Shown in pieces: positions 1 to 41,181 of a stretch of DNA of 41,181 nucleotides (its first letter is position 1; each line of letters starts with the position of its first letter). The notes beneath the pieces are model-generated. The model saw nothing but the letters and a program-made list of their open reading frames with translations, made no database searches and had not been told where the DNA came from. The DNA comes from Prevotella sp. (GTDB lineage Bacteria; Bacteroidota; Bacteroidia; Bacteroidales; Bacteroidaceae). Where the stretch lies: NCBI GenBank assembly GCA_017471245.1, contig JAFUVB010000012.1, forward strand, positions 1-41,181. Reading direction: 5' to 3'. The position numbers were made by a program, and so were the translations under genes.

Positions 1-1336
1 AAACATTGACTGCTTCTTGCTGATTCTCGCGTAGTACGCCATTAAAATGAATGGATATTGCCCTACCGTGATTCGTCTTGTCCTCAAACCGATAGGCAAC
101 ATTCTTCTCCTGAAATAGTGTGGTAACTGCATCCTCACATCCGCGAGGAAGTGCAAGATATTCGTCCGTCAGGTCTGCGCAGGAAATAATGCGTGGTGTC
201 TGGTAGGTGGACAGTCGTAGAGCCTGTTTGCTATAGAACTCAGGATTTCGGAACGATGCAATACGTCTGAGATGGTTGAGGACTTTAGAGGAAAGCTGGC
301 TTAACGGGATGTAAAGCATATTCGACCGTGTGACGACAATTTCCGAGGAGAAGTCAGACTTCTCTATCTTAGTGTTTGTCGGCACTTCCCATGGTTTGCT
401 TTCGCTTGTTTTTGACAGATCTCCAAGTGGTATGATATTGGCTGTTTGTTTCAATATCTCTTCCAATACAGATGCTGAGAGCTTACCTACATTCAGCAGG
501 TATTCCCATTGGTCAGGGAAAGGCTCAAAGTATTCATTCACGAAAACGCTATTGCCATTCTTCCGAGCATTACCTTGTAGAGGTAGTGCAACGAGATTGC
601 CGAGTCCACCTTCTGGCAAAGTGTCCTGGTTAGGAAAGAATCTATCATATGACTTGAAAGAAATCCGTCCATCTCTATTCATCGCTTCTGTTAGGATAGC
701 ATTACCCAACCTCCGAGCTTTGACTGCCAAAACAGAGGTTTCAAAGAAAATCCAGATATGAGCACCACTGCCAGAGCGCGAACGCTCTATAGAGCAAGGA
801 ACACCCCAACTCTTACAGACATCAACAAAGGCCACCACGTCTTCCTGATAGCCATGTTCACAATTTTTATCATCGAAATCGGTACACAGCAAGTTGCATG
901 TATTGTCCTCATTGAGTACATAGAGTCCTATCACATCCCTGCCAGCTGCGTCTTTTCCTTCTAAATGGCGGTAGACATCATTATCCGTCAATGGAGCAAA
1001 CAGACGATTCGGGCATTCTGCACACTTGAACTTTCGTTTATCGCAGAGTTGACGATTCCATTCGTTCAAGCATACTGGCTGATAGCCACCCTTTCCGCTC
1101 GTCTTGCTGTACCACCTCCTGGCAAAAACATCCTCGCGTCCTTTGAACAAGCTCCGAAACAAGTCTACTTTTTCTTGAAGCGAAAGAGCTTGCATGGCAG
1201 TGGGTTTCCGAACAACAGGCACAACATCTTCGCCCAACCGTTTCTTTAGTTCGGCATTCTCGGTTTCCAACTCCTTGATACGCTCAAGAAGCTGTTGACG
1301 TTCAATTATCCAGTTGTTATAGTTCTGAATTTCCAT
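1..1336 (-). CDS. TOTE-type archaeo-eukaryotic primase/SF2 helicase, N-terminal part
   Basis: Leftward gene cut by the window edge; 445 residues are readable without a stop. Residues 10-35 form a charged coiled coil. A cysteine cluster (C89, C98, C105, C108, including KCAECPNR) looks metal-binding. Primase signatures follow: LLCTDFDDK with the acidic pair D153/D155, SRSGSGAHIWIFFE (residues 186-199) with the conserved His193, and YDRFFPNQD with D231. The readable end, LRENQQEAVN, looks like the Q motif that opens an SF2 helicase, so the helicase lies off the window. Primase-plus-helicase proteins of this kind are known from TOTE conflict systems, thought to act against invading DNA. The gene starts 51 bp after rloB on the same strand and probably shares its promoter. 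ATG 1336 was chosen because it precedes the coiled coil; two nearby ATGs are in other frames. The family call is firm; the exact activity is inferred. Confidence 0.85.
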   Translation of the reverse strand, partial: MEIQNYNNWIIERQQLLERIKELETENAELKKRLGEDVVPVVRKPTAMQALSLQEKVDLFRSLFKGREDVFARRWYSKTSGKGGYQPVCLNEWNRQLCDKRKFKCAECPNRLFAPLTDNDVYRHLEGKDAAGRDVIGLYVLNEDNTCNLLCTDFDDKNCEHGYQEDVVAFVDVCKSWGVPCSIERSRSGSGAHIWIFFETSVLAVKARRLGNAILTEAMNRDGRISFKSYDRFFPNQDTLPEGGLGNLVALPLQGNARKNGNSVFVNEYFEPFPDQWEYLLNVGKLSASVLEEILKQTANIIPLGDLSKTSESKPWEVPTNTKIEKSDFSSEIVVTRSNMLYIPLSQLSSKVLNHLRRIASFRNPEFYSKQALRLSTYQTPRIISCADLTDEYLALPRGCEDAVTTLFQEKNVAYRFEDKTNHGRAISIHFNGVLRENQQEAVNV

Positions 1337-1387
1337 TCTTGCATAGCCTCCCCTTCTGATTACCCTATGGCCGCCTGCATTTAATTA

Positions 1388-1972
1388 CTATTTGTTGAGA
1401 TTGCCAAGCAATTCAAATACCTTGTGAATCTCTGAATATGCAATTCTGTCTTCTGGATATGTCTTACTCATGGCAGAAAGCCTTTCAGCATTCGCTTTGG
1501 CTCGTTCCAAATCGCCGTTGGCAACAAGGAAGTCGTAAAGCTTGGTTTTGATAAAATACCGTTTGGTCTTCTCGTAGCCTGGCATATACTTCCTAAGCTC
1601 GAGTATCAGTTGGTCATAATTCTGGTATCGTCTGACAGTATTATCGGGCAAGAAATGCAACAGGAACCAAAACTCCGTGCAGGGACAGGTTTCGATGAAC
1701 ATGATGTCATGATTCTCCTTACGGTTCTTGAAAGACTGATATTTCTGCATTTCTGCCGGTTTCTCATAGAGCCTGTCCATGTCTATCAAGCATACAACAT
1801 AGTCATAATGCTCCACCAACTTTGCCTTGGCCAGTTTCAAAATGTGCTCAATATCGGCATGTTGAGGGAACCCCGGCGACAACTTAAATGGATATCGTTT
1901 GGCGATGCGAAGAGATTCAAAGTAGAACCACTCTGTTTCGCCTTCGCCAATGATAGCAATTGACTTTTTCAT
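1388..1972 (-). CDS. rloB: RloB-like TOPRIM-family protein
   Basis: 194 residues. The N-terminus has IIGEGETEWFYFESL, which matches the glutamate motif of TOPRIM-type nucleases, and CLIDMDRLYE gives the Asp-x-Asp motif. This pattern and length fit the RloB family, whose members sit beside AAA ATPases in restriction-linked and abortive-infection-like loci. The start codon overlaps the end of the upstream ATPase gene by 4 bp (ATGA), so the two are translationally coupled. Inferred role: the effector nuclease of a two-gene defence unit, held or triggered by the ATPase. DUF4435/AriB-like TOPRIM proteins are a possible alternative relative, but the EGETE start is more RloB-like. The biological activity of this copy is not shown by sequence. 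Confidence 0.8.
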   Translation of the reverse strand: MKKSIAIIGEGETEWFYFESLRIAKRYPFKLSPGFPQHADIEHILKLAKAKLVEHYDYVVCLIDMDRLYEKPAEMQKYQSFKNRKENHDIMFIETCPCTEFWFLLHFLPDNTVRRYQNYDQLILELRKYMPGYEKTKRYFIKTKLYDFLVANGDLERAKANAERLSAMSKTYPEDRIAYSEIHKVFELLGNLNK

Positions 1973-3186
1973 CCCTCTATCTCTTTTAAGTCCAGATACT
2001 GACTGCCAAGGAATGGCAGATTGACGAGTTTACCCTGCTTATAAGCATTATACGGTGACAGGTTCTTGTGTAATCCCATAGAAGAAAGCCGCTCTATATG
2101 AGTTTCTCCTTCTGAATTCTTATCCGTGAACCACACCGTGTCACGACGCACAAAGTCTTCGTTCAGCAGGTTGATGTCGTGGGTCGTGAAGAGCAATTGG
2201 GAAGTGTTGTCACTATTGGCGATAAACACTTTAATCAAATAGGACAACAGTTCGTAATGAATGCTCGTTTCCAACTCGTCAATGGCAATGAAATGAGAAT
2301 CGAAGAGCAACTGTTTCAGAATGGTGGTCATACCCATGAAGCGCATGGTACCACGTGACTCATAGCTTTCTGGTAGGTCAAAAGTGCCATTGTCCGTTTT
2401 ATGCTTGAAGAGTAGTTCGGGTGTAGTCCCCATCTTTCGTAACTCCACATTATCAATATTGAAGTCGGAGGCTTTTAGCATAAATACCAAGAAACGTTTA
2501 AGTGAACCGTTGCGATCATTCTCCAAATAGTTTCGAGTGAAGTCAGAAAGTGAAACATCTGGTGTCAACTGGTCACTGCAATGCCTCGAGAAAAAATCAT
2601 AGACGGCATTCAACTGAGATGCCTCGACATTCGACTTTCCAAAAGCAGCAATCACGCTACAATTATTGACGGTATTGCCCTCAATAATCGTCTGGCTCTT
2701 CTGAGTCAACTTGGCTTTAGTACTGAAAGTAATCTCCGTAGCATCCTTTACCTTATTATAAATACGGCGATAGAGGTTCGTTGGACGGTTTGTGGTATAG
2801 ACCATCAACGTCTCTTCATAGATACGAACGTCATCAAACTCAATATTCAGCACATAGCGTACCCCTTCAAGATAGAAGTCCATACCCATACGGCAATGTC
2901 CGTTTCTTGACTGTTCATCCAGCAGGAAGGGAACCAGTTTCATCGACTCGTTCCTGTCCTGAGGCACACGCAGCATCAGTTGTTTGAAAAATGAGAGTGC
3001 CTTTAATACATTACTCTTACCTGAAGCGTTGGCACCATAGATAACACCAATCTTTAACAGACTGACGTCATCCGTCACTTTGCTACAATACTCCTCGTTC
3101 ATAAACTTGTCGGGCGTGGCCACGAAACTAATCATCTGCTCACTCCTGATGGAGAAAAAATTACTGACTCTAAACTCTGCTATCAT
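1969..3186 (-). CDS. rloA: AAA-family ATPase, RloA-like
   Basis: 405 residues from ATG 3186. It opens MIAEFRVSNFFSIRSEQ, the usual start of OLD/RecF-like ABC ATPases. Walker A is GANASGKS near residues 51-58; the Walker B region is FIAIDELETSIH, and a switch His lies in FTTHDINLLNE. The frame stays open upstream to 3381, but a Bacteroidetes promoter at 3210-3240 places transcription start just before 3186, and the upstream codons come from a recombinase fragment in another frame. With RloB (4-bp overlap) and the primase-helicase it forms one leftward operon. Likely role: ATP-dependent sensor that controls the RloB nuclease. The name rloA rests on the RloB partner and AAA type; other OLD-like ATPases look similar. 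Confidence 0.82.
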   Translation of the reverse strand: MIAEFRVSNFFSIRSEQMISFVATPDKFMNEEYCSKVTDDVSLLKIGVIYGANASGKSNVLKALSFFKQLMLRVPQDRNESMKLVPFLLDEQSRNGHCRMGMDFYLEGVRYVLNIEFDDVRIYEETLMVYTTNRPTNLYRRIYNKVKDATEITFSTKAKLTQKSQTIIEGNTVNNCSVIAAFGKSNVEASQLNAVYDFFSRHCSDQLTPDVSLSDFTRNYLENDRNGSLKRFLVFMLKASDFNIDNVELRKMGTTPELLFKHKTDNGTFDLPESYESRGTMRFMGMTTILKQLLFDSHFIAIDELETSIHYELLSYLIKVFIANSDNTSQLLFTTHDINLLNEDFVRRDTVWFTDKNSEGETHIERLSSMGLHKNLSPYNAYKQGKLVNLPFLGSQYLDLKEIEG

Positions 3187-3209
3187 ACGCTTATCATTGA
3201 AAATCGCTA

Positions 3210-3240
3210 CAAAGATAGAATAAAAATATCTAATATCAAA
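3210..3240 (-). promoter_or_regulatory. Promoter of the rloA-rloB-primase operon
   Basis: On the minus strand TTTG (3240-3237), 19 bp, then TATCTTTG (3217-3210). This matches the Bacteroidetes TTTG/TAnnTTTG consensus and lies 23 bp before the ATG at 3186, which also supports that start. Confidence 0.75.
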
Positions 3241-3329
3241 ATTTATTTTGGATTTTCGTAGAATATTTACGATTTTCTCAATTAAAATGAGTTTATAGTT
3301 AAACCAATGACTGCAGTAAGCACCGTTGC

Positions 3330-3512
3330 ATTTTTTCCGTAATGACAGCACTTGAAGTAGCCAAGCAGGAATATATCGCATACCTTTTCCTCCACACCCT
3401 CCAACTTCATATCCTACATAGCATCTATCTCCTCATCTATTAGGTAGATCTCAGTCCGAGTTTCTTCCTCCTTGACTGTCCTCTCCTTCCATACCTTCAG
3501 CGAAACGGCATT
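3330..3512 (-). pseudogene. Tyrosine recombinase (integrase) fragment
   Basis: Reading leftward from 3512 the frame gives NAVSLKVWKERTVKEEE, then EIYLIDEEIDAM, a TAG stop, then DMKLEGVEEKVCDIFLLGYF before the similarity ends. This resembles the middle of Bacteroidetes phage-type integrases, from the core-binding domain into the catalytic domain (YLTxxEI...LxLxGxxExVRDxFLxGxxTxxR). No start, catalytic Arg or Tyr remains and an in-frame stop is present. The fragment sits just upstream of the RloAB operon and suggests the defence genes arrived with, or beside, a mobile element. The family call comes from motif resemblance only. Confidence 0.55.
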
Positions 3513-3973
3513 CGTGTTGTACCCTCTTTGCTGCAAAGTTGCAGAGTTTGCGAAAGCAGGTCACGTATTCCTTTTTTTTGTAATTTCTCGTGTTTTTGAC
3601 CGTTGAGCATTAAATATTACATTGAATACTGTCCTCTATAAGTGCAAAAGCATAGGTTTCAGTAACCTAAAGCGGAGGTTTTGGTCATCAAAAGCTTAGT
3701 TCTGCTACATAAAAACTTAGGCTTTTCTTGAAGAAAGCATTGAACATTAACCATTGAACATCAACGATTGTTTATGATGATTATATCTCATAGTCAACGC
3801 TCAATGGTCAATGTTCAATGGTCAATGGTAAAAAGGTCAATGGTTTTCAACACTTCCTGCAAGGGAAAATGCTTTTCGCGCATCGGAGCACAAACCGTTG
3901 GTAATTAGGTTCAAGCAAATTGCCTTTTTATCGATGGTAGAGCGATTGAAATGATGTGGCCGACAGCCGCATT
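3513..3973. other. Intergenic region with 7-bp repeat arrays
   Basis: No gene is supported. The left half is AT-rich and holds imperfect copies of a motif like AAGCTTAGGTTTT (about 3645-3735). From 3739 to 3843 there are two short arrays of a 7-bp unit, described separately. No clear terminator hairpin for the flanking genes was recognised. Confidence 0.5.
3739..3843. repeat. Heptamer arrays, CAATGGT family, two orientations
   Basis: 3739-3770 reads as 7-bp units ATTGAAC, ATTAACC, ATTGAAC, ATCAACG. 3794-3828 reads as CAACGCT, CAATGGT, CAATGTT, CAATGGT, CAATGGT, with one more CAATGG after a short interruption. The two blocks are in opposite orientation and could pair. The same unit recurs at 5723-5795. 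Confidence 0.8.
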
Positions 3974-5173
3974 TTATTTCAACTGTTTGCCGTCAGCGAA
4001 AGCCTTGCCAACGGTTTTGCCAAGCTGAATATAAGTGTGGTGAACAGGATCGTAGGTGATAATACCCATTTTCTCCACGTCAGGTTTTCCGTCGGCTGCC
4101 AGATACTTTTCGTCGCAGAGCACGTTCACAATCTCTGCCACAAGGTTGTACCCGCTTTCAGATTCATCAATTTTCTGCTTCACGCGGCATTCGAGGGTCA
4201 ATGGCAGATTCGTGAAAACCGGTGCATTCACGTTGGGAGCCTTCTCGATATTCCAGCCAGTGCGCTCCATCTTGTCGGGAGTGTTTCGTCCACTTACGAT
4301 GCCCACATAGTCGGCTGCCACCATTGTCTCTGCTGTAGCGAAACTGATGGTTAGGGCATCATTGTTCTTGAGGTTGTCGGTCGTGGCATGGGAACCGAGC
4401 GAAATCATAATCTCATGCATGTCCCACTGACCGCCCCAAGCTGCATTCATAGCGTTGGGCTTACCGTTCTTGTCGTATGTGCCAATAATCAGCACGGGTT
4501 GTGGAATTACCCACGGGTTTGATTTGAAACTTTTCATCGCTTTTACTGTATTAGTGTTTAACTTGCTGTTTAATGCTTTTTGTATGTCGGCATCAATGTT
4601 TGCCATTTTGTCTGTCGGCTCATATCGTTTCACCACTTGGCCGTCACGAGTAACGAGGAACTTGGTGAAGTTCCATTTGATGTCAGATTTCTTGTCGTAA
4701 TCAGCATCTTTCTTGCGTAGCATGCCATCCATCATCTTGCCCCTTTGGTCGGTGAGGTCAAAGCCAGAGAATCCTTTCTGTTGTTTCAGATAGGTGAACA
4801 ATGGTGACTCATTGGCTCCGTTCACATCTATTTTGTCGAACTGAGGAAACTGAATATCGAAGTTGGCTGTGCAGAATTCGTGTATTTCCTGAATGGTGCC
4901 AGGTGCTTGTGCTCCAAACTGATTGCAGGGGAAGTCGAGGATCTCGAGTCCTTCGGCTTGATACTTCTCGTAGAGCGCCTCCAGTTCCTTGTACTGAGGA
5001 GTGAATCCGCATCGGGTGGCAGTGTTCACGATCAGCAGTACCTTGCCTTTGTACGCCGACAATGACACGTCTTTTCCTGCATCGTCCTTCACCTTGATGT
5101 CATAGATACTCTGCGCTGATGCTCCCAGCGCACATAAAGTTGCCAATAGGCAGATAGTCATTAGTCTTTTCAT
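3974..5173 (-). CDS. Exported glutathione peroxidase fused to flavin reductase
   Basis: 399 residues from ATG 5173; a TTG three codons earlier is less likely. Residues 1-21 are a signal peptide ending ASA-Q. Residues about 22-195 are a glutathione peroxidase with the peroxidatic Cys in NTATRCGFTPQY, FPCNQFG and KWNFTKFLV (Cys, Gln, Trp, Asn tetrad; no selenocysteine). From an internal Met (MKSFKSNPWVIPQPVLIIGTYD, split here: MKSFKSNPW then VIPQPVLIIGTYD) to the end is a flavin reductase-like FMN-binding split barrel with NAMNAAWGGQW. The linker resembles an untranslated spacer, and one neighbouring frame has a TAA at 4560-4558, so this may be a recent fusion of two adjacent genes. A signal peptide on an FMN reductase domain is odd. 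It lies 86 bp downstream of the OhrR-type regulator and probably shares its operon. Confidence 0.82.
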   Translation of the reverse strand: MKRLMTICLLATLCALGASAQSIYDIKVKDDAGKDVSLSAYKGKVLLIVNTATRCGFTPQYKELEALYEKYQAEGLEILDFPCNQFGAQAPGTIQEIHEFCTANFDIQFPQFDKIDVNGANESPLFTYLKQQKGFSGFDLTDQRGKMMDGMLRKKDADYDKKSDIKWNFTKFLVTRDGQVVKRYEPTDKMANIDADIQKALNSKLNTNTVKAMKSFKSNPWVIPQPVLIIGTYDKNGKPNAMNAAWGGQWDMHEIMISLGSHATTDNLKNNDALTISFATAETMVAADYVGIVSGRNTPDKMERTGWNIEKAPNVNAPVFTNLPLTLECRVKQKIDESESGYNLVAEIVNVLCDEKYLAADGKPDVEKMGIITYDPVHHTYIQLGKTVGKAFADGKQLK

Positions 5174-5259
5174 TGCTGTCAATTTGTTTTCTAATCATTA
5201 TAAAGTTTCTTGCCGTTCCCCCAGCCGTCGGTCAACTACGGGTTGGGGAAAGCATTTGT

Positions 5260-5706
5260 TCAATTCTTCTTCAGCGTTTCTATCAGTGCATCCAGTTCTT
5301 GCGCCAAATGGTGGTAGTCCTTTGGTTTAAGCGGACATGCTGCGAGTTGCTTGCCCATGCCAGCGGGGATGAGTTCGCAGGCTCGCTCCTCCATCGCCCT
5401 GCCCTTTTCCGTCAGGCTGACGATCTGCTGGCGTTTGTCCTGCTCACCTTTATGGCGACATACGAGACCCAGCTTCTCCATGCGCTGGAGCAATGGAGTG
5501 ACGGTGTTCGTCTCCAAAAGCAACCTGTGGGCAATGTCGTTCACGGGCTGGGTGTCCTTTTCCCACAGCACCATCAGTACCAGATACTGCGGATAGGTGA
5601 TGCCCAGCTCCGAGAACATCGGCGTATAAGCCTGCGTGATTAGTCGAGCAGCTGTATAGAGCCGGAAGCAAATCTGATTGTCAATCTGTAATTCTGCGTG
5701 AGCCAT
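5260..5706 (-). CDS. ohrR: MarR/OhrR-family peroxide-sensing repressor
   Basis: 148 residues with a winged helix-turn-helix. The N-terminus reads DNQICFRLYTAARLITQAY; Cys13 sits where OhrR proteins carry the reactive cysteine that senses organic hydroperoxides. The recognition region is TNTVTPLLQRMEKLGLV and the wing is DKRQQIVSLTEKG, both typical of OhrR. It lies between two glutathione peroxidase genes on the same strand (85 and 86 bp gaps), so it likely represses its own operon through the inverted repeats at 6469-6530. Only one conserved cysteine of this type is near the N-terminus. The symbol is by family; binding has not been shown. Confidence 0.83.
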   Translation of the reverse strand: MAHAELQIDNQICFRLYTAARLITQAYTPMFSELGITYPQYLVLMVLWEKDTQPVNDIAHRLLLETNTVTPLLQRMEKLGLVCRHKGEQDKRQQIVSLTEKGRAMEERACELIPAGMGKQLAACPLKPKDYHHLAQELDALIETLKKN

Positions 5707-5722
5707 CCGATTATTCAGTATT

Positions 5723-5795
5723 CAATGTTCAATAATTAATGATCAACGGTCAATGATCAATGGTCAATGCTCAATGGTCAATGCTCAATGGTCAA
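5723..5795. repeat. Heptamer array of ten CAATGGT-like units
   Basis: Ten units keep a strict 7-bp register (CAATGTT, CAATAAT, TAATGAT, CAACGGT, CAATGAT, CAATGGT, CAATGCT, CAATGGT, CAATGCT, CAATGGT). The array fills the gap between the peroxidase gene and ohrR, and the peroxidase stop codon (5794-5792) lies inside it. Confidence 0.9.
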
Positions 5796-6334
5796 AGCAG
5801 CTCCTCCACGTCCTTTTCAAAGTCTTTCGGCTCTGTGGTGGGCGCATAGCGTTTGATGGTCTCACCGTCTTTCGAAATCAGGAACTTGGTGAAGTTCCAC
5901 AGGATGTCGCTGCCTTTCTCCACGCTCTTGCTGATCTTCTTCAGCATGGCGTGCGTGGCCTTAGCCTTCAGCCCCTTGTATTCTTCAGTGGGAGCCTGCT
6001 CCTTGAGATATTCAAAGATAGGCTCGGCAGCAGGACCGTTCACGTCGGTTTTCCTCATAATCTGGAACGTCACCCCATAGTTCAGCTGGCAGAACTCCTC
6101 AATCTGACTGTCAGAGCCCGGATCCTGCTCCTTAAACTGGTTGCAGGGGAATCCGATAATCACCAGTCCGCGGTCTTTATACTTCTGGTTCAGCTCCTCC
6201 AGTCCAGCGAACTGTGGGGTGAAACCACACTTGCTTGCCGTATTTACAATCAGTATCACCTTTCCTTCAAACTGCTTGAAGTCAATCTCTTTTCCTTTGC
6301 TTGTTAGCGCCTTGAAATCATAAATCTTTTTCAT
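5792..6334 (-). CDS. Glutathione peroxidase-family thiol peroxidase
   Basis: 180 residues, cytoplasmic (no signal peptide). It shows NTASKCGFTPQF with the peroxidatic Cys, GFPCNQFKEQDPG with the Gln, and LWNFTKFLI with Trp and Asn, the full Cys-Gln-Trp-Asn set of bacterial GPx/BtuE-like enzymes that reduce hydroperoxides, usually with thioredoxin. It is first in a run with ohrR and the exported GPx-flavin reductase fusion, so the cell has one internal and one exported peroxidase under what looks like shared peroxide control. Its start follows a promoter at 6449-6479 with a leader of about 115 bp. The stop codon sits within the heptamer array. Confidence 0.9.
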   Translation of the reverse strand: MKKIYDFKALTSKGKEIDFKQFEGKVILIVNTASKCGFTPQFAGLEELNQKYKDRGLVIIGFPCNQFKEQDPGSDSQIEEFCQLNYGVTFQIMRKTDVNGPAAEPIFEYLKEQAPTEEYKGLKAKATHAMLKKISKSVEKGSDILWNFTKFLISKDGETIKRYAPTTEPKDFEKDVEELL

Positions 6335-6448
6335 GTTCTTTTATCGTTATTTGTTTTTTGTTTTATTGTTTGGGGAATGTTGCCGTATGACAGATGTTGC
6401 ATGCCGAACATCCAGAAGAATTCTTCCCTATTTTGTTATATGTCGCTG

Positions 6449-6479
6449 CAAAGGTAGTGTATTTATTTTATATCGCAAG
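6449..6479 (-). promoter_or_regulatory. Promoter of the peroxidase operon
   Basis: Minus strand CTTG (6479-6476), 19 bp, TACCTTTG (6456-6449). The upstream box lies inside the first operator arm (6469-6486), so a bound repressor would block it. Confidence 0.65.
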
Positions 6480-6530
6480 CGATTTAATTAAAGCTTTAAG
6501 TATGTTTAACAATAAATCGCTTGCGATATA
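6469..6530. promoter_or_regulatory. Pair of inverted operator-like sites, probably for OhrR
   Basis: TATATCGCAAGCGATTTA (6469-6486) and its exact reverse complement TAAATCGCTTGCGATATA (6513-6530). Each 18-bp arm is itself nearly palindromic (14 of 18 positions), the form expected for a homodimeric MarR protein. The left arm covers the -33 box of the peroxidase promoter. Assignment to OhrR is inferred from position. Confidence 0.7.
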
Positions 6531-6555
6531 ATTTCTTTTGGAATTACAATCTCTT

Positions 6556-7125
6556 TCAGATTGTGCGTATCACCTTGCACGGATTTCCCACGGCAACGCT
6601 GTTTGAGGGAATATCGGCAGTGACCACTGACCCGGCTCCGATGGTCACATTGTCGCCAATGGTCACACCGGGCAAGATAGTGACGCTGCCCCCAATCCAC
6701 ACATTGTCTCCAATTGTTACGGGCTCTGCCCATTCTTGTCGCGAATTGCGCTCAATGGGGTCCGTGCTGTGGCAGGCAGTGTAAATGCTCACATTGGGAC
6801 CAATGAAACAGTCGTCGCCAATGGTGACGCGGGCTTCGTCGAGAACGGTGAAATTGAAGTTCGCAAAAAACCGTTTTCCCACGCTTATCTGCTTTCCATA
6901 GTCACAACGGAATGGTTGATTCACAATAATTTCTTCATCGTCGATATGCCCCAGCAGACCAAACAGGATTTCCTTCATCTTTTGTTTCTCCGACGGGTGC
7001 AGCGAGTTGAACAGATGAATCTTTTCTCTGGTCTCGCCCAGTTCGCGGATCAATTCCGGATCAATGGCAGAATATATTTCCCCTGCCAGCATCTTCTCCT
7101 TTTCGCTCATTCTTGGTTCTTTCAT
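6556..7125 (-). CDS. maa: Maltose/galactoside O-acetyltransferase-type hexapeptide transferase
   Basis: About 189 residues from ATG 7125. MSEKEKMLAGEIYSA is the typical start of the Maa/LacA/NodL family, followed by the family's N-terminal helical region and the left-handed beta helix built of hexapeptide repeats (TIGDDCFIGPNVSIYTACH, then VTIGDNVWIGGSVTILPGV). The catalytic His is in YTACHSTDP. It transfers acetyl from acetyl-CoA to sugar hydroxyls. Starts at 7131, 7125 and 7110 are all possible; the frame runs to 7218 but those codons lie upstream of the promoter box at 7148-7155. It shares its upstream region with the divergent zinc-ribbon gene. Natural substrate unknown. Confidence 0.85.
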   Translation of the reverse strand: MKEPRMSEKEKMLAGEIYSAIDPELIRELGETREKIHLFNSLHPSEKQKMKEILFGLLGHIDDEEIIVNQPFRCDYGKQISVGKRFFANFNFTVLDEARVTIGDDCFIGPNVSIYTACHSTDPIERNSRQEWAEPVTIGDNVWIGGSVTILPGVTIGDNVTIGAGSVVTADIPSNSVAVGNPCKVIRTI

Positions 7126-7147
7126 AAACATTCTTAAATAATTGCCG

Positions 7148-7184
7148 CAAATATAAATAAAAATTGCCAATTTGCGTAAATTTG
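7148..7184. promoter_or_regulatory. Back-to-back -7 boxes for acetyltransferase and zinc-ribbon genes
   Basis: Minus strand TATATTTG (7155-7148) faces the acetyltransferase; plus strand TAAATTTG (7177-7184) faces the gene at 7221. Neither has a good TTTG at -33. The two promoters overlap and could compete. Confidence 0.55.
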
Positions 7185-7220
7185 CCCTTATATTACAACA
7201 ATGTTTAAGAATCAGCACCT

Positions 7221-7514
7221 ATGGCATGGAAGAAGAAATACCGTTGCAAGGCATGTGGATACGAGGCGGATGTCTATGAGGGGCGCGGTCTGTTTCGGCA
7301 ACAGATAACAGCTATGTCATGCCCCGACTGCAAGACCATTCAAAATATTGTCGTGGGTGGCATCATTGCCGATGTGGCACCGTCATACAGGAGTGAGGTG
7401 GGGCGCCTGTGCCTGCGCTGCGGCAGCGACAACATCAGGATATGGGACAAGAAGACTTGTCCGAAGTGTCAGGGGATGATGGAGGAAACGGGAGAGAAAG
7501 AGTTCTGGACATAG
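7221..7514 (+). CDS. Small double zinc-ribbon protein
   Basis: 97 residues with CKACGY (C9, C12), CPDC, CLRCGS and CPKCQG, four Cys-x2-Cys knuckles that would form two zinc ribbons at the two ends of the chain. The middle (VVGGIIADVAPSYRSEVG) has no recognised motif. Such proteins are common and mostly uncharacterised; some bind nucleic acid or act as adaptors. It stands alone, divergent from the acetyltransferase, with a -7 box 36 bp upstream. An ATG at 7201 is out of frame. No specific function can be given. Confidence 0.8.
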   Translation: MAWKKKYRCKACGYEADVYEGRGLFRQQITAMSCPDCKTIQNIVVGGIIADVAPSYRSEVGRLCLRCGSDNIRIWDKKTCPKCQGMMEETGEKEFWT

Positions 7515-7689
7515 CGCTCATATTCCTCCATTCATGGCATTTATGAAGAAGCCAAGCCCCTCATCCCTCTACCTTATTACCTATAGAACGTGATGGTTGA
7601 TATTCATGAATGTATACTGTTGTGGTTGATGGACAGTTGCTTATTAAGCCGACAACCGACTAATGCTGAACCTCTGATTTATTTCTTCC

Positions 7690-8928
7690 TCAATAAATTC
7701 TCCTTTTAATGTCATATTCAACGACATCCCCCAAATAGTACTCTATCATTCTGTCTGGTTCTTCATTATAGATGACATCTTTCACTCTGACAAGGAGAAC
7801 ATCGTGGTCTTTCGTATAACTTGTATATAGCCTTAATATATCAGGTCGGCGAATATAGCGTTTTCCCGTCTCTTTGTCAACACGAGTTAGTTTGCCCATC
7901 GTGGTAGGCTTCAGTTCTCTGTATTCGATATCTTTCTCGCCTTTCAGTATCTGGTCGAAATATACTTGCTTGATGCTTAAACTGAGGACATCAAGACCTG
8001 TGGTGTCAAACTTCGCCGTACGTATTCTATTGAAACTATCATAGATACTATGCTCCAATGCCTGCTGTTCCCTGTTATACGTATAGTCTACGATACTGCC
8101 ATCAATAAACTTGACGATGGCTTCGCGTATAATGGGCAGTGGCACGACAAACCATTCCTTTGGATCTACGCCATCCATATTTACATAGAATCGTGCTGTA
8201 TGGAAGAAGTCGTGAATCAGTCCTTCCAATTTCTGCACATTGGCATTATACACACGATAGGTACTTACTACCTCCACATCAGCCATCAGATAGGTTGCCT
8301 CATTTCTGGCATTTTGAATACGCTCCTTTACTGGATTCGTTGTGAATCCTATTTTATACAAGTCCTTTACTGATGCAATACGCTCATCTGTCGATTTCGA
8401 GCGAAGAATGTATATCCAACCTTGCGGCAGGTCTTCATCTGTGATGTTGGCACCAGATAGCCCGTCCAACTCATGTCCGTCATTTAGTTCTGTAATCACA
8501 TAACCGTTGCGGGTGATGTTCTTTCCGATTGTTCTAAACAAGATGTTCGATTCCGTCCCGTCTTCATAGACGACCCTCGAACGTCCGTCTTTTCTGACGC
8601 GGTCTTTAATCTGTCGCTTGGCCACATCGAGTACGTCAATGTATCCCATCAAACCATCGGCAATGAAGAAAGTCTTCTCCTGTACATTATCCTCCTTATA
8701 GCGCACCAGCGAGCGTTTGCCCTCTCTGAGTTCCTTATGTACTTGAGCAAACAAGTGAGCATAATCGGCAAAGTTTTCGCACCTTTTCTTCTGTGCGATT
8801 TCCTCCACCTTACGTTTCTTTGACCTGCCTTTCTTCACTGGCTCTGGAAGATCAAAGAGTTTCTGCTCCTTCTCACTAATGTCAAACAGCGGATCGTTCA
8901 GTATTTCGTCAAGTTCCTTATCGCTCAT
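7690..8928 (-). CDS. GIY-YIG (T5orf172-type) nuclease fused to ASCH domain
   Basis: 412 residues. Residues 30-50 are Lys/Arg-rich. GWIYIL (170-175) and LYKIGFT (190-196) give the GIY and YIG elements; an Arg in KERIQNARNEA and a catalytic-type Glu in KLEGLIHDFF (about 235) complete a T5orf172-like GIY-YIG nuclease. The last 100 residues start LDVLSLSIKQVYFDQILKGEKDIEYRE (split: LDVLSLSIKQ, VYFDQILKG, EKDIEYRE), an ASCH/PUA-like fold that in relatives binds nucleic acid, possibly modified bases. It overlaps the preceding small gene by 11 bp and ends the operon after the helicase. Inferred role: DNA cleavage module of the restriction-like system, with ASCH as reader of base or nucleotide state. 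Confidence 0.8.
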   Translation of the reverse strand: MSDKELDEILNDPLFDISEKEQKLFDLPEPVKKGRSKKRKVEEIAQKKRCENFADYAHLFAQVHKELREGKRSLVRYKEDNVQEKTFFIADGLMGYIDVLDVAKRQIKDRVRKDGRSRVVYEDGTESNILFRTIGKNITRNGYVITELNDGHELDGLSGANITDEDLPQGWIYILRSKSTDERIASVKDLYKIGFTTNPVKERIQNARNEATYLMADVEVVSTYRVYNANVQKLEGLIHDFFHTARFYVNMDGVDPKEWFVVPLPIIREAIVKFIDGSIVDYTYNREQQALEHSIYDSFNRIRTAKFDTTGLDVLSLSIKQVYFDQILKGEKDIEYRELKPTTMGKLTRVDKETGKRYIRRPDILRLYTSYTKDHDVLLVRVKDVIYNEEPDRMIEYYLGDVVEYDIKRRIY

Positions 8929-9232
8929 CGTAAACAGTATCTAATAGTTTATACTCATCTTCTGCTCTTAGCATCTCTCGCCTCGCATCATCCTCGATGA
9001 TTCCTTGTAAACGACGAGCCAAGAGCCATTCATCCCTATTGCGTTTATCCATACGTGGTGCAGCACCTTGATGCCTACTGCTCCATTGGCAGAGCACCCG
9101 GAAACCATCTCTCACCACCTCTTCTTCTGTTGGTTTAGGAACCCGTGGGTGCACATTGGCAAACAAAGGGTCTTCAAATATCCTTAATAAGTCTTCCGGC
9201 CATGTAGCGGAAACAAATTTTTCACTCTTCAT
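8918..9232 (-). CDS. Small conserved-context protein of unknown function
   Basis: 104 residues, highly charged, no membrane segment and no family I recognise. The N-terminus has the motif WPEDLLRIFEDPLFANV; the start of the downstream nuclease has a similar ILNDPLFDIS stretch, so both may bind one partner through a DPLF-type segment. It lies 10 bp after the helicase and overlaps the nuclease gene by 11 bp, so it is almost certainly translated with them. The ATG at 9232 lies inside a 7-bp repeat array (9218-9245) that also holds the helicase stop. Possible adaptor between helicase and nuclease. Confidence 0.7.
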   Translation of the reverse strand: MKSEKFVSATWPEDLLRIFEDPLFANVHPRVPKPTEEEVVRDGFRVLCQWSSRHQGAAPRMDKRNRDEWLLARRLQGIIEDDARREMLRAEDEYKLLDTVYDER

Positions 9233-9245
9233 TCTTCATTTTTCA
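9218..9245. repeat. Heptamer array at the helicase/small-gene junction
   Basis: Four 7-bp units on the plus strand (TTTTTCA, CTCTTCA, TTCTTCA, TTTTTCA). Read leftward they give repeated TGAA(A/G)A units that contain the helicase stop (9245-9243) and two out-of-register ATGs, one of which (9232) starts the next gene. Confidence 0.8.
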
Positions 9246-11216
9246 CTTTACAAAGTCCAGTCCCATATCCCTACGAATCTTATAGTTTTTCAATATTCTG
9301 ATAGCTTCAGCCATCCGTCTCACTGTCGGGTCTGGATCTTGCAGTGATGGATGGTCACCATTAGTCTTTCTCCATTCCTGGAATACTGTCAGGTAAATCT
9401 TCTTGGCCTCATCAATGGTCATGTTGATTTTCTTGTCGGCAATGGTATCTTGAATAGCTTTCAAGACAGGTGCGTCAATCTCATTCGACATAATCTCGTA
9501 TGCCCTCTGGAAAGGATTGACAGACTCTATCAGGTTGATGCTTAGGTCATCTATATTAATAAAGGTATTGGCAATCTTCACCAGCCTACTTCCTTCGTGA
9601 TTCTCTACATCCTCCACAATGTCCTTGCCTTTCAACACGAAGTCGAGAACCACTCGCTGACTGATGGCTTCAATCTCTTCCTCCTCCAAGTCAGGGTGCA
9701 GCTCTTCTACTATTTTGGGGATATACACCTTGTTGATAATCTCTGGTGCCACGCCCTCAATAGCCTCCCTAATCAGCGGATGCTGCAGGATACCAGCTTT
9801 CAGGTCATCCAACTGTTCCTCCACTATCTGGCGGGCGCGATCTGTTCCCAAAGGCTTCAAGCCTTCAACAACCACATTCCTCCGTGGGTCTCCACCATCC
9901 TCTTCATCGCGACTTGTCTTGAAGTTCCACTTAGGTGCCATTACCTGCTCCATCAGTAGCGAGGCCGTAATGGCTTTTAGCATATCATTCACAGCCACCA
10001 CCACATCGTCTTGCGTCTCATCAGGTGCTGCTATCAAGTTCGTAAACTGAGCATGGTCTTTGCCTTCGCAGTCACGCGTACAGCGACCTATTATCTGTAC
10101 AATTTCTGTCAGCGACCCTCTTACTCCAATCGTGAGACAGTGTTCGCACCACTCCCAGTCGAAGCCTTCCTTGGCCATCCCCATTGCAATGATGATGTCG
10201 ATGTCATCGCGGTTCTTCATCCGTTGCAGATAGCCTTGAACGTGGTTGCGATGGTCAGCGTCAGGATTCACGAGGTCTGCAATCTTCAGCAGTCTGCCAT
10301 CCTTGGTCTTATAGGTAACGATATTGGTGTTATAGTCCTCATCCACTCTGTTTCCTATCAGGTCCATAATCTGCTTCACCTGTTCAAACTTGTCGTATGC
10401 CCCGGCAGCCTTTGAGTTGGTAACAGGGATGTGGATAAGTGTCTTCTGTCGAGTATCCAGCACCTTGTCAAGTGCCGACAGGTAATGACCTTTATAGAAG
10501 TGGTAGCCCAGTTGCAGGGTCTTCAGGTAGCGATAGCCATTCAACTGGTCGTAGTAGTTGAACTGAACTGGTACGAACCGCGTCTCGTCTTCCAGTCTCA
10601 GCACTGGTGTTCCGTCGCCACGGAAGTAGCTGCCCGTCATAGCCAGTATGTGGGCATTCGTCTGGTTTATCAGTCGTCTCACCAGTTCTCCCAGTCCATT
10701 GTCTGCATCTGCAGAAGTATGGTGAAACTCGTCAATGCCAAAGAACAGGTCGTTGAGTTTCTCGTCTGCCAGTTCCTTCAGGGCAAAGCGCAGGGTGGCA
10801 TGGGTGCAAACCAGTGTCTGAGCCTTGGTATACGGTTCCACAAACTCTTTGAAGCGTTTCACCTTTTCTTTCTCATTCTCAGTGTCGCATAGATTGAAAT
10901 AGGTCGGTACGTTCCAGTCCTCAAAGAAGCCGAACTTCTTCAGCGCTGTGTTTTTGAACGAGCGTCCTATGCTCTTTTCTGGTACAGCCACAATGACCTT
11001 CCTAATGCCTTGATGCGCCAACTTGTCGAGTGCCACAAACATCATAGCTCTCGATTTGCCCGAAGCAGGCGGAGCCTTCACCAACAGATACTGCTCTTCC
11101 CTACGTTCATAGACTCTGGCTTGCATTTCGCGCATACCCAAGCTGTTGGTATTTGTCGACCTCCCCGTCTGTTCATACGTGATGGTCATCTGGTCCTGAT
11201 TATAGTTTTCTCGCAT
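9243..11216 (-). CDS. SF2 DEAD/DEAH-type helicase of a restriction-like system
   Basis: 657 residues. Walker A is KAPPASGKSR (47-56); motif II is FFGIDEFHH; motif III is LAMTGSY; a late motif is MAKEGFDW; motif VI is QIIGRCTRD. These define a type III/HsdR-like SF2 translocase without a visible nuclease domain. The C-terminal third is helical with no known family. It is followed within 10 bp by the small protein and the GIY-YIG nuclease. The methyltransferase lies upstream on the same strand, separated by a toxin-antitoxin pair on the other strand. Inferred role: DNA translocation or duplex opening that couples recognition by the methyltransferase to cleavage. No clear minus-strand promoter was found before 11216. 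Confidence 0.85.
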   Translation of the reverse strand: MRENYNQDQMTITYEQTGRSTNTNSLGMREMQARVYERREEQYLLVKAPPASGKSRAMMFVALDKLAHQGIRKVIVAVPEKSIGRSFKNTALKKFGFFEDWNVPTYFNLCDTENEKEKVKRFKEFVEPYTKAQTLVCTHATLRFALKELADEKLNDLFFGIDEFHHTSADADNGLGELVRRLINQTNAHILAMTGSYFRGDGTPVLRLEDETRFVPVQFNYYDQLNGYRYLKTLQLGYHFYKGHYLSALDKVLDTRQKTLIHIPVTNSKAAGAYDKFEQVKQIMDLIGNRVDEDYNTNIVTYKTKDGRLLKIADLVNPDADHRNHVQGYLQRMKNRDDIDIIIAMGMAKEGFDWEWCEHCLTIGVRGSLTEIVQIIGRCTRDCEGKDHAQFTNLIAAPDETQDDVVVAVNDMLKAITASLLMEQVMAPKWNFKTSRDEEDGGDPRRNVVVEGLKPLGTDRARQIVEEQLDDLKAGILQHPLIREAIEGVAPEIINKVYIPKIVEELHPDLEEEEIEAISQRVVLDFVLKGKDIVEDVENHEGSRLVKIANTFINIDDLSINLIESVNPFQRAYEIMSNEIDAPVLKAIQDTIADKKINMTIDEAKKIYLTVFQEWRKTNGDHPSLQDPDPTVRRMAEAIRILKNYKIRRDMGLDFVK

Positions 11217-11230
11217 ATTTTCGTTTTTTG

Positions 11231-11261
11231 TTTGTTCTTTCAGAATTTATTCGTAACTTTG
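11231..11261 (+). promoter_or_regulatory. Promoter of the YoeB-type toxin-antitoxin pair
   Basis: TTTG (11231-11234), 19 bp, TAACTTTG (11254-11261): a full Bacteroidetes consensus, 27 bp before the antitoxin ATG at 11289 and within the 72-bp gap in front of the helicase gene on the other strand. Confidence 0.8.
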
Positions 11262-11288
11262 CTGACGAATTACATATATAAAAGATTT

Positions 11289-11549
11289 ATGACAGCAGTA
11301 CAGCTAAACGCACAGAACACAAAGCTCTGGCAAGATATAGGGGCAATAGCCGACAGCGAGCAGTTGATGAAACGGCTGGCTAAGTATGTTGCGAAACTTG
11401 TGAAAGAAAAGGAAAATTCAACACTCATGTCCAAGGAAGAGTTCTTCGCGAAGATTGAAAAGGCAGAAGCCGATTTCCGTGAAGGTCGAACATACGCCAT
11501 GCTCCCGGGAGAGAGTTTCACAGACTTCCGTAAACGTATTGGCAAATGA
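11289..11549 (+). CDS. Antitoxin of a YoeB/Txe-type pair
   Basis: 86 residues from ATG 11289. An upstream open frame to 11010 was rejected because the promoter at 11231-11261 lies inside it. The N-terminal half (MTAVQLNAQNTKLWQDIGAI and a Lys/Glu-rich helix) may form the DNA-binding and dimer part. The C-terminal half (MSKEEFFAKIEKAEADFREG) is a long amphipathic helix of the kind that wraps the toxin. It overlaps the toxin gene by 4 bp. It is recognised mainly by context; the fold (Phd/YefM-like or other) is not certain. Confidence 0.75.
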   Translation: MTAVQLNAQNTKLWQDIGAIADSEQLMKRLAKYVAKLVKEKENSTLMSKEEFFAKIEKAEADFREGRTYAMLPGESFTDFRKRIGK

Positions 11550-11821
11550 GTTATATTGTTAGCCTTTCTGAACAGGCTCTGGCTGATGCAGATCGTTTGG
11601 AACAGAGCGAGCCCAAGGCTTTCCAGAAGTTTCAGACTTTTCTGACTGAACTGGCTGAGCATCCAAGGACAGGTACTGGTCATCCTGAGCAATTGAAGGG
11701 ACAGCCAGAAGACCGCTGGAGTCGTCGTATCTCCAAAAAACATCGTTTGGTCTATCGCATTTACGATACCGAAGTTGTTGTGCTTGTTATCTCTGCATAC
11801 GGGCATTATGATGACAAATAG
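11546..11821 (+). CDS. Txe/YoeB-family toxin, ribosome-dependent mRNA interferase
   Basis: 91 residues. WSRRISKKHRLVYRIYDTEV and a final GHYDDK match the RelE-fold Txe/YoeB core: basic residues for RNA contact, the HRLVY strand, and a His-Tyr end that in YoeB supplies the active site. The family cleaves mRNA in the ribosome A site. It overlaps the antitoxin by 4 bp and ends 1 bp before the end of the converging methyltransferase gene. The pair is therefore packed between two genes of one restriction-like system, on the opposite strand. Confidence 0.88.
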   Translation: MSYIVSLSEQALADADRLEQSEPKAFQKFQTFLTELAEHPRTGTGHPEQLKGQPEDRWSRRISKKHRLVYRIYDTEVVVLVISAYGHYDDK

Positions 11822-11822
11822 T

Positions 11823-14570
11823 TTATCCATTTTTCTTCATCTTTTCGTATAACTTCAGCAACAACTCCAGCCGCTCGTTCTCATCTGCAAAGGGGCGGTC
11901 GCGATAACAGCTATCTACCAACAGGTCCAACTGATGGTGAGCCTCGCGCAGGTCTGCAGGCATTTTCTCTGGGTCATAAAGCTCTGCCAGCGTCTTGCCA
12001 TGATGCGCCTCACGTGCTCCTAACACCTCGTAGGCAGCATCTTCTATTTCCTGTTTCTTGGCTTCCGTCAGTTTGGGGAAGGGAAACGGATTATAACAGA
12101 GACCGGCAGAATAGCGATAGTCAGTTTTCAATCTTCCACCTATGGCACGTACCCACGCCATGTGCATAGCGGAGGTGAGAATGCCAAAGAGCCAATAGGG
12201 GGCATCGTAAAGGGCAAAGGCCGAGTCAGAGACCACAGTTTCTTCATCAAGAAACTTCATGGGTATATATTCTCTTTGTTCTGATGAAACACGGGGTATT
12301 ATGACAAGTCTCTTGTTCTCATGCCTTATCTCACCAAACTTATATGGAAAAGCAGCCAACTTTCTTGTGGCGCCACGCTTGCTACTGCCTCTGACTTTTT
12401 CACATAACAATATTCTTTCCTTAATAGGTGGTATTCTGTATGCAAAATCTTTGTCAACATCAGTAATCCACAAACAGAACCTATCTACTCTTCGTATTAA
12501 CTCTAACGATCCCATCAGTGGCTTTATGATAGAGGAAGCCTCTGGGTATTCATCAAGAATTTTATCTTTCTCGTATTTGTCTAATGTAAGTGCCCCATCA
12601 TCATTTGCCATGCTGCCAAACACAATCTCAGGAACCTTTGCAATAGGCGACGATTGTGGTGAAACTATTACATTAGATCCTTCTGTCAAATACGGGTTAA
12701 TATTATTTACCAATCTTGCTTTGTCACCATCATACAGATATTTATCGCCTTTCTCAAATTCACGAATGCCAACGATAACACAAGTAACTCCTGCATTATA
12801 CTTCGCATTGTTAGTCCATTTAAAAGAGTGATGGGCAAAGAATATTTCTTGATTGTTCGCAAATACGTGTGGCCAAAGTAGACTCACTTGCAAACCTTGA
12901 CATACGGAATTAGTACTCACAAAGGCGAACTTAGCTTGCGTGCCTTTTATATATTGAGAACCAAGTATGAACCAGCAGGCAATGTAGTCGAGGTTATCGC
13001 AACCCTTTTCATGATTGAAAACATACTCAACATCTTCTTTTTGTTTGTCATCTTGCAGACGCGCACCCAAATACGGCGGATTTCCCATCACATATACTTC
13101 CTCGTCTGCCGTATGCGGACAAATCTTGTTCCAGTCCTCTCGGCAGGCATTGCCACAATGGAAATTGTTGTTCGACTTTAGGGGCAGTGCTTTGATGTTC
13201 ACGCCAAAGTCTTTCATGAAGAGACTATTCATCTGGTGCTCTGCCAGCCATAGCGAAAGGACTGCCGTCTCGCAAGCGAAATCGTTGATCTCTAAACCAT
13301 AGAACTGGTTGATGGCGATTATGCTGCCGTCTACAAACTGCATCTGCACGTCAGGCGTCATCCGTTGCATCAGCTTCAGAATCTTCATTTCCAGCATGCG
13401 CAATTCCTTATAGGAAATGATGAGGAAGTTACCACTACCACAGGCAGGGTCGAAGAACTTCATCCGCTTCATCCGCGACAACAATCGCTGGCATTGGCGA
13501 ATCAGCGGCTTACAACTGCTGTAGTATTTCTCTCGTCCCTCCTTCGACTGGTCAAAGATGCCGTCTTGCTCCTTCTGTTTCCGCTCTATGTTTCTGTATT
13601 CTTCATAGAGGCCATCAAGAAATAGCGGATTGATAACCTTCTTGATGTTTGAGACGCTGGTGTAGTGCATGCCCAAGCCACTGCGCAGCTCTGGATTCAC
13701 CACGGCCTGAATCATCGAACCGAAGATGTCGGGATTGATCTTTGCCCAGTTCAGATTGCCACACTCCAAGATGAGTTTCCTGATGCGGGCATTCATCCGC
13801 GGGATGCGAATCTTCTGGGTAAACAACCCGCCATTCACGTAGGGGAACTGGGCAAAGCGGCTGTTGATGCCTATGCGCAGTTGCATCATCATGGCTTGGA
13901 AAGCACCGTCGAAAAATTCCTCTAAGTCAGAACAGTCAGGGCGCGTGGTGTTGTTGATGGCATTGGTAAACAAATCCTTTTCGAAGATACCCGTGTCTTC
14001 GGCAAAGAAGCAGAAGAGAAGGCGCGACATAAAGACGTTCAGGTCGTGAGTATCGTCCGTGATGCCTATTTGGTTGTATCGGCGAATCTCATCATGTATC
14101 TGCCCCATCTTGTAGGCCGCCTTCACGTCAGCATCGTTCTCCTCAATGTTGCGAATCTTACGCACTCCCCACATTGGCGAGAAGAATTCATAGTCTGTAA
14201 ACAGGTTGTTCAGATGGTTCTCGTAGGTCTCTTCCACCGCTGGGTCGAATGCCTTGATGACTTCACCATCCGACACTGCCAGTATGGCGGGCTTGTTTTT
14301 CAGAACCCACTTGTCGCGCTTCATGTCTTCCAGCTGGGCGTTCATGTTTTCTGTCCGCACCAGCCGATAAGCCAACACGTTCTTGATGAGCAGACCTTCA
14401 AACGAAGCCACCGTGCTCTTGCCCTCCCTATACCGTTGCAGGATGGTAGGCGACGCTCCGATGGCTCCCATCAGCATAAAGGGGATCTCCTTTACAGGAT
14501 ACGCCTCCTTGAATGCTTCCAGCCCAAGACCTATCTGCACGTAAGTCTTGGCCGTCTTGATAGCAGCCAT
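11823..14570 (-). CDS. MmeI/YeeA-type adenine DNA methyltransferase
   Basis: 915 residues. Residues 1-150 resemble the N-terminal region of MmeI-like proteins, but I see no D...ExK nuclease motif. A helical spacer (NVFMSRLLFCFFAEDTGIF, 188-206) follows. Motif I is FDPACGSGNFL (383-393), then YGLEINDFACETA, and motif IV is GNPPY (506-510): a gamma-class N6-adenine methyltransferase. The end (MPADLREAHHQLD, then ERLELLLKLYEKM) is the typical MmeI/YeeA C-terminal helical domain; the middle would carry target recognition. Downstream on the same strand are a helicase and GIY-YIG nuclease that probably replace the lost nuclease. As I recall, Bacillus subtilis yeeA-yeeB-yeeC has a similar order. It protects host DNA in that model. 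A long structured leader lies upstream. Confidence 0.85.
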   Translation of the reverse strand: MAAIKTAKTYVQIGLGLEAFKEAYPVKEIPFMLMGAIGASPTILQRYREGKSTVASFEGLLIKNVLAYRLVRTENMNAQLEDMKRDKWVLKNKPAILAVSDGEVIKAFDPAVEETYENHLNNLFTDYEFFSPMWGVRKIRNIEENDADVKAAYKMGQIHDEIRRYNQIGITDDTHDLNVFMSRLLFCFFAEDTGIFEKDLFTNAINNTTRPDCSDLEEFFDGAFQAMMMQLRIGINSRFAQFPYVNGGLFTQKIRIPRMNARIRKLILECGNLNWAKINPDIFGSMIQAVVNPELRSGLGMHYTSVSNIKKVINPLFLDGLYEEYRNIERKQKEQDGIFDQSKEGREKYYSSCKPLIRQCQRLLSRMKRMKFFDPACGSGNFLIISYKELRMLEMKILKLMQRMTPDVQMQFVDGSIIAINQFYGLEINDFACETAVLSLWLAEHQMNSLFMKDFGVNIKALPLKSNNNFHCGNACREDWNKICPHTADEEVYVMGNPPYLGARLQDDKQKEDVEYVFNHEKGCDNLDYIACWFILGSQYIKGTQAKFAFVSTNSVCQGLQVSLLWPHVFANNQEIFFAHHSFKWTNNAKYNAGVTCVIVGIREFEKGDKYLYDGDKARLVNNINPYLTEGSNVIVSPQSSPIAKVPEIVFGSMANDDGALTLDKYEKDKILDEYPEASSIIKPLMGSLELIRRVDRFCLWITDVDKDFAYRIPPIKERILLCEKVRGSSKRGATRKLAAFPYKFGEIRHENKRLVIIPRVSSEQREYIPMKFLDEETVVSDSAFALYDAPYWLFGILTSAMHMAWVRAIGGRLKTDYRYSAGLCYNPFPFPKLTEAKKQEIEDAAYEVLGAREAHHGKTLAELYDPEKMPADLREAHHQLDLLVDSCYRDRPFADENERLELLLKLYEKMKKNG

Positions 14571-14603
14571 AATACTTATAAGTCTTAAAGCACTTTGGGC
14601 AAC

Positions 14604-14741
14604 TCATCGGGATTCTTTGGGCAAATACAACTTGGCCTCTACGTACGGAAAAAGCGTGAACCTTCGCTTACCGAATGTAGAGGCCGTGAGAATTGCCCTG
14701 TCCGAATGATAAGTGATGCCCACGCTATCAAGCGCGAACAT
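14604..14741 (-). CDS. Possible 45-residue leader peptide
   Basis: ATG 14741 to TGA 14606-14604 gives MFALDSVGITYHSDRAI, then a basic aromatic stretch (GKRRFTLFPYVEAKLY) and LPKESR. The frame contains the whole 80-nt stem-loop at 14619-14698, so it may be a peptide, an RNA element that happens to be open, or both. It ends 33 bp before the methyltransferase. No family recognised; low confidence as a gene. Confidence 0.3.
   Translation of the reverse strand: MFALDSVGITYHSDRAILTASTFGKRRFTLFPYVEAKLYLPKESR
14619..14698 (-). ncRNA. Nested stem-loop in the methyltransferase leader
   Basis: Four consecutive helices pair in nested order: GGGCAA (14619-14624) with TTGCCC (14693-14698); GGCCTCTAC (14634-14642) with GTAGAGGCC (14677-14685); CGG (14646-14648) with CCG (14671-14673); AAGCG (14652-14656) with CGCTT (14665-14669), closing an 8-nt loop. 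Internal loops are similar in size on both sides. Chance is unlikely. It could be a cis-acting RNA, a protein-binding site or a mobile-element end; the strand shown is that of the downstream gene. Confidence 0.55.
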
Positions 14742-14863
14742 TAATTCACCTATTCATTACTCGGATTATTATTTAGAAGTTTCTGACGTTTCTATGTTCA
14801 CCGAATAAATGCTTAATGTGCATATTATTACTTCCTCAAAATTAGATAAATCGCTCTCGCTCG

Positions 14864-15004
14864 ACCATCTACAAGCAAGCTTGTATGGTGCTCGCTTAAT
14901 CGCGATTTCCATACCGCCTCCCTGCGCTCAGGGAATCAAGCCTTGGCTTGCGCCGTTCTTAAGACTCGCTTCGTTGATATAAGCAGCAAAGCGGAGCGAC
15001 GGCG
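14864..15004. repeat. Cluster of four hairpins
   Basis: ACCA-TC-TACAAGC/GCTTGTA-TGGT (14864-14889); CCCTG/CAGGG (14920-14933); CAAGCC/GGCTTG (14937-14950); and CGCCG with TCGCT pairing with AGCGA and CGGCG (14951-14970 with 14995-15004). The first three are nearly perfect palindromes with loops of 2-4 bases. Confidence 0.6.
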
Positions 15005-15022
15005 ATTGGCTGGTATCAAGTG

Positions 15023-15030
15023 CAAAGATA
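15023..15030 (-). promoter_or_regulatory. -7 box facing the methyltransferase
   Basis: Minus strand TATCTTTG without a clear TTTG at -33. If used, it gives the methyltransferase mRNA a leader of about 440 nt that contains all the hairpins. Confidence 0.45.
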
Positions 15031-15190
15031 CGAAAAAAAACGGAATAAAGATGCTTGGAGAGGAAAAAGTTCGAAAAACTTGTGAGAAAGTAAAAAATGC
15101 TGATTCTTCAGTTGCAACCGCCTCCTTGATCGCAGGAATGAGCGCTGATGAAATCGTCGCATTTTCGCTCTTTAGAAAGTATGATCGCGA

Positions 15191-15300
15191 GTTACTCGGA
15201 GTGTTTGCATTAAAAACAGCGACTTTTTGAATTGAAAACTGCGTGTTTTTGCGATAGAAACTGGCAGTTTTTGGCATAAAAACTTTCGCGAACTGTTTTT
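15191..15300. repeat. Degenerate tandem repeat, 22-bp period, about five copies
   Basis: Units begin at 15191, 15213, 15235, 15257 and 15279; the core AAAACTG(C/G)G-GTTTTTG is shared, as in GAAAACTGCGTGTTTTTGCG and AGAAACTGGCAGTTTTTGGC. The C after the A-run falls at 15218, 15240, 15262 and 15284, exactly 22 bp apart. The first and last copies are the most worn. Confidence 0.7.
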
Positions 15301-15500
15301 CGAGTCCAAATGGAAGCATAATGGCAGTGGCAGAAGCGGTGGATACGGACAGGGAAGAGATGGCAACCCACGTCGTGGAATGAATGCTCTTGGCGGTTCA
15401 ACGAGCCGCGCAGTTTGCCTGAATGAAGGCATGGAAGATGAGTGGTAAGGGGGGACAATTCTTAAAATAAGTGAAAAAATACGTATATAATAAGGTGTAT

Positions 15501-15523
15501 GCAAAAGTTTTACCTACTTTTGC
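15501..15523 (+). promoter_or_regulatory. topA promoter with inverted repeat
   Basis: The -7 box TACTTTTG (15515-15522) lies 29 bp before the topA ATG. It forms one arm of a perfect inverted repeat, GCAAAAGT (15501-15508) and ACTTTTGC (15516-15523), separated by 7 bp, which could bind a regulator or form a cruciform. Confidence 0.6.
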
Positions 15524-15551
15524 ATCCCATATTTAAAACTGTAATTGGATT

Positions 15552-17864
15552 ATGCAACAAAATCTGGTGATTGTAGAGAGCCCCGCAAAGGCTAAGACAA
15601 TTGAAAAGTTTCTCGGCAAAGAGTATAAGGTGATGTCTTCATACGGACATATCCGCGACCTGAAGAAGAAAGAGATAAGCATCGACATGGACACGCTGGA
15701 GCCTGCCTATGAAATTCCCGAAGAGAAGAAAAAACTGGTGAGCGAACTGAAAAGCAACGCCAAGAAGGCAGAGAAGGTGTGGCTGGCATCCGATGAAGAC
15801 CGCGAGGGAGAGGCCATCTCGTGGCATCTGTGCGAAGTGCTCGGTCTTGACGAGGAGAAGACGAACCGCATCGTGTTCCACGAAATCACCAAGCCAGCCA
15901 TCCTGCAAGCCATTCAGGAACCCCGACATCTTGACATGAACCTGGTGAACGCGCAGCAGGCACGCCGCGTGCTCGACCGCTTGGTGGGTTTCAAGCTGTC
16001 GCCCGTGCTGTGGCGCAAGGTGAAGCCGGCACTCTCTGCCGGTCGCGTGCAGAGCGTGGCAGTAAGACTGATAGTTGAGCGCGAGCGCGAAATACAGGCT
16101 TTCAAGAGCGAATCCTACTATCGCGTGAATGCCGTGTTCGGACTTATCCATGAGGATAACTCGCAATCGGAGGTGAAGGCAGAACTTGACACCCGCTTCA
16201 AGACGCACGAGGAGGTGCTGTCGTTCTTGGAGAAATGCAAGAACGCCCAGTTTGTTGTGAACACCATTTCCAAGAAACCGCTGAAACGCACTCCGGCGCC
16301 GCCATTCACCACTTCCACCCTTCAACAGGAAGCCGCCCGCAAATTGGGGTTCACGGTGAGCCAGACCATGATGGTGGCCCAGCATCTCTACGAGAATGGA
16401 CATATCACCTATATGCGTACCGACTCTGTGAATCTTTCAACACTTTGCCTCGGCACCAGCAAGGAGGAAATCACCAAGCTGTGGGGCAAGGAATACAGCA
16501 AGACGCGACAGTTCCACACCAATGCCAAGGGCGCACAGGAAGCGCATGAAGCCATTCGCCCCACCTATATGAGCCAGCAGGAAATAGAAGGCACGGCACA
16601 GGAGCGCCGCCTCTACGACCTGATTTGGAAGCGCACTGCCGCCAGCCAGATGGCAGATGCAAAAATAGAGAAGACAACAGTGAACATCGGCATATCCGGC
16701 ACAGCAGAGCAGTTTATCGCTCAGGGTGAGATAGTGAACTTCGACGGATTCCTGAAAGTATACAGAGAGTCTATCGACGATGAGGAGAATGCAGAGGAAT
16801 ACGCACACGTGCTGCCGCCGATGAAAGAAGGCGACAAGCTGGTGAGACGCGAGTTGGTGGCAACGGAGCGCAACACCCAAGGACCGGTGAGATATACCGA
16901 GGCAAGCCTGGTGCACAAGCTTGAAGAGCTGGGCATCGGCCGCCCGTCAACCTATGCGCCAACCATTTCGACCATCCAACAGCGCGAATACGTGCAGAAA
17001 GGAGACAAGAAAGGCGAAGAGCGCACTTACTCCATCGACGTGTTGCAGGGAAACCGCATATCGACGAAAAACCGGAAGGAGATTGCCGGCAGCGACAAGG
17101 GCAAACTGCTGCCTACCGACATCGGCATTGTGGTGAACGACTTCCTGTTAAAGTATTTCCCCGGCATCATGGATTATAATTTCACAGCCAAGGTGGAACA
17201 GGAATTCGACCAGATTGCAGAAGGCAAGAAACAATGGTCGGCCATGATCAAGAAATTCTACAAGTCGTTTGAACCTTCCGTAGAAAAAACAATGAACGCG
17301 CGCGAAGAGCATAAGGCTGGCGAGCGAGAACTGGGCAACGACCCGAAGACGGGCAAGCCAGTGTTCGTCAAGATAGGAAGATTCGGCCCGGTGGTGCAGA
17401 TTGGCGCCGCCGAAGACAAGGACAAGCCGCGCTTTGCACAACTGCCGTCAGACAAGAGCATGGAGACCATCTCCTTAGACGAGGCACTGGAACTGTTCAA
17501 ACTGCCGCGCACACTCGGCACCTACGAGGCATCGGAGGTGGTTATCGGTGCAGGGCGGTTCGGTCCCTACGTGCTTCATGCAAGGAAATACGTGAGCCTG
17601 CCCAAGGGAGAAGACCCGCTGAGCATCACGCTGGAAAAAGCCATCGAACTGATTGAGGAGAAACGCAAGCAGGAGACGCAAAGACACCTGAAGACTTTCG
17701 AAGAAGAGCCCAAGCTGGAAGTGATGGACGGCAGATACGGTCCCTATCTGGCTTATGACGGAAAGAACTACCGTCTGCCTAAAGCCATGCAAGGCAAGGC
17801 TGCACAGCTCACGCTCGAAGAGTGCATGGGAGTGATTGAAGCCCAGAACACGAAAAAGAAATGA
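15552..17864 (+). CDS. topA: DNA topoisomerase I
   Basis: 770 residues, type IA topoisomerase that relaxes negative supercoils. It begins NLVIVESPAKAKTIEKFLG, the TOPRIM domain start, with the acidic triad region LASDEDREGEAISWHL. The active-site Tyr is residue 287 in HITYMRTDSVNLS. GRPSTYAPTISTIQQREYV marks the later core. The C-terminus lacks the four-Cys zinc fingers of E. coli TopA and instead has three repeats of the type KIGRFGPVVQIG, GAGRFGPYVLHA, DGRYGPYLAY, as usual in Bacteroidetes. It is followed after 21 bp by aroK and is probably the first gene of the rightward run. Confidence 0.97.
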   Translation: MQQNLVIVESPAKAKTIEKFLGKEYKVMSSYGHIRDLKKKEISIDMDTLEPAYEIPEEKKKLVSELKSNAKKAEKVWLASDEDREGEAISWHLCEVLGLDEEKTNRIVFHEITKPAILQAIQEPRHLDMNLVNAQQARRVLDRLVGFKLSPVLWRKVKPALSAGRVQSVAVRLIVEREREIQAFKSESYYRVNAVFGLIHEDNSQSEVKAELDTRFKTHEEVLSFLEKCKNAQFVVNTISKKPLKRTPAPPFTTSTLQQEAARKLGFTVSQTMMVAQHLYENGHITYMRTDSVNLSTLCLGTSKEEITKLWGKEYSKTRQFHTNAKGAQEAHEAIRPTYMSQQEIEGTAQERRLYDLIWKRTAASQMADAKIEKTTVNIGISGTAEQFIAQGEIVNFDGFLKVYRESIDDEENAEEYAHVLPPMKEGDKLVRRELVATERNTQGPVRYTEASLVHKLEELGIGRPSTYAPTISTIQQREYVQKGDKKGEERTYSIDVLQGNRISTKNRKEIAGSDKGKLLPTDIGIVVNDFLLKYFPGIMDYNFTAKVEQEFDQIAEGKKQWSAMIKKFYKSFEPSVEKTMNAREEHKAGERELGNDPKTGKPVFVKIGRFGPVVQIGAAEDKDKPRFAQLPSDKSMETISLDEALELFKLPRTLGTYEASEVVIGAGRFGPYVLHARKYVSLPKGEDPLSITLEKAIELIEEKRKQETQRHLKTFEEEPKLEVMDGRYGPYLAYDGKNYRLPKAMQGKAAQLTLEECMGVIEAQNTKKK

Positions 17865-17885
17865 CACCTGCCCATTCCTGAATAT

Positions 17886-18413
17886 ATGAAGAGAATCATC
17901 ATCATCGGATACATGGGGGCAGGCAAGACCACCGTAGGCAAGGCTCTCTCAAAGGAATTGGGAATACCTTTCTACGACCTCGACTGGTATATTGAGAGCC
18001 GCATGCGCAAGACCGTGTCACAGATTTTTGCCGAGAAAGGCGAAGAAGGATTCAGGAAGATTGAATACAACATGTTGCACGAGGTGGCAGAGTTTGAGAA
18101 CATCATCATCAGCTGCGGCGGTGGAACGCCCTGTTTCTTCGACAACATCGACTATCTGAACCAGCAAGGGGAGACCATCTACCTGAAAGCGCGGCCCGAC
18201 GTGCTCTACGGACATCTGAAGATGGCAAAGGTGGAGCGCCCGCTGCTGAAAAACAAGAGTCCGGAAGAGATGCAGCAGTTCATCGGTGAACAGCTGGAAA
18301 AGCGGGAGCAATACTATCTCAAGGCGAAGCATGTGTTAGATGTAAGCCTGCTGGACAGCTATGAGAAAATAAAAATCACGGTGGGGAAGATCCGCCAGCT
18401 GCTAAATGCCTAA
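17886..18413 (+). CDS. aroK: Shikimate kinase
   Basis: 175 residues. Walker A is GYMGAGKTT (8-16); the shikimate-binding Asp is in YDLDWYIE, the glycine motif is SCGGGTP, and the lid Arg is in VERPLLK. It phosphorylates shikimate with ATP in the chorismate pathway for aromatic amino acids. Length and motif order are standard. The 21-bp gap after topA and 12-bp gap before speA suggest co-transcription, though the three functions are unrelated. Confidence 0.95.
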   Translation: MKRIIIIGYMGAGKTTVGKALSKELGIPFYDLDWYIESRMRKTVSQIFAEKGEEGFRKIEYNMLHEVAEFENIIISCGGGTPCFFDNIDYLNQQGETIYLKARPDVLYGHLKMAKVERPLLKNKSPEEMQQFIGEQLEKREQYYLKAKHVLDVSLLDSYEKIKITVGKIRQLLNA

Positions 18414-18425
18414 ACAACACTAAAA

Positions 18426-20318
18426 ATGAAAAAATGGACAATTGAGGATTCCAAGGAACTCTACAACATCAACGGATGGGGAACATCCTATTTCGGTATC
18501 AACGAACAGGGACATGTGTTTGTAACCCCATGTAAGAACGGCACGCAGATTGACCTGCGCGAGGTGATGGACGAACTGGCGCTACGCGATGTAACCGCTC
18601 CTGTCCTGCTCCGTTTCCCCGACATTCTCGACAACCGCATTGAGAAGACATGGAGCTGTTTCAAGAAAGCCAGTAAGGAATATGAATACAAAGGCGACAA
18701 CTATGTGGTCTATCCCATCAAGGTGAACCAGATGCAGCCTGTTGTGGAAGAGATCATCTCCCACGGCAAGAAATTCAACCTTGGGCTGGAAGCTGGATCA
18801 AAGCCAGAGCTGCATGCGGTAATCGCCATGCAGTGTCAGAGCGACTCCATCATCATCTGCAACGGCTATAAAGACCAGAGCTATATCGAACTGGCATTGC
18901 TGGCGCAGAAGATGGGCAAGCAGATATTCATCGTTGTGGAAAAGATGAACGAGCTGGAAATCATTGCCAAGGTGGCAAAGAAGCTCAGCGTAAAGCCCAA
19001 TATCGGCATCCGCATCAAGCTGGCTTCCTCCGGCTCAGGGAAATGGGAAGAAAGCGGCGGCGATGCGTCCAAGTTCGGACTCACCAGTGCAGAGCTGCTT
19101 GAGGCTCTCGACCTGCTCGACAGGAAAGGCATGCGCGACTGTCTGCGGCTGATTCATTTCCACATCGGCAGCCAGATCACCAAGATACGCCGCATTCAGA
19201 CGGCACTGCGCGAGGCATCGCAGTTCTACATCCAACTGCATAAGATGGGCTACAACGTTGACTTCGTGGACTGCGGAGGCGGACTTGGCGTTGACTACGA
19301 CGGTACGCGCTCTCCGTCGAGCGAGAGCAGTGTGAACTATTCTATCCAGGAATATGTCAACGACTGTATCTACACCTTCGTGGATGCTGCCAACAAGAAC
19401 GACCTTCCCCACCCCAACATCATCACTGAAAGCGGACGGTCGCTGGCAGCCCACCATTCGGTGCTGGTGATCGACGTGCTGGAAACAGCATCGCTCCCCG
19501 AGATGCCTGAGGAGTTCGAACCCGATGAGAACAGTCATCAGTTAGTGAAAGACCTCTATGACATCTGGGACAACCTGTCGCCCCGCAACGTGCTGGAAGA
19601 CTGGCACGATGCCGAGCAGATACGCGAAGAAGTGCTCAACCTCTTCAGCCACGGCATCGTAGACCTGAAGACGCGCGCCGAGATAGAGGCCATGTATTGG
19701 AGCGTCTGCCACGAGATAAACGCACTGGCTAAGAACATGAAGCATGTTCCAGAGGAGCTGATGAACATCGACAAGCTGCTGGCAGACAAGTATTTCTGCA
19801 ACTTCTCGCTGTTCCAGTCGCTGTCAGACTCGTGGGCCATTGACCAACTGTTCCCCATCATGCCCATCCAGCGACTTGATGAACGCCCTACGCGAAACGC
19901 AACCCTTCAGGACATCACATGCGACAGCGACGGAAAGATAGCCAACTTCGTGACCAACCGCAATAACTCTCACTCGCTGCCCGTGCACGCTCTGAAGAAG
20001 AATGAGAACTATTACCTCGGCGTGTTCCTTGTGGGAGCCTATCAGGAAATCCTCGGCGACATGCATAATCTGTTCGGCGACACCAATGCCGTACATATCA
20101 GTGAGAAGGACGGACACTACCATATCGACCAGATCATCGACGGAGAGACGGTTGCCGAGGTACTCGACTATGTACAATACGATGCCAAGAAACTGGTGCG
20201 CCAGTTGGAAGTGTGGGTTGCCAAGAGTGTGAAGCAGGGCAAGATTTCACTTGAAGAGGGCAAGGAATTCCTCTCCAACTATCGCTCCGGACTTTATGGA
20301 TACACCTATTTGGAATAG
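18426..20318 (+). CDS. speA: Biosynthetic arginine decarboxylase
   Basis: 630 residues, fold-III PLP enzyme that makes agmatine from arginine for polyamine synthesis. The PLP Lys is K99 in VVYPIKVNQMQ. Other marks are LGLEAGSKPEL, FHIGSQ, and the phosphate-binding CGGGLGVDYDG. The C-terminal half has the long helical insertion of the SpeA type and ends with YLGVFLVGAYQEILGDMHNL, including the Cys-free Asp region of the active site. No signal peptide. It lies 66 bp upstream of argB, so arginine synthesis and use are encoded side by side. Confidence 0.96.
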   Translation: MKKWTIEDSKELYNINGWGTSYFGINEQGHVFVTPCKNGTQIDLREVMDELALRDVTAPVLLRFPDILDNRIEKTWSCFKKASKEYEYKGDNYVVYPIKVNQMQPVVEEIISHGKKFNLGLEAGSKPELHAVIAMQCQSDSIIICNGYKDQSYIELALLAQKMGKQIFIVVEKMNELEIIAKVAKKLSVKPNIGIRIKLASSGSGKWEESGGDASKFGLTSAELLEALDLLDRKGMRDCLRLIHFHIGSQITKIRRIQTALREASQFYIQLHKMGYNVDFVDCGGGLGVDYDGTRSPSSESSVNYSIQEYVNDCIYTFVDAANKNDLPHPNIITESGRSLAAHHSVLVIDVLETASLPEMPEEFEPDENSHQLVKDLYDIWDNLSPRNVLEDWHDAEQIREEVLNLFSHGIVDLKTRAEIEAMYWSVCHEINALAKNMKHVPEELMNIDKLLADKYFCNFSLFQSLSDSWAIDQLFPIMPIQRLDERPTRNATLQDITCDSDGKIANFVTNRNNSHSLPVHALKKNENYYLGVFLVGAYQEILGDMHNLFGDTNAVHISEKDGHYHIDQIIDGETVAEVLDYVQYDAKKLVRQLEVWVAKSVKQGKISLEEGKEFLSNYRSGLYGYTYLE

Positions 20319-20384
20319 GTTTTCTAAAAGCGAAAGAGGAACAGGTAACGAATAATCAGAGTTTAATCAGATCAGAACCATCAA

Positions 20385-21203
20385 ATGAAAGAGAGCCTGA
20401 CCATTGTGAAAGTAGGCGGCGCCATCGTGGAAGATCCCCAGCAGCTGGCTCAGTTGCTGAAAGATTTCAGTGCTATTGAGGGAAAAAAGGTATTGGTGCA
20501 TGGTGGCGGACGCCGCGCCACTCAGGTTGCCGCTCAGCTGGGCGTGGAAAGCCAAATGGTGAACGGCAGGCGCATCACCGATGCCTCCATGCTGCAAGTC
20601 GTGACCATGGTTTACGGCGGACTGGTGAACAAGAACCTCGTAGCACAGCTACAGGCAAACGGCGTGAATGCCCTTGGGCTGACGGGTGCCGACATTAACG
20701 TCATCCGTTCTCACCGCCGACCACCCGTAACGGTCACCGAACAGACTCCCGACGGGCAACCTCGGCAAAGAGTGATCGACTACGGATATGTGGGCGATGT
20801 GGATAAAGCCGACGGCGAAATGCTCTCCACACTGATTGAGGCTGGCATCACGCCCGTAATGGCTCCCCTGACCCACGACGGTCAAGGCAACATACTGAAC
20901 ACCAATGCCGACACCATTGCCAGCGAAACGGCAAAGGCACTGGCTTCATTCTATGATGTCACGCTCATCTTCTCGTTTGAGAAGAAAGGCGTGCTCAGCA
21001 ATCCAAACGATGAAGAAAGCGTCATCCCCGTAATCACCCACGATGACTTCGTACGCTATGTTGCCGACGGCACCGTTGCAGGCGGCATGATTCCCAAACT
21101 CGAAAATGCCTTCAGCGCCATCGATGCCGGCGTGAAACAGGTGATCATCACCCTCGCTACAGCCATCGACGGCAAGCACGGTACCATCATCAAACAATCA
21201 TGA
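20385..21203 (+). CDS. argB: Acetylglutamate kinase (N-acyl-glutamate kinase)
   Basis: 272 residues of the amino-acid kinase family. KVGGAIVED binds phosphate, HGGGRRATQ and VNGRRITD form the substrate region, NTNADTIASETAKAL and GGMIPKLENAFSAIDAGV are typical of ArgB. It phosphorylates N-acetylglutamate in arginine synthesis; in Bacteroidetes the pathway often uses N-succinylated intermediates, so the true substrate may be N-succinylglutamate. The N-terminal extension of arginine-inhibited ArgB is absent, which suggests no direct feedback by arginine. Confidence 0.94.
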   Translation: MKESLTIVKVGGAIVEDPQQLAQLLKDFSAIEGKKVLVHGGGRRATQVAAQLGVESQMVNGRRITDASMLQVVTMVYGGLVNKNLVAQLQANGVNALGLTGADINVIRSHRRPPVTVTEQTPDGQPRQRVIDYGYVGDVDKADGEMLSTLIEAGITPVMAPLTHDGQGNILNTNADTIASETAKALASFYDVTLIFSFEKKGVLSNPNDEESVIPVITHDDFVRYVADGTVAGGMIPKLENAFSAIDAGVKQVIITLATAIDGKHGTIIKQS

Positions 21204-21312
21204 CAGATTGCCGGCTCGTGAAATCATTGGATGTTTGTAAAGACGAGCACACGGAAACAACCATTGTAAGGTTAACAGACGTTAAAAGCATAGATAATTC
21301 ATCCAATTGCTG

Positions 21313-21320
21313 TAACTTTG
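21313..21320 (+). promoter_or_regulatory. -7 box of the sigma factor gene
   Basis: TAACTTTG, 35 bp before ATG 21356. No TTTG at the usual distance. It supports the downstream start over the longer open frame that overlaps argB. Confidence 0.55.
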
Positions 21321-21355
21321 TTGCCAGTGAATCGTCGTTTAAATATAGAGTGCAG

Positions 21356-21868
21356 ATGAAAACAATCAGCTTTCGAAACGATATATTGCCGTTGAAAAAC
21401 GTGCTATATCGTCTCGCATTGCGTATAACTCTGAATCATGAAGACTCGGAGGATGTGGTGCAAGACACGCTGATGAAGCTATGGAACAGGCGCGACAACT
21501 GGCAAGAAATCGAAAACATGGAGGCCTTCGCACTGACCATCTGCCGCCATCTCGCACTCGACAAGGTGAAGCGGGCTGCCACTAACGACGTGAGCCTTGA
21601 CGAAGGACAGGTGGCGGAGCTGATGCAAGCACCGAATCCCTTTGAGCAGATAACGCTGCGCGACAGGATTGAAATGGTGAGGCAACTGCTGAATAGCCTG
21701 CCGGAGAAGCAAAGAAGCTGTATGCAACTGAGAGACTTCGAGGGTAAGAGCTACAAAGAGATTGCCGATATCCTGCAAGTGAGCGAGGAGCAAGTGAAGG
21801 TGAACATCCACCGTGCGAGACAAATGATTAAGCAAAAATTCAAAGAAGCCGAAGAATATGGACTATAA
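21356..21868 (+). CDS. ECF-type RNA polymerase sigma factor
   Basis: 170 residues from ATG 21356. Region 2 is DSEDVVQDTLMKLWNRRDNW, with the -10 recognition part in AFALTICRHLALDKVKR. Region 4 is LPEKQRSCMQLRDFEG followed by KSYKEIADILQVSEEQVK. The frame is open back to 21200, but the promoter box at 21313 and poor likeness of the first 52 codons favour the shorter protein. The stop overlaps the next gene by 11 bp, which encodes the likely anti-sigma partner. Regulon unknown. Confidence 0.9.
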   Translation: MKTISFRNDILPLKNVLYRLALRITLNHEDSEDVVQDTLMKLWNRRDNWQEIENMEAFALTICRHLALDKVKRAATNDVSLDEGQVAELMQAPNPFEQITLRDRIEMVRQLLNSLPEKQRSCMQLRDFEGKSYKEIADILQVSEEQVKVNIHRARQMIKQKFKEAEEYGL

Positions 21869-22334
21869 GTACATTGAGCAACTGCTGGAACGCTACTGGG
21901 CGTGCGACACTTCTCTTGAAGAAGAGGAGATACTGCGCACGTTCTTCAGCCAGAAAGATGTTCCCGCTCCCCTTCTCCGATACAAGGCTCTGTTCATTTA
22001 TGAGCAGACATCGAAGAAGGAGGACATGTTGGGCGATGACTTCGACCAGAAGATGATGGAGATGATCGACGAGCAAGCACCTGTGAAGGCAAAGACCATC
22101 AGCATCACCCAGCGCTTCATGCCGCTGTTCAAGGCTGCTGCCGTTGTTGCCATCATCCTCACAATGGGCAATGCCCTGCAGGTGGCATTCAATCACGACG
22201 GACAGTTTGATGAGCAGACCATCAACATGGCAGGATTCCAGAAACCGAGCGAGGGTCCTTCCATGGCGATGAGCGACTCCATGAAAGTGGACACGCTCAA
22301 AAAGGTTGAAATTCCTTCTGCAAGCATCCGCTAA
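21858..22334 (+). CDS. Putative anti-sigma factor, single-pass membrane protein
   Basis: 158 residues. The first 85 are cytosolic and helical (YIEQLLERYWACDTSLEEEE, a form common in Bacteroidetes proteins encoded after ECF sigma genes). One membrane helix follows, about residues 90-110 (FKAAAVVAIILTMGNALQVAF). The remaining 45 residues would be periplasmic and are low in complexity. The 11-bp overlap with the sigma gene gives coupled synthesis. The function is inferred from context and topology; there is no classic zinc anti-sigma motif. Confidence 0.65.
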   Translation: MDYKYIEQLLERYWACDTSLEEEEILRTFFSQKDVPAPLLRYKALFIYEQTSKKEDMLGDDFDQKMMEMIDEQAPVKAKTISITQRFMPLFKAAAVVAIILTMGNALQVAFNHDGQFDEQTINMAGFQKPSEGPSMAMSDSMKVDTLKKVEIPSASIR

Positions 22335-22472
22335 GGCTGCGAACAGATAATATGATGAAGATATATTTCTATGCTTTCTCTATAAAATCATGTTTAGTAA
22401 AACACATTTTTAAACGAAACTGTGAAGTTTCAATTCTCTCAAATTTTTCATAACATACTAACGTAAAGAGGG

Positions 22473-22511
22473 GAGCGCCATCAAAGTTTATTTGGTGGCG
22501 CTCAATTTTTT
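22473..22511 (+). terminator. Rho-independent terminator after the sigma/anti-sigma genes
   Basis: Perfect 8-bp stem GAGCGCCA (22473-22480) with TGGCGCTC (22496-22503), followed by AATTTTTT. It ends the rightward run that starts at topA or at the sigma promoter. Confidence 0.85.
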
Positions 22512-22521
22512 CAATTGAAAG

Positions 22522-22553
22522 TTTGGAGCATTAAAGGTTTTTTGCTATTTTTG
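22522..22553 (+). promoter_or_regulatory. Promoter of the AraC-type regulator
   Basis: TTTG (22522-22525), 20 bp, TATTTTTG (22546-22553); the GTG start is 32 bp further on. It follows directly on the terminator, so this gene is its own unit. Confidence 0.75.
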
Positions 22554-22585
22554 CAGACAATTGAAACCATTAAATAAACGAATCC

Positions 22586-23146
22586 GTGCTGACATCTTCA
22601 ACCTTCACATACATATTATTATTGGGAGCCTGCATGCTTCCTTTTGGCATATACTACCTGTTTTCCATTCATCGCAACAGGCAGAAGCACACCAAAACCA
22701 CTTCTGGCAATGAACTGAGCACAGCGGCAATGAACAATTCACACCTGCTGCAATCAAATATTGAGAAAAAAGCAGATGGCAAGAACATCCTGAAGACAGA
22801 AAGACAGCAGATGTCAGAATCGGAACAACAGATGATGGCGAGGATGGACAAGTATATCAAAGAAAACATTGGCGATCCAGACCTGAAGATTGAGGATATT
22901 GCCAATGCCGTCAACCTGAGCCGCACCGTCTTCTATGAAAGGATGAAAAGCCTCACGGAAATGTCGCCATCAGACTATCTGCGGCATGTGAGGATGCAGC
23001 GAGCCAAGGAACTGGTCGCTACATCCGACATGACTTTCTCACAAATTGCCTATCAAGTGGGGTTCACCGATCCGAAATACTTCCGTATTTGTTTCAAGAA
23101 GGAAACGGGAGTCACACCATCTGAATTCAGGCGAACCTCACAGTAA
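22586..23146 (+). CDS. Membrane-anchored AraC-family regulator
   Basis: 186 residues starting with GTG 22586 (no ATG lies between promoter and the first membrane segment). Residues 8-27 (YILLLGACMLPFGIYYLFSI) are a membrane helix, followed by a polar linker of about 50 residues and an AraC/HTH_18 domain with two helix-turn-helix units: IEDIANAVNLSRTVFYERMK and SQIAYQVGFTDPKYFRICFK. The end GVTPSEFR is standard. Bacteroidetes hybrid two-component sensors end in the same HTH after a membrane helix and histidine kinase; here the sensor, kinase and receiver are absent. It may be a shrunken derivative or a true one-component membrane regulator. Confidence 0.8.
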   Translation: MLTSSTFTYILLLGACMLPFGIYYLFSIHRNRQKHTKTTSGNELSTAAMNNSHLLQSNIEKKADGKNILKTERQQMSESEQQMMARMDKYIKENIGDPDLKIEDIANAVNLSRTVFYERMKSLTEMSPSDYLRHVRMQRAKELVATSDMTFSQIAYQVGFTDPKYFRICFKKETGVTPSEFRRTSQ

Positions 23147-23150
23147 TTGC

Positions 23151-25274
23151 TTAACGGGCATTGATTTCCTGCAACAGACGGTCGGCATGTCCCCACTTGT
23201 CCATCATGAAGAGCACAAAGCGGATGTCTACACCGATACAGCGAGCCAGCACCCGGTCGAAGTTGATGTCGCTGGCAAGGCTGTCCCAGTTGCCGTCGAA
23301 GGCAAGTCCTATGAGTTCACCTTTGCCGTTGAACATCGGGGAGCCACTGTTTCCGCCTGTGATATCGTTATTGGTCAGGAAGCAGAGTTGCATCTTACCA
23401 GTATTCTTGTCGGTGTATTTGCCGAAGTCCTTGGCTGACATAAGGTCAATAAGTTCAGGCTCTGCAAAATAGTCGGCAATTGTGTTCTGCTGATTCATCT
23501 TTTTCACTAAGCTCTCTGCGGTGGTGTAATAGCCCGACGGCTGCCCGTTGAGCAGGTACTCGCCCACTTGTCCGTAGGAGAGTCGCATGGTGAAGTTGGC
23601 ATCTGAGTAATGAGGCAGGTCTTGCTCCATTCTCAATTTTGCCGCACAGAGGAGCTTCTCCTGCTGACCGATGTCGATGGATGCGCTGGCAATGCGGCTC
23701 CGCAGCTCGCCCATCGTGGTTGTAAGGTCGAGTCCCATCTGCACGCCTGGGTCTTTCAGATAGCTTTTCTTCGAGAGGAAAATCCTCTTTCCCTTCATCA
23801 GGACAGACTTCTTGTAGAGATGATTCACGAAGGCAGTATAGTCGTTGTTATACTTGTCACTGATGGTCTTATAGAAAGCAGGCAGGTCGCGCGCATCCAC
23901 ATGCTCCTTATAGTTCTTCAGCAGTGCGGCAAGCACCTCTTTGTCGAGGTTTGCGTCCCACTCTTCGCTGTTGTCCTTAATCTCAAAGTACTGCTTTTTC
24001 ACCTTGTCTTCCGGACCTTTCAGCTCATAGCCACCGTTGTTGGCACGGAGGGAACGAGTAACAAGCTCGTTGGTGCGCATGAATGTTTCTGAGAAATACA
24101 TCAGCGTGCGCACGTCATCGAATCGTTTCTCATAGAGTTCCTTCATCTTGCCGAAGTCGAGCTGCCCTTTCAGATAGCCAGTCTCGTTCTGGAAATTGCG
24201 GATACGTGCCTCATAGTCTTCCTTCTGCTTGATGATTCCGATGGAATCAATACATTTGTTCATACCCATGGAGTTCTTCCAATAGTTTGAACTCTGCGCG
24301 TACTTGGAGTCATACTTGATGCGCACCGCCTCGCTGGCATCCATGTGGCGCTTCATGATTTCCTGCTTGATGCCGCGCACCTGCACACGTGTATTGTTCT
24401 CCGCATCGCGCATCTCGCGGATGCCATAGCTGGAGAGATAGCGACTGGTGCTTCCGGGATAGCCGATGGTCATGGCGAAGTCCTTGTCCTGATAGCCCTG
24501 CATGGATACGGGAGCCCATGAAGCGGGATGATAAGGCACGTTGTCCTTGCTGTATTCTGCCGGTCCGTTGGTCTTCGGATTCGCATAGATACGGAACACC
24601 GAGAAGTCGCATGTCTGGCGTGGCCACATCCAGTTGTCGGTATCGCCGCCGAACTTACCCATCGACTTGGGGATGGCGAATACCAGACGCACATCGGGGA
24701 ACAACTGATAGGTAGTGGCATAGTAAGCATTTCCTTCATAGAATGCTTCAATCTCCACGTGAAGTGTCTTGTCTTTCTTCTTCACTTCGATGTTCATGGC
24801 ATTCTGAACAGAATCAATCATGGCATCCCAGTCGGTATCAGGAATATTGTTTCTTTTGGCGATTGCCGTCAGTTCATCGGTGATGTCTTTCTGCTCACGC
24901 ATGAAACTCACGAACATATTCTTGTTCGGCAATTCCTCGTCGTAACTCTTTGCGCAGAAACCGTTCAACATATAGTCGTGCTCCACGGTGGAGTGACTGC
25001 GAATAGACTCGAAGCCACAGTGATGATTGGTGAACACCAAGCCGTTGGGCGATACCACGACACCTGAACAGTAGCCTGAGAAATTCACCACACAGTTCTT
25101 GATGGCGTTATTACTACTGTAGAGGTCTTCGTAAGACATTGTGAAACCTTCTGCCTTCATCTGCTCATACACTGCCTGCGGCAAGTTGTAGAGCGTCCAC
25201 ATGCCTTCGTCTGCATGCATCGGCAGGAACGTAAAAAGATAAAAAGGTAATGCTACCAGTAATGCTTTTTTCAT
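23151..25274 (-). CDS. S46-family dipeptidyl-peptidase (DPP7/DPP11 type)
   Basis: 707 residues from ATG 25274, chosen for the signal peptide (MKKALLVALPFYLFTFLPMHA) and a promoter 28 bp upstream. The S46 family removes N-terminal dipeptides in the periplasm and is used by peptide-fermenting Bacteroidetes. Catalytic His85 is in FTNHHCGFES and Ser643 in GGNSGSPMFN. In LAFDGNWD a Gly (661) stands at the position that, as I recall, is Gly in DPP7 (hydrophobic preference) and Arg in DPP11 (Asp/Glu preference), which favours a DPP7-like enzyme. It converges with the AraC-type gene with only 4 bp between. Confidence 0.92.
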   Translation of the reverse strand: MKKALLVALPFYLFTFLPMHADEGMWTLYNLPQAVYEQMKAEGFTMSYEDLYSSNNAIKNCVVNFSGYCSGVVVSPNGLVFTNHHCGFESIRSHSTVEHDYMLNGFCAKSYDEELPNKNMFVSFMREQKDITDELTAIAKRNNIPDTDWDAMIDSVQNAMNIEVKKKDKTLHVEIEAFYEGNAYYATTYQLFPDVRLVFAIPKSMGKFGGDTDNWMWPRQTCDFSVFRIYANPKTNGPAEYSKDNVPYHPASWAPVSMQGYQDKDFAMTIGYPGSTSRYLSSYGIREMRDAENNTRVQVRGIKQEIMKRHMDASEAVRIKYDSKYAQSSNYWKNSMGMNKCIDSIGIIKQKEDYEARIRNFQNETGYLKGQLDFGKMKELYEKRFDDVRTLMYFSETFMRTNELVTRSLRANNGGYELKGPEDKVKKQYFEIKDNSEEWDANLDKEVLAALLKNYKEHVDARDLPAFYKTISDKYNNDYTAFVNHLYKKSVLMKGKRIFLSKKSYLKDPGVQMGLDLTTTMGELRSRIASASIDIGQQEKLLCAAKLRMEQDLPHYSDANFTMRLSYGQVGEYLLNGQPSGYYTTAESLVKKMNQQNTIADYFAEPELIDLMSAKDFGKYTDKNTGKMQLCFLTNNDITGGNSGSPMFNGKGELIGLAFDGNWDSLASDINFDRVLARCIGVDIRFVLFMMDKWGHADRLLQEINAR

Positions 25275-25302
25275 TGTCGTAATAAGTTTGATTATTTTGT
25301 CG

Positions 25303-25334
25303 CAAAGGTAGCACTTTTTCCCCATCCACACAAA
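25303..25334 (-). promoter_or_regulatory. Promoter of the S46 peptidase gene
   Basis: Minus strand TTTG (25334-25331), 20 bp, TACCTTTG (25310-25303), 28 bp before ATG 25274. It rules out the longer open frame to 25331. Confidence 0.75.
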
Positions 25335-25404
25335 TTTCCCGTTTGAAAAGATGCAGAAGCCTGCGTGCCTGCATCTCTTTTTTTTCGTTAATCCTCTGAA
25401 AACA

Positions 25405-25436
25405 TTTCAATATTTCGGCTAATATCTGTATTTTTG
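25405..25436 (+). promoter_or_regulatory. Promoter of the GH2 gene
   Basis: TTTC (25405-25408), 20 bp, TATTTTTG (25429-25436), 17 bp before ATG 25454. Confidence 0.6.
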
Positions 25437-25453
25437 CAGACAAATAAAACGTT

Positions 25454-28441
25454 ATGACAATGAAAAAAGCATGTTTGATGATGCTGGCACTGATTTGCCT
25501 GACGGCATCTTCACAAGGGAACTATCGCGAATACCTGCCTTTGAACGGCACATGGAGGCTGCAATTAGATCCAAACGCAACCGTGAAACCGAATGACGTG
25601 TTCGATGACCAGCTAATACTGCCCGGTACGACCGACACCAACCAAAAGGGTTATCCCCTGACAAAGAAAGACGAGACCACCCACTTGTCAAGACTTTTCT
25701 CATACGTGGGGCGCGCATGGTATAAGAAAACGGTTGAGATTCCCATGACGTGGAAGAAGAAACGAATCTTCATGCACTTGGAACGCACCAAACCCACCAC
25801 GGTATATGTAGACGGAAACCTTGTGGGGTCATCACAGAACATCTCCACACCGCAGACCTACGACCTCACCACGTTCATGAAACCCGGCAAACACATCATC
25901 GCCATCATGGTGGACAACAGCGAGAACGCCATGCCAAAGCAGATTATCAGCAACTCACATGCCTGCACGGAAGACACGCAGACCAACTGGAACGGCATCT
26001 TGGGCAACATGACATTGGAGGCCGCAAACGACCTCATGATCGACAACATCCAAGTGAAGACATCGGCCGAAAAAAGAGAAATAGAGACGACAATAGCCAT
26101 CAAGGGAGACATGAGCAAGGGAACCACCTTGCAGCTGATGCTCATACCTTGGGGAAACGACTATGGCTATGTCATCGCCACCCACGAAATCGCAAAATCG
26201 AAAGATACTGAATCGACGTTGCGCTTTGCATTTCAAGTGGACAGTATCAACCTATGGAGTGAGTTCCATCCCACCTTCTACCGAATCAGGGCAGAGCTTC
26301 TGAAGAAAGATCAGATGGAGACCACCTTCGGTTTGCGCGACTTCACCACAAGGGGAACGCAGTTTTTTGTGAACGGCAACCTCACCTTCCTGCGGGGAAA
26401 GCACGATGCCTGTGTCTTCCCGAACACCGCCCATGTGCCAACCAACATACAGGAATGGCGCCGTTATTTCCAGATATGCAAGGGATATGGCATCAACCAT
26501 GTGAGATTCCACTCCTGGTGTCCGCCCGAAGCATGCTTCCTTGCCGCCGACATCGAAGGCATCTACCTGCAGCCCGAGCTTCCTTTCTGGGGAGATTTCA
26601 ACAAAAACGACAGCAAGCTGATGGAGTTTCTGCTCAAGGAAGGCATCAACATCATGCGCACCTACGGTCATCACCCCTCGTTTGTGATGATGGCACTGGG
26701 CAACGAACTGTGGGGCGACATTCCCACGATGAAGCTTTTCACAGAAACTTTCCGTAAGATAGACAACACGAAGCTCTACACCTTCGGATCAAACTACTAT
26801 CTGGGCTATCAGGGATGGAAAGAAGGAATGGACTATTTCACCACCTGCCGCAACGGCGGTGAGGCATGGGGCGACCACAACACGCACACTCGCGGCTCGT
26901 TCTCGTTTGCCGATGCTGCTGACGGAGGCATGATCAACAGCCTGTATCCTAACACGATGATGAACTTCGAAGAAGGCATCAAGGGATGCCCTGTGCCTGT
27001 CATCAGTCATGAAACGGCACAGTTCCAGACCTATCCCGACTTCAATGAGATCAGGAAATACCATGGTGTGCTCTACCCTTATAACATGGAGGTATTCCGC
27101 TCACGGTTAGAGAAAGCAGGAATGCTCGATCAGGCTGCCGATTTCCATAAGGCTTCTGGCCTATGGAGCGTGCAACTCTATAAGCAAGACATAGAAATGG
27201 GGTTGCGCACTCCTGGCTTCGGCGGCTTCCAGCTGCTCGATTTGCAAGACTATCCCGGGCAGGGTTCCGCCTATGTGGGCATTCTCGATGCGTTCATGGA
27301 GAGCAAAGGCATCACCACACCGCAGGAGTTCTCTCAGTGGTGCAGCCCCATAGTGCCGCTTTTCCTGATGGAAAAATACTGCTGGACAGCCGACGAAACC
27401 CTTGAAGGAAAGGTGAAACTCGCCAACTACAGCGAACCCACAGGACTCACCAAATGGTTGGACGGCACACTGAAATGGGAACTTCAGGCAGAAGACGGCA
27501 CGGTGATGAACACGGGTGAACTGCCAATTCCCGAACAAAGCATCGGACTGACCGACATCGGAAACATCCGCGTCAACCTGTCACACATCACAAAGGCACA
27601 ACGGCTGAACCTGATACTCCACACGTATTACAGCAAACTGAGTTCTATCCGCTATACCAACTCCTACCCCATTTGGGTGTATCCTGCCAGGAAAACCGCA
27701 GGCATTTCCGCAGGGAATGTCATTGTTTCGGGAGAAATATCCGATGAAATGGGCAAAAAACTACAAGAAGGGGCATCTGTGCTGCTCATTCCTTGCAAAG
27801 GTCTTCACAGTCTTGAAGCGAACAAGAACGAAACAGAGCAAACACAAAACCACGCAGAATTAAGCAAAATACCCGCTCTCGACTCCTTGGAAATAGCACA
27901 TTTCATCGAAGGAATGAACCCAGAGCTGACCGTTGGAGGGCTCTTCCAGACCGACTATTGGAACTATCGAATGTTCAAAACCATTTCAGAGAACAACAAA
28001 AAGCCTGTTTCCCCCGGCACTTTAGGCATACTCACCAATCCTAAACATCCTATCTTCCGCGATTTCCCCACCGATATGCACACCAACTGGCAGTGGTTCC
28101 CAGTAATCAAAACTTCTCGTCCCTTCATCCTCGACAACACAGCCGCAGCCTACAGGCCTATCGTTCAGGTGATTGATAACATAGAACGGAACCATAAATT
28201 AGGACTGATCTTCGAATTCCAAGTAGGCAAAGGCAAGCTGCTTGTTTGCATGTCGCCACTCCTGCAGCTGCAACAATACCCTGAAGCCCGACAACTATAC
28301 AGCAGCATCATGCAATATATGCAGTCGGTAGATTTCAATCCAGACACACAAATAACGTTTGACGACTTGAAGAAACTGTTCTCCACGCCCGTTAAAGAGG
28401 GCGCAATCGGTGAACTGAACAATATTTCTCCCTATAAATAA
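25454..28441 (+). CDS. Exported glycoside hydrolase family 2 enzyme
   Basis: 995 residues with a signal peptide (MTMKKACLMMLALICLTASS; the second Met is an equal candidate start). Order: sugar-binding jelly roll (LNGTWRLQLDP, RAWYKKTVEIP, TTVYVDGNLVG), immunoglobulin-like domain, then a TIM barrel with FRGKHDACVFPNT-like entry (FLRGKHDACVF), acid/base Glu418 in LGNELWGD and a likely nucleophile Glu520 in ISHETAQF. The C-terminal 300 residues hold further beta domains. GH2 members act on beta-galactosides, beta-glucuronides, beta-mannosides and others; the substrate cannot be read here. It stands alone, with no SusC/SusD pair in the window, and converges with the RNA helicase gene. Confidence 0.88.
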   Translation: MTMKKACLMMLALICLTASSQGNYREYLPLNGTWRLQLDPNATVKPNDVFDDQLILPGTTDTNQKGYPLTKKDETTHLSRLFSYVGRAWYKKTVEIPMTWKKKRIFMHLERTKPTTVYVDGNLVGSSQNISTPQTYDLTTFMKPGKHIIAIMVDNSENAMPKQIISNSHACTEDTQTNWNGILGNMTLEAANDLMIDNIQVKTSAEKREIETTIAIKGDMSKGTTLQLMLIPWGNDYGYVIATHEIAKSKDTESTLRFAFQVDSINLWSEFHPTFYRIRAELLKKDQMETTFGLRDFTTRGTQFFVNGNLTFLRGKHDACVFPNTAHVPTNIQEWRRYFQICKGYGINHVRFHSWCPPEACFLAADIEGIYLQPELPFWGDFNKNDSKLMEFLLKEGINIMRTYGHHPSFVMMALGNELWGDIPTMKLFTETFRKIDNTKLYTFGSNYYLGYQGWKEGMDYFTTCRNGGEAWGDHNTHTRGSFSFADAADGGMINSLYPNTMMNFEEGIKGCPVPVISHETAQFQTYPDFNEIRKYHGVLYPYNMEVFRSRLEKAGMLDQAADFHKASGLWSVQLYKQDIEMGLRTPGFGGFQLLDLQDYPGQGSAYVGILDAFMESKGITTPQEFSQWCSPIVPLFLMEKYCWTADETLEGKVKLANYSEPTGLTKWLDGTLKWELQAEDGTVMNTGELPIPEQSIGLTDIGNIRVNLSHITKAQRLNLILHTYYSKLSSIRYTNSYPIWVYPARKTAGISAGNVIVSGEISDEMGKKLQEGASVLLIPCKGLHSLEANKNETEQTQNHAELSKIPALDSLEIAHFIEGMNPELTVGGLFQTDYWNYRMFKTISENNKKPVSPGTLGILTNPKHPIFRDFPTDMHTNWQWFPVIKTSRPFILDNTAAAYRPIVQVIDNIERNHKLGLIFEFQVGKGKLLVCMSPLLQLQQYPEARQLYSSIMQYMQSVDFNPDTQITFDDLKKLFSTPVKEGAIGELNNISPYK

Positions 28442-28527
28442 TATCGATCAAACAGAGCCCCATGTCTGTTTTTTCATAAAGAGAACTGAAAACGATGGTG
28501 TGTCAAAATACAGATATTCCTATAGAA

Positions 28528-28613
28528 ACAACGGATTTCACAGATTAAACGGATTAAAGTCATGCTGATAATCAGGAACTAAAAAAATCCGTTTAATCCG
28601 TGAAATCCGTTGT
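28528..28613. terminator. Long inverted repeat between convergent genes
   Basis: Two 28-bp arms (28528-28555 and 28586-28613) pair with one mismatch; each contains two copies of an ATCCGTTTAATCCGTGAAAT-like word. The loop is 30 bp, and T-rich sequence follows on the plus side. It probably ends transcription from both sides; similar ATCCGT palindromes are common between genes in Bacteroidetes. Confidence 0.7.
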
Positions 28614-28646
28614 AGTTTCTTTTTGGCGCGCCCTATGCCTTCACAT

Positions 28647-30635
28647 TTATTTCTTCCTTGGTTTCCGTCTTGCCCATCCTTCTTCTGAGAAGTCAGGCTC
28701 CGGACCCACCAACTTCAAATCCTTCTTTGGTTTACTGTCATTCCTGAAGAACTGTCGCCAGTCACTGGTGTTGCCGTTCTCCTGCATCATAACGGGCTTC
28801 GCACGCTTTCCTTTCTTCTTCTTGGAGAACGCTGAATCGTCATCGAGGAACTCCACAGGATACTCAAAGACCTGCTTCTTGCTCTTGGCCGACTGCCGCG
28901 GAGCACCTTTGCCGGCATCCCTGCCGCCACGCTGCGAACCTCGCGCTGCACCTGACTTTCCTCGTGAACCGCCTTTTGTCGGCTCATCACCCTCGTTGCA
29001 GCGCACCTCACGCCCTTTGAAATAAGTGCCTGTGAGATATTTCATCACGCGCGGTGCATCATCGGCAGCCACGTCGAAGAAAGAAATCGTGTTCTGCAAG
29101 TCGATATGCCCCACTTCAACGTGTCCTTTCACATTCTTGTTGAGCAACTGCATCAGCTCGCTTGGGAAGAAACCGTCTTTCTTTCCGAGGTTGATGAACA
29201 GGCGGCGATAGCCATCCTCAGCCTGGCGAGAACCTCTGCTGCCACCTTTCTTGCCGCTTCCGTCGCGCCTATCGCCACGCGATGACTCGCGCTCCTCTCT
29301 TCTTGACTTCGGTTTCTGTATCTCAGGAGCATTGGCATAGTAGGCAAGGAACTTGCCAAACTCCATGCTCACCATCTTCTTGATGATGTCTTCCTTGTCG
29401 ATATATTCGAAATAGCGGTTGATATCATTCATGAACGGGGCTATCTGCTCCTCTTCCACATCGGTCTTCAGCAACTGATCCATCACCTTGTACAGCTGTT
29501 TCTTGCAGATTTCCCTTGGTGAAGGAATCTCCTCCTCCACGAATTCCTTGCCTATTTCCTGCTCTATGCGACGGATTTTATGCTTCTCGCGCGAGTGTAC
29601 AATAGATATACTGGTACCCTTTTTACCCGCACGCCCCGTTCTGCCTGAGCGGTGCGTATAGTTTTCAATGTCCTCTGGCAGTCCGAAATTAATCACATGC
29701 GTCAGGTCATCCACGTCCAAGCCACGGGCTGCCACGTCAGTGGCAACGAGCAGCTGGGTGAGGTGCTGACGGAATTTCTGCATGGTGAGGTCGCGCTGCT
29801 GCTGACTCAGGTCGCCGTGGAGGCTCTCTGCATTATAGCCGTCTCTGATCAGCTTGTCGGCAATCTCTTGTGTCTCAATCTTCGTGCGGCAAAAGATAAT
29901 GGCAAAGATGCGCGGATTGAAGTCAACGATACGCTTCAGTGCCAAGTATTTATCCTTTGCGTTCACCATGTAATAGATATGGTTCACGTTCTCTGCACCC
30001 TCATTGCGGCTACCCACAACAATCTCCTTATGGTCGTGCAGATAGGTAACGGCAATCTTCTCTATCTCCTTGCTCATCGTGGCAGAGAAGAGCAGCGTGT
30101 TTCTTTCTGCGGGTACATGCTCCAGAATCTCGTTAATGCTCTCAGAGAAACCCATGTTGAGCATCTCGTCGGCCTCATCAAGCACCACGTTCTTCACCGT
30201 TTCAAGGTTTGCGTAGCCACGCTTCATCAAGTCGATCAGGCGCCCTGGCGTGGCCACAATGATCTGCGCGCCATGGCGCAAGGCACGCATCTGCTGCTCA
30301 ATGGATGCTCCTCCATATACCGGCACCACATGAACACCGTCCATATACTTAGAGAAATCGCGGATGTCGTCCGTGATTTGCAGGCACAGTTCTCGCGTCG
30401 GCGAGAGAATCAGAGCCTGTGTCTCCTTGTTGCTGAAATCTGTTTTCTGCAACAGGGGAATACCAAAAGCAGCCGTTTTGCCCGTTCCCGTCTGGGCAAG
30501 TGCAATCACATCATTTCCTTCACCTAACAAATAGGGAATCACTTCTTCTTGGACGGGCATCGGCGAAACAAAGCCCATCTCGGTAATGGCGCGCAAAATC
30601 TCATTGCTCACGCCCAATTCTTCAAATGTCTTCAA
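28647..30635 (-). CDS. deaD: DEAD-box RNA helicase, DeaD/CsdA type
   Basis: 662 residues. Q motif region FVSPMPVQEEVIP, motif I AQTGTGKT, Ia PTRELCLQI, II DEAD, III SAT, VI HRSGRTGRAGKKG: a complete helicase core to about residue 370. A C-terminal RNA-binding domain of the DbpA type (YRRLFINLGKKDGFFPSELM, then HVEVGHIDLQNTISFFDVA) is flanked by Arg/Gly/Lys-rich tails. Such enzymes act in ribosome assembly and cold growth. The tail is long and basic. A -7 box (30666-30659) lies 23 bp before the ATG, back to back with the promoter of the LOG-family gene. Confidence 0.93.
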   Translation of the reverse strand: MKTFEELGVSNEILRAITEMGFVSPMPVQEEVIPYLLGEGNDVIALAQTGTGKTAAFGIPLLQKTDFSNKETQALILSPTRELCLQITDDIRDFSKYMDGVHVVPVYGGASIEQQMRALRHGAQIIVATPGRLIDLMKRGYANLETVKNVVLDEADEMLNMGFSESINEILEHVPAERNTLLFSATMSKEIEKIAVTYLHDHKEIVVGSRNEGAENVNHIYYMVNAKDKYLALKRIVDFNPRIFAIIFCRTKIETQEIADKLIRDGYNAESLHGDLSQQQRDLTMQKFRQHLTQLLVATDVAARGLDVDDLTHVINFGLPEDIENYTHRSGRTGRAGKKGTSISIVHSREKHKIRRIEQEIGKEFVEEEIPSPREICKKQLYKVMDQLLKTDVEEEQIAPFMNDINRYFEYIDKEDIIKKMVSMEFGKFLAYYANAPEIQKPKSRREERESSRGDRRDGSGKKGGSRGSRQAEDGYRRLFINLGKKDGFFPSELMQLLNKNVKGHVEVGHIDLQNTISFFDVAADDAPRVMKYLTGTYFKGREVRCNEGDEPTKGGSRGKSGAARGSQRGGRDAGKGAPRQSAKSKKQVFEYPVEFLDDDSAFSKKKKGKRAKPVMMQENGNTSDWRQFFRNDSKPKKDLKLVGPEPDFSEEGWARRKPRKK

Positions 30636-30658
30636 TGCTTAAAAATAAAAATCCGGTG

Positions 30659-30717
30659 CAAAGGTAGTGATTTTTAGGCACTTAATTGTCTTTTCTCAAA
30701 TATTTTATGTATTTTTG
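30659..30717. promoter_or_regulatory. Divergent promoters for the RNA helicase and LOG genes
   Basis: Minus strand TACCTTTG (30666-30659) faces the helicase; plus strand TATTTTTG (30710-30717) lies 18 bp before ATG 30736. Upstream TTTG boxes are weak for both. Confidence 0.6.
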
Positions 30718-30735
30718 TGCAAAATTTCATGCGTT

Positions 30736-31269
30736 ATGAAAATCTGTATCTTCTGTTCCGCCAATCACAACATCGACAAAGATTTCTTCCTGATGACGGA
30801 AGAATTGGGGGCGGAACTGGCTAAAAAAGGGCATACCATCGTGTTCGGCGGCTGCAATTTGGGACTGATGGAGTGCGTGGCAAGGGCGGCAAAAGAGCAT
30901 GGTGGACACACCGTCGGCGTGGTTCCCCGCCTTGTGGAGGAGCGCGGCAGTGTGAGCAAATATGTGGATGTGCACATCCCCTGCGACAACCTCAACGACC
31001 GCAAGGCACTGATGATGGCGCAGAGCGATGTGTTTGTTGCACTGCCAGGCGGCATCGGCACCCTCGACGAGATATTCTCCGTGGCGGCATCGGCCACCAT
31101 CGGCTACCACCACAAGCCCGTTATCCTCTACAACATGAAAGGATTCTGGGACTCGCTCCTTGCCATGCTCAACGACCTGCACAGCCGCAAGGTGACACGC
31201 AAGCAGTGGGATGCCTATATCAAGGTGGCCGATTCGCTCAGCGAAGTGATGGCTTTGATTGAGTCATAA
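30736..31269 (+). CDS. LOG-family nucleotide phosphoribohydrolase
   Basis: 177 residues from ATG 30736; an earlier in-frame ATG at 30667 lies before the promoter box. KICIFCSANHN opens the Rossmann fold, GGCNLGLMECVARAA follows, and PGGIGTLDEIF is the signature of the LOG/TIGR00730 family, which hydrolyses nucleoside monophosphates to free base and ribose 5-phosphate (cytokinin riboside form in plants). In bacteria the role is nucleotide salvage or still unclear. It converges with the flavodiiron gene, 28 bp apart. Confidence 0.9.
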   Translation: MKICIFCSANHNIDKDFFLMTEELGAELAKKGHTIVFGGCNLGLMECVARAAKEHGGHTVGVVPRLVEERGSVSKYVDVHIPCDNLNDRKALMMAQSDVFVALPGGIGTLDEIFSVAASATIGYHHKPVILYNMKGFWDSLLAMLNDLHSRKVTRKQWDAYIKVADSLSEVMALIES

Positions 31270-31297
31270 TGCCGCTATCGAACCGGCAGGACCACGG

Positions 31298-32488
31298 TTA
31301 TCGCTCGGCGATGAGCTTCTCTGCCATGGCGCGACCGAGGGCTTCGCACTGTGCGAAAGTGTCGTCGGTGAGACTCTGTTTGATCTCCACCGGCTCACCC
31401 ACAGCCTCGAAATGCAGGCGCTCGTCGTTCCATTTCTGAATCTCGGCAACAGCTTTGCTCGCCCATCCGAAGCTTCCGAACCAACCCATGTAGTGGTTCT
31501 TGATGTCCTTGCCGGCAAGTTCTGAGAGCAAAACGTCCATTTCGTGATAGAGCCCTGTGTTGTAGGTGGGTGCTCCAACGATGAGCGCCTTGTAGCGGAA
31601 CACGTCGCGGATGATGTAGGAATGGTGAGTCTTCGACACGTTATACATCACGATGTTCTTGATTCCTGCCTGACTTGCGGCGCGGGCAATAACTTCTGCA
31701 GCGCGCTCAGTGTTGCCATACATCGTGCCGTAGCATATCACGATGCCCTCTTCTGTCTCGTAGCGGCTCATGCGGTCGTACATATCCAACACCTTATTGA
31801 TATATTCATGCCACACAGGGCCGTGGGTGGCACACACGTAATCCAGCTTCACGCCAGCCAGTTTCTTCAGTGCGTTCTGCACGGGCGTGCCGTATTTGCC
31901 AACGATATTGCTGTAGTAGCGCACCATTTCGAGCCAGAACGTGTCGCAATTGATCTCACTGTCGATGATTCCTCCATTCAAAGCACCGAAGCAACCGAAG
32001 GCGTCGCCCGAGAAAAGCACATTGCATGATGTGTCGAGCGTTACCATTGTCTCAGGCCAGTGCACCATCGGCGTGAGCACAAAGTTCAGCGTATGACTGC
32101 CGAGAGCGAGGGTGTCGCCGTTCTTCACCTCCACTTCGTTGCCCTGAACGCCGTAGAATCCGCTCATCATGCCGAAGGTCTTCTTGTTGCCCACAATCTG
32201 TATTTCGGGATAATACTTCTTGATCAGAGCAATGGATCCGCTGTGGTCGGGCTCCATGTGGTTAATCACCAGATAGTCGATGGGGCGGTCGCCGATCACC
32301 TCTTGTATGTTTTTCAGGAAGGGAACGAAGAAGTCCACCTCCACCGTGTCAATCAGGCACACCTTTTCGTCATCAATCAGATAGGAATTATAACTCACCC
32401 CGTTGGGCAAAGGCCACAAACCCTCAAACAGGTTCTTGTTGCGGTCGTTCACACCTACATAGTAGATTTTGTTGGTAATTTCAATCAT
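31298..32488 (-). CDS. fprA: Flavodiiron protein (A-type flavoprotein)
   Basis: 396 residues. The N-terminal beta-lactamase-like domain has the diiron ligands in INHMEPDHSG, PMVHWPETM, FSGDAFG and ATHGPVWH. The C-terminal flavodoxin domain has the FMN loop YGTMYGNTERAAE. Such enzymes reduce O2 to water and/or NO to N2O in anaerobes, protecting them from oxygen or nitrosative stress. There is no rubredoxin or NADH-reductase fusion, so an external electron donor is needed. It follows the PfkB kinase gene by 30 bp and probably shares its transcript. Confidence 0.94.
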   Translation of the reverse strand: MIEITNKIYYVGVNDRNKNLFEGLWPLPNGVSYNSYLIDDEKVCLIDTVEVDFFVPFLKNIQEVIGDRPIDYLVINHMEPDHSGSIALIKKYYPEIQIVGNKKTFGMMSGFYGVQGNEVEVKNGDTLALGSHTLNFVLTPMVHWPETMVTLDTSCNVLFSGDAFGCFGALNGGIIDSEINCDTFWLEMVRYYSNIVGKYGTPVQNALKKLAGVKLDYVCATHGPVWHEYINKVLDMYDRMSRYETEEGIVICYGTMYGNTERAAEVIARAASQAGIKNIVMYNVSKTHHSYIIRDVFRYKALIVGAPTYNTGLYHEMDVLLSELAGKDIKNHYMGWFGSFGWASKAVAEIQKWNDERLHFEAVGEPVEIKQSLTDDTFAQCEALGRAMAEKLIAER

Positions 32489-32518
32489 GTGTATGTAATT
32501 TTTAGTTATGATTCATGC

Positions 32519-33448
32519 TCAGCTAAGTTTCATCTGCTCACCGAACTCCTTGCTCACCGAATTGCTGATGCTCTGGCAGCAGTTGGCCGAGAAAAGCTGT
32601 GCGCAACGGATGATGTCGTCCCACTGCTTCTCGGTGAGTCCTTGCAGCAACATCTCGCGCGTGATGCCGTATTTCACAAGTCCGTAAACCAGTCCGGCGT
32701 TGAAATTGTCACCTGCACCTACGGTGCTCACCGTCGGCGTGTCAATCACCGGATAGTCTTTCTTCAGCATTTGCGTGCGCAATGCCACGGGTTCCGCGCC
32801 CTGAGTATAGATGAACTGTCGGCAATAGAAGGAGATATCCGAATGATAGATGCGGTCGGCATCGTCTTTTCTGAACACCACCTTGAAGTCTTCCTTCGAA
32901 CCTCTCACAATGTCAGACATCTCCAGGTTCTCCAAGAGATTTGAAGTAATCTTCATCACCTCATGCTGATGGGCGGGGCGGAAGTTCACGTCGTAGTAAA
33001 GGATGGCACCATGCTGGCGCGCATAGTCGAGAAAGGCGAACACCTGTTGGCGGATAACGGGGTTCACGGCATAATAGGAGCCGAACATCACGATGTCGTC
33101 TGCCTGCACGTCGGGATACACGAAGTCGAGCCTGTCATGTGGATGATCCTTATAGAAGAGGTATTCTGCGTCGTTGTTCTCGTCGAGAAACGCCAGCGAC
33201 ACGGGCGACTTGGAGTCGGGAAACACATTCACGCTGTCGGCATTCACGCCGTTCTCCTGCAGGAATCCGATGATCTGGCGCCCCACACGGTCGTTGCCCG
33301 TCTCGCTGATGAACGATGCGTTCACGCCGCAGCGCCCTAATGAGATGATTCCATTGAACACGCTGCCGCCCGGAACGGCACCTATCGGCTGTCCGTTCTT
33401 GAAGATGATGTCGAGCACCGTCTCCCCTATTCCTATTACTTTCCGCAT
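32519..33448 (-). CDS. PfkB-family carbohydrate kinase
   Basis: 309 residues from ATG 33448. An ATG five codons earlier lies almost at the predicted transcription start. GETVLDIIFKNGQPIGAVPGG (split: GETVLDIIFKNG, AVPGGSVFN) is the sugar-binding start; VSTVGAGDNFNAGLVYGL holds the anion hole and catalytic Asp of the PfkB family. The pattern is closest to fructokinase-like members, but sugar specificity (fructose, ribose, others) cannot be set from sequence. First gene before fprA. Confidence 0.88.
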   Translation of the reverse strand: MRKVIGIGETVLDIIFKNGQPIGAVPGGSVFNGIISLGRCGVNASFISETGNDRVGRQIIGFLQENGVNADSVNVFPDSKSPVSLAFLDENNDAEYLFYKDHPHDRLDFVYPDVQADDIVMFGSYYAVNPVIRQQVFAFLDYARQHGAILYYDVNFRPAHQHEVMKITSNLLENLEMSDIVRGSKEDFKVVFRKDDADRIYHSDISFYCRQFIYTQGAEPVALRTQMLKKDYPVIDTPTVSTVGAGDNFNAGLVYGLVKYGITREMLLQGLTEKQWDDIIRCAQLFSANCCQSISNSVSKEFGEQMKLS

Positions 33449-33474
33449 TTTCGTATCCTTCAATTTCGCGTCCG

Positions 33475-33506
33475 CAAAATTAAAAATTATTCATGAGACA
33501 ACCAAA
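33475..33506 (-). promoter_or_regulatory. Promoter of the PfkB kinase-fprA unit
   Basis: Minus strand TTTG (33506-33503), 20 bp, TAATTTTG (33482-33475), 26 bp before ATG 33448. Confidence 0.75.
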
Positions 33507-33551
33507 CGAACCCCTTTTCTTAACTCCATTTAACGTCTTCGCCCGCCGCGC

Positions 33552-35156
33552 CTACTTGCCTGCCGCGTGGTCGGTCACCCACTGCCAGCACCGGTCGCGC
33601 CCTTGCAGCACATCGTCCCAAGTTTCTTTGATGAGCACGTCGGGCATGAGCTCCGCCTCTTCCAGCTTGCTGCGGTCGGGACGGAAGCAGGCGCGATGGC
33701 TCACCATGCCTTGTATGCCGGTATTGGGCAGTTGCCACGACAGGGCTGAGCTGTAGTTGCTCGGGCGGTAGCTGCCTTTCGTGCCTATCACCTTGCCTAT
33801 GCCGTTGTCTCTTGCCATGAGAATGATGTCGGCTGCCGCACTGAACGTCTTCTCGTTCTGCAGGAAATACACGTCGCCGCTGAAGATTCGGCGGCTGCTC
33901 AGGTTATAGAGTTCTGAATTATCTTCCACTCCGCTGAACCCTTCAGGCACAACCATCAGCGCTGAGAATGCCTTGTCGGTGTCGGCATCATAGAGCAGGT
34001 CGCTGCTGAATATGCCGTCGTTGGCTTGTTTCACGCGCCGGATGTCGCCGTCAGCTTCGGCTGCATAGAACTGCTGATACAGTGGCGAATAGCGGATTGC
34101 CTCGCTCACGCACTTCAATTGGCGGATGGGATAGAGCCAACTGAGCAGTTCGTAGCTGATCAGCGAGCATCCGCCGCTGTTGTCGCGCAGGTCCACCACC
34201 AACGTCTTGATCTCCAAGTCGGCCACATCGGTGAAAAAGTCCTTGAGGAACTCATGGAAATTGGGCTTTCCCTTGAAGCTGTTGGTGAGCTCCTCGGTAA
34301 TGGGAACGCCGCGCATGCCCAGTATCAGCAGCGTGGTATAGGGGTCGAAGCAGGTGTTCAGCTGCAGATAGGCGATGCTTCGGTCCTCATCGATCGATGC
34401 AACGAAGGGGTCTGAAGTGTTCGTCCGTGGTGTTTCCGTCGCCTCGCGCCTGCCTCTCGGTTTTGCCTTCCTGAGCTCTGCATGCCCGTTCAGCGGCCTC
34501 ACCATGGCGGTCATGCCATTCTTGAACGTGATCATCAGCGTGGAATCCTTTCGCCAGAACGGTTTGTCGGTCCAATAGCTAAGGTTTGGAAACACATAGT
34601 CGCGCAACCGCTGCTCACGGTCGGCGGCATTCTCATAGCTGAAATCGTTGCGGAAGGCATCCACCACCTCGCCCACCGGCACGCCGTTGATATGGTTGAT
34701 CTCCTGACCCAAATAGATGACGGTCTGCTCCGTACCCTTCCACAGGTAGTAATGCCCGTCTTGCTGATAATAGGTCACGGGATAAACGGCGCTGTTGTCA
34801 TACATCATCGACGTCACCATCGTGTGTCCGTCGTGCATCTTCGTGAAGATTCCTTGCAGATAGCGCATCAGCTGCTTGCTGTCTTTCATGCCTTGCGCCT
34901 CCTGATAGCCCTTGCGGGTCATCTCGGCTATGCTGAACGGTGCCTGCATGCCGTCGGCAAAGGCGGGGTGAGACTCTTTCAGCAGCTGCATTGCCAGCAG
35001 GAAATCCTTCTGAAAGGCATTGCCCTTCTGATAGTCGCCGCTGTTCTCCACGCCCTGATGATGATAAACCACCTGGTTCATCAGCACATCCTGCGCGGAA
35101 ACACCCCTCGCAACCGCCAACAGGATAAGCAAAGCGACAGCCTTCCATGTTTTCAT
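33552..35156 (-). CDS. Exported S41-family (C-terminal processing type) peptidase
   Basis: 534 residues with a signal peptide (MKTWKAVALLILLAVARG, cut near VSA-Q). GIFTKMHDGHTMV is typical of the S41 N-terminal part; LVVDLRDNSGG and the Ser region NEKTFSAAADIIL (S/T then SAA) match the S41 core, although the usual FSAAE is FSAAA here, so activity is not assured. The C-terminus repeats a Pro-rich strand near PDVLIKETWDDV. Bacteroidetes encode many such proteins of unclear substrate. The promoter box ends only 4 bp before the ATG, so the mRNA may be leaderless. Confidence 0.8.
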   Translation of the reverse strand: MKTWKAVALLILLAVARGVSAQDVLMNQVVYHHQGVENSGDYQKGNAFQKDFLLAMQLLKESHPAFADGMQAPFSIAEMTRKGYQEAQGMKDSKQLMRYLQGIFTKMHDGHTMVTSMMYDNSAVYPVTYYQQDGHYYLWKGTEQTVIYLGQEINHINGVPVGEVVDAFRNDFSYENAADREQRLRDYVFPNLSYWTDKPFWRKDSTLMITFKNGMTAMVRPLNGHAELRKAKPRGRREATETPRTNTSDPFVASIDEDRSIAYLQLNTCFDPYTTLLILGMRGVPITEELTNSFKGKPNFHEFLKDFFTDVADLEIKTLVVDLRDNSGGCSLISYELLSWLYPIRQLKCVSEAIRYSPLYQQFYAAEADGDIRRVKQANDGIFSSDLLYDADTDKAFSALMVVPEGFSGVEDNSELYNLSSRRIFSGDVYFLQNEKTFSAAADIILMARDNGIGKVIGTKGSYRPSNYSSALSWQLPNTGIQGMVSHRACFRPDRSKLEEAELMPDVLIKETWDDVLQGRDRCWQWVTDHAAGK

Positions 35157-35160
35157 ACCA

Positions 35161-35192
35161 CAAAAATAAGCATTAATCTTGGAAACACCAAA
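35161..35192 (-). promoter_or_regulatory. Promoter of the S41 peptidase gene
   Basis: Minus strand TTTG (35192-35189), 20 bp, TATTTTTG (35168-35161). The ATG (35156) starts 4 bp later, closer than in any other gene of this window. Confidence 0.7.
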
Positions 35193-35324
35193 TTATTCGG
35201 CAAGTATTTGCCGCAGTGGTTACAAACGCACGCCTTCGCGCGTCATATCTCTGACAGCGCAACCACCACGCAAAGCGCTCTGCGCGCCAATGAACAGGAT
35301 TATGATCATAAAAAACTAATCAAT

Positions 35325-35972
35325 ATGAAGAAACTGATATGTCTGACCATCCTCTCACTCTGCATCACCACCCATCTGAAGGCGCAGGAGATTGACGAGG
35401 GAAGCATGAAGAAAGCAACGGGCTGGGTTACAAGTCTGCAGCTCAACGACAAGGCCAAGGAAGAACGCCTCATACGTGTCATCGCAACACACCTTGTTGC
35501 CATTCGCGACTGGCATAACGACCACGGAAACATGATTCCCGATGGCGCCATCAATCCTCTGACAGGAAAGAAACTGTCATCACTCGACCGCATGGTGATT
35601 GCCGACTCTTCGCAGCCGGCTTCCATAAGACAGGCGCTCTTAGACGGACTCAATGCCGACCTGACACCCGAACAGGTGGAGCAGGTGCTCGACCTTTACA
35701 CCGTGGGGAAGGTGGCTTTCACCATGAAAGCCTACAAGGAAATGGTGCCCGACATGACGGCTGAGGATGAAGCGGTGCTCACGAAAAACCTGAAAGAGGC
35801 GCGACTCATGGCTGTCGACTACAAGAACATGAAGGAAATATCCGCCATCTTCGAAATCTTCAAAACCAAGAACGAGCAGTATTTCACCAACAGCGGAAGA
35901 GATTGGCGCACCATGTACAGCGCTTACGTGAAAAAGCTGAAAGCCCAGAAAGAAGCCGAGAAGAACAAATAG
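35325..35972 (+). CDS. Secreted DUF3826 protein
   Basis: 215 residues from ATG 35325 with a signal peptide (MKKLICLTILSLCITTHLKA). The mature part begins with KKATGWVTSLQLNDKAKEER, a mark of DUF3826, and is almost entirely helical and charged, ending in a Lys/Glu-rich tail. The family is found in Bacteroidetes, often near polysaccharide-use genes, and has no established activity. The open frame extends far upstream to 34482 but that part is antisense to the S41 gene. Divergent from the S41 gene with a 168-bp gap; no clear promoter box was found on this side. Confidence 0.82.
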   Translation: MKKLICLTILSLCITTHLKAQEIDEGSMKKATGWVTSLQLNDKAKEERLIRVIATHLVAIRDWHNDHGNMIPDGAINPLTGKKLSSLDRMVIADSSQPASIRQALLDGLNADLTPEQVEQVLDLYTVGKVAFTMKAYKEMVPDMTAEDEAVLTKNLKEARLMAVDYKNMKEISAIFEIFKTKNEQYFTNSGRDWRTMYSAYVKKLKAQKEAEKNK

Positions 35973-36052
35973 CCGCTCATGCTTCATCATTGGCAGATAT
36001 AGGGTTCCCCTGATATCTCGGAGATGCGTTTTTTCAGATTATGTCAGGTCGT

Positions 36053-36093
36053 GAGAACTCTACTGATTACACAGAGAACTCTACTGATTACAC
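36053..36093. repeat. Direct repeat, two identical 20-bp copies
   Basis: GAGAACTCTACTGATTACAC at 36053-36072 and again at 36074-36093, one base apart (21-bp period). Confidence 0.9.
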
Positions 36094-36134
36094 TGAAATC
36101 ATCTCTCGGAATAAAAAAGTGAAGAATCCATCCC

Positions 36135-36508
36135 AATGTCACTTTTTGCCGTATCCTTTTGATTACAAACAAGTTACATAGGGTGACATTGAAATTTTCA
36201 ATGTCACTCAATGTCATGTCTTCATCACTACGATGTCATTTATTCAACATCATAATGTCACTTATTTATCATTGTAATGCCATTTCTTCATCATCGTGTT
36301 TTGCATTGCCGTCGTAAAAAAATACACTCTTCAAAAGTAAAACAACTTGTTTTACCTCCTTAAAACTATGCTTTCATTCTCTAATAGCTGCACTCCACAA
36401 CCCAAAACAACTTGTTTCCCTCCCATAAAAACAAAGTGACATTGAATCATTCAATGTCACCCAATCCATCATACTGTATATCAGACACTTAAAACAAAAA
36501 GTGACATT
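36135..36508. repeat. GTGACATT octamer family with two 25-bp palindromes
   Basis: Perfect GTGACATT or its complement occurs at 36135, 36183, 36200, 36254, 36436, 36453 and 36501, with several one-base variants. Two pairs form palindromes with 12-bp perfect arms and a single central base: 36183-36207 and 36436-36460 (GTGACATTGAA arms). The form suits a dimeric DNA-binding protein. Confidence 0.85.
36339..36417. repeat. Two AAACAACTTGTTT palindromes
   Basis: AAAACAACTTGTTTT (36339-36353) and AAAACAACTTGTTT (36404-36417), each a palindrome around a central C, followed by similar CCTCC-type sequence. They lie between the two GTGACATT palindromes. Confidence 0.75.
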
Positions 36509-36533
36509 TACATGTTATTAGCTTTTCATCCCT

Positions 36534-36938
36534 TCATTGTGACTCCAGTATCTCCAGCATCTCGGCAGGGGTCACCACAATAGGCGTTCTGGGGAAGTGC
36601 TTCTTGTTGCCCGTCACCAGATAGGCATCGTCCTTCGAGAGCGCAACTTCATAGAACACAACGTCTTTCGGGTCGGGAAAATGCTCCTGGGACGGAACTC
36701 GCTCGCCATGAATTCCGTTCATAAGCACTCTGTCTATTGCCCACTTTATTAGATGTTCTGGGATATCGAACTTCTTACGATGCAACACCTCAGTATATTC
36801 ATCAATCATCTCATCGCTATAAACAGGCTTGATTCTCCCATCCAGAACAGCAGCCCAGACCATTGAGGTCGCCGCCAAAGGATTCTTTGTAATGTAAGCT
36901 GACACAATAACGTTTGTGTCGATAACTGCATAAATCAT
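36534..36938 (-). CDS. PIN-domain toxin
   Basis: 134 residues. YAVIDTNVIVSAY gives the first acidic residue of the PIN nuclease site; YSDEMIDEYTEVLHR, HFPDPKDVVFYEVAL and AYLVTGNKKHFP supply the remaining acidic positions (Asp/Glu and a final Asn/Asp area). PIN proteins of this putative-toxin family cut RNA. The gene overlaps the upstream antitoxin gene by 4 bp. A PIN toxin beside a RelB/DinJ antitoxin is a less usual pairing, since DinJ normally goes with YafQ. Located next to the repeat-rich region, which may hold regulator sites. Confidence 0.85.
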   Translation of the reverse strand: MIYAVIDTNVIVSAYITKNPLAATSMVWAAVLDGRIKPVYSDEMIDEYTEVLHRKKFDIPEHLIKWAIDRVLMNGIHGERVPSQEHFPDPKDVVFYEVALSKDDAYLVTGNKKHFPRTPIVVTPAEMLEILESQ

Positions 36939-37243
36939 ACCGCAGCTTTCTTTCTATCCGCCATTTCCTCGCGTGCCAAGCGGATTTCCTCATTTATTTC
37001 TTCCATCGTCAGTTCAGGGCGTTCACTGGCGGCTACTTGATTGCGGAATTCGTAGAAGTCTCTCAGCACATTATCCTCGGTTGGGTATGCTGAAATCTTA
37101 AAGGGAATACTCCTGGTCTTAACCACCGCATTTACAAACACGTTGATGGCGGTGTTGACGCTCATGCCAATCTCATTGCAGAGTTCGTTGAACTGCTTCT
37201 TCAGTTGTGAGTCCATCCTCACGGTCATTGATACTTGTGCCAT
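36935..37243 (-). CDS. RelB/DinJ-family antitoxin
   Basis: 102 residues. AQVSMTVRMDSQLKKQFNEL starts a ribbon-helix-helix domain (strand, then helices with GMSVNTAINVFVNAVV), the DinJ/RelB form that binds operator DNA as a dimer. The C-terminal half (MEEINEEIRLAREEMADRKK) is helical and would neutralise the toxin. It is first in a two-gene unit with the PIN toxin (4-bp overlap) and probably represses it. A -7 box TATATTTG (37271-37264) lies 20 bp upstream. Confidence 0.87.
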   Translation of the reverse strand: MAQVSMTVRMDSQLKKQFNELCNEIGMSVNTAINVFVNAVVKTRSIPFKISAYPTEDNVLRDFYEFRNQVAASERPELTMEEINEEIRLAREEMADRKKAAV

Positions 37244-37263
37244 AATTCTTTATATTTACGCTG

Positions 37264-37271
37264 CAAATATA
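37264..37271 (-). promoter_or_regulatory. -7 box of the RelB-PIN operon
   Basis: Minus strand TATATTTG, 20 bp before ATG 37243; no TTTG at -33 was found. Confidence 0.55.
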
Positions 37272-37448
37272 AACAATTTATTTCACTATGACACCATTAT
37301 GACGTAATTATTGTAATATTTAACATTCCTACTCTGTTCCTTACAGTTGACTGTTAAGGATTCACTGAGTCGGTTCTATTATCATTTTTTGTAACCAAGG
37401 AACCGCATCCCATGATTTAACGGTGATTTTGGGTTATCTCAGGATCGG

Positions 37449-37961
37449 TCACTCTGTTTTTTGAAATGTAATTTTTATAGTATCATTAATCACAGGATCG
37501 TTTTTATACAATATATAATTAGAGGGAATCATATAGAAGGATACTGTATCATTATCAATTTTTGTTTTATAGATAATGTCGAACATCTGTTTTACAACTT
37601 TCTCTTTCTTACCAAATAATTCATAGCTGGTATAAGTTTGAGCTGATTGTCCGAATGATTTCCCTTTTTCCTTTACGGGAATCATTGAGATAGTGGAAGA
37701 AGATGGCACAATACGTAGTGAATCCGGGTAAATGGAGAACCCTTTGCCTTGCAAAGTAGTGGAAAGAACAAGTCTATACGCATAGGTTGAGTCACCTTCC
37801 CATCTGCATTCAAGATATGATTGATCATTATTTGGCATTATGTATTTCTTTCTTTCACCATCAAGCAACATGAACCTGATTTTTATTACCTTAAAACCAA
37901 AAGTGCAAAAACAAATGCAAATAATACTTATTATCTTAAACCATTGTCTTTTTAAAAACAT
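37449..37961 (-). CDS. Hypothetical membrane-anchored protein
   Basis: 170 residues, no family recognised. Residues 8-24 (FKIISIICICFCTFGFK) form one membrane segment or an uncleaved signal; the rest is beta-rich and polar (STTLQGKGFSIYPDSLRI, KITFQKTE) and would face outside. Base composition is more AT-rich than the core genes. It lies 61 bp downstream of the restriction endonuclease gene on the same strand, and could be a passenger of that locus. Confidence 0.6.
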   Translation of the reverse strand: MFLKRQWFKIISIICICFCTFGFKVIKIRFMLLDGERKKYIMPNNDQSYLECRWEGDSTYAYRLVLSTTLQGKGFSIYPDSLRIVPSSSTISMIPVKEKGKSFGQSAQTYTSYELFGKKEKVVKQMFDIIYKTKIDNDTVSFYMIPSNYILYKNDPVINDTIKITFQKTE

Positions 37962-38022
37962 AATGAAACTGTTATATTAAACTTGTAAATAGCACCACTT
38001 AGAGTAACCGGGGGACGAATCA

Positions 38023-39015
38023 TCACTTGTGAATCTCCAAGAACTTATACCCGTTGAGGTGCATCATGTGATTGGGTTCGTTGGCAAACCACACCTCCGT
38101 TTCCCAGGCAATCTCCTTCAAATGCTTCAAACCTTCCGTTTTGGTAAGGAATGCTGTAACATACACAACGCTTGCCTCGCAATTGGCCACGAGTTGTTTC
38201 AGAGAACTGACACGCTCATTGTTCATCGGGTTTGAAGAGTGATATGCCTCAATCAGAAACAGCAGATTCTTCTCGCGGCTATAGGCTACAATATCAGGCA
38301 ACGTGCCATGCTCCAATGTGATATGGAGCTGCTTCAATGCCTCTGCGTCGCGATGAAGATATTTATCGATGCTGTCACCGATATAAAGGACTTCAGCACC
38401 CATGCCATACACAGACAGGAAATCCTCAACGATTTTCTTCTGTAGCAGGTTATGCTCGCCTGTTGACAACTCCAATGTCACTCCAGAAGGCAAGGTGACG
38501 GGAATACGTTCCATTGCACGCTTCTTTTCAAGCTCTTCTTTTGCTTTAAGGTGTATTTCAATGAATTTGAATAGTTGAGTTTCCCATTTGCTGGTACCAT
38601 ACGCTTTCAGTAGGTTCGCAAACGGTGCACTCAGCGTATAACCGCGATTGGGATCATTGGTAGCAGCCTGATCTAACTCAGAGGAGTTTATCACAAGTCC
38701 CTCATCAAGCAGCGGTTTCAAATCCTTGCGGCGAATATCATCGTAAGAACCTGATGAAATTTCCTCGCCGTAGTGTTTGTTCTCAAACTTAATGATGTCC
38801 CTCGTTTTCAGGTAACTGCCATCCATAACTGACTTGGCCTCCTTGAACGACTTTACAATCTGTCCTGCGGCCAAGCATGCGCCAGCCATCTTCTCTCGCC
38901 TGCGGTCGGAAGGAAGCGTGTCAACAGGGATTCCTACGGCCATTAATATGTCAAGCATGTCAGAATACAACTTCTGGACTTGCTCACTTTTACCTTCTGT
39001 AAATTTTATACGCAT
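38023..39015 (-). CDS. Type II restriction endonuclease, BsuBI/PstI-like
   Basis: 330 residues. The C-terminal half has GAEVLYIGDSIDKYLH, then LPDIVAYSREKNLLFLIEA, VVYVTAFLTKTEG and IAWETEVWFANEPNHMMH, the conserved series of the BsuBI/PstI family (PD-(D/E)xK-type fold). The N-terminal half is helical and would hold DNA contacts. BsuBI and PstI cut CTGCAG and are paired with adenine methyltransferases; here the partner overlapping by 10 bp is a C5-cytosine methyltransferase, so the recognition site may differ. No frameshift seen; probably active. Confidence 0.88.
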   Translation of the reverse strand: MRIKFTEGKSEQVQKLYSDMLDILMAVGIPVDTLPSDRRREKMAGACLAAGQIVKSFKEAKSVMDGSYLKTRDIIKFENKHYGEEISSGSYDDIRRKDLKPLLDEGLVINSSELDQAATNDPNRGYTLSAPFANLLKAYGTSKWETQLFKFIEIHLKAKEELEKKRAMERIPVTLPSGVTLELSTGEHNLLQKKIVEDFLSVYGMGAEVLYIGDSIDKYLHRDAEALKQLHITLEHGTLPDIVAYSREKNLLFLIEAYHSSNPMNNERVSSLKQLVANCEASVVYVTAFLTKTEGLKHLKEIAWETEVWFANEPNHMMHLNGYKFLEIHK

Positions 39016-40040
39016 ACGGTATCAAATAAAGTCTGTCCTTGGAAAATGTTGATTTCTCTGATTTCCGCTTCCATCTTTGGTGAAGAATGGTAAGTGTCCT
39101 TCAACGCTAATGCCAGTTTGTATGCCAGTAGTGGAGGTACTGCATTACCTATCTGATAGAACTGTCGCGTTTCTGTACCGCAAAATTCAAACCAATCTGG
39201 GAAACTCTGTAGGCGCGCAGCCTCACGAACCTCAATCCTGCGACGCCGCCCATCAGGCAACTTCACGCGTTGCATATCGCTCGTTGCTCCTGCCAGATTG
39301 CGGCAGGTAATGGTACGGGCAGGTTTGTCTGGATGCAGGTCACGAGGATTGATACAATGCGACTTCTCTTCATAGACAGCAATGTAGCGTTCTTGCTCTG
39401 GAGTCAGAAATTTACTGTTCTCATCAGACTTAGTCATCAAGTCGCCTATGGCCTCGACTACAGTAACCTTCTTCTGCTCTTTCCTGGGGAACCTGAATGT
39501 AGAGCGATGGCCTACGCAGATAAGCCGCTCACGGTTTTGCGGCACACCGTAATCAACAGCATTCACTATTCTGTATTCCACGACATATCCCAATTTGCGA
39601 AGTTCGGCTACGACAAGTTCAAGATACCACTTGTGGCGACCCAAGATGTTTGCCACGTTTTCGAACATGAATACTTTGGGCTTCAGACGCTTCACGGCAT
39701 CAATGAATACGGGGAAACCATCACGTGCATCCTCAATGCCTTTCTGGTTGCCAAAACGGCTGAAAGGCTGGCAGGGAGGACCTCCTATGATAATGTCTAT
39801 CTTGTCGGATTCTGGATAGTTGAAGCCTACCTCTAAGAACTGATTATAGCATGTACCCTTCAAATTCTTATTATAGGTATCTACAGCGGCATCAACCATT
39901 TCGTAGCCAATGGTACGGAAGCCTGCTGCTTCGAAGCCAAGAGACAAACCGCCACACCCCGCAAACAAGTCGAGCACTACAGCCTCTTCTTCAATCTTTG
40001 GGGTAAGCCTGTCGTGTATGAGGTAACTATATTCTGTCAT
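39006..40040 (-). CDS. C5-cytosine DNA methyltransferase
   Basis: 344 residues. Motif I VLDLFAGCGGLSLGFE, motif IV GGPPCQPFSRFG with the catalytic Cys, motif VI FENV, motif VIII QNRERLICVG, motif IX VREAARLQSFPDWF and motif X QIGNAVPPLLAYK are all present. The variable region between VIII and IX is of moderate size and gives target choice. It is upstream of and overlaps the endonuclease gene, so the two form a type II restriction-modification unit in which the methyltransferase is made first. A -7 box TAATTTTG (40068-40061) lies 20 bp before ATG 40040. Confidence 0.94.
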   Translation of the reverse strand: MTEYSYLIHDRLTPKIEEEAVVLDLFAGCGGLSLGFEAAGFRTIGYEMVDAAVDTYNKNLKGTCYNQFLEVGFNYPESDKIDIIIGGPPCQPFSRFGNQKGIEDARDGFPVFIDAVKRLKPKVFMFENVANILGRHKWYLELVVAELRKLGYVVEYRIVNAVDYGVPQNRERLICVGHRSTFRFPRKEQKKVTVVEAIGDLMTKSDENSKFLTPEQERYIAVYEEKSHCINPRDLHPDKPARTITCRNLAGATSDMQRVKLPDGRRRRIEVREAARLQSFPDWFEFCGTETRQFYQIGNAVPPLLAYKLALALKDTYHSSPKMEAEIREINIFQGQTLFDTVCV

Positions 40041-40060
40041 CTATTCAAATATCTTTGCTG

Positions 40061-40068
40061 CAAAATTA
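40061..40068 (-). promoter_or_regulatory. -7 box of the restriction-modification operon
   Basis: Minus strand TAATTTTG, 20 bp before ATG 40040; only a TTTC lies upstream at a longer distance. Confidence 0.5.
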
Positions 40069-40291
40069 CGAAATTTCTGTGATACTATGATGAAAGTCAA
40101 CAGAAAATATACGTATTTTTTAATAGATGAGACAGGAAATGGCAATCAGGGCCTACCCCATTCCGTTCTAATATATGTTGTGCAATCACTGACAGAAGTG
40201 TCTATTTTGAAGAAATCTATTCCCATTTTCAACAGATATTCTTTTATAATAGAAAAGTTCAGCCTGTCTTTTATTCTTCTATTATTATATA

Positions 40292-40505
40292 ATCAGGGGA
40301 CGGTTCTGTGATCATTTTGTTTTTCTGAATGGATCCAAATGAAACGTCCGCAAGCATTGAAGGATTGCGGAATTCCGCATTTCTTTTGTTGTCGCAGTCT
40401 TCATACATATATATTAGTTAGATGTTTTTCGATGACAAAGTTACAGACTTTTTCTCAAACTACCAAATATATCCGATTAAAATGATCACGGAACCGTCCC
40501 CTGAT
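40292..40505. mobile_element. MITE-like element with 27-bp inverted ends
   Basis: The ends 40292-40318 and 40479-40505 are inverted copies with one mismatch and share ATCAGGGGACGGTTC. The word GGGGACGGTTCTGTG is familiar to me from IS200/REP-associated transposase neighbourhoods. The 160-bp inside has no transposase but keeps a promoter (TTTG 40467-40464, 20 bp, TAACTTTG 40443-40436, leftward) and a short frame (ATG 40404 to 40312, 30 codons). No target duplication was identified. Most likely a non-autonomous deletion derivative. Confidence 0.65.
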
Positions 40506-40517
40506 CATTCTTATTAA

Positions 40518-40751
40518 CTATGCTGCCACCCCCAACTCGTAAAGACGCTCGGGTGCGATGTCGGCGCCATTCTTCCAGAATATGGTCTGGTCGAGTCCGA
40601 ACTGGATGAACTCGTTCTTGTCCCGAAGTTCCTCGAAAGCGGGATACGTGAGCAGCGGCGTGAGGTCAACCTTGCGGCGCTCGCCCGTGCTGAACGTGCA
40701 GAGCAACGTGTAGTCGCCCAGGTACTCTACATCTGTAATCGTCAGTAACAT
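40518..40751 (-). CDS. DUF2442 protein
   Basis: 77 residues. ITDVEYLGDYTLLCTFSTGE and KVDLTPLLTYPAFEELRDKN match DUF2442; the end is FWKNGADIAPERLYE, also typical. It follows the DUF4160 gene by 12 bp. DUF4160 and DUF2442 genes are very often adjacent and have been suggested to form a toxin-antitoxin-like pair; DUF2442 would be the partner or antitoxin. The activity is unproven. Confidence 0.85.
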   Translation of the reverse strand: MLLTITDVEYLGDYTLLCTFSTGERRKVDLTPLLTYPAFEELRDKNEFIQFGLDQTIFWKNGADIAPERLYELGVAA

Positions 40752-40763
40752 AATCTTGCCTCC

Positions 40764-41012
40764 TTATCTTATTTTGGTTATTTTCTCTCCGCGCTGGGCT
40801 CTGCCCCAGAGTTCCATCAGTTCAGATTCGTGCTCGTCGATGAAATCGTTGATGATTTTGACGGTCTTCGAACGGGCCTTTCCCTCGATGATGCGGTCTT
40901 GGATGGTGATGGAAAAGTTGTCCGTGCCGCTCCGCACGTGGATGTGCGGCGGGTTGTGGTCGAAGGCGTAGATGTAAATCAGTATGCCCTGAATGATGAA
41001 TATCGAACCCAT
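40764..41012 (-). CDS. DUF4160 protein
   Basis: 82 residues. IYAFDHNPPHIHVRSG is the DUF4160 signature (His-Pro-His metal or base-binding type motif), and the end (FIDEHESELMELWGRAQRGE) is the usual helix. First gene of a two-gene unit with DUF2442. A -7 box TAAATTTG (41051-41044) lies 31 bp upstream. Function unknown; context suggests a toxin-antitoxin-like or mobile accessory module. Confidence 0.87.
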   Translation of the reverse strand: MGSIFIIQGILIYIYAFDHNPPHIHVRSGTDNFSITIQDRIIEGKARSKTVKIINDFIDEHESELMELWGRAQRGEKITKIR

Positions 41013-41043
41013 GCGTTTTGAATGTTTATTGTTCTTATGTGTG

Positions 41044-41051
41044 CAAATTTA
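41044..41051 (-). promoter_or_regulatory. -7 box of the DUF4160-DUF2442 pair
   Basis: Minus strand TAAATTTG, 31 bp before ATG 41012. Right of it, to the window end, nothing is recognised. Confidence 0.5.
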
Positions 41052-41181
41052 GATAAAATTTTCGAGATTATAAGCCAATCGAGATAAAAATGTGAACAAA
41101 TTGCCCCGAAAAGTTAGAAATCAAGGCCGACATACGATCAATCCTATTCATTTCGTGCTCTTACGTCACATTTCTTTTGTA

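Follow-up and report, generated by a model that had tools for sequence, protein, structure and literature searches.

A Bacteroidota form of the DnmA-YeeB-YeeC operon with an apparent cargo slot between its methyltransferase and helicase genes

Introduction

The closest described relative of the locus analysed here is the DnmA (YeeA)-YeeB-YeeC operon of Bacillus subtilis, for which our sources are passages of two papers (PMC7261158, 2020; PMC9973331, 2023) and Morgan 2009 as cited therein. According to these passages, DnmA makes m6A at GACGAG, methylating the adenine of one strand, and is like MmeI but without its nuclease motif, with yeeB and yeeC following dnmA in other species (PMC7261158, PMC9973331). 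The same passages report that a restriction phenotype was not seen in B. subtilis, and cite work in Vibrio crassostreae in which deletion of dnmA and yeeB led to greater sensitivity to some phages. These are the direct tests that we found in the literature, one without effect and one, as cited, with an effect, for an operon family that is widespread and little understood and whose helicase has relatives on many plasmids.

Toxin-like genes have been described within other restriction-modification (R-M) operons. Passages of PMC3710099 state that PrrC is kept inactive by its R-M system, with similar genes inside R-M operons, that RhuM, DOC/Fic and AbiJ genes occur within other such operons, and that multi-level defence has been proposed for RhuM together with DOC. 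Here we analyse a window consisting of an entire 41,181-base contig from a gut-type bacterium, a Prevotella with a genome of 3.7 Mb in 114 contigs. Four of its genes are a Bacteroidota form of DnmA(YeeA)-YeeB-YeeC, known from Bacillus and Vibrio.

Materials and Methods

Loci were fetched by their helicase, taking the best 80 of 554 confirmed genome loci, a choice biased to near relatives, and 44 viral-collection loci; of these, L142 was dropped as not being a relative. Genes in the fetched loci were identified by ORF calling and profiles. Two duplicates (L011, L139) were left out and two pairs of near-copies (L073/L112, L084/L103) were retained. L098, with its methyltransferase downstream, was omitted from the gap count, and the split count excludes L057, which lies at a contig end. 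L056, in which the "gap" is a methyltransferase fragment, was omitted from the cargo count and still stands as cargo in the tree counts. In L018 only a remnant of the methyltransferase is left, and several contigs truncate a gene. The helicase alignment (A1) comprised the window helicase and seven relatives.

Results and Discussion

A derived DnmA-YeeB-YeeC operon

An ORF check of the window bore out the four genes of a preliminary description, which lie on the minus strand among the following features.

7690..8928, minus strand: predicted YeeC-type T5orf172 GIY-YIG nuclease with a probable C-terminal ASCH domain (Pfam, predicted model, structure matches)
8918..9232, minus strand: 104-residue protein, the YeeC N-terminal domain as its own gene (profile of 24 separate genes)
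9243..11216, minus strand: YeeB-type SF2 helicase/translocase (Pfam DEAD/ResIII, alignment A1)
11231..11261, plus strand: TTTG-N19-TAnnTTTG, exact match to a Bacteroidota-type promoter
11289..11549, plus strand: putative antitoxin, 86 residues (ORF, 4-bp overlap with the toxin start)
11546..11821, plus strand: YoeB/Txe-type toxin gene, the slot cargo (TIGR02116 at 70.8 bits against a cut-off of 51.8; Pfam YoeB_toxin)
11823..14570, minus strand: DnmA/YeeA-type MmeI-like adenine methyltransferase (Pfam MmeI_Mtase/TRD/C/hel/N; alignment to MmeI 5hr4)

The window shares with B. subtilis the gene order, an MmeI-like methyltransferase without the nuclease motif, an SF2 helicase and, downstream on the same strand, a T5orf172 GIY-YIG protein, but differs in having YeeC in two genes, with a probable ASCH domain, and a YoeB pair between methyltransferase and helicase. 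The likeness to Bacillus yeeA-yeeB-yeeC that the preliminary description had pointed to is borne out by the published descriptions of the DnmA operon, and all ORFs of the window operon are intact with the invariant residues present. By these comparisons the operon is conserved, intact and of a kind already described; the window holds a derived form of it, which probably acts in restriction.

The gene order methyltransferase, helicase, YeeC is found in nearly all loci; the methyltransferase is present in 102 of the 103 with at least 3.5 kb upstream, and YeeC in 122 of the 125 with at least 1.3 kb downstream (best 80 of 554 genome loci plus the viral-collection loci). Among the matches listed, the methyltransferase is missing only from Bacteroides ihuae (L023), where an AlbA_2-type gene takes its place. 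In a set of 395 genomes from the phylum, nine carry the helicase (E up to 1e-20), and YeeC (E up to 1e-10) is confined to those nine, where it adjoins the helicase, so that the neighbourhood check proposed for these genes found the two never apart. MmeI-type methyltransferases occur in 44 of the 395 (E up to 1e-40), seven among the helicase-bearing nine and 37 without the helicase, those sampled being of the nuclease-bearing kind.

Among the matches listed, the named sequences closest to the helicase come from uncultured Prevotellaceae and Bacteroidaceae MAGs. The tree spans, among other groups, Bacteroidota, Pseudomonadota, Bacillota, Campylobacterota, Spirochaetota, Planctomycetota and Methanobacteriota. 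Searched alone, the helicase matched 261 of 72,556 plasmid records, every one below 60% identity; 149 of these matches cover 80% or more of the helicase length, and predicted conjugative plasmids account for 116. A phage collection yielded two fragments only.

Passages on B. subtilis (PMC9973331, PMC7261158) conclude that the operon there is a relic, in which an orphan methyltransferase would persist to regulate genes, beside a helicase and a nuclease that would have ceased to function. For the window this is quite improbable, given its intact ORFs; furthermore, order, coupling and residues kept across many phyla are not what decay would be expected to leave, and the Vibrio deletions, as cited, show a phage phenotype.

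BREX and DISARM also combine a methyltransferase with a helicase, and a scan of five locus proteins found no other parts of either. BREX was rejected with PglX at 27 bits against a cut-off of 900 and no other Brx part in the five proteins, and DISARM with no DrmA, DrmB or DrmD part in the five and, for the methyltransferase, no more than a likeness to DrmMI (100 bits).

The methyltransferase has lost its nuclease site

Like MmeI and type IIL (IIG) enzymes, the window protein has methyltransferase, spacer, target-recognition and C-terminal domains, with target recognition within the methyltransferase itself (Pfam), and its top PADLOC label is REase_MTase_IIG (969 bits). It differs in that D70..E80xK82 of MmeI is gone (E80 aligns to R69 and K82 to V71 in the profile alignment to 5hr4), and cutting would fall to separate proteins. 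Within the phylum, D..ExK is kept in 19 of 20 sampled helicase-free MmeI-type loci, as against none of the seven helicase-linked methyltransferases at the aligned position. Alignment and the comparison of relatives rule out an intact nuclease site, and on this basis the N-terminus is read as a nuclease-like fold kept with its catalytic residues gone. The preliminary description had proposed that cleavage had passed to a separate nuclease and had named a conserved D...ExK in the methyltransferase N-terminus as the point to check; none is conserved in the linked methyltransferases, and YeeC, beside the helicase, proves a steady partner. The comparative argument is that the cutting site has been lost from the methyltransferase where YeeB-YeeC is present.

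Foldseek returned no match for the N-domain at E < 0.001, and restriction-fold chains appeared only in the VIA second look, with MmeI absent from the 50 listed. A chance D-x9-E-x-K elsewhere in the first 140 residues occurs in three of 101 linked methyltransferases among the matches listed (L013, L019, L081); it counts against reading the site as lost, and L013 is one of the seven linked proteins of the phylum.

The 657-residue helicase gave no match to a nuclease domain in sequence profiles, and there is little space for an N-terminal one, since Walker A starts at about residue 48 (alignment A1). No solved relative was found by sequence with the helicase or YeeC profiles.

YeeC, its split domain and ASCH

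The window YeeC comprises a GIY-YIG domain (about residues 162-294) and a probable ASCH domain (about 305-412), with a predicted model at pLDDT 87.5 and structure matches. G170, Y173, K192, G194, R203, E235, H239, E258 and W259 are invariant in all 122 YeeC proteins among the matches listed.

The 104-residue protein had been counted as one part of a four-part system. When a profile was built only from the 24 separate small genes, it matched all 100 fused YeeC proteins and no reversed ones, the match ending by residue 130 in 95 of the 100; the window protein on its own matches 23 of 100 at E up to 0.01 (among the matches listed). The homology rests on this clean profile because an earlier, iterated one had absorbed some helicase matches. 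With the domain split off in 24 loci and fused in 100 (best 80 of 554 plus viral-collection loci), sequence comparison identifies the protein as a split YeeC domain and no new component, and the candidate of a new four-component system was dropped.

The ASCH domain had been proposed to read base state for the system. Among the matches listed it is present in 23 of 122 YeeC proteins, and the other 99 have no ASCH-length extension and keep the same partners, which rules it out as the core sensor; on domain content, ASCH is a Bacteroidota add-on and not the general sensor. The same counts weigh against a modification-dependent, type IV-like nuclease, in which ASCH would read modified phage bases and YeeC would cut modified DNA, and make it very unlikely. 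ASCH and the "fourth gene" are thereby removed from the core mechanism.

A model for restriction

Our preferred reading, to which we give a probability of roughly 0.7, is that DnmA-YeeB-YeeC is a restriction-modification system resembling a stripped-down, ATP-dependent type I system. Both have a separate methyltransferase and translocase, as in HsdR/HsdM/HsdS, and type I operons with PrrC, RhuM or DOC genes likewise hold toxin-like genes within the operon. The window differs in having no HsdS, recognition lying in the methyltransferase (the locus proteins scanned gave no Pfam Methylase_S match), and in having a GIY-YIG nuclease and a helicase without a nuclease match in sequence profiles.

In this model, the target-recognition domain of the MmeI-type methyltransferase would guide the enzyme to an asymmetric site, where it would methylate the adenine of one strand. 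At an unmethylated site the methyltransferase would serve the YeeB translocase as its recognition subunit, and the GIY-YIG domain of YeeC would make the cut. The small protein, or YeeC N-domain, is a probable adaptor joining nuclease and helicase, and ASCH, as a lineage-specific addition, may tune substrate choice. The methyltransferase-helicase junction would act as a swap site for extra, exchangeable and perhaps suicidal modules.

The methyltransferase-helicase junction looks like a cargo slot

Methyltransferase-helicase gaps are bimodal over 112 loci (best 80 of 554 plus viral-collection loci): among the matches listed, 57 are at most 100 bp, three are 101-400 bp and 52 exceed 400 bp, and 51 of the 112, with L056 removed from the 52, hold inserted genes. 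Of 124 listed loci, one has more than 150 bp between helicase and YeeC, namely L013, with 384 bp and a 23S_rRNA_IVP-like ORF. Pfam was run on 40 of the 80 listed slot ORFs and assigned 27 of them to a family (E up to 0.001), some below the curated cut-off. The families are RhuM, Bro-N, AlbA_2, YhcG/DUF1016, Fic, 23S_rRNA_IVP, Zeta toxin, ParE, AbiJ_NTD4, AAA_15/21 with DUF4435, FRG, DUF3800, PDDEXK_4, SecB, DUF3990, Kinase-PolyVal and others.

On a quick tree with long branches, where gain and loss are indistinguishable, occupancy changes at least 25 times over 107 labelled rows (L056 labelled cargo), and 200 shuffles gave a mean of 35.6 changes and a minimum of 29; occupancy is therefore partly inherited. 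Among the matches listed, RhuM needs seven changes for eight loci and AlbA_2 eight for eight. Six slot families gave 28 matches in 72 kb of slot as against 12 in 1,182 kb of other flank, a ratio biased upward by seeds taken from the slots. Five of the 12 lie upstream of a helicase without a visible methyltransferase, six downstream and one between helicase and YeeC. From gene positions and tree counts, the junction looks like a cargo slot that has received many separate insertions.

A RhuM control covered 198 genomes, 39 of them with RhuM, from which 30 loci were fetched and 46 of about 74 flanking ORFs submitted to Pfam. The 46 gave three N6_Mtase, three N6_N4_Mtase, three Methylase_S and one HSDR_N match, so RhuM lies beside R-M genes sometimes, and far from always; none of the 30 loci contained a helicase, a methyltransferase or a YeeC of the DnmA-YeeB-YeeC type. 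The listings and passages covered by our literature search did not yield a description of a cargo slot in DnmA-YeeB-YeeC, and the slot is a newly measured feature of a known kind of operon.

The cargo could consist of passive hitch-hikers using the least harmful junction, with YoeB outside defence, which we regard as a serious possibility at somewhat less than even odds. The slot takes genes of many unrelated families, and occupancy is lower in the viral collection (8 of 33 loci) than in genome loci (36 of 71, L056 included; best 80 of 554). Conversely, among the loci listed co-directional cargo is the rule, and an overlap between the first co-directional ORF, with starts taken as the earliest possible, and the methyltransferase stop is seen in 23 of 49; the nearly empty helicase-YeeC junction and the RhuM, DOC/Fic and AbiJ genes described in other R-M operons (passages of PMC3710099) also speak against passive carriage.

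A YoeB pair in the slot

The preliminary description had passed over both the slot and its cargo in the window, a YoeB toxin gene with a putative antitoxin that matched no Pfam family. The pair lies tail-to-tail with the methyltransferase, with 1 bp between the stops, and the antitoxin and helicase starts are 72 bp apart. Among the matches listed the same arrangement occurs only in L025, a Prevotella MAG, the tree requiring two changes for the two.

TTTG-N19-TAnnTTTG, which we take to be the Bacteroidota-type promoter consensus, has two exact matches in the window against 0.15 expected; the one at the slot faces the antitoxin, with the helicase behind it, and the L025 leader carries an exact match toward its antitoxin too. 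In both, no helicase-directed promoter was found within one mismatch in the 114-120 bp upstream of the helicase. This suggests that the helicase and nuclease genes may be transcribed by read-through or from a weak promoter, a supply that toxin-antitoxin transcription would oppose; of all our suggestions this is the boldest and the least supported. RNA structure in the 84-nt toxin-antitoxin leader was rejected (z +0.94).

Passive carriage fits the antisense orientation of both YoeB cases and the promoter-like site that each has of its own. In our preferred model, a role as a back-up or addiction module, acting upon failed restriction or operon loss, is the most likely one for YoeB and its antitoxin, by analogy with PrrC, RhuM and DOC in R-M operons. 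A more elaborate possibility is a plug-in platform, in which the slot would be a dedicated socket for exchangeable suicide modules, acquired by separate lineages and restrained by the restriction complex, as in PrrI/PrrC, and the antisense YoeB pair would set the restriction level by opposing read-through into the promoter-poor helicase and nuclease genes; we consider it rather unlikely. The slot offers a place to test whether back-up toxins are tied to restriction, and both DNA restriction by the family and the guarding of cargo modules become directly testable.

A minor observation concerns a motif of 35-68 residues common to the small protein and the helicase C-terminus. At E up to 1e-3 a search found it in 24 of the 128 helicases among the matches listed, did not detect it in the window helicase, and found it in no reversed sequence, shuffled sequence or methyltransferase; we note it as a weak lead.

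Variation around the helicase and YeeC

The only insertion at the junction between the helicase and YeeC, among the best 80 of the 554 genome loci and the loci from the viral collection, was a 23S_rRNA_IVP-like gene in relative locus L013 (9014-9232, minus strand). The C-terminus of 24 of 128 helicases carries a short motif that is common to the small protein and the YeeC N-terminal domain, as exemplified by residues 606-654 of the L091 helicase, and it is possible that this motif represents a common docking element.

In Bacteroides ihuae (locus L023, 7532-12483), an AlbA_2-like gene is followed directly by the helicase and a fused form of YeeC with ASCH. A DnmA-type methyltransferase is absent from the 8.9 kb upstream, and was also not found, at a threshold of E 1e-40, in genome G238, which is probably that of this organism.

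Other genes in the window and its genome

Further features of the window are as follows.

1388-3381, minus strand: RloB-like gene and adjoining AAA_21/AbiEii-type ATPase
3974-5182, minus strand: single ORF matching glutathione peroxidase as well as a flavin reductase domain
36534-37243, minus strand: RelB-type antitoxin with a PIN_3 protein
38023-40040, minus strand: BsuBI/PstI-type restriction endonuclease and adjoining C-5 cytosine methyltransferase

The RloB-like gene and its neighbor look like a defense pair of an ATPase with its partner. The usual companion of the BsuBI/PstI-type family is an adenine methyltransferase, and the pairing with a C-5 cytosine methyltransferase may therefore be unusual. 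A second MmeI-type enzyme of the genome to which the window belongs (L193, G000:C21:29900-32779) keeps a D..ExK-like nuclease site, and the five RhuM-family matches in this genome are the joint highest count among the 198 genomes searched. The peroxidase/reductase ORF is an odd fusion.
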